From positions 1 through 60,226 of the forward strand of contig JAILCQ010000007.1 in NCBI GenBank assembly GCA_024679955.1: DNA of 60,226 nt, in the 5' to 3' direction. The stretch comes from Bacillota bacterium. GTDB lineage: Bacteria > Bacillota > Dehalobacteriia > UBA4068. This document shows positions 1-60,226 of this stretch, piece by piece. Both the position numbers and the translations under genes were made by a program. The notes below the pieces were generated by a model, which was not told the DNA's origin, made no database searches, and saw only the letters and a list, made by a program, of their open reading frames with translations. The first letter of the stretch is position 1; every line of letters begins with the position of its first letter.

Positions 1-97
1 CCATCCCCTCATCTAAGGCCTGATGAGCCAGCTTGACTGCCAATTCATCATTCATGTCGACAATGGAATCTTTCATCTGTTCCAACAAATTACTCAT
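1..97 (-). CDS. Corrinoid (B12-binding) methyltransferase subunit, N-terminal fragment
   Basis: This is the first 32 codons of a leftward gene that runs out of the window. The reading begins MSNLLEQMKDSIVDMNDELA and continues with a stretch typical of the N-terminal helical domain (B12-binding-2) of MtbC/MttC/MtgC-type corrinoid proteins. Those proteins carry a methyl group from a methyltransferase to a corrinoid in one-carbon metabolism. The start is well supported by a GGAGGAAAG ribosome binding site 5 bases upstream. The gene diverges from the MerR-type regulator at 442, which may control it. The family call rests only on this short N-terminus; the cobalamin-binding motif lies outside the window. 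Confidence 0.6.
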   Translation of the reverse strand, partial: MSNLLEQMKDSIVDMNDELAVKLAHQALDEGM

Positions 98-441
98 GGT
101 TCTTTCCTCCTTTTTTTTAATTTGGCCTTGCGTTATTCCATTAATAATTGTATAATATTGAAAACCAGCTTCAGTTATAAAACAAACGTGAAAAAAATAT
201 ATCAGGAAAAACCGAATTATTTTTGGAATAACTCAACGCTTTTCTAGATTCTAAGTGCTTATCCATGGACTACGTCAAGGTACAAAATTTTCTGAATTTA
301 CAAATAAAGAAAATGTAGCTTTACCGTAGTGACTGGATACCCAAAAAAAGTAAACCATACTTCCTCTTTTATATATTACTCATATCAGTAATATATCTTA
401 TTTGCAAGAGAAGAATATGGCAACCGGATGGAGGGAAGCAT
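98..441. other. Divergent intergenic region between corrinoid protein and MerR regulator
   Basis: This A+T-rich spacer must hold the promoters of both divergent genes. It contains a perfect inverted repeat at 371-396 and the ribosome binding site GGAGGG just before 442. A TTGACG-like string occurs on the minus strand near 255-262, but I could not find a good -10 partner for it. I see no further gene. Confidence 0.5.
371..396. promoter_or_regulatory. Perfect inverted repeat, candidate MerR operator
   Basis: The arms ATATATTACT and AGTAATATAT are exact reverse complements separated by six bases. MerR-family proteins bind dyads in the spacer of target promoters. The site lies 46 bases before the MerR-like start codon and between the two divergent genes, so autoregulation or control of the corrinoid gene is plausible but inferred. 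Confidence 0.5.
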
Positions 442-1689
442 ATGAAAATCGGAAAAGTTGCTGAGAAATACAACTTAACAATAGCCACCATCCGTTATTA
501 TATTAATAACGGCTTGCTTGTTCCTGAGCAAAAAGGCACGCAGTACGATTTCGATCGAAGCTGCCTTGAAGATCTGGAGATGATCCTGCATCTCAAATCC
601 TTGTATTTTACCCTTCATGATATCCACGCGATACTTACCCTCAAGCGAATAAGCAATTTCAACGATCCCCGTCATATTGACGAGCTGCTGCAGTACTTTA
701 TTGCGCAGCAAGAAAGATTGAACGGGATCCATCAAGAAACCCAGGGCATTCTGGAGAATATCAACGCACAGATCAGCACTTTGCAGGAAAGGAAGGCGGA
801 ATTCACTGTAGATAAATATATCTGTAGCGGGATATCTTTAAGTTTTCTGCCTTTTCTTTGTTGTCCCAAATGCGGTGAAAACCTGAAGCTCCATGACGCT
901 ACTTTGGAAAACCAACAAATCATGAAAGGCGTTTTCCAATGTGATTGCGGCTATCAATTAAAAATAGAGAACGGCATTTTGATCGCGCCGCTGGAGGCCT
1001 ATGCGGAAGGCGATAAGCCGGATTTGGAATGCATGTATTATAATCTTTTGCCGCCGGATATGATGACGCTTTTCAAAAAATCCTACAATTGGTTATCATC
1101 GGAAATCGCCGCTTTGCCTCGGCAAGATGGAAGCCGCGTGGTCATGGAAACCCATATCAACAGTTATTTTTATCTGTTGACCAATTTTCCATCTCTGGAC
1201 GCCAATGATTTGTATATCATCGTCGATAACCACCCATCCGTTCTGCAAATGTACAAGACGATGATCGATAAAATGAATATCCATGCTAATATTTTGTATC
1301 TGGCCTGTAATACTTTAGAATATCCGCTGAAACGCCAATGCATAGACGTATACATAGATTTTTATGCGAGCAATGAATATGCTACCTTTCAGGAAGGCTG
1401 GCTGCATCAGCTCAGCTGGAAATATCTTAAACCCCGTCACCATTATCTCGGCACTTACTTTTATTTTCGTCCCAGCGCCAGATCCAGACAATTGCTGCTG
1501 GAAAAATATCCGACCGGCGATAAGAACAACTTTAATAAGAAATCCTTTATTTACCAATTGAAAGAACAGGAAATGAAACTGTGTAACGATATAGAAATCG
1601 GGACGGTGAGAAACAGCGGCAACAGCATGACTTTCCATATCCCCGGCGACGAATTGTCCCTCTACTCCTACCACTATATGGCAAGGTGA
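442..1689 (+). CDS. MerR-family regulator with zinc-ribbon and methyltransferase-like C-terminal region
   Basis: Residues 1-70 form a MerR winged-helix DNA-binding domain (opening MKIGKVAEKYNLTIATIRYY). A coiled-coil-like stretch follows at about 85-118. A four-cysteine ribbon comes next, with CPKC at 141-144 and CDCG at 167-170. The remaining ~240 residues resemble a class I methyltransferase fold (beta strands such as DLYIIVDNHP and DVYIDFYAS) without a clear glycine-rich SAM motif. At 415 residues it is far longer than a simple MerR protein. Regulators of this shape are known beside corrinoid methyltransferase genes in acetogenic Bacillota, which fits the divergent neighbour. The start has a GGAGGG site. 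DNA binding is secure; the ligand is unknown. Confidence 0.8.
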   Translation: MKIGKVAEKYNLTIATIRYYINNGLLVPEQKGTQYDFDRSCLEDLEMILHLKSLYFTLHDIHAILTLKRISNFNDPRHIDELLQYFIAQQERLNGIHQETQGILENINAQISTLQERKAEFTVDKYICSGISLSFLPFLCCPKCGENLKLHDATLENQQIMKGVFQCDCGYQLKIENGILIAPLEAYAEGDKPDLECMYYNLLPPDMMTLFKKSYNWLSSEIAALPRQDGSRVVMETHINSYFYLLTNFPSLDANDLYIIVDNHPSVLQMYKTMIDKMNIHANILYLACNTLEYPLKRQCIDVYIDFYASNEYATFQEGWLHQLSWKYLKPRHHYLGTYFYFRPSARSRQLLLEKYPTGDKNNFNKKSFIYQLKEQEMKLCNDIEIGTVRNSGNSMTFHIPGDELSLYSYHYMAR

Positions 1690-1712
1690 AGTATAGGTTA
1701 TGTTATAATGAA

Positions 1713-1775
1713 AAAACCTCCTGCATACGGCAAGGAGCGATCCGGCGACCGCTTCCCTGTGGTACAGGAGGTTTT
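1713..1775. repeat. Inverted repeat with 11-bp arms
   Basis: The arms AAAACCTCCTG (1713-1723) and CAGGAGGTTTT (1765-1775) pair perfectly across 41 bases. The structure lies directly after the MerR gene and could end its transcript. The right arm also supplies an AGGAGG ribosome binding site for the small toxin-like reading at 1779, so in that transcript it could sequester translation. Confidence 0.5.
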
Positions 1776-1778
1776 GTC

Positions 1779-1866
1779 ATGCATAAGAAGATATGAAGCT
1801 GTTGGCGTTTTGGTTTTGGTGATAGCGGCGGCAATGATCAAAAAAAGCCGCCGTCAGGCGGGTTTT
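1779..1866 (+). pseudogene. Possible decayed small holin-like (type I) toxin
   Basis: An AGGAGG site at 1766-1771 sits 7 bases before an ATG at 1779, but that frame stops after five codons. Shifting one base gives a tyrosine-glutamate-alanine start, a hydrophobic stretch (YEAVGVLVLVIAAAMIKKS) and a basic end. That is the plan of the roughly 30-residue putative holin-like toxins common in Bacillota. A hairpin (CCGCC/GGCGG, 1848-1861) followed by TTTT comes directly after, with no stop codon before it. I read this as a remnant carrying an indel. The evidence is composition and layout only. Confidence 0.3.
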
Positions 1867-1900
1867 GGTGAATGCCCTTCCCTGCCCCAGCGGCGGCAGC

Positions 1901-2839
1901 CTATAATATCCCCTTTTCCACAATCCCGTAATCCGGGCGTTCGCTTTTGTCCCGTACGTCCCATAAAACCGTGGCGTAGCAGGAATCCGTGATCTCCTGC
2001 AAACGTCCGTCCCCGTCCGCATGGGCCTGCAGCCAGGCAAGGATCTTCGCCGCGTTCTCCCGGTTGCGCTCCTCTTCGGGCAGCATATGCTCCATCATGA
2101 AGGCGGTATATTCGTCGTCGGCTTCCACAAATACTTGCTGACGCCGGGTATCATAGCTGGTTTCCGGATTGTAGCCCATCAAAAACAAAATATTGAACAG
2201 GGCGTAAAACCATCTGCCGCTCCATTGCAGCGGCATTTCCCGGCCGAAAACCTCCCGGGTGATCTGCTGCCGCAGGCGATTGCGTCCGCTCAAATGGGTG
2301 ACGCTGCAGCACCAGGCGCGGCTCATTTCCATCTGCTTGACGATCCCTTCCACGCCGTGAACGGCAGGTGTCATGGAGCTGAATGCCAAATCGAAGGCGG
2401 CTTTGTAGCCTTCCTTTTCTATATCCAGGGCCTGGAAATCGCAGGCGCGCAGGGAGGCATTGTTCAGCCCCTGCTTGCGAATATGCTCCATACCGTGGGC
2501 CACCATTTTTTCCGAAATATCCAGGCCCAGGACGCTGCGGCTCACTTTGGCAAAGGCCGCCACAAAGCGGCCCGGCCCGCAGCCGATGTCCACCACATCG
2601 TAGCTGTCGTTCAAAATGCCCCGCTGCCGCAAAAGCTGGACGGCGCTTTGCACCCGCCCGTCGCCTTTGCGCCGGTTGGCCCGTTCCTTTTGCCAGAATT
2701 CGGCTCGTTGATTCCATTTTCTCATGGAAACATCCGGCGCCTCCGGCAAACGGGCCTCCTGCAATTGCAAAAAATACTGCAGATCCGCCAGATTGGCGGT
2801 TGGCAGATAGCGCTTGTCTATTTTATCCAAAGGATCCAT
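1901..2839 (-). CDS. Class I SAM-dependent methyltransferase
   Basis: This 312-residue protein carries the SAM-binding glycine motif VVDIGCGPGRF at about residues 82-92, followed by the acidic strand end LGLDIS about 20 residues later, so it is a class I methyltransferase. The substrate cannot be told. The N-terminal 80 residues, rich in W, R and K, may contribute to substrate choice. The gene begins 3 bases after the stop of the upstream NTPase gene, so the two form one leftward operon. Pairs of this kind sit close to molybdo-enzyme maturation genes in some anaerobes, and an XdhC-like gene lies divergently just upstream. Confidence 0.8.
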   Translation of the reverse strand: MDPLDKIDKRYLPTANLADLQYFLQLQEARLPEAPDVSMRKWNQRAEFWQKERANRRKGDGRVQSAVQLLRQRGILNDSYDVVDIGCGPGRFVAAFAKVSRSVLGLDISEKMVAHGMEHIRKQGLNNASLRACDFQALDIEKEGYKAAFDLAFSSMTPAVHGVEGIVKQMEMSRAWCCSVTHLSGRNRLRQQITREVFGREMPLQWSGRWFYALFNILFLMGYNPETSYDTRRQQVFVEADDEYTAFMMEHMLPEEERNRENAAKILAWLQAHADGDGRLQEITDSCYATVLWDVRDKSERPDYGIVEKGIL

Positions 2840-2842
2840 AGT

Positions 2843-3397
2843 TCAACCGTCCTTCCCGCCGGCGGCGGCAGACTCCAGTTGCACGCGCATAAAGTCCAAC
2901 ACCTGGCCGAACAGCTCGTCCCTGTTTTCGGCAGTAATGGAAAAACAACGGCAATTCGGATGGCTTCTCACCTGTTCCAAAAAGGCAAAGCCTGTATTGT
3001 TTTTGACCGCGGCGATCACCGGGACATCTCCCTCCAGCCGGGAGAAAATAGCCTGACAAAAGGCCTGCTCTTTGGCCTCCATAAAGCCGATCTCGTCAAA
3101 AACCAGGACGCCTTCCCGGGGTACGGGGCGCAGGATATGGGCGGCGTAGCGATGAAAAACGCCGGGTACGGTGGTAAATCCTTTCGCACTGCAATACCCC
3201 ACCAGGTTTTCCGCCGTATGAAAGCGTGGCTTCCCCGGAAGATAAATATAAACCGGCTCCCGCCCCTGTTCATCGGCAAACTCCGTTTCTTTTTTGGTTT
3301 GAAATCCGCATACCGGCCGCCCCAATTCCGCTAGGACACGGTCGATCAAAGTCGTTTTCCCCACATGACGGGGACCGACGATCAATGCATGGGTCAT
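2843..3397 (-). CDS. Nucleoside-triphosphatase-like P-loop protein (NTPase_1/THEP1 type)
   Basis: The 184-residue product opens with a Walker A motif (GPRHVGKTT, residues 8-16) and has a Walker B-like strand VLVFDEIGFME near residue 100. This layout and length match the THEP1/NTPase_1 family of small nucleoside triphosphatases, which are related to MobB-type P-loop proteins. An AAGGAG site precedes the start. It is the first gene of the operon with the methyltransferase at 1901-2839. The true substrate is unknown. A role in molybdenum-enzyme or cofactor handling is only suggested by the divergent XdhC-like gene. Confidence 0.75.
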   Translation of the reverse strand: MTHALIVGPRHVGKTTLIDRVLAELGRPVCGFQTKKETEFADEQGREPVYIYLPGKPRFHTAENLVGYCSAKGFTTVPGVFHRYAAHILRPVPREGVLVFDEIGFMEAKEQAFCQAIFSRLEGDVPVIAAVKNNTGFAFLEQVRSHPNCRCFSITAENRDELFGQVLDFMRVQLESAAAGGKDG

Positions 3398-3822
3398 AAT
3401 AGACTCCTTATAATGATAATCTTAACGAAAGAATAATAGTGTAAACGACTGCATAATAAAAAAACAAACGCCAGAAAACTCATTTTTATTTTTTCTGCGA
3501 AATGATCGCTTTTCAAGGCAGGTGTTCTTGACAAATCCCTGCCATGATGCGAAAATATAAGCGTATTTCATAATAATCTATAAAGCGATCCGCCAATGAT
3601 AGCAATTCGCCTTTGCAAAGTATAACAAAAGCCCGACTGGATGTCAACGCTTGCCGCTTACAAAACCGCAGAAAACCGGGTTTGCGGCAACAATGACGTC
3701 CGTCATAACAATCATGGCAGTTTCTGCGGAAGCGGATGATCATCTGCGGCAAATGTTTCAACAGCACTTCTTAATACGAAAAGAAATCATAAAAACCAAT
3801 ACACTATTGAAAGGAAACGGAT
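3398..3822. other. Divergent intergenic region, no gene recognised
   Basis: This 425-base spacer separates the leftward NTPase operon from the rightward XdhC-like gene. It contains a short dyad, ATGAC/GTCAT, around 3693-3706. Short open frames here have no ribosome binding site and no recognisable product. I see no riboswitch fold. Confidence 0.4.
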
Positions 3823-4857
3823 ATGAACGCTATATTTGCAAAAATGATTTATGAATTGGAAGAAAACCGCGACGTGGCCTTGGTCACCATCATTGCCCAG
3901 GAAGGTTCTTCTCCCAGAGGGATCGGCGCGCAAATGCTGGTGAAAAGCGACGGCAGCGTCACCGGCAGCGTCGGCGGCGGCGCTGTGGAAAAGCGTTGCC
4001 AGGAGCTGGCGCTGCAATGCATACAGAATAAAAACTGGAAAATCCGGGAGTTTGCTCTGCGTCAAAACGAGACGGCCAGCATCGGCATGGTCTGCGGCGG
4101 AGACGTAACCGCCTTTGTGCAGTATGCCGGCGCGGCGCAAAAAGAATGGCGGGAACTGGCCAAAAAGCTGCTGACGATTTTTGCGGCCCATCAATCCGGC
4201 TGGCTGGCGCTGCATTTGGATGGCAGCGTGCCGGCGGTTATCGATGAAAACGGCAATACCGTCTTCGGACAACTGGAAGGGGCCGTCCCCGCCCTTGACC
4301 GTAAAACCTATGTCAAAACAGAGAATATGTTTTACATGCCGCTGCCGGTGCGGGATCGCGCCCTGCTGTTTGGCGGCGGTCATTGCACGCAAGCCCTGGC
4401 CATGGTGCTGGCAAAAGTTGGTTTCCGCGTGGTGGTCGTGGACAACCGGCCAGAATATGCCGACCCGGCGCTTTTCCCGGAAGCGGAAAGCGTTATTTGC
4501 GGCGACTATTGCCATATCGCCGATTATTTGACTGTTGAGCCCGCAGATTATGTGGTGATCATGACCCACGGCCATGTCCATGATTTGGATGTGCAGGAAC
4601 AAGTGCTGCGGCATCCCCCTTACTATGTGGGCGTGATCGGCTCCAAAAGTAAAAAGGATTTCGTCAATAGCAAATTGAGAGAATTGGGCATCCCGGATGA
4701 AGTGATCGCTACCGTCCACTCCCCCATCGGCACGGCCATCAAAGCGGTCACCCCGGAGGAAATCGCCGTCAGCATCGCCGGAGAAATGATATATGAAAGA
4801 GCGTTGCTGCGGGAATCCTGCGGGATCACCTTCCATGGCTGCCCCATGCACGGATAA
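3823..4857 (+). CDS. XdhC/CoxI-family molybdo-enzyme maturation protein
   Basis: The 344-residue protein has both halves of the XdhC family. The N-terminal half has EGSSPRGIGAQMLV and a GSVGGGAVE glycine motif (about residues 27-60). The C-terminal half is Rossmann-like, with LLFGGGHCTQALA, VVVVDNRPEYA and the conserved VGVIGSKSKK. XdhC proteins insert or sulfurate the molybdenum cofactor of xanthine-dehydrogenase-type hydroxylases. No hydroxylase gene is visible in the window. An AAAGGAAAC site precedes the ATG. A terminator hairpin follows at 4918. Confidence 0.88.
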   Translation: MNAIFAKMIYELEENRDVALVTIIAQEGSSPRGIGAQMLVKSDGSVTGSVGGGAVEKRCQELALQCIQNKNWKIREFALRQNETASIGMVCGGDVTAFVQYAGAAQKEWRELAKKLLTIFAAHQSGWLALHLDGSVPAVIDENGNTVFGQLEGAVPALDRKTYVKTENMFYMPLPVRDRALLFGGGHCTQALAMVLAKVGFRVVVVDNRPEYADPALFPEAESVICGDYCHIADYLTVEPADYVVIMTHGHVHDLDVQEQVLRHPPYYVGVIGSKSKKDFVNSKLRELGIPDEVIATVHSPIGTAIKAVTPEEIAVSIAGEMIYERALLRESCGITFHGCPMHG

Positions 4858-4917
4858 TCGCCGGCCGCGAAACGGACCGGCATACGAACAAAAGGATCGA
4901 ATAAGGATCGAAAAAGA

Positions 4918-4965
4918 AACCGAGGTATTCATGCACGGTCAGGCAATATACCCCGGTTTTTTTAT
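4918..4965 (+). terminator. Intrinsic terminator after the XdhC-like gene
   Basis: AACCG-A-GGTAT (4918-4928) pairs with ATACC-C-CGGTT (4948-4958) with one mismatch, and the stem is followed by a run of T. Confidence 0.75.
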
Positions 4966-5040
4966 TTGTTTTTTGCGCGATAAAGTGATGCTGCCGGCGT
5001 TCCGTTCTTTTGAAAGAAACGCTTTCCGATCCGCAAACCA

Positions 5041-5343
5041 TCATTCTCTTTTCTTATCTTCCTTTTTCTCCATGGAGGAACCGATGAACAGTCCCAGCGC
5101 CATCCCCAGCATCATACCCAGGCCAACATTGACATGGAGCGCCGTGGCCATGGCGACGCCGAAGCATATGCCCAGAGACATGCCTTCGGAGCCGTAGTCC
5201 TGGTTCTTCCCCTTATCTTTTTTATGGCTGGCGTTCCTGGCAAAGAATACGGCCAGCAAAAGCCCAATGGCAATCCATGGCAATGCCGCGCTGATAAAAG
5301 CAAACATATCATCCATACTATTATAATTATTATTATCTATCAC
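5041..5343 (-). CDS. Small membrane protein of unknown function
   Basis: This 100-residue product has a hydrophobic helix at about residues 14-34 (FISAALPWIAIGLLLAVFFA). A basic loop follows, then a second glycine- and methionine-rich hydrophobic segment at about 56-88 (with GLGMMLGMALGLFIGSS). The tail is highly charged (MEKKEDKKRE). The start is a GTG without a strong ribosome binding site; an ATG nine codons later is an alternative. I do not recognise the family. Confidence 0.65.
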   Translation of the reverse strand: MIDNNNYNSMDDMFAFISAALPWIAIGLLLAVFFARNASHKKDKGKNQDYGSEGMSLGICFGVAMATALHVNVGLGMMLGMALGLFIGSSMEKKEDKKRE

Positions 5344-5505
5344 TTGCTAAAGACTATATTATCTGCTAAACTGATTATGAACTAACGGGCTTATTCTTGT
5401 AAAAAACAGGTCAACACTATATTGTTTCAGGTTTTTATCTGAAGTGCAGCCAATGCGTATAGGCAGGAATAGGGCCGGAATAAAGAAAGGATAAGGAGGA
5501 AAATC

Positions 5506-5859
5506 ATGATGAAAAAATCGAACACCGGCATCCGGCTGGTGGCGATCCTGATCGTTCTACTCATGCTCTTCGCGGCGATGCCGATCACGGCGCTGGCGGC
5601 CTCCGGCGGCAGAACACTGACATACGGCGATTATGTTTTTACCAAAGTGTCAAACCCTTCTACCGTTTCCGGCGAAGCCGACGGCATCAATACCGATGAT
5701 ATCACCGGATACCCGGCCAACCGCCTGAACAGCTATGCCTGGGCGGTAGGCTACCCGCGGGGACAGCATTTATATCGGCACAAACCGCACCTTGTTCGGC
5801 TCTGCGCTGAATGCGGTGGCCAAGGTTATCCATGCACAAAACCCGAATATCACAAATGA
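5506..5859 (+). pseudogene. Signal-peptide N-terminus of the SLH propeller protein, separated by a frameshift
   Basis: A strong AAGGAGG site precedes ATGATG. The product has a classical signal peptide (hydrophobic LVAILIVLLMLFAAMPITAL, cleavage near ALAAS). It continues as a mature N-terminus up to NRLNSYAWAV at about 5746. Beyond that this frame turns into unrelated sequence. Skipping one base in GTAGGCT (5746-5752) joins it smoothly to the next frame (ATRGDSIYIGTNRTLFGSA), which leads into the reading starting at 5792. The two therefore look like one gene with a one-base insertion, whether natural, programmed or an assembly error. Confidence 0.7.
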
Positions 5860-8752
5860 ACAACTGGGCAATGTCATCGGTTTTATTTCCGGCGGCGAGG
5901 TGCCGGTCAATCTTGAGGATGAAGATTATATCCCGCAAATCATCAAATTCGACATGGTAAACAACACTACAGAAGTTATCTATCGTCCCCAAACCATCCA
6001 AGGCGACGACGGCAAGCTCTACTATACGGATAAAGATGGAAACATGGTACCCCAGGCGGACGTTTCCTCGGAGACAGCGTCCTTTCGCTCTGTTGTAGAA
6101 TTTAACGGCAATCTCTACTTCGGCTCCTTGGGTGTAAATATGCTGCAGCTGGTTCGCATAAATGAAAACGACGAGGCCGACGTGGTATATCAGACCATAG
6201 CCAGCGCCAGCAGCCTGCGGGCAGGCTGTATATATGACGACGGCGACGGCGATACCGTATACTTCGGAGGGCAGGACGCCACCTATCGGACATGGCGCGC
6301 CTATTTGCAGGCTCATGCCGGCGAGCCCCGGCCGCTGCCTATCGTCATTCGCCGCCTGGATCCGCAAACGGCAGGCAGCGAACAGGAAGACTGGAACGGC
6401 GTCGTGGCAGATTTCCGTGATTTCGGCGAATATGCTTATGCCAGCGTTTATGTTTCAGGCGGCGGCAACGTCTGGGATCTTTGCAGCTATAACGGCAAAC
6501 TGTATCTTATCCTTGCTTATGACGAAGGTTGGGCCATGTTCCGCGGCGAGAAGGGTGGAGACGCTCCTAACGATTTCGGCTGGACCTGGACGGAGATCGT
6601 CGGCGATCAGGGCAAATACCCGCTGGCCATGGACGAAGAGGTCGGCAGGCTGAACCGGCAGTATGCAAAAGAGTACGGCTGCAGTGAGTTTGCCCCTATG
6701 CTCAATGGCACGGGGCTGCTGGAATCCACGGCAACGCCCTATATTTATAACGACAAGATGTATATCGGTACCTTCGACAACGCCACAATGATACAAACCC
6801 AGACCGTTGTCAAAGCGCTGGCCAAGCTTCAGGCGCTGATGAACTATGAAGAAAGCGGCAGTACCGGCCCGACTTTGGCGCAGATCTTTGCCCCCATATA
6901 CGAAGTGCTTACCCATCCGCAGCATATTTGGGTCATGGATGAAGAAGAAAACATAACCGCCGTTTCAGAGGCAAATGCGCTGCTGGATGGCACCACCAAC
7001 GATTATGTCTGGCGCTTCATAGAGCATGACGGAAAGCTTTATGCCGGTACTTTTGACTCAGCAACGGCGTACACCTATTTTCTGAATTTCCCCCTGCCCA
7101 ACCTGGGCAATCTGCTGGAGAAAAACGGTTTTGTCATACCGGATGAAGTCCAATCGCTGCTGAACGGGGATAGCATCCTTCTGCCGGCGACCGGCAAGGC
7201 CAACCGTCTGTTAGCCGCGGAGCCTCTACTTGCCGTTAGCGAAGAGCCTCTGCTCGCCGTTAGCGAAGAGACGCAAGAGGCGGAGGCGCTGCTCGCTGCG
7301 GCGACCGACGCTTTCAACTGCCTGAACGCTTTTCAGAACAACGAAGCGGACGTAGAGGATCTGCTGCAGGAAATGACAGCCCTTGCCGGGGCCCGCGAGG
7401 AATTTGCGGAGAACAACAGCAAAAAGGCCTCCCCTGCCCGGCGCGGAGCCGGTCCGCTTGAAGCCCTCCCCGTCAACGACTCTCTGATTCCCCAGGATAT
7501 GCTGGACAACATAGACTGGCTGCTGCAAACCATCGATATAGAAGGCCTGCGTTACTGGGCGGCCGCAAGAGAAATCGTCAACCGTGCCGGCAGCGGCTTT
7601 GATATTCTGGTCAGCGAAGACGGCGACACCTGGGAACGGATCGTAGACGACGGTTTGCGGGATCCCTACAACTACGGCGCCAGAACCTTCACCGAATATG
7701 ACGGCGAAGTGTATGTAGGCACGGCAAACCCCTATTACGGCGCGCAGCTGTGGCAGATTTCTGAAGCGGAAGACGCCGACGATTACAGCATAACGGTGAT
7801 CAACGGCGTCGCCGATGCGGAAAGAGCCGCTGCCGGCGATACCGTCACCGTCACCGCGGACAGGATAAGCGGGTATACCTTCCGCTCTTGGCAAGTGCTG
7901 AGCGGCGATGTAACGCTGGCAGACAGCACGGCCAGAACCACGACATTCGTCATGCCTGCCGGAAACGTGACGCTGATGGCGACCTATACGAAAAACAGCT
8001 ACGGCGGAAGCTCGGATTCCCAGGATGATTCCCATATCCATACTTATGGCGATTGGCGATCCGACGCCAACTACCACTGGAAAGAATGCCGGGACAACGA
8101 CGGCGCCGTCAAGGATAAGGCCGCGCATGTGGATGCCGACAAGGATAACAAATGCGACGTCTGCGGTTATGCCATGGGCGATGGGGAGCATGCCTGCACT
8201 TTGCCTTTTACGGACGTGAAACCCACCGACTGGTTCCATGACGACGTACATTATGTCTTTGAAAACGGCCTCATGGAAGGTATTCACGCCACGCAATTTG
8301 CGCCCAACGCCTATACCACCCGGGCCATGATCGTGACCATCCTCTACCGTCTGGAGAATCAGCCGGCAGTCAGCGGAACCAATCCCTTCCGCGATGTGGC
8401 GGAGGGCCAATGGTACGCCAAAGCCATCGCCTGGGCGCAGCAGCATGATATCGTCAAAGGTTACAGCGCAACAGAATTCGGCCCCAACGATAACATCACC
8501 CGGGAACAGATGGCGGCGATCCTCTATCGCTACGCGCAGTATAAAGGCAAAGGCTTCAGCGGCGCCTGGATGTTCCGGCTGGATTATGAGGACGCGGACA
8601 GTATCAGCCAATATGCCAACGAAGCCATGCATTGGTGCGTAATGAACGGACTGATGGAAGGCGTTGGCAACGGCCGCCTGGATCCTCAGGGCAAAGCCAC
8701 CCGGGCGCAGGTCGCGGCTATACTCCATCGTTTTTGCGAAAACATTAAGTGA
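5792..8752 (+). CDS. Secreted propeller-like S-layer-anchored protein (body of a frameshifted gene)
   Basis: About 986 residues lie in frame from a TTG at 5792 that has no ribosome binding site. Translation presumably begins at 5506 and crosses the frameshift near 5748. The body has repeated Y-x-GT motifs (NLYFGSLG, KMYIGTFD, KLYAGTFD, EVYVGTAN) suggesting a beta-propeller. A divergent InlB-like repeat follows near residues 668-730, ending FVMPAGNVTLMATY. Then comes a Cys-containing HTYGDW/KCDVCGYAM segment. Three SLH domains occupy about residues 805-986, which should bind secondary cell-wall polymer. The ligand is unknown. The gene ends at a strong bidirectional terminator. Confidence 0.8.
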   Translation: MFGSALNAVAKVIHAQNPNITNEQLGNVIGFISGGEVPVNLEDEDYIPQIIKFDMVNNTTEVIYRPQTIQGDDGKLYYTDKDGNMVPQADVSSETASFRSVVEFNGNLYFGSLGVNMLQLVRINENDEADVVYQTIASASSLRAGCIYDDGDGDTVYFGGQDATYRTWRAYLQAHAGEPRPLPIVIRRLDPQTAGSEQEDWNGVVADFRDFGEYAYASVYVSGGGNVWDLCSYNGKLYLILAYDEGWAMFRGEKGGDAPNDFGWTWTEIVGDQGKYPLAMDEEVGRLNRQYAKEYGCSEFAPMLNGTGLLESTATPYIYNDKMYIGTFDNATMIQTQTVVKALAKLQALMNYEESGSTGPTLAQIFAPIYEVLTHPQHIWVMDEEENITAVSEANALLDGTTNDYVWRFIEHDGKLYAGTFDSATAYTYFLNFPLPNLGNLLEKNGFVIPDEVQSLLNGDSILLPATGKANRLLAAEPLLAVSEEPLLAVSEETQEAEALLAAATDAFNCLNAFQNNEADVEDLLQEMTALAGAREEFAENNSKKASPARRGAGPLEALPVNDSLIPQDMLDNIDWLLQTIDIEGLRYWAAAREIVNRAGSGFDILVSEDGDTWERIVDDGLRDPYNYGARTFTEYDGEVYVGTANPYYGAQLWQISEAEDADDYSITVINGVADAERAAAGDTVTVTADRISGYTFRSWQVLSGDVTLADSTARTTTFVMPAGNVTLMATYTKNSYGGSSDSQDDSHIHTYGDWRSDANYHWKECRDNDGAVKDKAAHVDADKDNKCDVCGYAMGDGEHACTLPFTDVKPTDWFHDDVHYVFENGLMEGIHATQFAPNAYTTRAMIVTILYRLENQPAVSGTNPFRDVAEGQWYAKAIAWAQQHDIVKGYSATEFGPNDNITREQMAAILYRYAQYKGKGFSGAWMFRLDYEDADSISQYANEAMHWCVMNGLMEGVGNGRLDPQGKATRAQVAAILHRFCENIK
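7220..7267 (+). repeat. 24-bp tandem duplication inside the SLH propeller gene
   Basis: Two adjacent 24-base units (7220-7243 and 7244-7267) differ at two positions and encode the doubled peptide EPLLAVSE. The duplication preserves the frame. Confidence 0.8.
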
Positions 8753-8784
8753 TTTCCATAACAAAAGCGCTATAAAAAATCTAC

Positions 8785-8818
8785 GAGGGGCGACGCAAAC
8801 GTCGCCCCTCCTGCTTTT
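8785..8818. terminator. Terminator between convergent genes
   Basis: GAGGGGCGACG (8785-8795) and CGTCGCCCCTC (8800-8810) form an 11-bp stem with a CAAA loop, followed by CTGCTTTT. It ends the SLH gene transcript and may also stop the leftward CDF gene. Confidence 0.8.
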
Positions 8819-8864
8819 CACTCTTGTAAAGTAGTTCCCGCTATGCAGGCGGCATAAAGGCTTA

Positions 8865-10001
8865 TCAATCCGACACATCCGCATCCAGAATGATCTGCAG
8901 CGCATAATCCGGATACAAGGCCTGAATCTCTTCGGTCATAATCGCCAACGCTTCGCTTCTGTCCGCATCGAAGCTGACGACAACGTCGAAACGTATCGTC
9001 TTTTTTTCTATATCGGCATAAAAGCCGTGCATCTGCAAAGCCCATGCATGGGACAATACTGTATCTTGAATCTTGTTTCGCATCCGGGCCGCTTCATCGT
9101 CCGAGGTGTTGAAGGAATAAACGCCTATGCCGGTAAGGATCACGCCGGTTTTTTGATAGACGTTCAGTTGTATCCGCCGCGTGATCTGATCGACCATATC
9201 AACGGTCAAATTGTCGGGCAGCTCGATATGTACCGAACCGTAATTCTTGTTCGGCCCGTAGTTGAACAGTATCATATCATATGCGCCCAATACCGCTTCT
9301 TCTTCACAGATGATTTGTTTTAATTCCTTGCTTGTTTCTCCATCGCCGCGCTGCCCTATGATATCATTCAGCGTCTCTATCATCATTTCAATGCCCGCTT
9401 TAATAATGAAAGCTGCGATCACTACGCCCACATAGGCTTCAAGAGAAATCCCCCAGATCAAAAAAATGATAGCCGAAGCCAGCACGGAAGCCGATAAAAT
9501 GGCGTCGAAAGAAGCGTCCGAACCGGATGCGACCAGCGCCCCGGAATTCACCTTTTTCCCCTGCTTTTTTACGTATGCGCCGAGGATCAGCTTTACCCCT
9601 ATGGCAACGGCAATAATGATCAAAGAAACGGCGCTGTAGTCGGCAGCCTCCGGATGAATGATCTTTTTGATAGATTCCACCAGAGCGGTGATGCCCGCAT
9701 AAAGCACGATGGCGGCAACGATCGTAGAGCTCAAATACTCTATCCTGCCATAACCCAGCGGATGCTTTTTATCCGGCTGTTTTGCGCCGAGCTTTGCGCC
9801 GATGATCGTTACCACGGAGGAAAGAGCGTCGGACAAATTGTTGACCGCATCCAATATGACTGCGATGGAGTTGGAGAGCAAACCGACAAACGCTTTAAAC
9901 CCCGCCAACAGTACGTTGGCCGCAATACCGATAACGCTCGTCCTTACGATTGTTTTTTCTCTTTCCGCCGCAATAGCAGAGAGTTCACTGTTTTCTCCCA
10001 T
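8865..10001 (-). CDS. Cation diffusion facilitator (CDF) family transporter
   Basis: This 378-residue protein has the CDF transmembrane domain, with first helices IGIAANVLLAGFKAFVGLLS and a metal-site motif DAVNNLSDALSS. A second metal-site helix (SGSDASFDA) follows near residue 165, and a C-terminal cytoplasmic domain runs from about residue 215. The C-terminal part is longer than in minimal CDFs and has two ferredoxin-like halves (VHIELPDNLTVD and IRFDVVVSFDADRS). The family exports divalent metals such as Zn, Fe or Mn in exchange for protons. The metal cannot be assigned from this sequence. Confidence 0.9.
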   Translation of the reverse strand: MGENSELSAIAAEREKTIVRTSVIGIAANVLLAGFKAFVGLLSNSIAVILDAVNNLSDALSSVVTIIGAKLGAKQPDKKHPLGYGRIEYLSSTIVAAIVLYAGITALVESIKKIIHPEAADYSAVSLIIIAVAIGVKLILGAYVKKQGKKVNSGALVASGSDASFDAILSASVLASAIIFLIWGISLEAYVGVVIAAFIIKAGIEMMIETLNDIIGQRGDGETSKELKQIICEEEAVLGAYDMILFNYGPNKNYGSVHIELPDNLTVDMVDQITRRIQLNVYQKTGVILTGIGVYSFNTSDDEAARMRNKIQDTVLSHAWALQMHGFYADIEKKTIRFDVVVSFDADRSEALAIMTEEIQALYPDYALQIILDADVSD

Positions 10002-10193
10002 GCTTCGTTTACCTCCCCAATTATTCTTTAATATTCACCTTATTCGTTTCTCATAATCATTCTACGCAAAAACCATGTTTTTTTCAACGCCCGGTTTGTA
10101 AAGCAGATTTGCGCATGTCCCTTGGCGCTACCCGCTGCCACACCCTTTTCTCGGAGCGGACAGGCTTCCGCAATACAGCAACAAACGGCGCAT

Positions 10194-10227
10194 AAAAATC
10201 GCCGGCCAGAAATCGCCGGCGATTTTT
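10194..10227. terminator. Bidirectional terminator
   Basis: AAAAATCGCCGG (10194-10205) pairs perfectly with CCGGCGATTTTT (10216-10227). Read leftward it ends the lipoprotein gene at 10328. The rest of the 10002-10327 gap shows no gene. Confidence 0.8.
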
Positions 10228-10327
10228 ATCTGTGCTTTTTCATCGATCGGTTGCCGATCTATGTCCTGATACGGCTGTTATGAAATTGGCCAGACAACGC
10301 GCTTTATCGTTTTACCTTCCGTTTCGA

Positions 10328-10834
10328 TTATTGGACGCTATAGGTTTGTTCGGCCAAAACCGTATCTTCTAAGCTGAGAAACTCAGTGACGATGACCTGA
10401 ACATCCGAATCGCTGGTCAATTCAAAGCAATCATAGCACTCGATGCTGGCGCCGGTCTGTAAATCCTTCCAATCGTTCTCATAAAGCGGGGCCAGATCTT
10501 CCGGCAAATCGTCGCTGAAAACAAAACCTTTTTCCAGCTCTACGCCGTCTTGAAAGCCTTGGATATACAGGGCTACTTCCGCACTGGTCGCTTCTTCGCC
10601 GTTATTGGTAAAGGTATATTTGACGAACAGCAGGTTGTTCCCTTCGGAATCCGTGAAAACCTGAGCGTCTTGCAATTCTACCGCGTAGTCGGAAACGACG
10701 CTATCCGCGGTTTGCGTATCCGCGTCCTGCGTATCCGTATCTTGCGTATCTGTATCCTGCGCAGCGGGGGCTCCGCAAGCGCACAGGCATAAAGCCAAAG
10801 CTATCAGCAATACTCCAAACAGCATTCTCTTCAT
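10328..10834 (-). CDS. Lipoprotein with DUF5067-like domain
   Basis: This 168-residue product has a lipoprotein signal (LLIALALCLCACG; lipid-modified Cys likely near residue 20). A low-complexity Asp/Thr/Gln linker follows, made of three DTDTQ-type units. The C-terminal immunoglobulin-like domain has strands such as NLLFVKYTFTNNGEEATSAE and the closing pattern TGASIECYDCFEL. That resembles DUF5067 domains of surface lipoproteins in Bacillota, which have no known reaction. The start has a GAGGAAG site. It appears monocistronic, with a terminator at 10194-10227. Confidence 0.75.
   Translation of the reverse strand: MKRMLFGVLLIALALCLCACGAPAAQDTDTQDTDTQDADTQTADSVVSDYAVELQDAQVFTDSEGNNLLFVKYTFTNNGEEATSAEVALYIQGFQDGVELEKGFVFSDDLPEDLAPLYENDWKDLQTGASIECYDCFELTSDSDVQVIVTEFLSLEDTVLAEQTYSVQ
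10713..10757 (-). repeat. Three 15-bp tandem units in the lipoprotein linker
   Basis: Units at 10713-10727, 10728-10742 and 10743-10757 are near-identical and encode D-T/A-D-T-Q repeats between the lipid anchor and the folded domain. Confidence 0.8.
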
Positions 10835-10973
10835 GATTCTCTTCCTCCTCTTTTTGGTTGATCACTCAACGTAGCCCGTGGGGCGTGCGCAGTGCCGAAA
10901 CGGAACTTGCGCATACTGTTTTCTCTTGCGCATTGCCTTCCCAATATACGTCTAAACGTATGGCGTTTCGGGA

Positions 10974-13010
10974 TTATTCGTTTTCTTTTTCCGCTTTGGC
11001 CTGGGCGATCACTTTTTCCGCAATGTTATTGGGCACTTCTTCGTATTTGGCAAATTTCATGGTGAATTTGCCTCTGCCCTGGGTAATGGATTTCAGGTCG
11101 ATGGCGTAACGGCTCATTTCCGCCAAAGGCGCCTGCGCATGGATCATTTGGCGTTTGCCTTGCTGTTCCATACCCATGATACGGCCCCGCTTGGTGTTCA
11201 TATCGCCCATGATGTCGCCCATGAACTGTTCGGGCACCAAAATATCCACATCCATGACCGGCTCCAGGAGAATGGGCTTCGCCAGCTCGCAGGCTTTTTT
11301 GAAAGCCAGGTTGGCGGCGATTTTGAAGGCCATTTCCGAAGAGTCTACGTCATGGTAGGAACCGTCCACCAGAGTGATTTTGATATGAGTGGCGGGGAAA
11401 CCGGCCAAAATACCTTCGCTCATGGATTCGCGCATACCTTTTTCCACGGCCGGGATATATTGTTTGGGTACGGAGCCGCCGAAGATCTTTTCTTCAAAGG
11501 TAAAATCGTTTTCCGGATCGGGCTCGATATCGATTTTAACGTGACCGTATTGTCCATGGCCGCCGGATTGTTTTTTGTGTTTGCCTTCTACCAATTGGGC
11601 GGTGCCGCGAATGGTTTCCCGATAGGGGATTTTGATATCCGCGGTATTCACTTCCACGCCGAATTTCCGGGCCAGACGGTCGATGACGATATTCAGATGG
11701 GCCTCGCCCATACCGGTCAACAGGGTTTGTCTGGTTTCCACGTTCTTTTCATAGCGCAGGGTGGGATCTTCCTCCAACAGCCTGTTGATGGCGTTGCCCA
11801 ACTTGTCTTCGTCCGCTTTGGTCTTGGGCACGATGGCCATGGTCAGAGTAGGTTCGGGGAAATCGATGCCGTCCAATACGATCTTGCTGTCTTTCATGGT
11901 AAGCGTATCGCCCGTAACGGTGGAAGAGAGTTTGCTGACAGTGGCGATATCGCCCAAATTGACTTCGGTGACCGGGTCGGCGGTTTTACCGATCATGGTG
12001 GAAAGCTGGGCCACTTTTTCGTCCGCGGATTTATTGGGATTGTACATGGCGCAATCGCCCTTCATCTTGCCGGACAAAACTTTGAACATGCTGATGCGGC
12101 CCACATAGGGATCGGCCAGGGTTTTGAATACCAAAGCGGCCGCCGGCTGATTGGCCGCGTCTTCCGGCAGAGCTTCCAAAGGATTGGGCGCGTAATCCAC
12201 CAAAACGTCCATCAGTTTGTCCGCGCCGATGTTTTTCAAAGCGGAACCGCACAGCACCGGAACGACTTTGGCGTTTTTCAGACCTTCTTTCAGGCCCAGG
12301 ATGATTTCATCGGTGGTCAGTTCTTCGCCTTCCAGATATTTCATGGTGATGTCGTCGTCGCCTTCCGCGGCGGCTTCGATCATCATTTCCCGATAGTGAG
12401 CGATTTCGTCCTGCATATCGCCGGGGACCGGAACTTCCGTGGCTTTGCCTTTTTCATAGGCATAGGCTTTCATCGTGATCAGATCCACCATGCCGTTGAA
12501 ACCGGATTCTTTGCCGATGGGCAATTGTACGGGAACGATTTGCCGGGTCAGTTTTTCGCCCATGGAATCGAAAGCTTTGATAAAGTCGGCGTTTTCCCGA
12601 TCCAGCTTATTGATAAAGGCGATCACCGGGATCTTGGCGTCGTCGGCCAGTTCCCAAATGATTTCGGTAGTTACTTCCACCCCGGCTACCGCGTCCAAAA
12701 CCATGACCAGACTATCGGCAACCCGCAGGGCGCTGACAACTTCGCCAAAAAAGTCGGAAAAACCGGGAACATCCAAAATATTGATTTTGTGATCCCGCCA
12801 TTGGCAAGCCACCAAGGAAGTGTTGACGGTGCTTTTACGTTTTAATTCTTCGGGATGATAATCGGCTACCGTATTGCCGTCATCGACTTTGCCCAGCCGG
12901 TTAACGGCGCCGGTGTTGAATACCATTGCTTCGGTAAGAGAAGTTTTACCAGCGCCTTGGTGCGCTACAATCGCCACGTTGCGAATTTTGTCAGAAGCAA
13001 ATACCTTCAT
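10974..13010 (-). CDS. fusA: Elongation factor G-like GTPase
   Basis: The 678-residue protein has the full EF-G plan. GTPase motifs are G1 AHQGAGKTSL (residues 16-25), DVPGF and NKLD, followed by domain II and C-terminal EF-G domains ending in the MGDMNTKRGRIMGMEQQGK region. The G1 loop reads AHQGAGKT rather than the AHIDAGKT of housekeeping EF-G, and the product is slightly shorter. These features mark the EF-G-like paralogue group rather than the str-operon factor. Its exact role in translocation or ribosome recycling is uncertain. It stands alone, with a GGAGGACG site before the ATG, not beside ribosomal protein genes. Confidence 0.85.
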   Translation of the reverse strand: MKVFASDKIRNVAIVAHQGAGKTSLTEAMVFNTGAVNRLGKVDDGNTVADYHPEELKRKSTVNTSLVACQWRDHKINILDVPGFSDFFGEVVSALRVADSLVMVLDAVAGVEVTTEIIWELADDAKIPVIAFINKLDRENADFIKAFDSMGEKLTRQIVPVQLPIGKESGFNGMVDLITMKAYAYEKGKATEVPVPGDMQDEIAHYREMMIEAAAEGDDDITMKYLEGEELTTDEIILGLKEGLKNAKVVPVLCGSALKNIGADKLMDVLVDYAPNPLEALPEDAANQPAAALVFKTLADPYVGRISMFKVLSGKMKGDCAMYNPNKSADEKVAQLSTMIGKTADPVTEVNLGDIATVSKLSSTVTGDTLTMKDSKIVLDGIDFPEPTLTMAIVPKTKADEDKLGNAINRLLEEDPTLRYEKNVETRQTLLTGMGEAHLNIVIDRLARKFGVEVNTADIKIPYRETIRGTAQLVEGKHKKQSGGHGQYGHVKIDIEPDPENDFTFEEKIFGGSVPKQYIPAVEKGMRESMSEGILAGFPATHIKITLVDGSYHDVDSSEMAFKIAANLAFKKACELAKPILLEPVMDVDILVPEQFMGDIMGDMNTKRGRIMGMEQQGKRQMIHAQAPLAEMSRYAIDLKSITQGRGKFTMKFAKYEEVPNNIAEKVIAQAKAEKENE

Positions 13011-13165
13011 TGAACGTCCTCCTTAAACAGCAATAAATAATCGAAGATGAATTTGCGCAATCATTTATATATTATATGTCGAACAAATAATTCCTTTTAA
13101 AACGGGAGATATTTTTGCAAAGGACGGCATAGGTTTTTCCATAGACAAGATGGGGAGCGACGGCT

Positions 13166-14659
13166 ATGTACGGGGAAAAAAGCCTTTGGTGGGGAACCTT
13201 TTGGATGCTCGTCTCCAACATCGCCGTCAAAGGTCTGGGTTTTTTCTATCGGGTGGTCATGGTGCGATTATTGGGCGCGGAAGGCATGGGGTTGATCGAA
13301 ATGGTCACTCCTTTATACGCCTTCCTGCTGGTATTGGCCGGTTTGGGCATACAGCCTGCCCTATCCCAGAAGATCGCCCAAAACGACGCCGCCCATCTGG
13401 ATTATCTGCATACCGGCCGACAGATCATGCTGGCCGCCGGCGTGGTTTTGACCGTTTTGGCCTATCTGCTCTGCGAAGAGATTGTCGCCGTTTTTGCACC
13501 GGATCCCCGGATCTATCTTTGCTTTCGTACCCTACTGCCGGCTGTGCCCATTGTCAGCATCGCCTCTGCTTATCGGGGATGGTTTCAGGGCCGGCGGCAA
13601 ATCGCCGCCATCGGCGGCAGCCAAACCGCTGAACAGATGATACGCGTCCTCTGCGGCGTTTATCTGACCAAACTTATGCTGGATCTGCCTTTATCTCAGG
13701 CGGTATCCGCCGCCTCTTTGGCTACGGTCTGCGGGGAGCTGGGCGGCTTTTTGCTGCTGTTGCTGCTGTTCTGGCGGCAAAACCACGGCAGCGAATGCCG
13801 GCGGGGTCGCTTTTCCCCTGCCATGGCCAAGGAACTATTGCGCTACGGTCTGCCCGTTACCGCCGGCCGCCTAGTCAACAGCGGCATTCTGATGGCGCAA
13901 GCCTTTCTCATCCCCTGGGCTTTGCAAAAGGCCGGCTGGGATATGCGGGGGGCAACGGAGATCTACGGCCGCTTTTCCGGCGTGGCTATGACGCTGCTGC
14001 ATTTGCCGGGGGTATTTACCGCCGCGCTCAGCGTGGCCGTTTTGCCGGCGGTGGCGGAGACGCTGCGGCCTTCCGCCAAGGATTTGTTGCAAAAAAGAAT
14101 ATGCCAATCCCTGTCGGCAACAGTGATCTTCACCTTGCCGGGAATGGCCATACTGTATCTTTATGCCGGCGAATTGACCGCCTGGATCTTTGACACGCCA
14201 TTGGCCGCCCCCATATTGCGGGTTCTGGCGGCAGGCGGCGTCTTTTGGTATATCCAGGTGACGCTGCTCAGCATTCTGCAAGGGATGGGCGCCGCCAAAC
14301 AGGTCTTGTACGGCAATATCCTATCCGGCGCACTGCTACTGCTGGGCGCCGTCCTGTTCACGCCTCTTCCCCAATTCGGCATTCTCGGCGCGGCATTGGC
14401 CGCCGATTGCGCCTGGTGCGGCGGGGCGATCTTCAATGCCTGGCGTATCCAGGCCTTGGGAAAGCTGCGCATCCCCTGGGACAAGATCGTTCAAGCGCCC
14501 GCCTTGTCCCTGGCGGCGGCCCTGGCCTGCCGGATGGCGGTCCGTCCGCTGCTGGAAAAGGCCGTGACGCAACCTCAGTTGGCGGCGGCCACCGCCGGGG
14601 TGTTCCTGGGCGTATATCTTTTGGCGATTTGGCGGAGCGGCGCTCTCAAGCGCCGGTAA
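13166..14659 (+). CDS. SpoVB/MATE-like polysaccharide flippase
   Basis: This 497-residue integral membrane protein has about 12-14 hydrophobic helices. It begins with the typical WWGTFWMLVSNIAVKGLGFF and GAEGMGLIEMVTPLYAFLLV segments of the SpoVB/MurJ-like (MVF/PST) flippase superfamily. Such proteins flip lipid-linked sugars; SpoVB itself acts in spore cortex formation. The gene lies alone between leftward genes, with a GGAG site 10 bases before the ATG. The family is clear, but assignment to SpoVB rather than another polysaccharide exporter is inferred. Confidence 0.82.
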   Translation: MYGEKSLWWGTFWMLVSNIAVKGLGFFYRVVMVRLLGAEGMGLIEMVTPLYAFLLVLAGLGIQPALSQKIAQNDAAHLDYLHTGRQIMLAAGVVLTVLAYLLCEEIVAVFAPDPRIYLCFRTLLPAVPIVSIASAYRGWFQGRRQIAAIGGSQTAEQMIRVLCGVYLTKLMLDLPLSQAVSAASLATVCGELGGFLLLLLLFWRQNHGSECRRGRFSPAMAKELLRYGLPVTAGRLVNSGILMAQAFLIPWALQKAGWDMRGATEIYGRFSGVAMTLLHLPGVFTAALSVAVLPAVAETLRPSAKDLLQKRICQSLSATVIFTLPGMAILYLYAGELTAWIFDTPLAAPILRVLAAGGVFWYIQVTLLSILQGMGAAKQVLYGNILSGALLLLGAVLFTPLPQFGILGAALAADCAWCGGAIFNAWRIQALGKLRIPWDKIVQAPALSLAAALACRMAVRPLLEKAVTQPQLAAATAGVFLGVYLLAIWRSGALKRR

Positions 14660-14699
14660 AGACGGGACGATGCTGCCAAAGCGATCCGGTTGTCTCCGT

Positions 14700-15926
14700 T
14701 TACAGCAGGTTTTCCCGGCGCATATCCTCCAAAGTGCGGCAGACGGCATGAATGGTATGCCAGCGGTTCAGGCCGCCCTGTATAAACAAAAGATAGGGTG
14801 GGCGCAGCGGCGCGTCGGCGGAAAGCTCGATAGAAGAACCGGCCACGAAACCGCCGGAAGCCATGATGATATCGTTGTCATAGCCCGGCATAGGCCAGGG
14901 CGTGGGCTGGACGAAGCTGTCCACCGGCGAATACTTTTGTATGCCCTGGCAAAAGGCGATCAGCGGCTCCGCCCGGCCGAATTCGGCGATCTGAATGATA
15001 TCGGCCCGCTCGGCGTCCGCCGCCGGATAGACCGCAAAGCCCAATTGGCTCAATAAGGCGGCGCAGAAAACAGCGCCGCATAAGGCCTCCAGGACGATTT
15101 GCGGGGTGAGGAACAAAGCCTGGAAAAACGGCCGGTTATCGCATAAGCTGGCTCCCAGCTCGCTGCCGGCGCCGGGTATGGTCAAGCGGCAGGCGGCCCT
15201 TTCTATACACTCCTGTTTTCCCACCAGATAGCCGCCGCCGGGGGCCACCCCCGCGCCGGGATTCTTGATCAAAGAACCGGCGATGATATCCGCCCCCGCC
15301 ATGGTAGGCTCCCGTTCTTCCACCATTTCGCCGTAACAATTGTCCACAAAAAGCAAAACATCCGGCCGGGCGGCTTTCACGGCGGCGGCGATCTTTTCGA
15401 TATTGGCCACCGTCAAAGCCGGACGCAGGGCGTAACCGCAGGAACGCTGCAAAGCCACCATTTTGGTCTTGGGGCCCAGAGCATCGACGATTTTTTGACA
15501 ATCCGGGTCGGCAAAATCGATATCGATCACCCGGCAGGATACGGACAGTTCCCGTAAACAACCGGGGGTGTTTTTCTTTATGCCGATGACCGTTTGCAGC
15601 GTGTCATAGGGCATGCCGCAACACAGCAATTCATCGCCCGGCAGCAGATTGCCGAACAAGGCCAGGGCGATGGCATGGCTGCCGGATACGATCTGCTGCC
15701 GCACCAAAGCCGCTTCCCCTCCAAACACCTGGGCATATACCTGCTCCAGCTTATCCCGGCCCGCATCGTTATAGCCATAGCCGGTGCTGGGCGAAAAATG
15801 CTGGGCGGACACTCTCTGTTCCCGAAAGGCGTCCAGGACCCGGAGAAAATTGTTTTCGGCCCGGGTCTCCCCCCAGGCGGCGTATTCCTGCATGATTTTC
15901 CGGGCGGCGGCGATCTTTGTTTTCAT
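14700..15926 (-). CDS. PLP-dependent methionine gamma-lyase-like protein (YnbB / aluminium resistance family)
   Basis: The 408-residue product belongs to fold-type I PLP enzymes of the YnbB group. It has an N-terminal STGYGYNDAGRDKLE segment, the cofactor-binding region QIVSGSHAIALAL, the aspartate strand LLFVDNCYGEMVE and the lysine motif AGSLIKNPGAGVAPGGGY (Schiff-base lysine near residue 225). The family is annotated as methionine gamma-lyase-like or aluminium resistance protein, and its substrate is not settled. Its position between hfq/spoVK genes matches other Bacillota, where it neighbours hfq and glnA. Confidence 0.88.
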   Translation of the reverse strand: MKTKIAAARKIMQEYAAWGETRAENNFLRVLDAFREQRVSAQHFSPSTGYGYNDAGRDKLEQVYAQVFGGEAALVRQQIVSGSHAIALALFGNLLPGDELLCCGMPYDTLQTVIGIKKNTPGCLRELSVSCRVIDIDFADPDCQKIVDALGPKTKMVALQRSCGYALRPALTVANIEKIAAAVKAARPDVLLFVDNCYGEMVEEREPTMAGADIIAGSLIKNPGAGVAPGGGYLVGKQECIERAACRLTIPGAGSELGASLCDNRPFFQALFLTPQIVLEALCGAVFCAALLSQLGFAVYPAADAERADIIQIAEFGRAEPLIAFCQGIQKYSPVDSFVQPTPWPMPGYDNDIIMASGGFVAGSSIELSADAPLRPPYLLFIQGGLNRWHTIHAVCRTLEDMRRENLL

Positions 15927-15963
15927 AGTTCCTCCATAAACCGATTATTGTAAACCGATATTC

Positions 15964-17004
15964 CTATCCGTGATTCATATATAATATTTTTCCCGCTTCC
16001 GCTTTTCCCTGCCTGCTTTGTTCCCAATTTTTATTCAACCTGATTGCGGCGGCCGCAATATCTTCTCCCACGATGGTTTGCAGCCGCCGGCGATCCCAGG
16101 AAGGACCGCCTTCCGCCAGCAGGCGCACGGCCTGGCTGCGCAAAGAGCCCTCCACCAGATTGCGTACCGTGCGGGCGTTGCCCGTTTGCATAGCGCCGCC
16201 CAGGCCGTTCAGGGATTGCCACAAAAACTTTTCGATTTCCAGCCAACCGCTTTCCGTCGGCGTATATTGCCGCTTTTGATACATCAAAGCGGCAATTTCC
16301 CGCAGTTCCTGCAAAGTATAATCGGCAAAATCGATTTGCAGGGGAAGACGGGAGCGCAGACCGGGATTGGCGTTCAAAAAATCCTCCATTTCCCTGTTGT
16401 AACCGGCCAGCACCAATACAAATTCATTTTTGTGATCTTCCATGGCTTTCACCAGCGTATCGATGGCCTCCCGGCCAAAATCCCTTTCCCCGCCCCGCAG
16501 CAGCGAATAGGCTTCGTCCACGAACAACAAGCCGCCCAAAGCCTTTTTTACCTGTTCTTTGGTTTTTTGCGCGGTATGCCCCACGAATTCGCCTACCAAA
16601 TCGGCTCTTTCCACTTCGATCAGCTGGCCTTTGGGCAAGACCTCCATTTCTTTATACAGTCTGGCCATCAAACGGGCTACCGTGGTTTTTCCCGTGCCCG
16701 GATTGCCGGTAAAAACCGCGTGCAATACCGTGGCTTCGGCGCAAAGCTGTTCTTTCCGTCGCTGCTTTTGGACTTGGGCGAAAGCGTATACTTCATAAAA
16801 CAGTTTTTTGATCTCCGTCAAACCCACCATATCGTTGAGTTCGGCAAACAGCTTGCCTACGCCGTCGTTTGCGCTGTCTTTGTCCTTATTCTTATCCGCC
16901 TTATCCATCGGGGATATGGGCGGCCCCGCCGCCGCTTTCGTATGGACAAAAACCTCTTGGCGCGGCGGCCGATCCCGTCGCTGCATATCGAATCTCAATT
17001 CCAT
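15964..17004 (-). CDS. spoVK: SpoVK/CbxX-type AAA ATPase
   Basis: This 346-residue AAA+ protein has Walker A GNPGTGKTTVARL near residue 115, Walker B GGLLFVDEAYSLL and the arginine-finger region NPGLRSRLP, in the order of the CbxX/CfqX/SpoVK family. The N-terminal 50 residues are basic and charged and poorly conserved. In Bacillus, SpoVK is needed for spore maturation. The gene lies between hfq and the YnbB-like gene, a conserved neighbourhood in spore formers. Its exact client is unknown. Confidence 0.87.
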   Translation of the reverse strand: MELRFDMQRRDRPPRQEVFVHTKAAAGPPISPMDKADKNKDKDSANDGVGKLFAELNDMVGLTEIKKLFYEVYAFAQVQKQRRKEQLCAEATVLHAVFTGNPGTGKTTVARLMARLYKEMEVLPKGQLIEVERADLVGEFVGHTAQKTKEQVKKALGGLLFVDEAYSLLRGGERDFGREAIDTLVKAMEDHKNEFVLVLAGYNREMEDFLNANPGLRSRLPLQIDFADYTLQELREIAALMYQKRQYTPTESGWLEIEKFLWQSLNGLGGAMQTGNARTVRNLVEGSLRSQAVRLLAEGGPSWDRRRLQTIVGEDIAAAAIRLNKNWEQSRQGKAEAGKILYMNHG

Positions 17005-17128
17005 GGGCCCATCTCCCCTATCCCGGTCATGAATGGTTACAGCTTACGCCGGGAAAGACGGCCGGTGCAGGTACCCCAAAATTTTCCCGGCCCGTAGAAA
17101 GGCAGACAGCCGGGCCAGGAGACAGAAC

Positions 17129-17162
17129 AAGGCCTATCGAGAGATCTTTCTCGATAGGCCTT
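17129..17162. terminator. Hairpin after hfq
   Basis: AAGGCCTATCGAGA (17129-17142) pairs perfectly with 17149-17162. The T-run on the minus strand is weak, so termination after hfq is likely but not certain. Confidence 0.6.
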
Positions 17163-17179
17163 GCCTTCCGAAAAGCCGG

Positions 17180-17410
17180 TCAACCGCAGCCGCGATCCCC
17201 TAACGCAACAGGCGTTTCCGGGATAACAGTGCTGACGGCGTGTTTGAAGATCAATTGTTGGACGCCGTGGCTTTCGACAAGGAGCGTATGAGCGTCAAAA
17301 GCCTGCAGCCTGCCCTTCAGCGGCAAACCGTTGACCAAATAAAACGTAGCCGGGATACCGTTTTTACACACTGCGTCTAAAAAATGATTCTGCAAACCGG
17401 CGGCAACCAT
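17180..17410 (-). CDS. hfq: RNA chaperone Hfq
   Basis: The 76-residue protein shows both Sm motifs: Sm1 around GIPATFYLVNGLPLKGRLQAFDAHTLLVE and Sm2 as QLIFKHAVSTVIP. Hfq forms hexamers that bind sRNAs and mRNAs. The ATG at 17410 has a GAGGAGG site and lies 4 bases after the miaA stop, matching the common miaA-hfq order. The family length (about 75-85 residues) fits. A longer open frame continues upstream inside miaA but lacks a ribosome binding site. Confidence 0.93.
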   Translation of the reverse strand: MVAAGLQNHFLDAVCKNGIPATFYLVNGLPLKGRLQAFDAHTLLVESHGVQQLIFKHAVSTVIPETPVALGDRGCG

Positions 17411-17414
17411 AGTA

Positions 17415-18368
17415 TCATGCCTCCTCAAAGGCTTTGAGAAGCGCAGCGGCCGCTTGTTTCGGTATCTCCTCCTCCGGATATTCCTCTCTGGATAGCCATA
17501 GGATGCGGGGATCCCGCTTGAACCAGGTATACTGCCGTTTGGCATAACGGCGCGTGTCCCGTTTGATCCATCCCACCGCCTGCTCATAAGGGATATCCCC
17601 CTGCAGCCAGGCGACCATTTGCCGGTAGCCGATGCCCTGCATGGACTGGCATTGGGGCGATACGCCCTGCCGCAGCAGGCCTTCCACCTCCGCCGCCAAA
17701 CCGCCGGCCAGCATTTGCTCCACCCTGGCGTCGATGCGTTCATACAACCGCTGCCGGTCCATGGTCAGCGCCAAAAACGCCAGACGATAGGCGGGCGGTT
17801 GTTCATTTTGGCTTTGCCATTGGCTCATCGTCTGCTTGGTGGCCCGATATACCTCCAAAGCCCGGAACAGCCTTTGGGCGTCGTGGGGATGGATGCGCTG
17901 GGCCGCCTGGGGATCGATGGCCTGCAATTGCCGGTGCAGGGTCTCTCCCTGATCGATATCGAATTGGCTTTTGAGGATCTGCCGGTAGGCCGGGTCCCGG
18001 GCCGCCGCCGGCTGCAAATTATAGGGATTGATCAAAGCGTTGATATACAATCCCGTTCCCCCCACCACAATGGGCAAATGCCCCCGGCTGTAAATGCCGT
18101 CCATGGCTTCCCGGGCACGGGCCACATAATCGGCGACGGAAAAACTCTCCGTGGGTTCCACGATATCCATTAAATGATGGGGTATTCCCCTGCGCTGCGC
18201 CAAAGGCAGCTTGGCCGTGCCGATATCCATGCCCCGATAGATCTGCATGGAGTCCGCGGAAACGATCTCACCATCGAAGCGTTCTGCCAGAGCCAAAGAT
18301 ACGTCGCTTTTGCCGGAGGCGGTGGGCCCGGTGAGAATCGCCAAAGGTTTTTCCCTGGTATCTTTCAT
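17415..18368 (-). CDS. miaA: tRNA dimethylallyltransferase
   Basis: This 317-residue protein carries the P-loop GPTASGKS (residues 14-21), the DSMQIYRGMDIGTAK segment, HHLMDIVEP and VGGTGLYINAL motifs of MiaA. It transfers the dimethylallyl group to A37 of tRNAs that read UNN codons. It sits between mutL and hfq in the widespread mutS-mutL-miaA-hfq order. Length and motifs are complete. Confidence 0.96.
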   Translation of the reverse strand: MKDTREKPLAILTGPTASGKSDVSLALAERFDGEIVSADSMQIYRGMDIGTAKLPLAQRRGIPHHLMDIVEPTESFSVADYVARAREAMDGIYSRGHLPIVVGGTGLYINALINPYNLQPAAARDPAYRQILKSQFDIDQGETLHRQLQAIDPQAAQRIHPHDAQRLFRALEVYRATKQTMSQWQSQNEQPPAYRLAFLALTMDRQRLYERIDARVEQMLAGGLAAEVEGLLRQGVSPQCQSMQGIGYRQMVAWLQGDIPYEQAVGWIKRDTRRYAKRQYTWFKRDPRILWLSREEYPEEEIPKQAAAALLKAFEEA

Positions 18369-18385
18369 AGCTTATCCTCTTACTA

Positions 18386-20347
18386 TTATATGCCGTCCCG
18401 CAGAAAACGTTTTCGGATTTCCGCAAAAGTCAGTTTGATGATCAAGGGACGGCCATGGGGGCAGGTAAAGGGTTGATCGCATCGATCCAGGTCTCGAAAC
18501 AAGACGGCGATATCCTCCGGATTCAGCCGCCGGTTGGCTTTGATCGCCTGTTTGCAGGCAGCCTGGAACAACCGTTCCTTGCGCAAAGACAGGGCGTCGC
18601 CGCCGCCGGCCGCCAGCTGATCCAACAGGGAACGCAGCAAAAAGCAGGGATCGCTGCCATCATACCAAAAGGGCGCGCCCCGCAGGACGAAACTGTTGCC
18701 GCCGAAATGCTCGACGATAAAACCCATCTCCCGGATCTGCAGGATGTTTTCGATCAGCAGATGGGCTTCCGTGGCAGTCAGTTCCATCATCAAAGGCGTG
18801 GCCAGCTGTTCGCAGGCTTCCGTTTGTTTGGCGGCCGCCCGCAGGATCCGCTCATAGAGTATCCGTTCCGCCGCCGCATGCTGATCGATCAAATACACGC
18901 CGTCTTCCCCTTCGGCGATAATAAACGAATTGGCCGCCTGGCCGATGGGTCTTAATGCGGCAAAGCACAAGGCGGGGACGGCTTTCGCCGTATCCGTATC
19001 CGGTTCCGGTTCCGGCCCGGCGGCAGGCTGATCTTCCTGCCGCGGCGGCAAGCTTTGGGCAGGCGCTTCCTCCGCAAGCGTCATACCCGCTTTTTCTGCG
19101 ATTTCCGCCCTTTCCGCTATGCCCGCCGCATTCTCTATATCCGCTGCCGCCGGAAAGGCTGCGTCAACGTTTTTTTTGCCGTATAAGGCGGCGTACAGGC
19201 CGCCGGGGGGATAGGCCTTGGGCTCCATCAGCGGCAGGCTTTTCCGGGTATTTTTCTGTTTCAGGCGAAAGCCTTCGTCTTCGTTTTCCGTGGAGGCGGC
19301 GGCACTTTGCAGCGGCCGGTTGAGGGTCCCCAGGCGGGGGACCAAAACTTCCTGACGCTGCCAGGCTTCGCGTATGGCCGCGGTCAGTTCCCGGCGGATG
19401 AAGGATATATCTTTGAATTTGATTTCCAATTTGGCCGGATGCACATTGACGTCGATGCTTTCCGGCTCCACTTCCATAAAAAGAAAAACAACGGGGTAGC
19501 GGCGCTGGGGCAACAGGGTATCGTAGGCCTCGTCCACCGTTTTGTTCAATTCCCGGCTGCGCACCAGCCGGCCGTTGACGAAAAAGTTGTACTCCTGGCG
19601 GTTGGCCCGGGTCAGGGCGGGCAAAGAAATCAAACCGTGTATCCACAGCGGCGACAGGCGTTCCACCCGGATGAGATGCTCCGCCGTTTCCCGGCCGTAA
19701 GCGCCCATGACCGCGCCTACGATATCATCGGCGCCGGAGGTGGAAAAAACGGTCCTCTCCCCATGGCGCAGGGAAAAAGAAATATCCGGCCGGCCGATGG
19801 CCATTTTGGCCAGCAAATCGCTGATGGCGGCAAATTCTCCCCGGGGAGTGCGCAAGAACTTTTTGCGCACCGGCGTATTGTAAAACAGCCGGTCTACCAT
19901 GGCCACGGTGCCGTCCTTGGCGGCGGCCGGCTCGGGAACGGAGGCTTTGCCGTCCCGCACCGTTATGGAATAGCCGGTTTCCGCTTCCCTTTGTTTGGAG
20001 ACCAGCGTAAAATAGCTGACCGAAGCGATGGAAGGCAGGGCTTCGCCCCGGAAGCCCAAACTGTGCAAAGCCGACAGATCCGCCGCCGAACGGATCTTGC
20101 TGGTGGCGTGCCGCATCACGGCCAGCCGCATATCGGCGGGGCTCATGCCCACACCGTTATCGGAGACCTGGATCCTTTGGCATTCCTGATCAAATACCCG
20201 TACATCGATGATGCTGGCCTGGGCGTCAATGGCGTTTTCCACCAATTCTTTGACCACGGAAGCCGGGCGTTCCACCACTTCGCCGGCGGCGATTTGGTTG
20301 GCGGTATGAGAATCTAAAATACGGATGCGGTTATCGTTCATCGACAT
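18386..20347 (-). CDS. mutL: DNA mismatch repair protein MutL
   Basis: The 653-residue product has the GHKL ATPase motifs: the NAIDA helix, DNGVGMSPAD, and HATSKIRSAADL with SLGFRGEALPSIASV. A proline/alanine-rich linker runs from about residues 345 to 450, and a C-terminal dimerisation/endonuclease domain contains DQHAAAERILYE. That motif, with ACKQAIKANRRL and CPHGRP, resembles the metal-binding site of nicking MutL proteins. It overlaps the end of mutS by 17 bases, so the two are translationally linked. Confidence 0.96.
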   Translation of the reverse strand: MSMNDNRIRILDSHTANQIAAGEVVERPASVVKELVENAIDAQASIIDVRVFDQECQRIQVSDNGVGMSPADMRLAVMRHATSKIRSAADLSALHSLGFRGEALPSIASVSYFTLVSKQREAETGYSITVRDGKASVPEPAAAKDGTVAMVDRLFYNTPVRKKFLRTPRGEFAAISDLLAKMAIGRPDISFSLRHGERTVFSTSGADDIVGAVMGAYGRETAEHLIRVERLSPLWIHGLISLPALTRANRQEYNFFVNGRLVRSRELNKTVDEAYDTLLPQRRYPVVFLFMEVEPESIDVNVHPAKLEIKFKDISFIRRELTAAIREAWQRQEVLVPRLGTLNRPLQSAAASTENEDEGFRLKQKNTRKSLPLMEPKAYPPGGLYAALYGKKNVDAAFPAAADIENAAGIAERAEIAEKAGMTLAEEAPAQSLPPRQEDQPAAGPEPEPDTDTAKAVPALCFAALRPIGQAANSFIIAEGEDGVYLIDQHAAAERILYERILRAAAKQTEACEQLATPLMMELTATEAHLLIENILQIREMGFIVEHFGGNSFVLRGAPFWYDGSDPCFLLRSLLDQLAAGGGDALSLRKERLFQAACKQAIKANRRLNPEDIAVLFRDLDRCDQPFTCPHGRPLIIKLTFAEIRKRFLRDGI

Positions 20348-22955
20348 ACTCTTTCTTCCATTGGCTGAGCAAGGTCAAGGCGGCCAAAGGCGTCAGTCCG
20401 TCCAAGTCCAGCCGGGCCAATTCTTCAAGGATTTCCGGGGTTTCCGCCTGTTGTTCGCCTAACAGGATATCGGCAAAGGTCAACTGCTCGCCTTTTTTCA
20501 GTTTGTTTTCCACATGCTTTTCCGCTTCCAATGCGGAAAGTACTTCTTTGGCTCTTTTGATCACCGGCGCAGGCAAGCCGGCCAAACGGGCCACCTGAAT
20601 GCCGTAGCTTCGATCCGTGCCGCCGGGAACGATCTTGCGCAGGAAGATGATTTTGCCGTTTCTTTCTTTAACCGATATGGAATAATTGCGGATCTCCGGG
20701 AAATTGTCCGCCAAAGCGGTCAATTCATGATAATGGGTGGCAAATAAGGTTTTGGGACGGCAGGGACCGGAACACAAATATTCCGCTACCGCCCAGGCGA
20801 TGCTCAAGCCGTCAAAAGTGGAAGTGCCGCGGCCGATCTCGTCCAAAATGATCAAGCTGTTCTCCGTGGCATTGCGCAGGATATTGGAGGTTTCATTCAT
20901 CTCCACCATAAACGTGCTTTGTCCGGCGGCCAAATCGTCCGCCGCCCCCACCCGGGTAAAAATGCGGTCGATATAGCCCACCACCGCCTCTTTGGCCGGG
21001 ACGAAGCTGCCGGTCCTGGCCATCAGGGCAATCAAAGCCACCTGCCGCATATAGGTGCTTTTCCCTGCCATATTGGGGCCGGTGATCAGCATCATTTGTT
21101 TTTTACCGTCCAGATCGGCATCGTTTTCGATATAGTTTTCCCGGCCGATGATTTTTTCAATGACCGGATGGCGGCCCTGGCGGATCTGCAAAGCTTTTCC
21201 GTCGTTCACCTGCGGTTTGCAATAATCATTGGCGATGGCCACCGACGCCAGGGACTGGATGGCGTCCAGATGAGCCACCACATCGGCGGCCCGGCGGATG
21301 CGGCTGCCGGCGGCGGCCAGTTTGTCGCGGACCTCGCAGAACAACTGATATTCCAAAGCGGCCAGCTTGTCCCCGGCGCTGAGCATTTTATCTTCCATGG
21401 CTTTCAGCTCGGCGGTAATAAACCGTTCGCCGTTGACCAGGGTCTGCTTTCGGGTGTATTCTTCCGGCACGTCCGCCAGACGGCCTTTGCTGACCTCGAT
21501 ATAATAGCCGAATACTTTATTGAAGCCCACTTTCAGCGTGCGGATGCCGGTGCGCTCCCGTTCCTGGTTTTCAAAATCCAGCAGCCAGTTTTTGGCGCCG
21601 CCGGTGATGGAACGCAGCTGATCCACTTCCTGATGATAGCCCTCCTTGATCACGCCGCTGTCCTTGGCGGAAACCGGCGGTTCGTCGGCGATGGATTCTT
21701 CCAGCAGTTGGCAAATATCCTCCAAAAGATCCAGATGCTCAAAGAGGATCATGAAAAAGGGACTTTGCAAACGGTTGATAAAGGCATATATCCCCGGCAG
21801 CAAATACAGGGAATTGCGCAAAGCGATCAAATCCCTGGGAGAAGCGCTGCCATAGCAAATGCGGCCGACGATACGTTCCAGGTCGTAAATATTCTTCAAC
21901 TGATTGCGCAAATCGTCCAGCAGCAGCGGCTGCCGGGTCAATTCTTCCACGCCGTCCAGGCGACGGCTGATCAATTCACTGCTTAATAATGGGTTTTCCA
22001 GCCAATCTTTTAACAAACGTCCGCCCATCGGCGTCAGGGTATCATCCACTACCCATAATAAAGAGCCGTACCGCTGATTGTTGCGCATGGTAGCGGTAAG
22101 CTCCAGATTCCGCCGGGCGGACTGATCCAGTATCATATGCTCGCCTACGGCGAACACATGGATTTGATCTATATATTCCAGTGATTTCTTTTGCGTTTGC
22201 GCCAAAAAATCCAAAACAGCCGCCGCCGCTTTGACTGCCAATGGCTTATCCTGCAGCCCCAGGCCTTCCAAAGAGGCCACCTGGAACTGCATACGCACCA
22301 ATTCTTCGGCGTTGTTTTTGATATAGGCGTCGTCGTAGGTGCGGCTGACGGTCCCCACGCCGTTGCCGCGCATACGGATCTGGAAAAATTCTTCGTCGTA
22401 CAGGTTTTGCGGCAGGATCAATTCCGCCGGATCGATGCGGCTCAATTCATCCGCCAGTATATCCCAAAGATATTCCCCCCGCAATTCGCTGACGGCGAAT
22501 TCGCCGGTGGAGATATCGGTATAGGCCAGGCCGAAGCCGTCCTTGTTCCGGCCCTGTTCCCGCCAGCAGGCAGCCAGATAATTATGCTTGTTTTTTTCCA
22601 GCATATTATCTTCCATGATGGTGCCTGGCGTGACCACGCGGATGACTTCCCGCTTCACCAGGCCCTTGGCCTGTTTGGGGTCTTCCGTTTGCTCGCAGAT
22701 GGCCACCTTATAGCCTTTTTCGATCAGCCGCGCCAGATAATTGTCCACAGCGTGATAAGGCACGCCGCACATAGGCGTTTTCGTACCGTTGCCGCTGTCT
22801 CTGGCGGTCAAAACGATGTTCAATTCCCGGCTGGCGCAGATCGCGTCGTCGCCGAACATTTCATAAAAGTCGCCCATGCGGAAAAACAGCAGGCAATCGG
22901 CATATTGTTGTTTCGCCGCTTGATATTGGCGCATCATCGGTGTTACAATAGTCAC
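20331..22955 (-). CDS. mutS: DNA mismatch repair protein MutS
   Basis: The 874-residue protein begins TIVTPMMRQYQAAKQQY, with the mismatch-reading FFRMGDFYEMF motif near residue 25. It has the clamp/lever region and the C-terminal ATPase with Walker A GPNMAGKSTYMRQ and the DEIGRGTSTFDG box. The start is GTG, chosen because MutS proteins usually begin with this T-P-M-M-R-Q pattern, although its ribosome binding site is weak. It heads the operon mutS-mutL, followed by miaA and hfq. Confidence 0.96.
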   Translation of the reverse strand: MTIVTPMMRQYQAAKQQYADCLLFFRMGDFYEMFGDDAICASRELNIVLTARDSGNGTKTPMCGVPYHAVDNYLARLIEKGYKVAICEQTEDPKQAKGLVKREVIRVVTPGTIMEDNMLEKNKHNYLAACWREQGRNKDGFGLAYTDISTGEFAVSELRGEYLWDILADELSRIDPAELILPQNLYDEEFFQIRMRGNGVGTVSRTYDDAYIKNNAEELVRMQFQVASLEGLGLQDKPLAVKAAAAVLDFLAQTQKKSLEYIDQIHVFAVGEHMILDQSARRNLELTATMRNNQRYGSLLWVVDDTLTPMGGRLLKDWLENPLLSSELISRRLDGVEELTRQPLLLDDLRNQLKNIYDLERIVGRICYGSASPRDLIALRNSLYLLPGIYAFINRLQSPFFMILFEHLDLLEDICQLLEESIADEPPVSAKDSGVIKEGYHQEVDQLRSITGGAKNWLLDFENQERERTGIRTLKVGFNKVFGYYIEVSKGRLADVPEEYTRKQTLVNGERFITAELKAMEDKMLSAGDKLAALEYQLFCEVRDKLAAAGSRIRRAADVVAHLDAIQSLASVAIANDYCKPQVNDGKALQIRQGRHPVIEKIIGRENYIENDADLDGKKQMMLITGPNMAGKSTYMRQVALIALMARTGSFVPAKEAVVGYIDRIFTRVGAADDLAAGQSTFMVEMNETSNILRNATENSLIILDEIGRGTSTFDGLSIAWAVAEYLCSGPCRPKTLFATHYHELTALADNFPEIRNYSISVKERNGKIIFLRKIVPGGTDRSYGIQVARLAGLPAPVIKRAKEVLSALEAEKHVENKLKKGEQLTFADILLGEQQAETPEILEELARLDLDGLTPLAALTLLSQWKKEYVDER

Positions 22956-23013
22956 TAGATTCCCATCCTATTCCGATATTTGTGCATCCGGGCAACATAA
23001 ACGGCGGTTCGGC

Positions 23014-23658
23014 TCAGGCAATGTGCCCGTTTTTGAACAAGGGCGGATTATAATCGGTCAATACGATGCCTCCGTCTTTGATCATCGCCGCTTTCAAAGG
23101 GCTGGAAGCGATTTCCGGCGGTACGGTGGCTACCAAATCGGCGATACGGATCTGCTGGGCCGCCATACCGTAGGCTATGATATAACAACTGTGATCTCCT
23201 TCGGCGCCGGCATGCAAAACCCCGCGGCAGACCCCCATCACCACGATATTGCCCGAGGCGATGATCTCTCCCCCGGCGTTGATATCCCCCATGATGATGG
23301 CGTTGCCCCGGACGGATACCTTTTGTCCCCCGCGAACGCTGCGGGTGATCAAAACGCTGTCGCCGCCGTTGGCCTGATAGATCACCTCTTGTTTTTCTTC
23401 TATCGGTACGATATGCGGCGTAGGCTCACCCTTGATCAGGCGATGTTTCTCCATGATCTGCTCGATGATCTGCAATTGTTCCTCAGAAAAAACGGAAGGA
23501 TTGTCGATCACATACTCCGCGTTGCTAAAGAAATCACCGCTGCGTACCAATTTATCTTCCAAGAGGAAGCATACTTCTTTAAAAGGGGTATCCGTAATAT
23601 CAAAGGTAAAAATCAAACCGTTTTTGCTGCCTTTGATGTGCACCACGTTATTGTTCAT
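23014..23658 (-). CDS. minC: Septum site-determining protein MinC
   Basis: The 214-residue product has an N-terminal MinC domain and a C-terminal beta-helix with the hallmark SVRGGQKVSVRGNAIIMGDI and NAGGEIIASGNIVVMG repeats. MinC inhibits FtsZ polymerisation away from mid-cell and normally works with MinD, which is not next to it here. The ATG at 23658 has a GGAGG site 8 bases upstream. A longer frame running to 23766 has no such site and would overlap the divergent gene's start. Confidence 0.9.
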   Translation of the reverse strand: MNNNVVHIKGSKNGLIFTFDITDTPFKEVCFLLEDKLVRSGDFFSNAEYVIDNPSVFSEEQLQIIEQIMEKHRLIKGEPTPHIVPIEEKQEVIYQANGGDSVLITRSVRGGQKVSVRGNAIIMGDINAGGEIIASGNIVVMGVCRGVLHAGAEGDHSCYIIAYGMAAQQIRIADLVATVPPEIASSPLKAAMIKDGGIVLTDYNPPLFKNGHIA

Positions 23659-23765
23659 AGCCTGGCCTCCAAATAAATAAGTCCAATCCACACCACTATT
23701 TTGCCATAACAGTATTCTTTTCGCCAAAATAGATAAAAATTCCTGCACCGGGAAAGGAAGAACCA

Positions 23766-24512
23766 ATGAGACACGGTTTCGACGAAATATTCAAGCGCAT
23801 GAAAAAAGCCATCGTCACCCACAATATGCTGGCCGACGCCACGCCTTTGATGGTGGGGTTGTCCGGCGGCAAGGACAGCCTGACGCTGCTGTACGCCCTG
23901 CACCGTTTTCTGAAGATATCCAAGTACAAGTATCCTCTGGCCGCCGGTCATGTGTGCCTGGGTTTTCCCGGCGACGACACCGGGGCCATGGAGCAGTTTT
24001 GCCGGGAACTAGACGTGCCGTTCTACTGCGAACAGACCCAGATCGGCCAGGTGGTTTTCGATATCCGCCAGGAAAGCAATCCCTGCTCTCTTTGCGCCAA
24101 AATGCGGCGGGGGGCGCTGAACCAATTGGCGAAAAAAAACGGATTTTCCAAGATCGCCTTGGCCCATCACCAGGACGACGTAGTGGAGACCCTGCTGCTC
24201 AACAGCTTTTTCGAGGGTCGTTTGGCGTCCTTTAATCCGGTCACCTATCTGGACCGCATGGATTTGACGGTCATCCGCCCCTTTGTCTATGTGCCGGAAG
24301 ATCAGATCCGCTATTTTGCCCGAAAGAACGATTTGCCGGTCAGCGAAAGCCATTGTCCCCAAAACTGCCTGGGCAAGCGGCAGGAGATGAAAGAGATATT
24401 GACACGATTGGAAGATTTGGCCCCCATGGGCAAGGATCGGGTCTGCGGCGCTTTGGACCGGCAATACGGCAAGAGATGGGATGGCAAAACCGAAGGAGGC
24501 GGCCAGGGATGA
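23766..24512 (+). CDS. TtcA-family PP-loop protein (tRNA 2-thiolation type)
   Basis: This 248-residue protein carries the PP-loop pyrophosphatase motif GLSGGKDSLTLLYAL (about residues 29-43), a CSLCAKMRRGAL cysteine pair and a third cysteine near SHCPQNC. The PP-loop and cysteines match TtcA, which thiolates C32 of tRNA with an iron-sulfur cluster. The C-terminal part is shorter and divergent, so another tRNA or a related thiolation target is possible. Its stop overlaps the start of the DUF523 gene by 4 bases, indicating coupled translation. Confidence 0.82.
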   Translation: MRHGFDEIFKRMKKAIVTHNMLADATPLMVGLSGGKDSLTLLYALHRFLKISKYKYPLAAGHVCLGFPGDDTGAMEQFCRELDVPFYCEQTQIGQVVFDIRQESNPCSLCAKMRRGALNQLAKKNGFSKIALAHHQDDVVETLLLNSFFEGRLASFNPVTYLDRMDLTVIRPFVYVPEDQIRYFARKNDLPVSESHCPQNCLGKRQEMKEILTRLEDLAPMGKDRVCGALDRQYGKRWDGKTEGGGQG

Positions 24513-24994
24513 TATTGGTAAGCGCCTGCTTATTGGGAGAAACATGCAAATATGACGGGGGAAGCAATCTTTGTCCTCAGGTGATCGGGTATTTGCAGGG
24601 CCGGGACTATATCGCCGTCTGCCCGGAAGCCCTGGGCGGCCTGCCGGTCCCCCGGCCGCCGGCGGAATTGCAGGGCGGCGACGGGGAAAGCTTCTGGGCG
24701 GGAAAGGCCGCAGTGGTCAACCGGCGGGGCGCAGACGTCAGCGCTCAATTTGCCGCCGGCGCGGAGGCGGTGCTGCAAATCTGCCGGGCCCATGCCGTGG
24801 AATTGGCGATACTGAAAGAGTCCAGCCCCAGCTGCGGCAGCAGCCGCGTTTATGACGGCAGCTTTTGCCACAAAGCCATAGCCGGCAGCGGCGTATGCGC
24901 CGCTTTGCTGCGGCAAAACGGCGTCCCCGTGGTTTCGGAAAAAACATTGCCGGGGGCGGAAGACGAACCGTCGCAAAAGCATATTGAGCCATAA
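24509..24994 (+). CDS. DUF523 family protein
   Basis: The 161-residue protein opens with VSACLLGETCKYDGGSN and has AVCPEALGGLPVPRPPAE and the ILKESSPSCGSSRVYDG motif. These are the conserved cysteines and glycines of DUF523, whose biochemical role is unknown. The ATG overlaps the preceding TGA (ATGA), and GAAGGAGG lies about 12 bases upstream. Conserved cysteines suggest metal or cluster binding, but this is inference. Confidence 0.9.
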   Translation: MILVSACLLGETCKYDGGSNLCPQVIGYLQGRDYIAVCPEALGGLPVPRPPAELQGGDGESFWAGKAAVVNRRGADVSAQFAAGAEAVLQICRAHAVELAILKESSPSCGSSRVYDGSFCHKAIAGSGVCAALLRQNGVPVVSEKTLPGAEDEPSQKHIEP

Positions 24995-25075
24995 GATAAT
25001 TCTGGCATCTGTCTGACAGGATTACGCGACAAATGAATCGGATCGTATCCTACCGGTATGTCAAATATAAAGAAT

Positions 25076-25120
25076 ACGGTGCGAGAAGTTGAGCTTCAGC
25101 TGCTTCTCACACCGTTTTTA
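25076..25120. terminator. Terminator between convergent genes
   Basis: ACGGTG-C-GAGAAG (25076-25088) pairs with CTTCTC-A-CACCGT (25103-25115), followed by TTTTTATT. It ends the TtcA/DUF523 transcript and abuts the LysR stop codon. Confidence 0.8.
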
Positions 25121-25999
25121 TTACCCGTTAAACGAGATTTTTATCTGCTTCAGGAACCTTTCCGCGATGGGGGTGAAACTTTGATATTTATTCCAAATCA
25201 GGTACATCTTCATTTCCAGATGCGGGGAAAGCGGACGGAATGCCAGTCCGCTTGCTGGAGATGTGTCTACCAGATTGTTCAATGTGAGTAATATCCCCAG
25301 ACCTTCCCTGGCAAACATGGATCCGTTGTAGGCCAGTCGAAAGGAACCTTCCAGGCGCAGCTGCTTAAACCATTCCTTTGCCCAGGGCTTGATATCATTC
25401 TCCCAGCTTTGTTCAGATGTGAACAGCGGCAGCCCTGCCAGATCCCCTGCGGTGATGCTGTCCTTTCTAGCCAGCTCCGAATCTGCTGGGACAACCGCCC
25501 CGAAATAATCCGCTTCCGGAAACAGGACGGAATCGTATTTTCCCGCATCCGGCGTTTCACAGATCACGGCGAAATCCAGGAGCCCCTTATCCAGCTTTTC
25601 CGTGACCTGCTCCGTGTCGCCGCTGGTTATGTGGTAGCGAAGGTCCGGATATATCTTTTTGAATCCCCGGATCTCTTTGGCAAGATAGCGGATCTGATAG
25701 GATTCCGCCAGCCCGAAATAGATGTCTCCACCGGTTATATCGTCCAGGGACAGGAATTCCTGCTCGATCTTATCCGCCATGGATACCAGATCTTCCGCCC
25801 GGTTCCGAAGCAGGACGCCTTCCTCCGTCAGGGCAATGCTGAAGCTGCGCCGGGTAAACAGTTTTTTCCCAAGTTCCTCCTCCAGGCTTTTCAGAGCCTT
25901 GGACAAGGTCGGCTGCGTAACATGCAGAAAATCGGCGGCCCGGGTCATATTTTCTTCTCGGGCTACCGCCAGGAAATATCTTAGCGTTCGGATTTCCAT
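25121..25999 (-). CDS. LysR-family transcriptional regulator
   Basis: This 292-residue protein has the N-terminal LysR helix-turn-helix (MEIRTLRYFLAVAREENMTR, then AADFLHVTQPTLSKALKSLE). An effector-binding periplasmic-protein-like domain follows from about residue 90. It is divergent from the small protein/hydrolase cassette at 26138-28582. A perfect palindrome at 26041-26062 lies between them, so it probably controls both itself and the cassette. The inducer is unknown. Confidence 0.92.
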   Translation of the reverse strand: MEIRTLRYFLAVAREENMTRAADFLHVTQPTLSKALKSLEEELGKKLFTRRSFSIALTEEGVLLRNRAEDLVSMADKIEQEFLSLDDITGGDIYFGLAESYQIRYLAKEIRGFKKIYPDLRYHITSGDTEQVTEKLDKGLLDFAVICETPDAGKYDSVLFPEADYFGAVVPADSELARKDSITAGDLAGLPLFTSEQSWENDIKPWAKEWFKQLRLEGSFRLAYNGSMFAREGLGILLTLNNLVDTSPASGLAFRPLSPHLEMKMYLIWNKYQSFTPIAERFLKQIKISFNG

Positions 26000-26040
26000 G
26001 TTACCGTCTCCTTAGATCTTATATTCAATGATATGCTAAA

Positions 26041-26062
26041 AATGAATATCATGATATTCATT
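26041..26062. promoter_or_regulatory. Perfect 22-bp palindrome, candidate LysR operator
   Basis: The left half AATGAATATCA is exactly mirrored by the right half. It contains an AT-N-AT dyad of the T-N11-A type bound by LysR proteins and lies in the divergent spacer 42 bases from the LysR start. A related half (ATTCAATGATAT) lies about 20 bases closer to the LysR gene. Confidence 0.7.
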
Positions 26063-26137
26063 ATAACCATTAGCCAAGCATTCGTAAAGTCCTTATAATG
26101 AAATCACGGAAGAAAGAACACATAGGAGATACCGTGC

Positions 26138-26377
26138 ATGAGTAAAGAACTGGATAATATCCTCACAAACCTGAAGGACGCCGGATGCGGAAGCGCGGAG
26201 ATAACGAAGGCAAAGCAGCTCTATGAAGCGGGCGATACCGACGCCATGATCCGCCACTTGAGAAAATGCCGCTGCAGCCGGTTAGAAGAGCTCCATGAGG
26301 GCCAGCGGAGAATAGACTGCCTGGATTTTTTGATCCGGCAAACGGCAAAAACAAGAACCATACAGAAAAAACGATAA
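26138..26377 (+). CDS. Small conserved hypothetical protein
   Basis: This 79-residue, highly charged, probably helical protein (MSKELDNILTNLKDAGCGSA start) has a KCRCSRLEELHEGQ segment with two cysteines and a basic C-terminus (TRTIQKKR). An AGGAGA site lies 8 bases before the ATG. It is the first gene of the cassette divergent from the LysR gene, and the hydrolase gene begins 17 bases after its stop. I do not recognise a function. Confidence 0.75.
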   Translation: MSKELDNILTNLKDAGCGSAEITKAKQLYEAGDTDAMIRHLRKCRCSRLEELHEGQRRIDCLDFLIRQTAKTRTIQKKR

Positions 26378-26394
26378 TAAAGGAGCGTATACAC

Positions 26395-27396
26395 ATGATC
26401 AAAAAAGAAGAACTCCGTCTCGTGAAGGATTGGGACAAAACCTTCCCCAAAAGCGAAAAAGTCGATCACAGCAAGGTGACCTTTGTAAACCGCTATGGCA
26501 TCACGCTGGCCGCCGATCTGTATATACCAAAGAATGCGGAAGGCAGCCTCCCTGCCATTGCGGTTTCCGGCCCCTTTGGCGCCGTCAAGGAGCAGTGCTC
26601 CGGCCTATACGCCCAAACGATGGCGGAACGCGGCTTTCTTACCATTGCTTTTGATCCATCCTTCACCGGTGAAAGCGGCGGCAATGTGAGATATATGGCC
26701 TCGCCGGATATCAACACCGAAGACTTTATGGCGGCGGTAGACTTTCTCTCCTTGCATGAAAAAGCCGATCCGAACCGCATCGGCGTCATCGGTATCTGCG
26801 GCTGGGGCGGCATGGCCATCAACGCGGCGGCGCTGGATACCCGTATCAAAGCTACCGTAGCATCCACCATGTACGACATGACCCGTGTGAACGCCAATGG
26901 CTATTTCGACTCTGAGGACAGCGAAGAAGCCCGCTATGAAAAGAAGGCTGCTCTGTGCGCCCAAAGACTGGCGGACCTGAAGGCCGGCGCCTATACGCCC
27001 GGCGGCGGCGTGGTCGATCCTCTGCCGGAGGACGCGCCTTTCTTTGTAAAAGACTATTACGACTATTACAAGACCGGTCGCGGCTATCATCCCCGTTCTC
27101 TCAATTCCAACAGCGGCTGGAACGTCATCGGCTGTGAATCCTTTCTCAATCAGCCGATCTTGAAATATAGCAATGAGATCCGCAGCGCGGTCCTGCTTGT
27201 GCATGGTGAAAAGGCGCATTCCTGCTATTTCTCAAAGGACGCCTTCGCCGCCATGACAAAAGGCAGCAAATATACGGATAACAAGGCGCTTCTGCTCATC
27301 CCCGATGCCGTCCATACCGATCTTTATGACGGCGGCGGCAAAGATATGATCCCCTTTGATAAGCTTCAGCGCTTCTTTGCAGAACATCTACAATAA
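26395..27396 (+). CDS. Alpha/beta hydrolase, dienelactone-hydrolase-like
   Basis: The 333-residue protein has the alpha/beta-hydrolase fold with oxyanion region AVSGPFGAVKEQ and acidic segment AFDPSFTGESGG. The nucleophile elbow is GICGWGG (about residues 126-132), with cysteine in the usual serine position as in dienelactone hydrolases, followed by a late histidine in PDAVHTDLYD. The family hydrolyses small esters or lactones, but the natural substrate is unknown. It has an AAGGAG site and sits in the LysR-linked cassette with a flavoprotein. Confidence 0.87.
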   Translation: MIKKEELRLVKDWDKTFPKSEKVDHSKVTFVNRYGITLAADLYIPKNAEGSLPAIAVSGPFGAVKEQCSGLYAQTMAERGFLTIAFDPSFTGESGGNVRYMASPDINTEDFMAAVDFLSLHEKADPNRIGVIGICGWGGMAINAAALDTRIKATVASTMYDMTRVNANGYFDSEDSEEARYEKKAALCAQRLADLKAGAYTPGGGVVDPLPEDAPFFVKDYYDYYKTGRGYHPRSLNSNSGWNVIGCESFLNQPILKYSNEIRSAVLLVHGEKAHSCYFSKDAFAAMTKGSKYTDNKALLLIPDAVHTDLYDGGGKDMIPFDKLQRFFAEHLQ

Positions 27397-27452
27397 AAAA
27401 GCGTGGGCATGCCGGAAACTGCCTGCGTACGTCTTTAAGCATGGAGGACTAT

Positions 27453-27965
27453 ATGAAAATACTGATACTGAACGGAAGTCCGAGACCCAAAGGCCATACC
27501 GCGGCAATGGTCAATGCTTTTAAGAACGCCGCGGAGGCTGCCGGCCATCAGGTGGATGTGGTCAATGTTTGCGGAAAGGATATCAAAGGATGTCTTGCCT
27601 GCGAATACTGCCACGGCGAGGGCCATGGCGAATGCGCCCAAAAGGATGAAATGCAGGACATCTATGCTCTACTGAAAGAAGCCAATATGCTGATCCTTGC
27701 TTCCCCCATCTATTATCACGGCATCTCCGGCCAGCTGAAATGTGCGATCGATCGTTTTTATTCCGCCCTGTATCCGAAAGCGCCGAAGAGTCTGAAAAAG
27801 GTTGCCATGTTCTTAAGCTCTGGGGATGGCAATATGTATGCAGGGGCAAAATTTTCCTACGACGGAGATTTCCTTGGCTATCTCGGGCTGGAGGGCATGG
27901 GAATATTTACAAATCATGACCCGGACGTGATGGAAAAAATCGCAAAAATGGCGGCGGCGTTATGA
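27453..27965 (+). CDS. Flavodoxin-like NAD(P)H-dependent FMN oxidoreductase
   Basis: The product (about 170 residues) begins KILILNGSPRPKGHTAAMV, the phosphate-binding loop of the FMN reductase/iron-sulfur flavoprotein group. It has a cysteine cluster at GCLACEYCHGEGHGEC and the flavin-binding ASPIYYHGISGQLK segment. These proteins reduce quinones, azo compounds or other electron acceptors using FMN. I choose the ATG at 27453, because the ATG at 27441 overlaps the GGAGG ribosome binding site. Its stop overlaps the next gene (ATGA). Confidence 0.88.
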   Translation: MKILILNGSPRPKGHTAAMVNAFKNAAEAAGHQVDVVNVCGKDIKGCLACEYCHGEGHGECAQKDEMQDIYALLKEANMLILASPIYYHGISGQLKCAIDRFYSALYPKAPKSLKKVAMFLSSGDGNMYAGAKFSYDGDFLGYLGLEGMGIFTNHDPDVMEKIAKMAAAL

Positions 27966-28582
27966 CAAAGTGCATGGCTTTATGCGCTATAGGCAAGCCT
28001 GTCATTTTCCTCTGCCTTCTGTTGGCGGCAGCCATGCTGCTGACAGATTGCGCTTTCGGTTCTGAAAACGCAACGCGTCCCTGGGACGAAGCAAACGCTT
28101 CGGTGGATGTGATCCTGCCGGAAGCCTTCTCTGAGGACGGGGATCATAAAGCCTCTGCCGCAGATCGTGGGGAAAACGGCAATACGGAAGGAGGCGTCGC
28201 CATGATCTACGCCTATGTGAACCACCGGGTCCTTACGATACTTCCGGCAGACAATTCCTCCGCCGCAGCGCTTATAGAATTGCTGAAAGCCGGCGATGTG
28301 ACAATAGAAATGCATGATTACGGCAGCTTTGAAAAGGTAGGTCCCCTTGGCGCCTACCTCCCCCAGAATGACGGGCCAATCACCACGGAGCCGGGGGATG
28401 TGATTCTTTATCAGGGCAACCAGATCACGATCTATTATGACGTAAACAGCTGGAGCTTCACACGGCTGGGAAAGGTGCAGGGTCTGACGCAGGCAGAGCT
28501 GAAAGATATCCTCGGTGACGGAAACGCCACTGTCACCTTTTCCTTGTTGGCAGAACAGCAGGAAACAAAAAGCAATAGATAG
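27962..28582 (+). CDS. Cyclophilin-like domain protein, probably exported
   Basis: The 206-residue reading has an N-terminal hydrophobic segment (IFLCLLLAAAMLLTDCAF) that could be a lipoprotein or export signal, though aspartate before the cysteine is unusual. A C-terminal cyclophilin-like domain follows (AALIELLKAGDVTIEMHDYG, then PGDVILYQGNQITIYYD). This domain class is common beside flavodoxins in gut and sediment Bacillota. A second in-frame ATG at 28201 has a strong GAAGGAGG site and would give only the domain, so two forms are possible. No catalytic role is established. Confidence 0.78.
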   Translation: MTKCMALCAIGKPVIFLCLLLAAAMLLTDCAFGSENATRPWDEANASVDVILPEAFSEDGDHKASAADRGENGNTEGGVAMIYAYVNHRVLTILPADNSSAAALIELLKAGDVTIEMHDYGSFEKVGPLGAYLPQNDGPITTEPGDVILYQGNQITIYYDVNSWSFTRLGKVQGLTQAELKDILGDGNATVTFSLLAEQQETKSNR

Positions 28583-28671
28583 CTTGTTGGATATGCAGCC
28601 TTGGCGCTTTTAAGCGAACGCCGGAAAGCCAGAGTGGCAAACAAATGCTGTTGAAAAAGAACCAAAAAAAA

Positions 28672-28709
28672 CAGGAAATGGCATGTCTGGAAGATCATGG
28701 CATTTCCTG
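28672..28709 (-). terminator. Terminator for leftward transcription (tgt)
   Basis: A 14-bp stem with one mismatch (28672-28685 against 28696-28709) is followed, on the minus strand, by eight T residues. It lies 200 bases past the tgt stop. Confidence 0.7.
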
Positions 28710-28827
28710 AAACGATAAAACTGGCTTATGCGCCCCGGCCGGAAAGCGACGCCTCCTTGGAAATCCTCCTTTGCCTGCCTGGTTTTTGCATATAGTGTTC
28801 TCTATCCGCCCTTTTTCGATAGACTTT

Positions 28828-28879
28828 CGCCGGTTTGCCTGTTTTCACCGTTGATGAGACAGACAAACCGGCGTTTTTT
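28828..28879 (+). terminator. Terminator for rightward transcription (cyclophilin-like cassette)
   Basis: CGCCGGTTTG-C-CTGT (28828-28842) pairs with ACAG-A-CAAACCGGCG (28859-28873), followed by six T residues. It lies 246 bases past the cassette stop, so the 28583-28912 gap is essentially two crossed 3' ends and holds no gene I can support. Confidence 0.75.
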
Positions 28880-28912
28880 ATCCGAAAATAGAGTAACGGC
28901 TGCGGATCGGGA

Positions 28913-30025
<1,113 letters not shown>

Positions 30026-30084
30026 TCACTCCTTACCCGCATTATGCCGGGAAATTTGCCGCCCGGCGGCCGCCTGCGCCGAAG

Positions 30085-32616
30085 CTACGCGGTTTCAATG
30101 CTTTCGGCGTCGTGCAGATTCAGCATAGCCACCGCCTGCTCCCGCATTTTGTATTTGAGTATCTTCCCCGCCGCGTTCATGGGGAAGTCGTCCACAAAGA
30201 CAACGTAACGTGGGGTCTTATGTTTGGCCATATGGCTGCGCACATATTCCTTTATCTCGTCTTCGCTGGCCGTTTCCCCCTCTTTCAGGATGATGCAGGC
30301 CATGATCTCTTCCCCATACTGTTTATCCGGCACGCCGATGACCTGTACGTCGGATACTTTGGGATGGGTATAGATGAAATCCTCGATTTCCTTGGGATAA
30401 ATGTTCTCGCCGCCGCGAATGATCATATCTTTGATGCGGCCGGTGATCTTATAGTTGCCGTTTTCATCTTTGCGGGCCAAATCCCCGGTATGCAGCCAAC
30501 CGTCTTCGTCGATGGCGGCGGCAGTGGCCGCGGGCATTTTATAATAGCCTTTCATGATATTATAGCCCTTGGCCACAAATTCCCCGTCCACATTGGGCGG
30601 CAGATCTTCGCCGGTCTCCGGATCCACGATCTTGCAGGTGACGCCGAATATATCGCCGCCTACCGTATTCACCCGCACATCGATGGAATCGGTGGTTTTG
30701 CTCATGGAACAGGCGGGAGAAGCCTCGGTCTGCCCATAGGTGATACAGATCTCCGTCATGTTCATTTTTTCGATCACGTCTTTCATCACCTTGATGGGAC
30801 AAGGGCTGCCGGCCATGATGCCGGTGCGCATATGGCTGAAATCGGTACTGGGGAACAGCTCGTGATTGAGCATGGCGATAAACATGGTGGGCACGCCGTG
30901 GAAAGCCGTGATTTTCTCCTGATTGATGCATTGCAGGCTGATCCCGGGAGAAAAAGCGGGGATCGGACACATGGTGGTGCCATGGGTCATCGACGCCGTC
31001 ATGGCCAAAACCATGCCGAAGCAGTGGAACATGGGCACCTGTATCATCATTTTGTCGGCGGTGGACAAATCCATGCAGTCGCCGATGGCTTTGCCGTTGT
31101 TGACCACATTGTAATGGGTGAGCATGACCCCTTTGGGAAAGCCGGTGGTGCCGGAGGTGTATTGCATATTGCAGACGTCCCGGTTGTCCACCATGGCCGC
31201 CCGGCGGTAAACCTCCTCTACCGGTACTTTTTCCGCCAGAGCGATGGCCTCGTCCCAGGTGTAGCAGCCCGGTTGTTTGGAGTCTACGGTGATGATATTG
31301 CGCAGGAAAGGCAATCTTTTGATATGCAGCGGCTTGCCCGGCTGGGCCTCCGCCAATTCCGGACACAGCTCGTTGATAATGGACACATAGTCGGAATCCT
31401 TGTAGCCGTCGATCATCACCAGGGTATGGGTATCCGATTGGCGCAGCAGGTATTCGGCCTCGTGTATTTTATACGCCGTATTGACGGTGACCAAAACCGC
31501 GCCGATTTTCGTGGTAGCCCAAAAGGTGATGAACCAAGCCGGCACATTGGTGGCCCAAATGGCCACATGAGAACCGGGCCGGACGCCCATGGCGATCAAG
31601 CTGCGGGCGAAGGTATCCACGTCGTCCCGGAATTCCTCATAGGTGCGGGTATAATCCAAAGTTGTATAACGGAAGGCATACTGGTCGGGGAATTCGTCCA
31701 CCATCCGGTCCAAAACCTGGGGAAAGGTCAGGTCGATCAAGTGCTCCTTGGGCCATACGTACTGTCCCGTTCCCGCCCGGCTCAGGTACAGCTTGGAGCC
31801 TTTGCCGCCAATGGCCACATATTGGCTCATATAATTGGCGTAATGGGGAAAGACAATGCCCGCGTCGCTCAGATCCGGGGCGTAGCTTTTCAGCCACTCA
31901 AACGTGATATAGCCGTCGTAATTGATGGAACGCAAAGCCAGCATGATATCGGGGATGGGGATATCGCCCTCGCCCATCATCTTATACTTGACGCTGCCGT
32001 TTTCCATAACGGAATCCTTGATATGGATGTATTTGATGAACGCGCCCAAATTGTTCAGCGTTTCATCCGGCGTCTCATCGTGGAAGCGCACCGGATGATG
32101 CACGTCCCACAAGGCGGCCACCGCGTCGCTGCCGGCCTGGGTCAGCACCTGGGCCAATCTGGCGGTGTCGCAATAGGCGCCGCTGGTCTCCAGCAAGAGG
32201 ATCACGTCCCGTTCTTCCGCATAGGGGATCGTTTGCCGCAGATAGTCCAAAACCACTTGATCGTCCACTTCTTCCATGGGCTTGGCTTTGGGCTCGCAAA
32301 GCAGCCGGATATAGGGCGTGCCCAATTTGGCCGCCAAATCGATGTATTCTTTGATTTCCGCGATGGTTTCCGGCATATTCTCTTTTTTGTTCAGGCAGCA
32401 GCCGGAAGACAGGCAAGGAATCTCCAAATGCAGTTTTTTCAGCGTGGCGATGGTTTGCGGCAAATATTTATCCTGAAAAGGTTTGGCGTGGACGGAAAAG
32501 ACGCTGTCGCCCAAACCTCTCAGTTCTATGCCGGAAAAACCAAAGTCTTTCGCCATAGAATATATATCCGACCAATCAAAGTCGGGACAACCCAGAGTAG
32601 AAAAAGCCAATTTCAT
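30085..32616 (-). CDS. Fusion of sugar-isomerase-like TIM barrel with acyl-CoA synthetase-like AMP-binding domain
   Basis: This 843-residue product has two domains. Residues 1-~280 form a xylose-isomerase-like/AP-endonuclease-2 TIM barrel (KLAFSTLGCPDFDWSD, ELRGLGD, LLLETSGAYCDTARL, WDVHHP, YIHIKDS, EGDIPIPDI). From about residue 300 comes a full adenylate-forming ligase: YTSGTTGFPKGVMLTHYNVV, YGQTEASP, GWLHTGDLARKD, KDMIIRGGENIYPKEIE and the C-terminal lysine in NAAGKILKYKM. Such ligases activate acids as acyl-AMP then acyl-CoA. The ATG at 32616 has GCAGGAGG upstream and excludes an N-terminal extension. Expression appears controlled by a T-box leader. The substrate is unknown. Confidence 0.9.
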   Translation of the reverse strand: MKLAFSTLGCPDFDWSDIYSMAKDFGFSGIELRGLGDSVFSVHAKPFQDKYLPQTIATLKKLHLEIPCLSSGCCLNKKENMPETIAEIKEYIDLAAKLGTPYIRLLCEPKAKPMEEVDDQVVLDYLRQTIPYAEERDVILLLETSGAYCDTARLAQVLTQAGSDAVAALWDVHHPVRFHDETPDETLNNLGAFIKYIHIKDSVMENGSVKYKMMGEGDIPIPDIMLALRSINYDGYITFEWLKSYAPDLSDAGIVFPHYANYMSQYVAIGGKGSKLYLSRAGTGQYVWPKEHLIDLTFPQVLDRMVDEFPDQYAFRYTTLDYTRTYEEFRDDVDTFARSLIAMGVRPGSHVAIWATNVPAWFITFWATTKIGAVLVTVNTAYKIHEAEYLLRQSDTHTLVMIDGYKDSDYVSIINELCPELAEAQPGKPLHIKRLPFLRNIITVDSKQPGCYTWDEAIALAEKVPVEEVYRRAAMVDNRDVCNMQYTSGTTGFPKGVMLTHYNVVNNGKAIGDCMDLSTADKMMIQVPMFHCFGMVLAMTASMTHGTTMCPIPAFSPGISLQCINQEKITAFHGVPTMFIAMLNHELFPSTDFSHMRTGIMAGSPCPIKVMKDVIEKMNMTEICITYGQTEASPACSMSKTTDSIDVRVNTVGGDIFGVTCKIVDPETGEDLPPNVDGEFVAKGYNIMKGYYKMPAATAAAIDEDGWLHTGDLARKDENGNYKITGRIKDMIIRGGENIYPKEIEDFIYTHPKVSDVQVIGVPDKQYGEEIMACIILKEGETASEDEIKEYVRSHMAKHKTPRYVVFVDDFPMNAAGKILKYKMREQAVAMLNLHDAESIETA

Positions 32617-32664
32617 ACATAATCCTCCTGCTTCTTTATATCGTATGCTTTTTACATACGCAAT

Positions 32665-32955
32665 ATAAAAACGCTTTCGTCTCTTGGGCCAAGAGACGAA
32701 AGCGTCGCTTCCGCGGTACCACTCTTGTTGGTATGCGCACATACCCTCTTAAAGCATCCATTAATGCCTTCCATTGATCACGGGAGGAACCCCGTCCGGG
32801 CTTACTGACACCTTTCAGCCCGGCCGCTCCAGGGCGAGCGTAAATCATGTTTGGGACTGCCTCGCACCTACCGGCAGCTCTCTGCGCCGCAACACATAAT
32901 CTTTTTTCCCTATCTCAGCGTTTAGACGATATGAAGTTGTTCATACATGGTAAGG
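32665..32955 (-). promoter_or_regulatory. T-box leader (tRNA-sensing riboswitch)
   Basis: Read leftward, the leader has a Stem I region with the typical GAGCTGCCGGTAGGTG apical part and a GCCCTGGAGC end. A Stem III-like hairpin follows, then the T-box core AGAGTGGTACCGCGGAAGC (antiterminator; TGGTACCGCGG at 32711-32721). A perfect 15-bp terminator (32671-32685 with 32691-32705) followed by TTTTTATA completes it. The gene start is 49 bases beyond. T-boxes respond to uncharged tRNA. The specifier codon lies in the segment before GCTCGCCCTGG, but I could not assign it. Confidence 0.93.
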
Positions 32956-32984
32956 ACTATATCATGGTTTTCAGCCGTTGTCAA
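32956..32984 (-). promoter_or_regulatory. Promoter of the T-box transcript
   Basis: TTGACA and TATAGT lie 17 bases apart on the minus strand. The -35 element overlaps the stop codon of the upstream symporter gene. Confidence 0.85.
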
Positions 32985-34564
32985 GAGTAAATATTCTTTT
33001 TCGCAGTCTCGCCGGCAAAGTCCTGCCATTTTTTATTTTTAAACGTAAGCGAGCTCTTTTGCGGCACCATGACCACTTCTTCATAGCTGGAGAACAAGCC
33101 TTCCGTATATTCTTTGTCCACGGGTTTGGTGATCAGGGTGACCAAGGGCACCACGATCAGGCCCAAAATCATGGCCAAAGCGCCGGCATTGATCGGCGAC
33201 TGGATGAATTTGAAGAAAATGTTGCCTACGGTCAAGGCGACGCCGGTAAAGAAGCTGGCCCAAACGGCGGCCTTGCTGACGCGGCGCCAATATAAGCCGT
33301 AGAGGAAAGGCGCCAAAAACGAACCGGCCATCGCGCCCCAGGATATACCCATCAACTGTGCAATAAAGGTAGGCGGATTCAGGGCCAAAGCCACGGAAAT
33401 GCCGATGAAGAAAACGATCAAAAGGCGCATGATCAGCATCTGCCGTTTCTCGTCCATATTTTTCATGAAAGTGCCCTTCAGGAAATCCAGCGTCAGGGTG
33501 GAACTGGAGGTCAACACCAAAGAGGACAAGGTGGACATGGAGGCGGACAGCACCAATACCACGACGATGCCCAGAAGGATATCCGGCAAGGTGGAAAGCA
33601 TATTGGGGATGACGCCGTCGTAGATCACAGCCCCGTCCTGGGCCCGCACGGCCGGGCTGTCGAACAAACGGCCGAAGCCGCCCAGATAATAGCTGCCGCC
33701 GGCCACGACAAAAGCGAAAGCGGTGGAAACGATCGTCCCGGTATTGATGGTTTTTTCGCTTTTGATCGTATAGAATTTATGCACCATTTGCGGCAAGCCC
33801 CAGGTGCCCAGAGATGTGAGGATGATCACGCCCAGCAAATTCACGGGATCCGGACCGAAAAACGAGGTATAGGCGCCGGCCTGGCCCAATGTAGGCGCGG
33901 TCTCGCTGGGGAATTCAGCAAGCTTTTGCACCGCCGTATAGAATCCGCCCTGGCCGTTCAGCACGGCGGTGATCACGGCGACGATGCCGAAAAGCATAAT
34001 GATGCCCTGAATAAAATCGTTGATGGCTGTGGCCATGTAGCCGCCTAAGATCACATAAGCGCCGGTCAAGACGGCCATGGCGATCACGCAGGCGGTATAC
34101 GGGATATCAAAAGCCATACCGAAAAGACGGGACAAACCGTTGTATACAGACGCGGTATAGGGGATCATAAAAACAAAGATGATGGCCGACGCCACGATTT
34201 TCAAGGAATGGCTTTGGTATCTTTTGCCGAAAAAGTCCGGCATGGTGGCGGCGGATAAATGATTGGTCATGATGCGGGTGCGGCGGCCCAAAAGCACCCA
34301 GGCCAAAAGGCTGCCGATCAAGGCGTTGCCGATGCCGATCCAGGTGGAAGCCAAACCGTATTTCCAGCCGAACTGTCCGGCATAGCCCACAAAGACCACA
34401 GCGGAAAAATACGAGGTACCGTAAGCGAAAGCAGTGAGCCAGGGACCCACGTTGCGGCCGCCCAAAACAAAACCGGCGACGCTTAAGGCATGCCTGCGGG
34501 AATACAGGCCCACGCCCAGCATCACGCCGAAAAAGAGTATTACCAAAAGGATTTTGATCGTCAC
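32981..34564 (-). CDS. Sodium:solute symporter (SSS family)
   Basis: The ~527-residue protein has about 13 hydrophobic helices and SSS signatures: GGRNVGPWLTAFAYGTSYFS near residue 40, GGYMATAINDFIQGIIMLFG near 195, and the region MSTLSSLVLTSSSTLTLDF. Members import sugars, amino acids, carboxylates or vitamins with sodium; the substrate is not evident. I choose the GTG at 34564, which has a GGGAGGT site; an in-frame ATG at 34591 has none. A long leader with its own promoter and a short reading frame precedes it. Confidence 0.9.
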   Translation of the reverse strand: MTIKILLVILFFGVMLGVGLYSRRHALSVAGFVLGGRNVGPWLTAFAYGTSYFSAVVFVGYAGQFGWKYGLASTWIGIGNALIGSLLAWVLLGRRTRIMTNHLSAATMPDFFGKRYQSHSLKIVASAIIFVFMIPYTASVYNGLSRLFGMAFDIPYTACVIAMAVLTGAYVILGGYMATAINDFIQGIIMLFGIVAVITAVLNGQGGFYTAVQKLAEFPSETAPTLGQAGAYTSFFGPDPVNLLGVIILTSLGTWGLPQMVHKFYTIKSEKTINTGTIVSTAFAFVVAGGSYYLGGFGRLFDSPAVRAQDGAVIYDGVIPNMLSTLPDILLGIVVVLVLSASMSTLSSLVLTSSSTLTLDFLKGTFMKNMDEKRQMLIMRLLIVFFIGISVALALNPPTFIAQLMGISWGAMAGSFLAPFLYGLYWRRVSKAAVWASFFTGVALTVGNIFFKFIQSPINAGALAMILGLIVVPLVTLITKPVDKEYTEGLFSSYEEVVMVPQKSSLTFKNKKWQDFAGETAKKNIYS

Positions 34565-34609
34565 GTTCTTTACCTCCCAAGGAATCTGCAAAATTGCGCC
34601 TACAGGCGC

Positions 34610-34729
34610 TTACGATATTACAGCCGGCTGCTTATTCCCGGGCGGGCAATAAAAAAACAGACCGCCGGCGCTCATGGCAAGGTAATCCTTACCGGCCCGG
34701 TTTGGCCCATGACAAAAAAGACTATGCAT
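34610..34729 (-). CDS. 39-residue leader ORF upstream of the symporter
   Basis: An ATG with a very strong GGAAGGAGGGG site opens a 39-codon frame (starting MHSLFCHGPNRAGKDYLAMS) that stops 45 bases before the symporter GTG. Its DNA is full of self-complementary blocks (GGTAAGG/CCTTGCC, GCCGG/CCGGC) and contains a seven-T run mid-frame. It could be a leader peptide or only the loop of a regulatory RNA. No family recognised. Confidence 0.4.
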   Translation of the reverse strand: MHSLFCHGPNRAGKDYLAMSAGGLFFYCPPGNKQPAVIS

Positions 34730-34814
34730 GATACCCCTCCTTCCGTACTACGCAAAAAAAATAAATAACCGTCTTACCGTTTTACCGTGCCTTCCGGCAC
34801 AACCTACGGGGATT

Positions 34815-34843
34815 ACTATAGCAAAAAAATCATCCGTTGTCAA
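34815..34843 (-). promoter_or_regulatory. Promoter of the symporter leader
   Basis: TTGACA and TATAGT with a 17-base spacer on the minus strand, about 250 bases upstream of the symporter start. The transcript begins with a GTGCC/GGCAC hairpin. Confidence 0.8.
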
Positions 34844-34912
34844 AACTTTTATCGCTGCAAAAAAAAGTTAAAATTGTTTGACAAATCCCCCGAAAAAACC
34901 AGCCCTCTCCGC

Positions 34913-35824
34913 TCAGCTTTCCCCCGGAAGCGAAGTCTTTTTATTCGGGATCTGCGCCAGGATGATCGCGGCAAACATCAAAACGCAGCCCAACACTTCC
35001 CGTCCGCTCATGGCTTGCTGCAAAAACAGCCAGCCGACGATGGCGGCGAATACCGCTTCCAGACTGAGCAACAAAGAAGATACCGTGGGATCGTTGTTCT
35101 TTTGTCCCAGGATCTGCAGGGTGTAGGCCACGGCGCAGGAAAGGATGCCGGAATACAGCAAGGGCCAGGCGGCGGCCAAGATCCCGGATAAATCCGGCCG
35201 TTCCCAGAGCAGCATGGGCACGCTGCTTAAGGCGGCGCATACGAACAATTGCAGGCAGGACATCTGCACGCCGTCCGTTTGCGGCGCAAAGCGGTCGATC
35301 AGCAGGATATGCCCCGTATAGCACAGGGCGCAAAGCAAAACCAAAACGTCCCCTTTGTTTACGGATATGCTTTCATTCATGCATAAAAAATAAATACCGG
35401 CCAGGGCCACCGGCACGGCGATACACAAGAATTTGCTTGGCTTTTTACCGGAAAGCCAAGCCACGGCAGGCACAAAGACTATGTACAGCGTGGTGATAAA
35501 ACCGGTTTTCCCCACTGTGGTATAGGCGATGCCGGCTTGCTGGAACAGGGTGGCCACGCATAATGCCGCGCCGCACAGGGTACCGGAAAGCAGCAGGCTG
35601 CGGCGGCCGGCGCTTTTCCCACCGGCTTCGGCTTCCGGCTTCCGGCCTTTGCCCAGCAGGGATATGCAGGGCAAAAGGAACAGCCCGCCCAGCAGGCTGC
35701 GGATCGCCACATAGGTAAAAGGCCCAATATAACGGGTGCAGAGGCTTTGCGCCACAAAACCGCAACCCCAAATCAGGCTGGCCAGCAATAGCAGTATATT
35801 CTTTTGCCAATGTGTTTTTTCCAT
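34913..35824 (-). CDS. EamA/DMT-family transporter
   Basis: This 303-residue membrane protein has ten predicted helices in two EamA repeats. The N-terminal WGCGFVAQSLCTRYIGPFTY and the C-terminal DPTVSSLLLSLEAVFAAIVG with LGCVLMFAAIILAQ are typical. Drug/metabolite transporters usually export amino acids or small metabolites, and the substrate cannot be predicted. It sits downstream of glnA but is separated from it by a terminator. The cluster of charged residues after helix 2 (KGRKPEAEAGGKSAGRRS) is a cytoplasmic loop. Confidence 0.88.
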   Translation of the reverse strand: MEKTHWQKNILLLLASLIWGCGFVAQSLCTRYIGPFTYVAIRSLLGGLFLLPCISLLGKGRKPEAEAGGKSAGRRSLLLSGTLCGAALCVATLFQQAGIAYTTVGKTGFITTLYIVFVPAVAWLSGKKPSKFLCIAVPVALAGIYFLCMNESISVNKGDVLVLLCALCYTGHILLIDRFAPQTDGVQMSCLQLFVCAALSSVPMLLWERPDLSGILAAAWPLLYSGILSCAVAYTLQILGQKNNDPTVSSLLLSLEAVFAAIVGWLFLQQAMSGREVLGCVLMFAAIILAQIPNKKTSLPGES

Positions 35825-35897
35825 ACATGACCACTCTACGCTTCCGGAAAAGGAGTGTTGCCTTCGCCTTCTTTCGCTTCGGCATATACAGGCAGAA

Positions 35898-35954
35898 AAC
35901 GGGGATTGGCAGTAAGCCGCGGCAAAAACAGGCCTCGCTCCTCCAATCCCCGTT
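35898..35954 (-). terminator. Terminator after glnA
   Basis: AACGGGGATTGG (35898-35909) pairs perfectly with CCAATCCCCGTT (35943-35954), followed by TTTTC on the minus strand. Confidence 0.75.
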
Positions 35955-35991
35955 GTGGCGGCATATACCCGGTCAAAACCGGCGACGCCGC

Positions 35992-37422
35992 TTATAAATC
36001 ATAGTAATGGGCAAATTCTGCCGGATGCGGGATGGTATTGATGGCGGAGGCTTCCGCCCGTTTGTTCTTCAGCAGGATATCCAGCAAAGCCTGGGGGAAA
36101 ACGCCGCCGGCCAGCAGATAGTCATGATCCTCTACCAGCGCGTCCAAAGCTTCGTCCAAAGTTTTGGGCAAGGAAGTCAAGCGGGCTTTTTCCTCATCCG
36201 GCAAGGTGAACAGATTCATATCATAGGGTCCCCAGCCGTTGGCATGAGGATCGATGCGGTTTTTGATCCCGTCCAGGCCCGCCATTAAAATGGCGGAATA
36301 AGCGTAATAGGGATTGCAGGTGGCGTCCGGATTGCGCAATTCGAAGCGCTTGGTCTCCGGAGATTTGGCATACGCGGGAATACGGATGACCGCGCTGCGG
36401 TTGGAGGTGGCGTAGCCGATGGTGACCGGCGCTTCATATCCCGGCACCAAACGTTTGAAAGAGTTGGTGGAGGGATTGGTGATGGCGCACAGGGAGCGGG
36501 CATGTTTCAGCAGGCCGCCCATGAACCAATGGGCCGTTTCGCTTAAGCCGGAATAGCCTTTGGGATCATAGAACAAAGGTTTGCCGTCTTTCAGCAGCAG
36601 CATGTGTACGTGCATGCCGTTGCCGGCTTCGCCGAAAATCGGTTTGGGCATGAAGGTCGCGGTTTTGCCGTTGGCCACCGCCGCGTTCTTCACCACATAT
36701 TTGACGATCATGGTTTGATCGGCCATTTCCAGCATATCGCCTAATTCCGTTTCGATTTCCACCTGGCCGGGGCCGCCTACTTCATGATGATGGTATTTGA
36801 CGTTCACGCCCCATTCTTCCAGCATCAGGCAGATCTGGCTGCGCAGGTCAAAGGTGATGTCCTGGGGCGCGGCCACATGATAACCGCTTTTCAGCGGTAC
36901 CTGATAGCCTTTATTGGCCGCGTCCGTATCGCCGGTGTTCCAGAAAGCCTGGGCGGTGTCCACTTCATAAGAAACTTTATTGGGCATGGCCTGGTAGTTC
37001 ACCCGGTCGAACAGATGGAATTCGAATTCGGGGCCGATGATCATGCGATCCGCAATGCCCTGCTCCTGCATATACTGAATGGCGCGGACGGCCACGTTGC
37101 GGGGATACTGATCGAAAGGCCGGTTATTGGGCTGATCGATGATGCAGACGTCGCCGGTCATGGTCAACGTGGGCGTGGACAAGAACGGATCCACCGTAGC
37201 GGTTTCCAAATTGGGGATAAACACCATATCGCTTTTTTCCACCGGCGCAAAGCCGTAATTGGAGCCGTCGAAGCCGATACCGTATACCAGGGTATCTTCG
37301 GTGAGCCTTTGATACGGAATGGTGATATGCCGCCAACGGCCGTCGATATCGATCATTTTAAAATCGATCATTTTGATGCCGTTTTCCCGGCAATAATTTA
37401 AAACATCCTGTACCTGACGCAA
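35992..37422 (-). CDS. glnA: Glutamine synthetase, type I
   Basis: The ~476-residue enzyme shows GFDGSNYGFAPVEKSDM, GPEFEFHLFD, AGNGMHVHMLL, NPSTNSFKRLVPGYEAP and SAVIRIPAYAKSPETKRFELR. These are the metal-, ATP- and glutamate-binding signatures of GSI. It makes glutamine from glutamate and ammonia. The TTG at 37422 is preferred because GGGAGGG lies 7 bases upstream; a TTG at 37449 lacks a site. The C-terminal regulatory Tyr of adenylylated GS is not evident, suggesting the Gram-positive alpha subtype. No glnR is adjacent. Confidence 0.95.
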   Translation of the reverse strand: MRQVQDVLNYCRENGIKMIDFKMIDIDGRWRHITIPYQRLTEDTLVYGIGFDGSNYGFAPVEKSDMVFIPNLETATVDPFLSTPTLTMTGDVCIIDQPNNRPFDQYPRNVAVRAIQYMQEQGIADRMIIGPEFEFHLFDRVNYQAMPNKVSYEVDTAQAFWNTGDTDAANKGYQVPLKSGYHVAAPQDITFDLRSQICLMLEEWGVNVKYHHHEVGGPGQVEIETELGDMLEMADQTMIVKYVVKNAAVANGKTATFMPKPIFGEAGNGMHVHMLLLKDGKPLFYDPKGYSGLSETAHWFMGGLLKHARSLCAITNPSTNSFKRLVPGYEAPVTIGYATSNRSAVIRIPAYAKSPETKRFELRNPDATCNPYYAYSAILMAGLDGIKNRIDPHANGWGPYDMNLFTLPDEEKARLTSLPKTLDEALDALVEDHDYLLAGGVFPQALLDILLKNKRAEASAINTIPHPAEFAHYYDL

Positions 37423-37482
37423 AACAATTCCCTCCCAGTATAATTCCAAGTGTGTAGCATATATGTAATTGGCTGAATTTAA

Positions 37483-37511
37483 TAATAATCTTTCAGGATT
37501 CTTTTTGTCAA
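37483..37511 (-). promoter_or_regulatory. glnA promoter
   Basis: TTGACA and TTATTA with a 17-base spacer on the minus strand, about 60 bases before the glnA TTG. Confidence 0.65.
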
Positions 37512-37517
37512 TCCTTA

Positions 37518-38678
37518 CTACACAAATTTACGTAAAGCCTTATATACCTGACTGCCTTCCTTTTGTCCCAACAGGCTGCGGATCTTGTTGTACAGATCCG
37601 CTTTGTTGGCGGCGTTGTTGGTATATTTCACCACCTTCGGCAGCCATTGCCGGCCGGCGGCCTCGGGTAAGACCTCCAAAACCGCTGTTTCTGTCAGCAA
37701 GGGCCGTTGCTTTTTCTCCGGGCTCTCCGCCGCTGTTTTCGCCGATTTGCCGGCGTCGTCGCCTTGGTTGGCCTCCCGGACGGCGGCCGCCGTATGCGCC
37801 GGGGGCTTTTTCTCCCCGTCCTGCTGCTTGCCCCGGCCGGCCGCCGTTCCCCGTTGGTTTTTACGTCGGGACGCGGTATTTGCCGTGGCCGCCGTTTCTT
37901 GTACGGCCGTTTCCTTTGCGGACATTTCCTTGGCTGCAGCTTCTTGGATCGCGCTTTCTTGGGCCGCGACTTCCGTTATAGCCGCTTCTGTTGCCGCTGT
38001 TTCTTGGGCAGCCGTTTCCGTTTCGCGGGCAGGCTCGGTTTTGGCCGTATTGGCTTTGTAGTTGCCCCGGCGTTGGCCTTTATTCCAGCGCATGCCCCGG
38101 CGGTTGCTTTTGACCGCCGTCACAGGCGTATTCTCCTCTTTCTCCGCCGCTTGCGGATGAGCGCCGGCGGCGGCCTGCGGTTCACTATGGTTTTCCTTTT
38201 CCGCCGGCGCTTCCGGGGCAGCCATGGCAACGGCTTCCCGCAGCTGGCTGGTATCCTCCGTATTTGCCGCTTCCCAAGATATGGCTTTCGGCGTTTTCCG
38301 GCTTTCCATATGGGGTTTGGCCTGCAGATTATCGATTAGGCTTATGGACAGGTCTTCTTTTTGCTTTTGCCAGAAACGGATCAAGTGCCGGTAGCCTTGA
38401 TCTTTGCTGACGATGAAATAATCGGCCTGGGGGCCGCTGCCGATCAAAAAGCCCAAAAAGCTGGACAACTGATGATCCAAGGCGTTTTTACCGCCCACCG
38501 CAGCTTCATAATAGGCAAAACGGGCGGGGGATTGCATGATCTGCTGATGCAATTCAAAAGTCAGGCGTTTGCCGTTATTGCTGTAAAAAACATATACCTG
38601 ATCGTCCCCGGTCAAATCCATGACCCCGCTCAAGCCTTCATAATGTACGTTCTCAAAATCCACTAAATATACGCGCAT
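37518..38678 (-). CDS. PIN/NYN-like nuclease-domain protein with low-complexity linker
   Basis: This 386-residue protein has an N-terminal ~120-residue PIN-like domain: VYLVDFENVHYEGL with a metal-binding Asp, DDQVYVFYSNN, ALDHQLSSFLGFLIG and DYFIVSKDQGYRHLI. A basic patch (RRGMRWNKGQRRGNYK) follows, then about 60 residues of Ala/Glu/Thr repeats with AAQET-type units, a second basic patch, and a small C-terminal helical domain (about 335-386). PIN-like domains are usually RNases. RNA binding by the basic patches is inferred. GGAGG lies 4 bases before the ATG. Confidence 0.75.
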   Translation of the reverse strand: MRVYLVDFENVHYEGLSGVMDLTGDDQVYVFYSNNGKRLTFELHQQIMQSPARFAYYEAAVGGKNALDHQLSSFLGFLIGSGPQADYFIVSKDQGYRHLIRFWQKQKEDLSISLIDNLQAKPHMESRKTPKAISWEAANTEDTSQLREAVAMAAPEAPAEKENHSEPQAAAGAHPQAAEKEENTPVTAVKSNRRGMRWNKGQRRGNYKANTAKTEPARETETAAQETAATEAAITEVAAQESAIQEAAAKEMSAKETAVQETAATANTASRRKNQRGTAAGRGKQQDGEKKPPAHTAAAVREANQGDDAGKSAKTAAESPEKKQRPLLTETAVLEVLPEAAGRQWLPKVVKYTNNAANKADLYNKIRSLLGQKEGSQVYKALRKFV

Positions 38679-38718
38679 AAAACCTCCGTATACCTGCGGC
38701 GGATCGCCGCCGGAAAGA

Positions 38719-38769
38719 ATGACGGCATAAACGTTTGCGCCCGCTGCCGGGCTCGCTGTATGCCGTCAT
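38719..38769 (-). terminator. Hairpin after the tetrapyrrole operon
   Basis: ATGACGGCATA (38719-38729) and TATGCCGTCAT (38759-38769) pair perfectly. A good T-run is lacking, but the position downstream of hemL fits a transcription end. Confidence 0.5.
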
Positions 38770-38834
38770 ATAGTATATCATTTTGCCGCAGTATATGCAA
38801 CGGTTCCGCCCTGTCCGGCATTTATTCCGCCGTT

Positions 38835-40103
38835 CTACTCTATCTCCTGTAATACTTTGCCGATGGTTTCCACGGTATGGTCCACGTCCGCCCGGCTATG
38901 GGCGTCGCTGATGAATACGGCCTCAAACTGAGCTGGCGGCAGGTAGATGCCGTGTTCCAGCATCTTATGAAAATAGGCGGCGTATTTTGCCGTATCCGAG
39001 CGCAAGGCTTCGTCATAATCGCCCACCGTTTCCTCAGTGAAAAAGAGGCTAAGCAGCGATCCCACCTGATTCACCGTATAACGGGTGCGCTTGCGTATCT
39101 CTTGAGCCATATACTCGCCCAGGGCATTGATCTTGTCATAGACCTGGGGATGATCCAACAGATATTGCAAAGCGGCGATACCGGCGGCCATGGCCACCGG
39201 ATTGCCCGAAAGGGTGCCGGCCTGATACACCGGCCCCAAAGGGGAAACCTGGGACATGATCTCTTTTTTGCCGCCGTAAGCGCCCACCGGCATACCGCCG
39301 CCGATGATCTTGCCGTAGGTGACCAGATCCGGGATCACGCCGAAATACTGGCCGGCGCCGCCGAAGCAAAGCCGGAAGCCGGTGATCACTTCATCGAATA
39401 TCAGCAGGCTGCCGTTGGCGTCGCACAAATCCCGCAAGCCCTGCAAAAATCCGTCTCTGGGCCCGGCCACGCCCATATTGGCCGCCACCGGTTCCACGAT
39501 CACGCAGGCGATCTTGTCCTTGTTTTCCGCAAACAAGGCCCGAACGTTATCCAAGTCGTTGTATTTGGCCGAAAGCGTATCGGCCACCGCGCCTTTGGTA
39601 ACGCCGGCGCTGTCGGGCACGCCGAAGGTCAAAGCCCCGGAACCGGCTTTGATCAGCATGCTGTCGCTATGCCCATGATAACAACCGGCAAATTTGATCA
39701 CTTTGTCCCGGCGGGTATAGCCCCTGGCCAAGCGCAAGGCGCTCATCACCGCCTCCGTACCACTGCTTACCATACGTATCATTTCCACATGGGGGATATT
39801 GCCGCAAACCAGCTCGGCCAGGCGCACCTCCGGCTCCGAACAAGCGCCGAAGCTCAAACCGTTTTTCACCGCCTGCATTACGGCGGCTTCCACTTCCTCA
39901 TGGGCATGGCCCAGGATCATCGGCCCCCAGGAACCGATATAATCCAGGTATTCGTTGCCGTCCACGTCATAGATTTTGCTGCCCTTGGCCGCCCGAATAA
40001 AGCGGGGCCCGCCGCCTACCGAGCGAAAAGCCCGCACCGGGCTGTTCACGCCCCCCGGCATGACGTTTTGCGCTCTGGCAAACCATGTTTCCGATATGCT
40101 CAT
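38835..40103 (-). CDS. hemL: Glutamate-1-semialdehyde 2,1-aminomutase
   Basis: The 422-residue PLP enzyme begins with MPGGVNSPVRAFRSVGGGP. It has the SSGTEAVMSALRLARG cofactor loop, CYHGHSD, LIFDEVITGFR and the Schiff-base lysine in TYGKIIGGGMPVGAYGG. It converts glutamate-1-semialdehyde to 5-aminolevulinate, the second step of the C5 pathway begun by HemA. Its ATG overlaps the hemB stop by one base (TAATG). It is the last gene of the riboswitch-led operon. Confidence 0.97.
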   Translation of the reverse strand: MSISETWFARAQNVMPGGVNSPVRAFRSVGGGPRFIRAAKGSKIYDVDGNEYLDYIGSWGPMILGHAHEEVEAAVMQAVKNGLSFGACSEPEVRLAELVCGNIPHVEMIRMVSSGTEAVMSALRLARGYTRRDKVIKFAGCYHGHSDSMLIKAGSGALTFGVPDSAGVTKGAVADTLSAKYNDLDNVRALFAENKDKIACVIVEPVAANMGVAGPRDGFLQGLRDLCDANGSLLIFDEVITGFRLCFGGAGQYFGVIPDLVTYGKIIGGGMPVGAYGGKKEIMSQVSPLGPVYQAGTLSGNPVAMAAGIAALQYLLDHPQVYDKINALGEYMAQEIRKRTRYTVNQVGSLLSLFFTEETVGDYDEALRSDTAKYAAYFHKMLEHGIYLPPAQFEAVFISDAHSRADVDHTVETIGKVLQEIE

Positions 40104-41080
40104 TATCCGATATCTCCCTTTTCTATTGCTTCAGCGATCTCATTGGCATAATAGGTGATCAAAATATCCGCCCCGGCCCGATAAATGGAAACCGCGCTTT
40201 CGCACAGTATGCCGTATTCGTCGATCAACCCCATTTTCGCCGCGGCCTTGATCATGGCGTATTCGCCGCTGACGCTGTAGGCGGCCAAAGGCAGATTGAT
40301 TCTTTCCGCCACCGATTTGACGATATCCAGATAGCCCAGGGCGGGTTTCACCATGAGGATATCCGCCCCTTCTTCCACGTCCAGCAGCGCCTCTTTGGCC
40401 GCTTCCTTGGCATTGTGCCAATCCATCTGATAGCCCCGCCGGTCGCCGAAACCGGGGGCGGAACCGGCGGCGTCGCGGAACGGCCCGTAAAAGTAGGAAG
40501 CATATTTCACCGCATAGGACATGATCGGGATATAGGTATAACCATTGTCATCCAGAGCTTCACGAATGGCCAAAACCCGGCCGTCCATCATATCCGAAGG
40601 CGCCACCATATCGGCGCCGGCTTCCACATGGGACAAAGCGGCGGCGGCCAGATAGTCCAAAGTCGCGTCATTGTCCACTTTTCCATCTTTCAATATGCCG
40701 CAATGGCCGTGGGATGTGTATTCGCACATGCATACGTCGGTGATTACGCATACTTCCGGATATTGCGCTTTGATCTTGCGTATGCCTTGCTGGACCACGC
40801 CGTTTTCCGCATAGGCGGAACTGCCCTTTTCATCCTTGCAGGCGGGGATGCCGAACAGCAGCGCTTTATCCACGCCGTGCCGCAAAGCGTTTTCGATCGC
40901 CTCGCCTATCCGGTCCGGACTGTAACGGAAATGCCCGTCCAAAGACGGTATGGGGCTTTTGATATCTTTTCCCTCCTCCAAAAACAGAGGCAGGATCAGG
41001 CTGTCCTTGGATATCCGCGTTTCCCGCGCCATTTTGCGGATCACCGGATTTTCTCTTAATCTTCTGGGTCTGATCAACAT
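40103..41080 (-). CDS. hemB: Porphobilinogen synthase (delta-aminolevulinate dehydratase)
   Basis: The 325-residue enzyme has the cysteine metal site DVCMCEYTSHGHCG, the two catalytic lysines in SYAVKYASYFYGPFR and ILMVKPAL, and the C-terminal AAYSVSGEYAMIKAA. It condenses two 5-aminolevulinate molecules to porphobilinogen. Three cysteines in the metal loop indicate a zinc-type enzyme. It overlaps the cobA-hemD gene by 7 bases and hemL by one. Confidence 0.97.
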   Translation of the reverse strand: MLIRPRRLRENPVIRKMARETRISKDSLILPLFLEEGKDIKSPIPSLDGHFRYSPDRIGEAIENALRHGVDKALLFGIPACKDEKGSSAYAENGVVQQGIRKIKAQYPEVCVITDVCMCEYTSHGHCGILKDGKVDNDATLDYLAAAALSHVEAGADMVAPSDMMDGRVLAIREALDDNGYTYIPIMSYAVKYASYFYGPFRDAAGSAPGFGDRRGYQMDWHNAKEAAKEALLDVEEGADILMVKPALGYLDIVKSVAERINLPLAAYSVSGEYAMIKAAAKMGLIDEYGILCESAVSIYRAGADILITYYANEIAEAIEKGDIG

Positions 41081-42546
41081 GCCGCATCGCTCCTTAATCT
41101 ATCGCACATACTCTCCATCGTCGCCTTATCCGATACCAAAACGGGGAAACCGGCCGCTTTCGCCTTGGCGGCCGTGGATTTGCCGATGCAAACGGCTTTG
41201 ATTTTGGCGCAATCCGCCTCCGGATTGCAATTCAGGAACCCTTCCACGCAGCTGCCGCTGGTGAAGGTGATATAATCGTAGTCGCTTAAGTCCAGCGGTT
41301 CATGGGCAATAAAAGCGGTGCTGTAAACCGGCCGTTCGCAAAAATCGATAGAATGCCGCCGCAAAACCTCCGCCAAGACCGGGGAAGCCCACTCCGCCCG
41401 CAAAAGCAAAACTTTGTCTTTCTGGGAAATGAATCCTTTGCCGATCATTTCCTGCGCCAAAGTCTCGCCGTCGTACACGGAGGGAAGGAAATCGCAAGCC
41501 ATGCCATATTGCCGCAGCTTGGCCCCGGTTTTTTCCCCGATGCAGGCGATCTTTTTGCCGGCAAGACTTCTGGCGTCCATACCTTTGGCCAAAAGCCGTT
41601 CAAAATAGCTTTCCACACCGGCGGCGCTGGTAAAGACCAGGACCGAACAATCTCCCGCGTCTACATCGAAATCCGGCAGCGCTTTCGTTTCGATGCAGGG
41701 ATAGGTCAAAACATCCGCCCCCATATCGTGGAGCATTTGGGCCAAGGCCGACTGCTTGCGCTGGGGCAGGGTGAGAATGATCCGTTTGTTCTTCAACGGC
41801 TTGCCGCTGAACCAATCGAAAGACAGCCGGCATACCTTGCCCACGGCGATCACCGCCGGAGATTGCACATGATGCAAACGCACGGTTTCGCCCACCTGAT
41901 CCAGGGTGGAAATGAATTTCCGCTGATCGGTCCTGGTGCCGTTTTCGATCACGGCGCAGGGCATATCCTTGTCCATGCCCGCCTGCATCAGGCCTTCGGC
42001 AATGCCGTCTATGGTGGCCACAGACATCATAAAAATCAAAGTGCCGTTTAATTTCACCAGGGATTCAAAATCGATATCCAAATCCTTCCCGGCTTTGGCA
42101 TGACCGGTGATAATATGCAAAGAGGAACAAAAATCCCGGTGGGTCACGGGGATACCGGCATATGCAGGCACCGCCAACGGCGAGGTGATGCCGGGAACGG
42201 CCTCAAACTCTACTCCGTTTTCGCATAAGTATTCCAGTTCCTCGCCGCCGCGGCCAAAGACAAAAGGATCGCCGCTTTTTAAACGTACCGTAAGATTCCC
42301 TTTTTGTGCTTCTTCTTTTAATATCTCGTTGATCCTATGCTGCGGCACCGGATGGTTGCCGGCATTTTTGCCAACGTCGATTTTCCGGACGTGGCTGGGG
42401 ATCAAATCCATAATGGATTGGCTGACCAACCGGTCGTATACCACTACGTCCGCCTTTTCCAGAGCCCGGACGGCCTTGACGGTCAGCAGATCCGCGTCTC
42501 CCGGTCCGGCCCCCACCAAAAACACCTTACCTGCGCTCATAGCCAT
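41074..42546 (-). CDS. cobA: Fused uroporphyrinogen-III C-methyltransferase and uroporphyrinogen-III synthase
   Basis: The 490-residue protein is a CobA-HemD fusion. Residues 1-~245 are the SAM-dependent methyltransferase: VGAGPGDADLLTVKA at the N-terminus, VVYDRLVS, LKSGDPFVFGRGGEE and PVTHRDFCSSLHIITGH. Residues ~250-490 are the HemD synthase, with ILTLPQRKQ, VFTSAAGVESYFERL and ITFTSGSCVEGF. The first half makes precorrin-2 and the second closes the ring to uroporphyrinogen III. The fusion is common in Bacillota and directs carbon to cobalamin or sirohaem. It overlaps hemC by one base and hemB by seven. Confidence 0.96.
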   Translation of the reverse strand: MAMSAGKVFLVGAGPGDADLLTVKAVRALEKADVVVYDRLVSQSIMDLIPSHVRKIDVGKNAGNHPVPQHRINEILKEEAQKGNLTVRLKSGDPFVFGRGGEELEYLCENGVEFEAVPGITSPLAVPAYAGIPVTHRDFCSSLHIITGHAKAGKDLDIDFESLVKLNGTLIFMMSVATIDGIAEGLMQAGMDKDMPCAVIENGTRTDQRKFISTLDQVGETVRLHHVQSPAVIAVGKVCRLSFDWFSGKPLKNKRIILTLPQRKQSALAQMLHDMGADVLTYPCIETKALPDFDVDAGDCSVLVFTSAAGVESYFERLLAKGMDARSLAGKKIACIGEKTGAKLRQYGMACDFLPSVYDGETLAQEMIGKGFISQKDKVLLLRAEWASPVLAEVLRRHSIDFCERPVYSTAFIAHEPLDLSDYDYITFTSGSCVEGFLNCNPEADCAKIKAVCIGKSTAAKAKAAGFPVLVSDKATMESMCDRLRSDAAC

Positions 42547-43418
42547 TACCCTCTTCTTTTCATAATATTTGCCAGTTCCTGTCCCAACGCCACCCCGTCT
42601 TCCTTGGGGCCTGTGATTTTATCTTTGCTGCAATTGCCGTCGTCGTCGGCAAAAAAGCCGGCGATGGATATTTGATTTCCCTGAATTTGCGCATAGGCGG
42701 CCACCGGCGAAGAACAACCGCCGTCCAGGGCCCGCACAAAACTGCGCTCAGCCATCGAAGTGATAAACGTTTCCTCGTCGTGGAAAGAGCTTAAGACGGA
42801 TCGATCGAAATCCTTTCTGCCCTGCACCGCCAAAACCCCCTGGCAGGCGGAAGGCAGGATCTCTTCTACCTCGAAAACCGAATGGATGCGGGATTCCAAA
42901 TGCAACCTTTTCATGCCCGCATAAGCCAAAATCAAAGCGCAGTATTCGCCGGCGTCCAGCTTGGCCAGTCTGGTCAGCACATTGCCGCGGACGGGCTTCA
43001 CCGCCGCCCCCGGATACAAAGCCTGGATCTGCAGCTTCCGCCGCAGGCTGGCGCAGCCGAAGGGTTTGCTGAAATCGATTTCTTTGGCCCCCTGGGGCAA
43101 TACCAATACGTCCCGGGGGTCTTCCCGTTTGGATACGGCCAAAATCGGTATCTCCTCCCGGATATCCATGGCCATATCTTTTAAGCTATGTACCGTCAAA
43201 TCCACTTTTCCTTCCAGCAGGGCTTGCTCCAATTCTTTGAGGAAAAGCCCCTTGCCGCCCACCTTATCCAAAGTACGGTCCAAAATCTTATCGCCGGTGG
43301 TTTTCATAGTGATCAATTCCATTTCCACGCCGGGGTTATTCTTACGCATTTCCTCCATAAAGATTTCCGATTGGATGACCGCCAGCTTGCTTTCCCGACT
43401 GCCGATTCTAATTTTCAT
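42546..43418 (-). CDS. hemC: Hydroxymethylbilane synthase
   Basis: The ~290-residue enzyme has KIRIGSRESKLAVIQSEI at the start, HSLKDMAMDIREE with the substrate-binding lysine, GCASLRRKLQIQAL, and the dipyrromethane-cofactor cysteine in ALDGGCSSPVAAYA. It polymerises four porphobilinogens. I choose the ATG at 43418 because it begins the conserved strand and has GAAGGTGA upstream. In-frame GTG and TTG codons a few residues earlier are alternatives. The start lies inside the end of the upstream precorrin-2 dehydrogenase gene. Confidence 0.95.
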   Translation of the reverse strand: MKIRIGSRESKLAVIQSEIFMEEMRKNNPGVEMELITMKTTGDKILDRTLDKVGGKGLFLKELEQALLEGKVDLTVHSLKDMAMDIREEIPILAVSKREDPRDVLVLPQGAKEIDFSKPFGCASLRRKLQIQALYPGAAVKPVRGNVLTRLAKLDAGEYCALILAYAGMKRLHLESRIHSVFEVEEILPSACQGVLAVQGRKDFDRSVLSSFHDEETFITSMAERSFVRALDGGCSSPVAAYAQIQGNQISIAGFFADDDGNCSKDKITGPKEDGVALGQELANIMKRRG

Positions 43419-43875
43419 TTTCTTCACCTTCAAACATTTTTCTGATCTTGTCGATCACTCTTTTTATGCCATGATGATCTTCACCGCTGCCGACGACGCC
43501 CAAAGTAGCCTCCCGGCCGAAAACCACGCCCGGGAAATAAAAATCGCAATCCTCTTTACGGTCGCAGACATTTACCCATATATGCCTTTGCGACGCGTCG
43601 GTTTGGATCCGGCGGTTGACTTCCCTGCTGTCGGTACAGGCCAAAACCAGCTGCGCCCCATCTAAATACTTGGGGTCGTATAGGTCCGTGATCAGATTCA
43701 CGTCCCCGGCCAAGGCCAGGATATCCTCCTGCATACGGGGAGCGACTATGGTTATGCGAAAGTGAAAACGCAGCAACGTTTGTATCCGGCGGGCGGCGAT
43801 GGCCCCGCCGCCGAAAACCACCGCATGATAATCGCTGCTTCTGATAAACAAAGGAAAGAATTCTCTTTTTTCCAC
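43408..43875 (-). CDS. Precorrin-2 dehydrogenase / sirohaem synthase N-terminal type
   Basis: The 155-residue protein has the NAD-binding loop VVFGGGAIAARRIQTLL, the TDSREVNRRIQTDA segment and NVCDRKEDCDFYFPGVV of the CysG-N/Met8p family. It oxidises precorrin-2 to sirohydrochlorin. At 155 residues it lacks the longer C-terminal dimer domain of Met8p, so ferrochelatase activity is doubtful. Its end overlaps the start of hemC, and it follows hemA by 40 bases. Confidence 0.9.
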   Translation of the reverse strand: MEKREFFPLFIRSSDYHAVVFGGGAIAARRIQTLLRFHFRITIVAPRMQEDILALAGDVNLITDLYDPKYLDGAQLVLACTDSREVNRRIQTDASQRHIWVNVCDRKEDCDFYFPGVVFGREATLGVVGSGEDHHGIKRVIDKIRKMFEGEENEN

Positions 43876-43915
43876 AAGGCTCCCTCCCAGCCGGCGGCTG
43901 CGGCCCGCCGTTTGC

Positions 43916-44917
43916 TTAACCGACGCCCAGATGCTTCATCCTATTGCTGTGCCAGGTATAAAAATCGTCTATATACTTTTGCAATATGGTATTGATCTGC
44001 GCCGTCTGCATCTCATGCATGGTATTGATCTCTTCGCGGCAGATATCGTCTATATTATAGTAGGTTATGCCGTCGATCTCTTCGATTTTGGGATCGATAT
44101 CCCGGGGCAGCGCCATATCGATAAACAGCTTTGGCCGCTTCGGCAAGCGGATGAGCTCATCATAGAGGATGGTATAATGGGGGCTCAGGGTGGCGCTGAT
44201 CACCACATCCACATGGGTAAGAAATTCATACCGTTCCGTATAGTCTATGCCGTCCGCCCCTTGGGGAATGATATTGTTGCCATGCCGGTACTGTCTTTTG
44301 GTCATGGTCACGTCGACGCCTTGCTCCACCAAAAACTGACAAATGCTTCTGCCGGCGGCGCCGTTGCCGATCACCAGGGCGGTACCCTGGGGGAATGCCT
44401 TTTTCACAATATTGGCCGCCCGCCGGGAGGCGTTATCTTCGTAGTTTTTGAACGCCACCAGGGTTTTCGCCTTTTTGGCGGCGCTGACGGCATTGCGGAA
44501 CAAGACCTCCAATACGCTGTCGGCGGCTTTGCATTCCCTGGCCAGGACCAGGGCGTTCTTCACCTGGGAAATGATCTGATCCTCTCCCCAGATCTGCGAT
44601 TGCAGGCCGCAGGCCACCTCGCATATATGCCGTACAGCGTCCTGATCCTCTTTGCAAATATACAGTTCCTTGTACTCCTCCGCATCCAATCCCGCGCTCT
44701 CGCATAACAGGACGAAAGGATCCATAGAGGCCGTATCCGCCACGGAGAGATATACTTCCGTGCGGTTGCAGGTGCAAAGGACGACGCAGCCCAAAACGTC
44801 TCCCCTGGCGGCGATCCTGTCGTAAAGCGCCGCCAAGGCGTCATTGGTGAAAGAAAACTTTTCCCGGTCTTCCAATCTGGCGGTATTGAAATTGACCGAC
44901 GACATCAATATTTTCAA
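43916..44917 (-). CDS. hemA: Glutamyl-tRNA reductase, short form
   Basis: This 333-residue protein has the catalytic cysteine motif VVLCTCNRTEVYLS (Cys50), GLQSQIWGEDQIISQVKNAL, the NADPH-binding loop ALVIGNGAAGRSICQFL and LFIDMALPRDIDP. It reduces glutamyl-tRNA to glutamate-1-semialdehyde. Typical bacterial enzymes have about 420-450 residues; here the C-terminal dimerisation domain is mostly missing. The usual N-terminal NHKTAP motif is altered (VNFNTARLEDREKF). The gene is first in the operon under a cobalamin riboswitch. Confidence 0.92.
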   Translation of the reverse strand: MKILMSSVNFNTARLEDREKFSFTNDALAALYDRIAARGDVLGCVVLCTCNRTEVYLSVADTASMDPFVLLCESAGLDAEEYKELYICKEDQDAVRHICEVACGLQSQIWGEDQIISQVKNALVLARECKAADSVLEVLFRNAVSAAKKAKTLVAFKNYEDNASRRAANIVKKAFPQGTALVIGNGAAGRSICQFLVEQGVDVTMTKRQYRHGNNIIPQGADGIDYTERYEFLTHVDVVISATLSPHYTILYDELIRLPKRPKLFIDMALPRDIDPKIEEIDGITYYNIDDICREEINTMHEMQTAQINTILQKYIDDFYTWHSNRMKHLGVG

Positions 44918-45021
44918 AACTTACCCTTCCTTCAGCATAAAGTATGGGAAACGACCACGGCGTCAAGGGGCGGGCCGGGGCCGTCCCAACATTCCCGCTG
45001 CCGGCTATCATAAATCTGAAT

Positions 45022-45059
45022 AAAAAAACCTGAACCAATCATGGAGAAAAGTTCAGGTT
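45022..45059 (-). terminator. Riboswitch-linked terminator before hemA
   Basis: AACCTGAAC (45027-45035) pairs with GTTCAGGTT (45051-45059), with a seven-T run on the minus strand. It lies between the cobalamin riboswitch and hemA and probably forms the expression platform. Confidence 0.85.
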
Positions 45060-45104
45060 CTAAGTAATTTCCATAAACCATCGCTTCAAAACCTGTGACG
45101 CAGG

Positions 45105-45275
45105 ATGGTTAAAATACAGGCAGGTATTCCGACTTTGAAGTCCGCGCTGATGTTTCGCCTTCCCATAAATAGCTTACAGTGACTGTTTTACAACTTGAAA
45201 CACAGCTCGTTCATCACGGCAACAGGTTTGTTTAGGATTCGCACCTAATTCCCTATTAATGCAAAATGCAACCAT
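45105..45275 (-). promoter_or_regulatory. Cobalamin riboswitch 1 (tetrapyrrole operon)
   Basis: Read leftward it shows GGGAA, GGTGCGAATCC, CACTGT, a GGGAAGGCG block and the closing AAGTCGGAATACCTGCCT, in cobalamin-riboswitch order. ATGGTT/AACCAT forms the outer P1 stem. A terminator and hemA follow. High cobalamin should stop the operon. Confidence 0.92.
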
Positions 45276-45303
45276 GCGTTTTTATACATATTCAATTGAG
45301 GCC

Positions 45304-45332
45304 AGTATAACATATGCTTATTTTCATGTCAA
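45304..45332 (-). promoter_or_regulatory. Promoter of the tetrapyrrole operon
   Basis: TTGACA and TATACT with a 17-base spacer on the minus strand, just upstream of cobalamin riboswitch 1. Confidence 0.85.
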
Positions 45333-45462
45333 GATTTTTTGCCGCCCCTCTTCCTTTCCCCAGGCCGCCCGCGCATAAGCAGAATAGCCGGCAAAAGCCT
45401 AAAAGCCGGGACTTTTCCTCCCCGCGTCCGCATCTTTTTGCCGGATCGACCTTCGATAATGG

Positions 45463-45491
45463 AAAAGCGGCGGGGCCGAAGCCCCGCCGCT
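45463..45491 (-). terminator. Terminator of the surface-protein operon
   Basis: An 11-bp GC-rich stem AGCGGCGGGGC/GCCCCGCCGCT with a tetraloop (45466-45491) and a T-run on the minus strand, 26 bases past the last gene. Confidence 0.88.
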
Positions 45492-45516
45492 GCCGTTACG
45501 ATCCAAATATAACCGA

Positions 45517-47166
45517 TTATAACAGATCGACTTTTTCCAGCAAATTATAGAGCATTTGCGCGATTTCCCAGCGTAGAATGGGGGTGGTGGGTTTCGCATT
45601 TTGATCGCTGGGATCCATGATCCCTTCTTTATAGCAGAAGGCCATATTTTCCCGGGCCCAATCGCTGATCTTGGCCGCGTCGCCGAACTTGGCCAGCGTG
45701 CCTGCGATCTCGCTTTCATTCAGGCTGATCTGCACGCCGCAAAGCTTATTGGCGGAGCGGGCCACCATAGCGGCGGCTTCCTGGCGGGTGATGGTGCCGG
45801 CGGGATCGAAGACGGTGGCCGAGCGGCCGTTGACGATGCCGTATTTATAGGCGGCGCCCACATAAGGAGCAAACCAGGCGTTGGCAGGCACGTCCGCAAA
45901 CGTATTCACCGTCTGCTGCGGCAGGCCCAGACCGTTGACGACGATGGTGGCAAACTGGGCGCGGGTCATGGTATCATCGGGGCCGAAGCTTTCGGCATTG
46001 TAGCCGTTGATGATTTTCCGGGCGGCCAAAGCTTCAATGGCGGCTTTATTTTTGTGATTGGCGATATCCGCAAAAGTCACGCCCTCGGCCACAACGGGGA
46101 CCTTTTTCACATCCGGATGCATACCGGTGGGGCTGGGGGGCGTATTGCCGCCCGGCTGGCCGGAGACATGGATGTTGCAATCGCTCATATTGTAGAGGCT
46201 GTTCTGGCCTTTGACAGCGCGCAAGGCGGCGACCAGGCCGTACAAACCTTGTTCCGAGGACATTTGATCGTTGCCGCTGCCCTGGTTGGTATGGATAAAG
46301 CTGCCGTCCGGCTTGCTGTAGCTCAACAGATTATCCAGCAGGCCATGGCCGTTTTTGACAAAACGGCTGTCCTGCAGATCCAGGCCCAAAGCGCAGAGAC
46401 CGACGATTACCTGAACCACGCTTTCGGAATTGGCCGCGTTCCAGCTGGAATAGCCGCCTTCTTCATCCTGCATCTTGCTTAAGCAGGCCAGGGCTTTGTC
46501 CACTGCCGCCGCCACCTTGGCTTGCTCTTTGTAATTGGCCAGCGCCTGCAGGGCCATGCCGGTGATATCCGGGTCGGCCTGGCCGCTGCCGCCCTCGCCG
46601 GTCAGGTTCCAGCCGCCGTCGTCCAGCTGCCGGCGGAGGATCTCGTCCACATACATTTGACGGGAAGCCTGTTTGACCGCCTCGGTATTGACGGGCATTT
46701 CATAAGCGGCGCTGTCCAGGGCGATCAGCGCCCAGATGGGGCCGTTGACGCCTTGCCAAACGGTCTTGTCAAAATCGCCCAGAGGCGTCAGCAGATTATA
46801 TCCGGCCACATTGGTGGGATCGGCGCCGATGGAGGTCAGCGCCAAGGCTACCCGGGAATACTCGGTGTATTTCTTCGTATGCAAAACGCCGTTCTTGGCT
46901 TTTACATATTCTTCCACTTTGGCATAGTAATTGTCCCAGTAGCTCTGGGGCACGTTCTGGCCGCTGCGGGCCAGTCCAATGACGGCCCATTCGCCGCCGA
47001 TGGAAGCCACCTGCGGTTCCTTAACGGTGTTCTGTATGTAGGCCGCGCTTTTGGCCACGGCTGCGCTTAAATCGCTGTCCGAAACCGCCATGGCCGGCAA
47101 AGCAAAACATACGATCAAGGCCAGGGCCAAGAACAAACTCCATGCTTTTTTAGTCAGTTGTTTCAT
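45517..47166 (-). CDS. Secreted alpha-barrel (transcobalamin N-terminal-like) protein with SLH domains
   Basis: The 549-residue protein has a signal peptide (SLFLALALIVCFALPAMA). An ~310-residue alpha/alpha-barrel of prenyltransferase/terpene-cyclase-like repeats follows, with GGEWAVIGLARSG, GPIWALIALDS, DDGGWNL, DPDITGMALQALANY and SSEQGLYGLVAALRA. A short proline-rich linker leads to three SLH domains from about residue 365 (FADIANHKNKAAIEALAARK, FADVPANAWFAPYV). The barrel resembles that of intrinsic factor and transcobalamin, and closely resembles the protein at 49829. I infer a wall-anchored corrinoid-binding role. It is the last gene of the riboswitch-led operon. Confidence 0.85.
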   Translation of the reverse strand: MKQLTKKAWSLFLALALIVCFALPAMAVSDSDLSAAVAKSAAYIQNTVKEPQVASIGGEWAVIGLARSGQNVPQSYWDNYYAKVEEYVKAKNGVLHTKKYTEYSRVALALTSIGADPTNVAGYNLLTPLGDFDKTVWQGVNGPIWALIALDSAAYEMPVNTEAVKQASRQMYVDEILRRQLDDGGWNLTGEGGSGQADPDITGMALQALANYKEQAKVAAAVDKALACLSKMQDEEGGYSSWNAANSESVVQVIVGLCALGLDLQDSRFVKNGHGLLDNLLSYSKPDGSFIHTNQGSGNDQMSSEQGLYGLVAALRAVKGQNSLYNMSDCNIHVSGQPGGNTPPSPTGMHPDVKKVPVVAEGVTFADIANHKNKAAIEALAARKIINGYNAESFGPDDTMTRAQFATIVVNGLGLPQQTVNTFADVPANAWFAPYVGAAYKYGIVNGRSATVFDPAGTITRQEAAAMVARSANKLCGVQISLNESEIAGTLAKFGDAAKISDWARENMAFCYKEGIMDPSDQNAKPTTPILRWEIAQMLYNLLEKVDLL

Positions 47167-47293
47167 CGTTTCCCCTCCATTATAAAATCATTTAGTATTT
47201 CAAATATCCGCCGGCGGGCTCGCCGGCTGTGAACCGCATGTATCCAGCGGGAGCGGGTTTTTCCCGCCCTATCCCCTTTCCGTCCCTATCGGT

Positions 47294-47343
47294 AACCGGC
47301 CTGGGAGAAGGAGAATAAAAACCCAGGCCGGTTTGGTAAATTA
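47294..47343. repeat. Stable hairpin between the two SLH genes
   Basis: AACCGGCCTGGG (47294-47305) pairs perfectly with CCCAGGCCGGTT (47332-47343). No T-run follows on the minus strand, so it may be an mRNA-processing or partial termination hairpin. Confidence 0.6.
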
Positions 47344-47376
47344 TCCCAATCCATCCGCTGACCGGAAAGACTGCGA

Positions 47377-49635
47377 TCAGTTTCCGAGATAGCGGTAAAG
47401 GAAGGTGACCATCTGGGCCCGGCTGCAGCCCGCATTGGGGCTGAAGGCAGTGGCGGAAGTGCCGGCAGTGACGCCTTTTTCCACCGCCCACAGCAAAGCC
47501 GGATAGTAATAGGCGCTTTTGTTCACATCGGTAAAGCTGCAGGCGGTGTTTTGCGCCTGGGGCGAACCGGCGGAACGCCAGAGGAAGGTCACCATCTGGG
47601 CCCGGCTGCAACCCGCATTGGGGCTGAAAGCGGTAGCGGAAGTGCCGGCGGTGACGCCCTTTTCTACCGCCCACAGCAAGGCCGGATAATAATAGGCGTT
47701 TTTGTCCACATCGGTAAAGCTGCAGGCGGCGCTTTGCGCCTGAGGCGAACCGGAAGCCCGCCAGAGGAAGGTCACCATCTGGGCCCGGCTGCAGCCCGCA
47801 TTGGGGCTGAAGGCAGTGGCGGAAGTGCCCTGGGTGATGCCTTTAGATACCGCCCATTGCAAGGCCGGATAATAATAGGCGTTTTTATCCACGTCGGCAA
47901 ATGCCATGCCGTCCGTATTGCCCGGCGTGACGGGCGTGACGGGTGTGACCTGTCCGTTCTGGGTCAATTCGGCATATTTCTTTTCCGCGGCCTGCAAAAT
48001 GTCGTAATTGCTCACCATTCTTTTCTGGAAGGCGGTCAGTTTGTCATAGGCATTGCGGGCGGCCTGGATGGCGTCGCCGGAATCCTTGGTCACTGTGCCG
48101 ATGGCGTCGATCAGCTTCTTTACGGCGGCGGCGGCCTTCATATCCTCATCGTTTTCATCAAAGGTATTGCCGATATCCGCCCCCAGCTGGCAGGTATACT
48201 GCCAGCGGACCACGTCGCCGTCTTTCACATTGAATTCGGAAGCGCCTTTATTGATGAACCAGTCGTTCCAGGTGATCATCCAACCGGAATCCCGGCCGGC
48301 GTCAAATTCACCAAAGGAGCCGTATCTTTTGCCGTTGACGGTAAAACCGCTGATGGCTTCCAGGTAGAAGCCGCTGAACTCGCTGCCCTGATAGGAAGGG
48401 GTTATGCCCTTTTCCTTCAGCAGGCGCAGAGTCACGCTGGCGATGGTGTCGTTTTTCTTAAAGGGAACGCGGGTGGCGCTGATGATCGTGCCCAGAGGCG
48501 AGCGAAAATCGGATTCTATTTCGGAAAGCTCCGTACTTTTGCGTTTGCCATTGTCTTCAAAGCTGACCCTGACATAGCCCACGATCTCCTCCGGCTTCAG
48601 GCCGAATTCCGCTTGCGGATCAACAGCGGTCACGGTGATATCGCATTCATCCGTATAATTGCCCGCCTTGGCGGTGATGGTGGCCTCGCCCTTCTTTACA
48701 GCGGTCACCAGGCCGTTTTGGCTGACTCTGGCTATAGCGTTATCGGAAGAATACCAGGTCACCGTTTTGTCGCTGGCATTGTTGGGGGATACGGTGGCAC
48801 GCAGCTGCAGCGTTTCCTGCTCTTCCAGGGAAGCCGTGTGCTTATTCAAAGTGACCCCGTTTACCTCGATGATCTGAGGCTGCACCTGGGCGAAAACCGC
48901 CTCTACCGTCACATTGGCAGCCGGCATGTTAAACTGCCGGGCAGTGGTGATATCCCGGGCGCTGCCGCCTGCCGGCGTATAGGTGATCTTATCCAGCTCA
49001 TAGCCGTTGGCAGGGCTGATATTCTTGATGCGGACGATATCGCCTTCCGCCGCGATGGTTTTATCCACGTCAAAGCTGCCGTTGTTGGCAGGGATCACGG
49101 TGACGTTGTAGCGAGTCACAGAGGGGTCGGGGTTGATCGTCAACGTGGCCTGGGCGCTGCCGCGATATCCGTCATCACCGTAGTCCTTGCTGGTTTCCAA
49201 GCCCTGTATCTGTACCGTATAGGTACCGGCGGTATTGGCGGGCACGGTGATGGTAAATTTACCGAATTGATCGGTGGTGACGTTCTCCGAATCTGCAGTT
49301 GACCAACCTACGAACCCGACGCCGTTTACGCAGTTAAAATCACTGCCGCTGAAATCCGTGCCCGCCACGCCGGCGGTGCTGGTGATCTCCGCCCCGGACC
49401 AGCCGGGCACGATCCGGTATTCGATGCCGTCCAAAGCAATCGGCTGGGCGGAGGTCACGGTGAGGGTAACCTGCTGCTCAGAGCTGCTCTCCTCCAATGT
49501 GGAGGGAGACAGGACCGCATTGACGGTCAGCGTTTGAAAGTCTGCCAGAGCATTGGGCCCCAACAGCAGGACCAGGAATGCCGTCAGGCATAGAAGGGTA
49601 AATATTGCTTTTTTTACCGTTTTCTTCTGTTTCAT
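47377..49635 (-). CDS. SLH surface protein with cohesin-like, Big2 and DUF4430 (transcobalamin C-terminal-like) domains
   Basis: The 752-residue protein starts at an ATG with GGAGAG upstream and has a signal peptide ending at NALA. Residues ~33-165 resemble a cohesin-like beta-sandwich (VTLTVTSAQPIALDGIEYRI to YTVQIQGLE). An InlB-like repeat follows, then a bacterial Ig-like Big2 domain (LNKHTASLEEQETLQLRA). At about residues 375-490 is a DUF4430 domain with FDAGRDSGWMITWNDWF and VKDGDVVRWQYTC. A helical spacer leads to three nearly identical SLH repeats. DUF4430 corresponds to the C-terminal domain of transcobalamin-like proteins. It may pair with the alpha-barrel partners. The cohesin call is tentative. 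Confidence 0.83.
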   Translation of the reverse strand: MKQKKTVKKAIFTLLCLTAFLVLLLGPNALADFQTLTVNAVLSPSTLEESSSEQQVTLTVTSAQPIALDGIEYRIVPGWSGAEITSTAGVAGTDFSGSDFNCVNGVGFVGWSTADSENVTTDQFGKFTITVPANTAGTYTVQIQGLETSKDYGDDGYRGSAQATLTINPDPSVTRYNVTVIPANNGSFDVDKTIAAEGDIVRIKNISPANGYELDKITYTPAGGSARDITTARQFNMPAANVTVEAVFAQVQPQIIEVNGVTLNKHTASLEEQETLQLRATVSPNNASDKTVTWYSSDNAIARVSQNGLVTAVKKGEATITAKAGNYTDECDITVTAVDPQAEFGLKPEEIVGYVRVSFEDNGKRKSTELSEIESDFRSPLGTIISATRVPFKKNDTIASVTLRLLKEKGITPSYQGSEFSGFYLEAISGFTVNGKRYGSFGEFDAGRDSGWMITWNDWFINKGASEFNVKDGDVVRWQYTCQLGADIGNTFDENDEDMKAAAAVKKLIDAIGTVTKDSGDAIQAARNAYDKLTAFQKRMVSNYDILQAAEKKYAELTQNGQVTPVTPVTPGNTDGMAFADVDKNAYYYPALQWAVSKGITQGTSATAFSPNAGCSRAQMVTFLWRASGSPQAQSAACSFTDVDKNAYYYPALLWAVEKGVTAGTSATAFSPNAGCSRAQMVTFLWRSAGSPQAQNTACSFTDVNKSAYYYPALLWAVEKGVTAGTSATAFSPNAGCSRAQMVTFLYRYLGN
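47399..47920 (-). repeat. Three tandem 183-bp SLH repeats
   Basis: Units beginning near 47401, 47584 and 47767 share long identical blocks at a 183-base (61-codon) period and encode the SLH domains. The low divergence suggests recent duplication or gene conversion. Confidence 0.85.
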
Positions 49636-49828
49636 TGCTACTCTCCTTTCCCTATGCCGCCGACGGTCGCGGCTATGCATGCACAAACGATATGATCATC
49701 CGCAGCCGTAAGGCCGCTCCGGCGGCTGTAATAAACAAATGGGCGATATACAATGCCGGTCACACCCTGTTTTGCTGTTCCCACGCAGGTTTCCCGGCAA
49801 TAAAGCCTTTAAACCTGTTGACGCTGCA

Positions 49829-51199
49829 TCAGTTTGAAGTATCCCAACCCAATGTGACCCTTTGCAGCAAGGCGGCTTTCAGTTTGGTCACGTCCTGGTT
49901 GTTCACCGAGCCGTTGCCGTTGACGTCCGCCCCGACCTGCTCCAAGGGGGTGAGGCTGCGCTTTTGCAGGTTGGCCGCTTTGATGATGGTAGCGTCCTGA
50001 TTCGCGACGCTGCCATTCAGATTGGCGTCCCCTTTCTTGACGATGACAATGGTGGTATTCGCCGTCATATTGACGGTAAAACGATAGCTGCCTCTGACAG
50101 CCGTGGCCGCAAGCCGGGTGTAGGTTTTGCCGCCATCGGTGCTGTAGGCCACCGCGCAGGCCTCGTCGCAGGAAACGGTGAAGCTGGTCTCGCCGGCATA
50201 TTGGCCGCTGCTGATACCGGTCACCGTGGCAGCGCCGCCCGTGCGGTCATCCAGGGTAACGGCATACTGCTGCTGCAGCACATCCGTCATATCGTAAAGA
50301 CGGGTCTTGCCGTTCAACATGCGGCTGTAGGCCACCATGGCATAAAAGGCCTGTTCAGTAGCCATCTGATCGCCGCTGCCATCCATGGTGTGCTTAAAGC
50401 TGCCGTCCGGCAAAGCATAGGCCATCATCTTTTCAAAGACTGTCTGACAATCCAGGCCCAAAGCGCAGCGGGCCACCATGATCTGGGCCAGGGTTTCCGA
50501 AGAAGCCGTGGCCTGCATAGCGTCCATGACGGGCAAAGCCCTGTCCACAGCGGCTTTCACCTGGCTGTTGGTGTTATAGTACGGGGCCAGAGCCTGCACC
50601 GCCATGGGCGTCATATCGTCAGCCTGCGTTCCTATGGTCCAGCCGCCGCCGTTCAGTTCGCTATCCAGGATATAATCGATCAGCCATTCCCGGGTGACCT
50701 GCTTACTGGGATCGGCGTTTTCGGGTATCGCATAGTTGCCGCAGTCCAAAGCGATCAGCGCCCAGACGGGGCCGTTGATGCCTTGCTTCGGCACATAGGA
50801 TGTGTCGGTAAGCCCCTGCAGCAGATCATGGCCGCCCACATCGGTCACATCCTTGCCCAAAGCAGCCAGCGCCAGGATCACACGGGAATTGTCCGTGGAT
50901 TTGTTTTTATGCAGCCGGCCGTTGGCGTCGATCTTGCTTTCTACATAAGACACCACATTATCATAATAGTCTTCCAGGAAATCGGCATCCATGAGGCCGT
51001 TGCGGGCCAGGCCCAAAACCAGCCATTCGCCGTAGGTAGACCCGACTTCCGGAGCGCTGGCTTCCGCCACGTTCTTCAGATAGGCCTGGGTCTTCGCCAG
51101 GGCGTCCGGCAAAGACGTTTCCGCCGCCAAGGCTCCCGCCGGGCATAACGCCAAGGCCAGCGCCAAAACCAATAGAAGGCTCAATATTTTCTTCCACAT
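49829..51199 (-). CDS. Secreted alpha-barrel protein with dockerin-like C-terminus
   Basis: The ~456-residue product starts at an ATG with GGAGG 9 bases upstream, which excludes a longer frame. A signal peptide (LLLVLALALALCPAGALA) precedes an alpha/alpha-barrel with YGEWLVLGLARNG, NGPVWALIALDCGNY, NGGGWTIGT and ATEQAFYAMVAYSRM, matching the protein at 45517. A small beta domain follows. The last 65 residues have two calcium-loop repeats (GDANLNGSVANQDATIIKAA and GADVNGNGSVNNQDVTKLKA) typical of type I dockerins. It has no SLH domain, so it may attach through a cohesin. First gene after cobalamin riboswitch 2. Confidence 0.87.
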   Translation of the reverse strand: MWKKILSLLLVLALALALCPAGALAAETSLPDALAKTQAYLKNVAEASAPEVGSTYGEWLVLGLARNGLMDADFLEDYYDNVVSYVESKIDANGRLHKNKSTDNSRVILALAALGKDVTDVGGHDLLQGLTDTSYVPKQGINGPVWALIALDCGNYAIPENADPSKQVTREWLIDYILDSELNGGGWTIGTQADDMTPMAVQALAPYYNTNSQVKAAVDRALPVMDAMQATASSETLAQIMVARCALGLDCQTVFEKMMAYALPDGSFKHTMDGSGDQMATEQAFYAMVAYSRMLNGKTRLYDMTDVLQQQYAVTLDDRTGGAATVTGISSGQYAGETSFTVSCDEACAVAYSTDGGKTYTRLAATAVRGSYRFTVNMTANTTIVIVKKGDANLNGSVANQDATIIKAANLQKRSLTPLEQVGADVNGNGSVNNQDVTKLKAALLQRVTLGWDTSN

Positions 51200-51382
51200 G
51201 CTAGGATCCCTCCTCAAATATGAATTCTTTTTTTCCGGATAAGCTCGTTTTCTTGCAAAACCGTGTATTAAAAAAAGCATGCGCCTTTCATAACCATAAA
51301 CAACCGGCATAAAGCACTGTATTCTCTTTTTTTGTTCATTACGGGAAACAATGAGGGATAAAATCATCAAAATGAGAAAAAT

Positions 51383-51411
51383 AAAAAACGCCGGCACGAT
51401 CGTACTGGCGT
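51383..51411 (-). terminator. Riboswitch-linked terminator
   Basis: The stem ACGCC...GGCGT with an inner GTAC/GTGC extension (51388-51411) is followed by TTTTTT on the minus strand, between riboswitch 2 and its first gene. Confidence 0.8.
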
Positions 51412-51455
51412 CCAATGCTAATAAGATATACGCCTAGTGACGGTAGACGTGCTGC

Positions 51456-51559
51456 AACAATCCGGCGTATCTGACTTATCCTCTCCCGGAGGCTTCACAG
51501 TGACCAACTCGTGGGGACTTTCACCCCATTCCGCTTTCGGCATTCACCGATGGACTGTT
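51456..51559 (-). promoter_or_regulatory. Cobalamin riboswitch 2 (surface-protein operon), compact form
   Basis: Read leftward it has GAAAGCGGAATGGGGTGAAAG, then TCCCCACGAG, TCACTGTGAAGCC and AAGTCAGATACGCCGG. The outer stem is AACAGTCC/GGATTGTT (with one G-U). The order matches a compact cobalamin riboswitch without the large peripheral extension of riboswitches 1 and 3. A terminator and the dockerin/alpha-barrel gene follow. Confidence 0.82.
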
Positions 51560-51625
51560 CCGTATCTATGCAGTTGTAAATGGGATTGGAGAATATGGTC
51601 TTATAAACGGTTCTGATTTTTTTAT

Positions 51626-51654
51626 AGTATACTGCCATTCTAGGGAAAAGTCAA
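51626..51654 (-). promoter_or_regulatory. Promoter of the surface-protein operon
   Basis: TTGACT and TATACT with a 17-base spacer on the minus strand, upstream of riboswitch 2. Confidence 0.82.
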
Positions 51655-51820
51655 TAAAAAATAGCAAAATATGGGCTTAACAGTGTGGGTTTGTCAAAAA
51701 TGGGTACCGCGCCGGCAACAAACGGAAAACATAAATCTGCGACAAAGCTGCCCTTTGCGCGTTGCGGGTACTGATAACATTCGGCCAAACGTCTGCTGCT
51801 CCTGCGCCCCAATTCGGGCG

Positions 51821-51859
51821 AAAAAAGCCCGACGGTTGGATAAAGCAACCGATTCGGGC
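51821..51859 (-). terminator. Terminator after the CBS-domain gene
   Basis: GCCCGA-CGGTTG (51827-51838) pairs with CAACCG-ATT-CGGGC (51846-51859), with a T-run on the minus strand. It separates the CBS gene from the promoter at 51626. Confidence 0.75.
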
Positions 51860-51948
51860 AAATCTATATAACTATATTATAATTCATTACATTATTAACA
51901 TTAGCTAGATTAACCTGAAGACGTCCCGGGAAAACTACCGGCAGCGCG

Positions 51949-52377
51949 TCAGGACAACGGTTGGACGCCGTTCATCTGTTCCAGCCGGTCATAGAAATAA
52001 CGGATGATGCTTTTTCTGGTGATGATGCCGATAAAAATGCCTCTGTCGTCGATCACCGGCACAAAATTCTGCTTCAAAGCTTTTTCCACAACATCTTTTA
52101 CATCCGCCGAAACGTCTACCGGCGCGTTTTCTATGCGGCGGGGGATATCCGCGATCCTTACGTCTTCCGCTTTTTTCAAATCCAAATCATATTGGTTTTT
52201 GATCCCCCACAGCAAATCCCCTTCGGTGAGCGTACCGATATATTTTCCCTCGCGACTGATGATCGGCACCGCCGTATAACTGTTGTTTTCCATTTTTTCC
52301 AAAACCTGTCTCAGGGTAAAGTCTTCGTATATAAACGCCACGTCGTTTTTCGGCGTAAGAAAGAAAAGAATGTTCAT
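51949..52377 (-). CDS. CBS-domain protein
   Basis: The 142-residue protein consists of two CBS motifs: TPKNDVAFIYEDFTLRQVLE with YTAVPIISREGKYIGTLTEG, and VSADVKDVVEKALKQNFVPV with DRGIFIGIITRKSII. CBS pairs bind adenine nucleotides and act as energy sensors or stand-alone regulators; no effector domain is present. The ATG at 52377 has a GGGAGTG site. A longer frame to 52485 lacks one. Confidence 0.85.
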   Translation of the reverse strand: MNILFFLTPKNDVAFIYEDFTLRQVLEKMENNSYTAVPIISREGKYIGTLTEGDLLWGIKNQYDLDLKKAEDVRIADIPRRIENAPVDVSADVKDVVEKALKQNFVPVIDDRGIFIGIITRKSIIRYFYDRLEQMNGVQPLS

Positions 52378-52552
52378 GCGTTTCACTCCCAACGATTGGT
52401 TTTGCCCTTCGATCTTGGTGCAGCCGTTTAAAACGTCTCTTTGCAAAGAGTGATTGCCATCCTTTGGCGTTCCTTGTATCAGCATATTCTATTGACCTTC
52501 CCCTTTGACTAACTGCCGGCGGCGTCCGGGCATACGTGAGACGAAAGAGAAA

Positions 52553-53317
52553 TCATGCCTTCCCGCCGTCTTCCTGGCACAGCCAGCGCAAGGAATTGGC
52601 CGCTTGCATATTCTCAATGGTATATGTGGGGTGGCTTACCGCCTCGATGGCGTCGATGATTTCCCGCAAGGGCAAAGACCCTTCCCCCAAGGGCTTGTGC
52701 TGATCGCCCACTCCATCATTGTCATGGATATGCACATGCGCCAGATAAGGCGCATAGGCCTCCAGCCAATCCTGCCAGGGGAGCTTGGCATGGACGAAAG
52801 AATGTCCGATATCCCAGCAGATCCGCAAGCGGCTGTCGTTTACCCCTGCCGCCACTTCCGCCAGCAGTCTGGGATTCCAATCCAAAACGTTTTCCAGCAG
52901 CACTTGAAAATCTCCGGGTTTGTCCTGCAAATAGTCGTTCCAAAATTTGATGGATTGGCCGATATAATATACCTCATAATGATGATGGGGCACAAAACCG
53001 CTATGTACCACCATGCGCTTTACGCCGTAGCCGGAGACAATGGCATATATTTGCTCATAACGGTGGCGGCTCACCTGTCCGATCAAGGGATCTACCGCAG
53101 CGGGGCTCAATTCCGCAAAAGGCGCGTGAAATACAAACCTCTGTGCGGAAAGCATTTTTTCTTCTACGATTTTGCGCCAGGGCAAATCATTGGGTTCATC
53201 CATATTGACAGCGGTACAGAACTCATCCAGCTCCAATCCGGTACCATAAGCCTTGGCCAATTCCGGCGCATCCTCGTCAATCGTGGCAATATACAAACGT
53301 TCCGGAGATATTAACAT
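52553..53317 (-). CDS. Sugar phosphate isomerase/epimerase-like TIM-barrel protein
   Basis: The ~254-residue protein belongs to the AP-endonuclease-2/xylose-isomerase-like superfamily. Metal-site strands include FVFHAPFAELSP, MVVHSGFVPHHHYE, VLLENVLDWNP, ICWDIGHSFVHAK and VHIHDNDGVGDQHKPLGEG. The substrate is unknown. GGAGGAGG lies upstream of the ATG at 53317; an in-frame TTG just before it is possible. It is related in fold, not closely in sequence, to the N-terminal half of the fusion at 30085. Confidence 0.86.
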   Translation of the reverse strand: MLISPERLYIATIDEDAPELAKAYGTGLELDEFCTAVNMDEPNDLPWRKIVEEKMLSAQRFVFHAPFAELSPAAVDPLIGQVSRHRYEQIYAIVSGYGVKRMVVHSGFVPHHHYEVYYIGQSIKFWNDYLQDKPGDFQVLLENVLDWNPRLLAEVAAGVNDSRLRICWDIGHSFVHAKLPWQDWLEAYAPYLAHVHIHDNDGVGDQHKPLGEGSLPLREIIDAIEAVSHPTYTIENMQAANSLRWLCQEDGGKA

Positions 53318-53829
53318 CAACGCAGCCTCCTCCAACAGATGATTTCAGCGCCGCCCGCTTTTTGACGGCCTCTGCCGGTCATTTTTGTCCCGGTGATTCT
53401 AGCGCTTACCGGCGTAAAACGCAGATCATTTATAGCCTATACTTTATTCTGGAATCACTGCCGCGTTTCCTTCTTTATCGCATCTAACTAACATATCGCC
53501 CCGCTGGATGAAATCACAAGTAAAATGATCCGGTTTTAGGCGCTGAAGCAGGCATAACGACTTTTGAGCCGCATTTGAAAGCCGATTCTCTTTATCTGTC
53601 GTCCGATCAGAAAAAACTATTTTTTTACGCAGATTTCACGGTGAGAACCGTTTTTTCGGCAATTTTTCGTATACTTTGCCCGGTTCCGCACATCTTAAGC
53701 ACACAAGATCATCCGTAAAATTGCGGCGGCGGAAATTTTGCCGGCGTTTCCGCGCCTTATTTCCAGGACAGCGACCAATGGCTCGCCTTATAAAACCCGG
53801 CGGCGAGCGGCTTTGCCATAGCAAATGGA
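53318..53829. other. Intergenic region without a recognised gene
   Basis: About 510 bases before the mrp promoter. Short open frames on both strands lack ribosome binding sites and family features. I see no riboswitch, tRNA or repeat. Confidence 0.4.
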
Positions 53830-53857
53830 TTGACTTATGCCGTAAAAGCGGTATAAT
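53830..53857 (+). promoter_or_regulatory. Promoter of the Mrp-like gene
   Basis: TTGACT and TATAAT with a 16-base spacer, 32 bases before the start codon. Confidence 0.8.
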
Positions 53858-53889
53858 AAACTCGGAAAAACCGACTAGGAGGTCTTATC

Positions 53890-54720
53890 ATGACTGAATC
53901 TTGCGACCACAATTGCGACAGTTGCGCCAGCGCTTGTCAGGACAGGACGAAACGCAACGAAGATTTTCTGGCCAAGCCCCACGAGCTTAGTCAAATCAAA
54001 CATGTCATCGGCGTTGTCAGCGGCAAGGGCGGCGTAGGCAAATCCCTGATCACTTCCATGCTGGCGGTGATCTTAAACCGCAACGGCAAGCGGGTGGCGA
54101 TTTTGGACGCCGACATCACCGGCCCTTCCATCCCCAAAGCTTTCGGTATTCATGAAAAAGCCATGGGCAACGGCATGGGCATCGTGCCGGCGGAAACCAA
54201 AAACGGCATCGAGATCATGTCTCTCAACCTTTTGCTGGAACATGATACCGATCCGGTAGTGTGGCGCGGCCCGGTGATCGCCGGTACGGTCAAGCAATTC
54301 TGGACCGACGTCATTTGGAACGATATCGACGTTATGCTCATTGATATGCCGCCAGGCACCGGCGACGTGCCTCTGACGGTTTTTCAATCCATCCCCATCG
54401 ACGGCGTCATCATCGTTACCTCTCCCCAGGAGTTGGTGGGCATGATCGTGGAAAAGGCGGCCAATATGGCCAAAATGATGCATATCCCTGTTCTCGGCCT
54501 GGTAGAAAACTTGAGCTATATCCTTTGCCCTGATTGCGGCAAGGCAATCAACCTGTTCGGTGACAGCCATCTTGAAGAGATTGCCGGCAAGCTTGATATC
54601 AACGCTTTTTGCCGTTTGCCCATACTGCCCCAGCTGGCCCAGGCCTGCGACAAAGGGGAGATCGAAGACTTTACCGGCGATTATTTGGCGCCCTTGGCAA
54701 AAATCATCGGCGAGCTGTAA
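53890..54720 (+). CDS. Mrp/NBP35 family iron-sulfur carrier ATPase
   Basis: The 276-residue protein has an N-terminal cysteine cluster (CDHNCDSCASAC). The deviant Walker A is VVSGKGGVGKSLITSML, followed by ILDADITGPSIPKAFG, VWRGPVIAGTVKQFW, MLIDMPPGTGDVPLT and a C-terminal YILCPDCGKAINLFG with the cluster-binding CxxC. This is the Mrp/Nbp35 (ParA-like) scaffold that delivers Fe-S clusters to apoproteins. GGAGG lies 7 bases before the ATG. It is monocistronic, with promoter and terminator. Confidence 0.93.
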   Translation: MTESCDHNCDSCASACQDRTKRNEDFLAKPHELSQIKHVIGVVSGKGGVGKSLITSMLAVILNRNGKRVAILDADITGPSIPKAFGIHEKAMGNGMGIVPAETKNGIEIMSLNLLLEHDTDPVVWRGPVIAGTVKQFWTDVIWNDIDVMLIDMPPGTGDVPLTVFQSIPIDGVIIVTSPQELVGMIVEKAANMAKMMHIPVLGLVENLSYILCPDCGKAINLFGDSHLEEIAGKLDINAFCRLPILPQLAQACDKGEIEDFTGDYLAPLAKIIGEL

Positions 54721-54881
54721 TTTTTTCCCGGCGCAAACCGGCGCGCCCCTGCCGCCGGCTGCCGTGCGATCTTTGCGCAAATCCGGCGTTTCCGGCGTCG
54801 CGCCGCCGGAAACTCTCTTGCCGGAGGCAAGTTTGGCCAAATCATATTGCTTTTACACAGGCTGCAGCCTGAAAACCGCTG

Positions 54882-54936
54882 CCCATCCCCGGAAACAACG
54901 GGCTTTTTGCCTTGTTGTTCCCTGGGGATGGGAATT
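54882..54936 (+). terminator. Terminator after the Mrp-like gene
   Basis: CCCATCCCC (54882-54890) pairs with GGGGATGGG (54924-54932), extended inward by a near-perfect GGAAACAAC/GTTGTTCCC stem and followed by AATTTTG. The remaining spacer to 55025 holds a TTGACT-like promoter near 54946. Confidence 0.7.
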
Positions 54937-55025
54937 TTGCGTTATTGACTTTTTTACCGTTTCCCTATATATTTATAGTAGCGGAGATTTGGATATTTTT
55001 CAAAATACTTTATATAGAGGTCTCT

Positions 55026-56789
55026 ATGGACATTTTCTCACTGCTCACTTTAATCGGCGGTTTGGCCTTTTTCCTCTACGGCATGCACGTTCTTTCTTCC
55101 GGCCTGGAAAAAATGGCCGGCGGCAAACTGGAAAAAACCCTGCACCGTCTCACCGATAATCCCATCAAAGGTTTGACGCTGGGTCTTACCATCACCGCCG
55201 CCATACAGTCTTCCTCGGCTCTCACCGCCATGCTGGTGGGGCTGGTCAATTCCGGCATCATGGAATTGACGGAAACCGTAGGCGTCATCATGGGCTCCAA
55301 TATCGGCACCACCTTCACCGCCTGGATATTCAGCTTGACCGGCATTGAAAGCGAAGACGTTTTCCTGCGCCTGCTCAAGCCGGAGTCCTTCTCCCCGGTA
55401 TTGGCGCTGATCGGCGTGATCATGATGATGGCGGCTAAAACGGACCGGCGCAAAGACGTCGGCGCGATCCTCATCGGCTTTTCCGTACTGATGTACGGGA
55501 TGAGTTTAATGAGCAGCTCGGTTTCGCCTTTGGCCGAGATCCCCACGTTTCATGAAATATTGCGCCTGTTCGCCAATCCCTTGTTCGGCATCCTCACCGG
55601 CGCCATATTCACCGCCATTCTGCAAAGCTCTTCCGCATCCGTCGGTATTTTGCAGGCCATATCTTTAACCGGCAGCGTGACCTATAATTCCGCCATCCCC
55701 CTGATCATGGGGCAAAACATCGGCGCCTGCGTCACGTCCGTCATCGCCAGCATCGGCGCCAACAAAAACGCCAAACGGGTGGCCGCCGTGCACATCTACT
55801 TCAACGTCATCGGCACGCTGATCTGTACGGCCGCCTATTTTGCCGTCAACCGGATCGTGGGCGGATTGCCTTTTGCCGAGCATGCCATCACCCCCTGGGC
55901 CATCGCTTTGATCCATAGCATTTTCAATATCACCACTACCCTGCTGCTACTCCCCTTTCATAAGCTTTTGGAAAAACTGGCCATCCTTACGGTCAAAGAC
56001 AAGGGCAAAGCCGTCTCCGGCATACAGGAGGTATTCCTGGACGACAGATTGCTGAAAGCCCCGGCCTTCGCCCTGCCGGAATGCCGCAACGCCACGGTGG
56101 AAATGGCCAAGCTGGCCCAGGAAACCTTATTGGCCGCCATCACCCTGGTAGAAACATATGACGAAAAAACCGCCAAGATCATCCTGGAAAAAGAAAAATA
56201 CATCGACAAATACGAGGACCGGCTGGGCACCTATTTGGTCAAACTGGCCAGCCGCCAGATCACCAACGAAGACAGCCGCGAAGTATCCAAACTGCTGTTG
56301 ACCATCGGCGACTTTGAGCGGATCGGCGACCATGCGGTGGGCATCTTGAAGGTCGCCCAGGAAATGCACGACAAGGGCATTACCTTCTCTCCCCAATGCG
56401 TGGAGGATCTAAAAGTGCTCACCGGCGCCATCCAGGAGATCGTCGGCATGACCTTCCGTTCCTTCGCCGCCAACGATACGGAAACAGCCAAACAGGTGGA
56501 GCCTTTGGAACAGGTCATCGACATCCTCAAAGACGAATTGAAGCACCGGCACATCGCCCGCCTGCAAAAGGGCGACTGCACCATCGAATTGGGCTTCATC
56601 TTTTCCGATCTGCTCACCAATTATCAGCGCATATCGGATCACTGCTCCAATATTGCCGTGGCCACCATACAGATCAAGGACAAAGACTTCGACACCCACG
56701 GCTCCCTGAACGAAATCAAAAACTCCGGCAACAAAGAATTCTTGGAGTCTTTCGAGAAATATATGGGCAAATACTTCTTGACCCATTGA
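55026..56789 (+). CDS. Na/Pi cotransporter family protein with PhoU-like C-terminus
   Basis: The ~587-residue protein has the NptA/YjbB-type Na/Pi cotransporter domain with duplicated ITAAIQSSSALTAMLVGLV and FTAILQSSSASVGILQA motifs, plus MGSNIGTTFTAW and MGQNIGACVTSV. A PhoU-like helical domain follows from about residue 355 (ERIGDHAVGILKVAQE, YQRISDHCSNIAVA). It probably moves phosphate or another anion coupled to sodium. The ATG at 55026 with AGAGGT upstream begins the conserved domain. A longer frame from 54912 crosses the promoter region and is unlikely. Confidence 0.9.
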   Translation: MDIFSLLTLIGGLAFFLYGMHVLSSGLEKMAGGKLEKTLHRLTDNPIKGLTLGLTITAAIQSSSALTAMLVGLVNSGIMELTETVGVIMGSNIGTTFTAWIFSLTGIESEDVFLRLLKPESFSPVLALIGVIMMMAAKTDRRKDVGAILIGFSVLMYGMSLMSSSVSPLAEIPTFHEILRLFANPLFGILTGAIFTAILQSSSASVGILQAISLTGSVTYNSAIPLIMGQNIGACVTSVIASIGANKNAKRVAAVHIYFNVIGTLICTAAYFAVNRIVGGLPFAEHAITPWAIALIHSIFNITTTLLLLPFHKLLEKLAILTVKDKGKAVSGIQEVFLDDRLLKAPAFALPECRNATVEMAKLAQETLLAAITLVETYDEKTAKIILEKEKYIDKYEDRLGTYLVKLASRQITNEDSREVSKLLLTIGDFERIGDHAVGILKVAQEMHDKGITFSPQCVEDLKVLTGAIQEIVGMTFRSFAANDTETAKQVEPLEQVIDILKDELKHRHIARLQKGDCTIELGFIFSDLLTNYQRISDHCSNIAVATIQIKDKDFDTHGSLNEIKNSGNKEFLESFEKYMGKYFLTH

Positions 56790-56835
56790 TTATACGCATA
56801 AGCTTACACTGCCCATGGCGGCAAAAATACCCGGC

Positions 56836-56886
56836 AAAAAACGAACGGCAAGAGCGTTCCCGCTTCTCTGCCGTTTGTTTTTTTAT
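56836..56886 (+). terminator. Terminator after the Na/Pi gene
   Basis: A stem with the AACGGCA/TGCCGTT core is flanked by A-rich and T-rich runs (TTTGTTTTTTT). Confidence 0.75.
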
Positions 56887-57110
56887 GACCATGTTCCGTG
56901 GCAAGGCGGGCAGGTTTTCCGCCTTGCCTTTTTCACGCCGCCGCGCACCGGCGTCGCCTCTTTTGATTCAACAACCTCATACAAGATACTAATACCTCAC
57001 ACACGCATATATATTTACATATTTTCTACTAACGTTGTTATAAAAATATACATAAAATACACATATTTTTATCTACTTTAACAAAATTTTCATTTTTTAA
57101 GAAAAGTATA

Positions 57111-57139
57111 TTGACAATAATTGATTATGACGATAATAT
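57111..57139 (+). promoter_or_regulatory. Promoter upstream of riboswitch 3
   Basis: TTGACA and TAATAT with a 17-base spacer, within an unusually A+T-rich block (about 56985-57180). Confidence 0.75.
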
Positions 57140-57255
57140 AAATCATATACTGATACCTATAAAAAATATATAGGAAGGAGTTGCAATAAGCCGTTTGGTA
57201 CATGGATGATATCCTGTATCGCGGCGAGAACAAACAAAAGAAAAACTACATGGTT

Positions 57256-57461
57256 CATCGTGTCACCCGTTAAGACTGCCGCCAGGCAGGCGCGGTGATT
57301 AGGAAATCCGGTTAGAGTCCGGGATACGACCCCCGTAACTGTAATTGCGGGAGGGTGTTGCTCGTGGAGTGATCCGGTCATTGGGGAAACCTGAGAAGGC
57401 TGAGCAATATCCGCAGGCGCGCAAACCGCGCCCCAACGCATGAGTCAGTAGGCCGACGATG
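57256..57461 (+). promoter_or_regulatory. Cobalamin riboswitch 3
   Basis: The segment has GGAAATCCGGTTAGAGTCCGG, ACCCCCGTAACTGTAA and the closing TGAGTCAGTAGGCCGAC, in the order of a full-size cobalamin riboswitch. CATCGT (57256-57261) and ACGATG (57456-57461) form P1. A terminator follows at 57518. Confidence 0.9.
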
Positions 57462-57517
57462 ATCTGAACCAATGGATTTGCCGCTTAGGGAACGGCGGAT
57501 CCAAAGGATGGGGTGAA

Positions 57518-57566
57518 AAAAGGGTCGTATCGTACGCAAAGTACCGATGCGGCCCTTTTCAATTTT
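57518..57566 (+). terminator. Riboswitch 3 expression-platform terminator
   Basis: A 17-18 bp stem (57518-57535 with 57541-57559, some G-U pairs and one bulge) starts AAAAGGG and ends CCCTTTT, then CAATTTTG. Confidence 0.8.
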
Positions 57567-57639
57567 GTCTTCCGGAAAGACAGTTCCCGAAGCTTTTCTG
57601 AAACCGAAAGGAGGCTGGTGCCCATGGGCAACTAAGCCT

Positions 57640-57668
57640 GCCGGAGCGCCCGCCATGGGCGCTCCGGC
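57640..57668 (+). repeat. Perfect GC-rich hairpin in the leader
   Basis: GCCGGAGCGCCC (57640-57651) pairs with GGGCGCTCCGGC (57657-57668). It has no T-run. It lies between the riboswitch terminator and the start codon and could affect mRNA stability. A decoy ribosome binding site with a 3-codon frame (ATG GGC AAC TAA) precedes it. Confidence 0.6.
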
Positions 57669-57758
57669 CCACCCCCGCCAGCAGGCGGCGCCGGCGGCAT
57701 CCCCAGCCGGCGAAAAACAAAACCGGGAAATAAAAACTATGAAAGGACGATACAAAAC

Positions 57759-59609
57759 ATGAATGCACGAAAACTTTTCGCCATCTTTCTGGCGGCCCTG
57801 TTGCTTGTGGGCGCTTTCGGCGTCAACGCTATGGCCAGCACCGGTGATTACCACAAACCGCTGACGCTTGACAATGTAACCTTGACCTTCGGCGATGAAA
57901 CCAATCCCACCTGGCCGGAATCCAATATGTATTTCAAAGAGGAATCCACCACTACCTATCAGGCTGTCTACAGCACCAACGGAACCTCGGAGTACACCGG
58001 CTACTATCCGGATATCCTGTCCATCTATATTGTACCGGCCAACAATGTGACGATCACATCGATTACCGGTACGGATGTGGATTTCGTCACCTATGACAGC
58101 GACGGCACCCCCACCTACAGCAGCACCACTACGGTGAACGCTGAAAATTTCTATGCCATCTGCCCGAAATCGAATAGTTCCCAGATCGTTGTAACGCCGA
58201 ATAGCGGCAGCCCGGTGACCGTAAAGTTCAAAGCGCCGGTATCCCAAACCGCTTCCGGCGGCGCTACCCCCAAGACGGTATGCGGCTATCTGCCCGTGGG
58301 CCAGTTCGCCCGTGCCAACAGCATGGGCTGGGGCACGATCTATACGGACGGCACCAATGAATACGCCTCCAGCAAAACCCCGAAATTTGCCAGCGGCTAT
58401 GTCAGCACCGGCGTTTCCCTGGGCATGCTGGGCGGCTATGTGCAGTATGAATTTGCCGACGCCATCGGCAACGACGCGGACAACCCCTACGGCGTGGATT
58501 TCGTCGTCTACGGCAATCCCTTCAACGGCAATCCGGAGGCCGGCAGCGTGATGGTCTACGGCAAAAACACGGCCACCGAAACCTATGGCTGGTACAATCT
58601 GGCCGGTTCCCGCCACTACATGAGCGGAACGGAATGGAATGTCAATGTTTCCTACATTAAGATCGAGGTAGCTACAAATAATCTTCCCCTGTCTATCGGC
58701 AGCAGCACCTTTGCCAAGAACGGCGTGTATTATTCCACGAATTATGTGCCCGGCGATTATACGGACAGCCAGGCGAATACCGCCATTTCCAATGCCTCCT
58801 GGTACGCCATTCCCAACAGCGCGGCCACTGCCGCCACGCCCGTGGCCTCCAATACGTCCAATCTGACCACGGTAGGCGTTTCCTACTGGCCGGAAGTGGC
58901 AAATAGTGAGAACTATGGCCAGGTCTGGAAAATGCAGCGGCCGGATACCACCACCGTGGGTGAAAGCGGCGTGGACGCCCATGTGGCCGGCGTCTACTGG
59001 CAAACCAATGGCAGCGCGCCGGTGATCACCTATCAAGGCGTGACCAAGGTAGCGGATTCCGATACCACGGACGACTATCGCTTCGGTTATGCCGACGTGC
59101 GGGTCAACGGCAGCAATTACGGCGTGGCCGTTAACCCCTACGCCACCGCGCCTTCCGCGGCCAACGGCGGCGACGGCTTCGACCTGTCCTGGGCGGTGGA
59201 TGCCGACGGCAAGCCCGTCAACCTGACGGATGTCCGCTTTGTCCGGGTCTACAGCGCCGTGCTGTACAATGCCGGCATCTTCGGCGAGACTTCCACCGAG
59301 GTCTGCGGCATTTATGTGGCCAGCGGCGCCGGCAGCGGAGCGGCCAGCGTTACGCCCACTGTCAAGATCAATGGCACAACCATTGCTACAACAAATATGG
59401 GCCTCTCTACAAAAAGGATTTACAATGGTTCAACAGCTACAATAAATGTTACGTCCGCTGCGGATTACATTTACATTAATGGTTCTTTGGTCGCATCCGG
59501 AACGAATTATACTCTGGACATCTCCCCTGGTAACACTTATGATGTACAGATAATAACGCAAAAAGGCACTGAATCCCCATATGTGACCGTACTAAAAATA
59601 ACTAGATAA
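57759..59609 (+). CDS. Secreted protein under cobalamin riboswitch control, function unknown
   Basis: The 616-residue protein has a signal peptide (LFAIFLAALLLVGAFGVNAM, cleavage near MAS). It is rich in Thr, Ser, Gly, Tyr and Asn with few charges, as in extracellular beta-rich proteins. Blocks such as VCGYLPVGQFARANSMGWGT, YGVDFVVYGNPFNGN and RFGYADVRVNGSNYGVAVNP suggest lectin- or sandwich-like folds. The last ~90 residues form a small beta domain. No SLH, dockerin or sortase motif is seen. Regulation by cobalamin implies corrinoid acquisition, but this is inference. GAAAGGACG precedes the ATG. Confidence 0.82.
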   Translation: MNARKLFAIFLAALLLVGAFGVNAMASTGDYHKPLTLDNVTLTFGDETNPTWPESNMYFKEESTTTYQAVYSTNGTSEYTGYYPDILSIYIVPANNVTITSITGTDVDFVTYDSDGTPTYSSTTTVNAENFYAICPKSNSSQIVVTPNSGSPVTVKFKAPVSQTASGGATPKTVCGYLPVGQFARANSMGWGTIYTDGTNEYASSKTPKFASGYVSTGVSLGMLGGYVQYEFADAIGNDADNPYGVDFVVYGNPFNGNPEAGSVMVYGKNTATETYGWYNLAGSRHYMSGTEWNVNVSYIKIEVATNNLPLSIGSSTFAKNGVYYSTNYVPGDYTDSQANTAISNASWYAIPNSAATAATPVASNTSNLTTVGVSYWPEVANSENYGQVWKMQRPDTTTVGESGVDAHVAGVYWQTNGSAPVITYQGVTKVADSDTTDDYRFGYADVRVNGSNYGVAVNPYATAPSAANGGDGFDLSWAVDADGKPVNLTDVRFVRVYSAVLYNAGIFGETSTEVCGIYVASGAGSGAASVTPTVKINGTTIATTNMGLSTKRIYNGSTATINVTSAADYIYINGSLVASGTNYTLDISPGNTYDVQIITQKGTESPYVTVLKITR

Positions 59610-59639
59610 AGAATTAAAGATTCTCGTCAAAATGAAGGT

Positions 59640-59678
59640 CAACTGCTGCGAGATAAATTGTTTATCTCGCAGCAGTTG
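59640..59678 (+). terminator. Perfect 18-bp hairpin between the two secreted-protein genes
   Basis: CAACTGCTGCGAGATAAA and its exact complement are separated by TTG. Only a weak T-run follows (ACTTTTTC), so partial termination or processing within an operon is possible. Confidence 0.65.
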
Positions 59679-59731
59679 GCTATCGATAATACTTTTTCAT
59701 AAAGGGATAAATGGAGAATGGAGATTGAATT

Positions 59732-60226
59732 ATGAAGAAATTAAGATTGACATCTATTATGATTATAATAGCGCTTTTTATAGCGCTTTTTGTTCCTTAT
59801 TCTTTCGCTATGGGACTGGAACCGGGCGCATTGCCGTTTGAGGTTTTAACGGACAAGGAAACTCTGACGGCGACGGAAGTGGGAACATCGAATCTTCCGG
59901 AATTCGACGCGGATATGTGCGCCGCGCTGGGCTATGCGCCGAAAGTATATCTGGTCAGCGTGCCCTACGGCTGCGACACCCTTTGGATCAAAGCTTTGGA
60001 TGACGACCTGCTTATGGGCGAGTCCAGCGATCATCAGGATTTGACCGGGGCAACCCCCGATGCAGAGGGCTACTATACGCTGACGATCAACATCACGGAA
60101 GACATGATTAGTGAGGAAAGCCAATGGAAGGACGAAGGATTCTCTTTTTTCACGAATCCGGAAGTACCGCTATTTGATATAGAAGAAGGACAGATTCCCA
60201 CCGAAAATGTGGAGGGTCTATTCTTC
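59732..60226 (+). CDS. Secreted protein, N-terminal part (runs off the window)
   Basis: An open frame of 165 codons starts at an ATG with GGAGA upstream and reaches the window end without a stop. It begins with a signal peptide (MIIIALFIALFVPYSFAM). The mature part is acidic, with CAALGYAPKVYLVSVPYGCD and YYTLTINITEDMISEESQ, resembling a beta-rich extracellular domain. It follows the riboswitch-controlled secreted protein by about 120 bases in the same direction, so it is probably co-transcribed. I do not recognise the family. Confidence 0.78.
   Translation, partial: MKKLRLTSIMIIIALFIALFVPYSFAMGLEPGALPFEVLTDKETLTATEVGTSNLPEFDADMCAALGYAPKVYLVSVPYGCDTLWIKALDDDLLMGESSDHQDLTGATPDAEGYYTLTINITEDMISEESQWKDEGFSFFTNPEVPLFDIEEGQIPTENVEGLFF

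Follow-up and report, generated by a model that had tools for sequence, protein, structure and literature searches.

The operon studied here lies on the minus strand of the window, the whole stretch of 60,226 nucleotides that was analysed, which belongs to contig C19 of a Bacillota genome (assembly of 1.92 Mb in 44 contigs, 95.7% complete). It extends from position 51654 to position 45463, the coordinates given in an earlier note on this DNA, and consists of a promoter, a predicted compact cobalamin riboswitch, an intrinsic terminator, a gene for a barrel protein with a dockerin, a gene for a DUF4430 protein with SLH domains, a gene for a barrel protein with SLH domains and a closing terminator. 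Each of the three open reading frames has a Shine-Dalgarno-like site and codes for a signal-peptide-like N-terminus, both read by eye.

Genes and products of the operon

Gene 1 (49829..51199, minus strand) codes for a protein of 456 aa with a signal peptide, an alpha/alpha barrel (about 50282-51121), an Ig/CHB_HEX_C-like segment and a type I dockerin (about 49865-50035; Dockerin_1, E=2.8e-8). The product of gene 2 (47377..49635, minus strand; 752 aa) comprises a signal peptide, an InlB-B-like and a Big_2 domain, the DUF4430 domain (48193-48450; PF14478, E=8.3e-9) and three SLH domains. Gene 3 (45517..47166, minus strand; 549 aa) encodes a signal peptide, a second alpha/alpha barrel (46171-47079), for which an all-helical fold is predicted, and three SLH domains. 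The barrel with a dockerin-like end, the DUF4430 protein with SLH domains and the barrel with SLH domains that the earlier note had claimed were thus all recovered.

The barrels of genes 1 and 3 are paralogues with 45% identity, and neither of them reaches a Pfam cut-off (SQHop_cyclase_C, 20.2 versus 26.1 bits). It had been proposed that the two halves of a corrinoid-binding protein reside on separate wall-bound proteins. The separate genes are present. For a cellulosome-type attachment of the dockerin protein, a search for a cohesin partner (PF00963) gave no match in the 95.7% complete genome.

The operon is closed by a strong, GC-rich terminator, GCGGCGGGGC-UUCG-GCCCCGCCGC followed by UUUU, which was located at 45463..45490 (minus strand) by a hairpin search and by direct reading, in agreement with the previous claim. 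The gap between genes 2 and 3 contains a 12-bp perfect inverted repeat without a T run (47294..47333, minus strand), which may have an effect on mRNA processing or stability. Just downstream of the operon a further cobalamin riboswitch (45102-45292, minus strand; RF00174, 83.7 bits) heads a group of tetrapyrrole biosynthesis genes (44917-38835), of which one is hemA-like by sequence and the others were identified by Pfam as HemC, CobA-HemD, HemB and HemL. A T-box leader is found at 32689-32925 (minus strand; RF00230, 112.9 bits).

Barrel loci in related genomes and the ECF-CbrT importer

A profile of the barrel matched in 41 of the 149 genomes searched, the window's genome included. A scan of GTDB genomes yielded at least 584 confirmed barrel relatives in hundreds of genomes, the named ones being mostly gut Clostridia and Paenibacillus. 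Gene neighbourhoods were counted at 79 non-duplicate named loci other than the window, with the loci showing enough sequence as denominators; the named loci were the 80 most similar ones, which biases them towards close orthologues. SLH domains are present in nearly all barrel ORFs (78/79). The next gene after the barrel gene codes for a DUF4430 protein at 67 of 72 loci, and downstream of the barrel gene ECF-T (55/65), ECF-A (50/58) and a CbrT-like S component (46/54) were found. A cobalamin riboswitch lies upstream of the barrel gene on the same strand at 43 of 52 loci, compared with only 2 of 52 on the opposite strand.

Gene 3 is an orthologue (about 70% identity) of the barrel-SLH gene that precedes DUF4430 and ECF-CbrT in the relatives, and orthologues of the gene 2 DUF4430, 61-63% identical, are situated immediately upstream of barrel-SLH genes at loci L105/L176. 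The importer genes of this genome are located on contig C31, which carries a DUF4430 protein, ECF-T, ECF-A and an S component downstream of a cobalamin riboswitch that scores weakly, at 24.8 bits and under the cut-off; the T component was assigned by homology to the loci of the relatives. The S component of four loci, C31 among them, matches 6FNP with E=1.9e-18. This entry is the solved structure of ECF-CbrT, and both cobalamin and cobinamide are substrates of CbrT (PMC5997447).

This genome thus has the usual locus in two places, the surface part in the window and the importer on C31. The earlier observation that no transporter adjoins the operon was correct, the ECF-CbrT set being on another contig. 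The reading of the operon as an outer capture layer only had to be given up, since in most relatives the barrel gene is directly followed by genes for DUF4430 and for the ECF-CbrT importer, and the corresponding set is found here on C31.

Predicted folds of the barrel and DUF4430 domains

The AlphaFold model of the gene 3 barrel, calculated from 79 sequences, is all-helical (pLDDT 96.1, pTM 0.93). Foldseek matched it in the PDB to terpene cyclases, which came first, to FTase beta, to GH105-like enzymes and to transcobalamin (TMq 0.59). Since the TM-scores of these matches are similar, the barrel alone is not diagnostic; terpene cyclases and prenyltransferases match it at least as well as transcobalamin does, and it is also close to GH105/GH88-type folds. 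A sequence search of the PDB with the barrel profile retrieved squalene cyclases and similar toroids and no B12 carrier, and neither gene 1 nor gene 3 was matched by PF01122 at E<=1. We also considered a class II terpene cyclase or prenyltransferase. SQHop_cyclase_C and Prenyltrans remained under their Pfam cut-offs, and gene 3 has DPDIT where the DxDD acid motif of the cyclases would sit. A cyclase function was rejected because of the family profiles under cut-off together with the B12-uptake context.

Roughly 20 of the 80 named loci have barrel and DUF4430 in a single ORF. One such natural fusion, from locus L139, was modelled from a 12-sequence alignment (pLDDT 85.3, pTM 0.70). Its 15 best PDB matches are exclusively transcobalamin, intrinsic factor and haptocorrin (E=7e-10 to 2.5e-7), the next one is the isolated beta domain of transcobalamin, and its DUF4430 part superimposes on the transcobalamin beta domain with TMt 0.72-0.73. 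The placement of the two domains in the apo model differs from that in holo-transcobalamin (TMq 0.38, rmsd 10 A). In the predicted structure, the fusion agrees with the B12 carriers in domain composition and order and does not show the closed arrangement. In the comparison with intrinsic factor that the earlier note had called for, the top 15 matches of the fusion are thus all B12 carriers, and those of the window barrel alone are headed by terpene cyclases. The intrinsic-factor-like domain composition itself is corroborated by the predicted barrel fold, by PF14478 in gene 2 and by the fusions matching B12 carriers best.

At the sequence level, a profile of the fusions reached Transcobalamin-1 (E=1.4e-4) and Transcobalamin-2 (E=2.1e-4), both ranked below squalene cyclases, and the best score of PF01122 on the fusions of relatives was 16 bits versus a cut-off of 25. 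Profiles of DUF4430 alone matched transcobalamin-2 only weakly (E=0.71 and 0.1); the value of 0.71 belongs to a profile containing the window DUF4430, for which it was the sole PDB match. A single-sequence search with the window DUF4430 gave polyubiquitin, and these matches were discarded as spurious.

The alternatives to a carrier assembled from both domains concern different steps, and their probabilities need not sum to one. First, barrel and DUF4430 could act unassembled as parallel receptors, each binding corrinoid alone or with DUF4430 as the only binder. This alternative, which touches the assembly step only, is possible if on balance doubtful: the alpha and beta domains of the animal carriers can each bind Cbl when isolated (PMC11107200), the operon has two barrels to one DUF4430 and thus no 1:1 ratio, and no closed sandwich is seen with confidence in the fusion model, but the fusion or adjacency of the two domains in most loci suggests that the pair evolves together.

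Second, the ligand under cobalamin control could be another one, such as cobalt, a lower-ligand base, a cobinamide-type precursor or a glycan, with a glycosidase- or cyclase-like barrel and DUF4430 as a general ligand domain. We regard this as rather improbable. The likeness of the isolated barrel to cyclases, FTase beta and GH105/GH88-type folds would fit it, as would the occurrence of DUF4430 outside such a context, e.g. in the control genomes of Lactococcus lactis and Methanosarcina, and the cobalt ECF genes CbiQ/O/M, which are also under a cobalamin riboswitch in this genome. However, the fused barrel-DUF4430 matches B12 binders above all else, and the adjacent S component resembles CbrT, a carrier of cobalamin and cobinamide (PMC5997447). 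Cobinamide as the ligand would be a variant of the favoured reading, a cobamide-scavenging surface system, and does not contradict it.

The leader of the operon

A sigma-70-like promoter, TTGACT-17-TATACT, was found at 51626..51654 (minus strand) upstream of the leader, where it had been claimed. The consensus scan returned 3 sites versus 1.6 expected in shuffles, so that the match is weak by itself. The putative riboswitch (51430..51558, minus strand) consists of P1 (ACAGUCC/GGAUUGU), P5 (GGGG/CCCC), a conserved core formed by GGUCACUGUGA and AAGUCAGAUAC, and P13. The P13 hairpin, ACGUCUA-CCGUCAC-UAGGCGU (51430..51450, minus strand), is helix 6 in the leader alignment and helix 5 in the held-out alignment. 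An intrinsic terminator, GGACGCC..GGCGU with a T run (51377..51413, minus strand), was detected by the hairpin search, as the earlier note had stated. The sequence GGCGU of the P13 3' strand is complementary to ACGCC of the terminator 5' strand, which makes an alternative pairing possible. By eye we also noticed a complementarity between the loops L5 and L13 (GUGA/UCAC), a candidate for a kissing contact; P13 covaries strongly.

Rfam scans of the whole window and of the leader gave no match of the leader at threshold, and RF00174 did not report the region 51558-51430. When a short stretch was scanned, the sole related match to the leader was RF01482 with 17.4 bits (gathering cut-off 50 bits, E=0.56). 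The minimum free energy of the leader is no better than that of shuffles, and covariation was therefore used as the test instead. A motif search of relatives revealed the same compact layout before barrel genes or in barrel loci at L065/L109, L128, L154, L161, L175 and L181. In the alignment of the leaders 17 of 30 base pairs show double compensatory changes; shuffling of the columns gives 7.5 +- 1.6 such pairs and sliding of the partners 2-7.

A covariance model, R1, was built from seven leaders including that of the window, which scores 127 bits as part of the training set. Elsewhere in the same genome R1 matched two more leaders, on C4 and C20, and further ones were found in other genomes. 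Among nine held-out leaders, 19 of 30 pairs are doubly changed versus 11.8 +- 1.8, in an alignment that was fitted to R1 and thus leans towards the model. Of the held-out copies, one precedes a barrel-DUF4430 fusion and another precedes ECF-T. The leader G030:C23 from another genome was found by R1 and also by RF00174 (47.7 bits, above the RF00174 cut-off), and this double match connects the compact leaders with the established cobalamin riboswitch family. In each of the nine compact leaders that were inspected, a terminator hairpin is followed by a U run.

From covariation and homologous copies, and not from the Rfam score, we conclude that the leader at 51558-51430 is a genuine divergent cobalamin riboswitch, with corrinoid sensing as a prediction. 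The earlier note had named an Rfam score below threshold as a refutation. Formally this outcome was obtained, and it is outweighed by the covariation and the homologues. The wider claim that the operon is under cobalamin control is strengthened by the recurrence of this element in front of homologous genes and by the R1-type leader that passes RF00174. A reading of the leader as an ordinary 5' UTR with a terminator and no corrinoid sensor, which the scores under the Rfam thresholds and the shuffle-like folding energy might suggest, is highly improbable in view of the covariation, the conserved cobalamin-riboswitch core, the copies before homologous genes and the one homologous leader recognised by RF00174.

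The predicted energies of the two states of this riboswitch are near even (-56.0 versus -55.3 kcal/mol). For this reason the direction of the switch was deduced from how the leader is laid out and by analogy with known cobalamin riboswitches; the complementarity of the P13 and terminator strands corresponds to an OFF-switch layout.

Compact leaders were also encountered in other settings. In this genome a compact cobalamin-type leader on C20 (L186, 6598-6722, plus strand; R1, 49 bits) precedes genes for a family-5 solute-binding protein and an ABC transporter, possibly a corrinoid- or cobalt-responsive importer. In relatives, full-length and compact cobalamin riboswitches are arranged in tandem upstream of giant barrel-DUF4430 proteins (L066, 668-1131; L068, 3812-4274).

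Further cobalamin riboswitches

With RF00174 we found 15 cobalamin riboswitches in the genome, 14 of them above the cut-off. Corrinoid biosynthesis genes (CbiK, CobU, CbiA-like) of this genome also lie under riboswitches, as does a BtuFCD-type transporter, a partner for which a genomic search had been suggested in the earlier note. The presence of both sets implies that the organism likely makes as well as salvages corrinoids. At L022 (14105-14592, minus strand) two tandem cobalamin riboswitches lie upstream of 12664-13668 and 9155-12646. The first of these codes for a protein of 334 aa that has no match in Pfam, the second for a DUF4430/SLH protein of 1163 aa.

A second riboswitch of the same regulon is situated in the window at 57241..57475 (plus strand; RF00174, 40.6 bits) and precedes the gene for a secreted protein of 616 aa (57759..59609, plus strand). 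This protein has no Pfam or NCBIfam match. It is homologous to parts of riboswitch-linked DUF4430/SLH surface proteins on C4 and C22 of the same genome and to giant proteins adjoining barrel genes at L126, L138, L141 and L155. By this homology it is probably a further component of the same surface system, and its recurring domain is a candidate for a new corrinoid-linked surface domain.

Proposed mechanism

The operon quite probably encodes a cobamide-scavenging surface system in which a split carrier feeds ECF-CbrT. The model is based on sequence, homology, covariation, gene neighbourhood and predicted fold; within it we infer the switch direction, ligand binding, assembly and hand-over. At low intracellular cobamide the compact riboswitch would be unliganded and P13 would leave its 3' strand free. 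GGCGU could then pair with ACGCC, no terminator would form and the three genes would be read. Bound cobamide would stabilise P13, so that the terminator forms and the operon is switched off. The exported products would be the alpha/alpha-barrel proteins of genes 1 and 3 and the DUF4430 protein of gene 2. The ligand would be handed to a membrane-bound DUF4430 protein and then be imported by ECF-CbrT, which is encoded on contig C31 here and in most relatives next to the barrel gene.

Cbl is bound in transcobalamin by the beta domain before the alpha domain closes over it, and without Cbl the two domains do not associate (PMC11107200). From this dependence it follows that separate barrel and DUF4430 proteins of one operon could act as a split carrier. 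Tentatively, this could be taken further to a split transcobalamin, in which wall-bound barrel and DUF4430 proteins are glued together by the corrinoid, which is part of a Bacillota-wide surface system that feeds ECF-CbrT, and which shares common descent with the animal carriers; the latter could have arisen from a fused bacterial form.

Surface capture of B12 is less known for Firmicutes (PMC8941943), and in the open-licence literature, surveyed mostly by title and abstract, we found no description of barrel/DUF4430 proteins joined with ECF-CbrT. The combination is a concrete, widespread and testable system, in which a riboswitch and wall proteins come together with transporters of a functionally characterised family. 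Its bacterial proteins can be compared with intrinsic factor and transcobalamin, which bears on the origin of these carriers and on the competition for B12 in the gut.

Comparison with known systems

The leader shares the conserved core, P5, P13 and the terminator platform with the known RF00174 and RF01482 riboswitches and differs from them in its compact form, which misses both Rfam models at their cut-offs. The CbrT-like S component links the barrel loci and C31 to the ECF-CbrT system of 6FNP (PMC5997447). For the characterised Lactobacillus ECF-CbrT, encoded in an nrdJ-cbrS-cbrT-pduO cluster, no extracellular capture protein is described (PMC5997447), and in the genome studied here ECF-CbrT does not adjoin the window operon.

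BtuG and BtuH, surface lipoproteins of Bacteroidetes (PMC6143338, PMC8941943), likewise capture B12 at the surface before a membrane transporter and are linked to cobamide-transport loci. They belong to other organisms with another envelope and transporter, and are outer-membrane lipoproteins, whereas the window system has SLH anchoring. That the B12 binders of animals have a C-terminal DUF4430 domain was already known (PMC4350170). Transcobalamin, intrinsic factor and haptocorrin are composed of the same two domain types, an alpha/alpha barrel and a ubiquitin-like DUF4430. In the animal carriers (PF01122 Cobalamin_bind plus beta domain) both are part of one chain, as they are in the bacterial fusions of the relatives, whereas in the window they are encoded by separate genes and, unlike the animal carriers, bear SLH or dockerin ends and stand under predicted riboswitch control.
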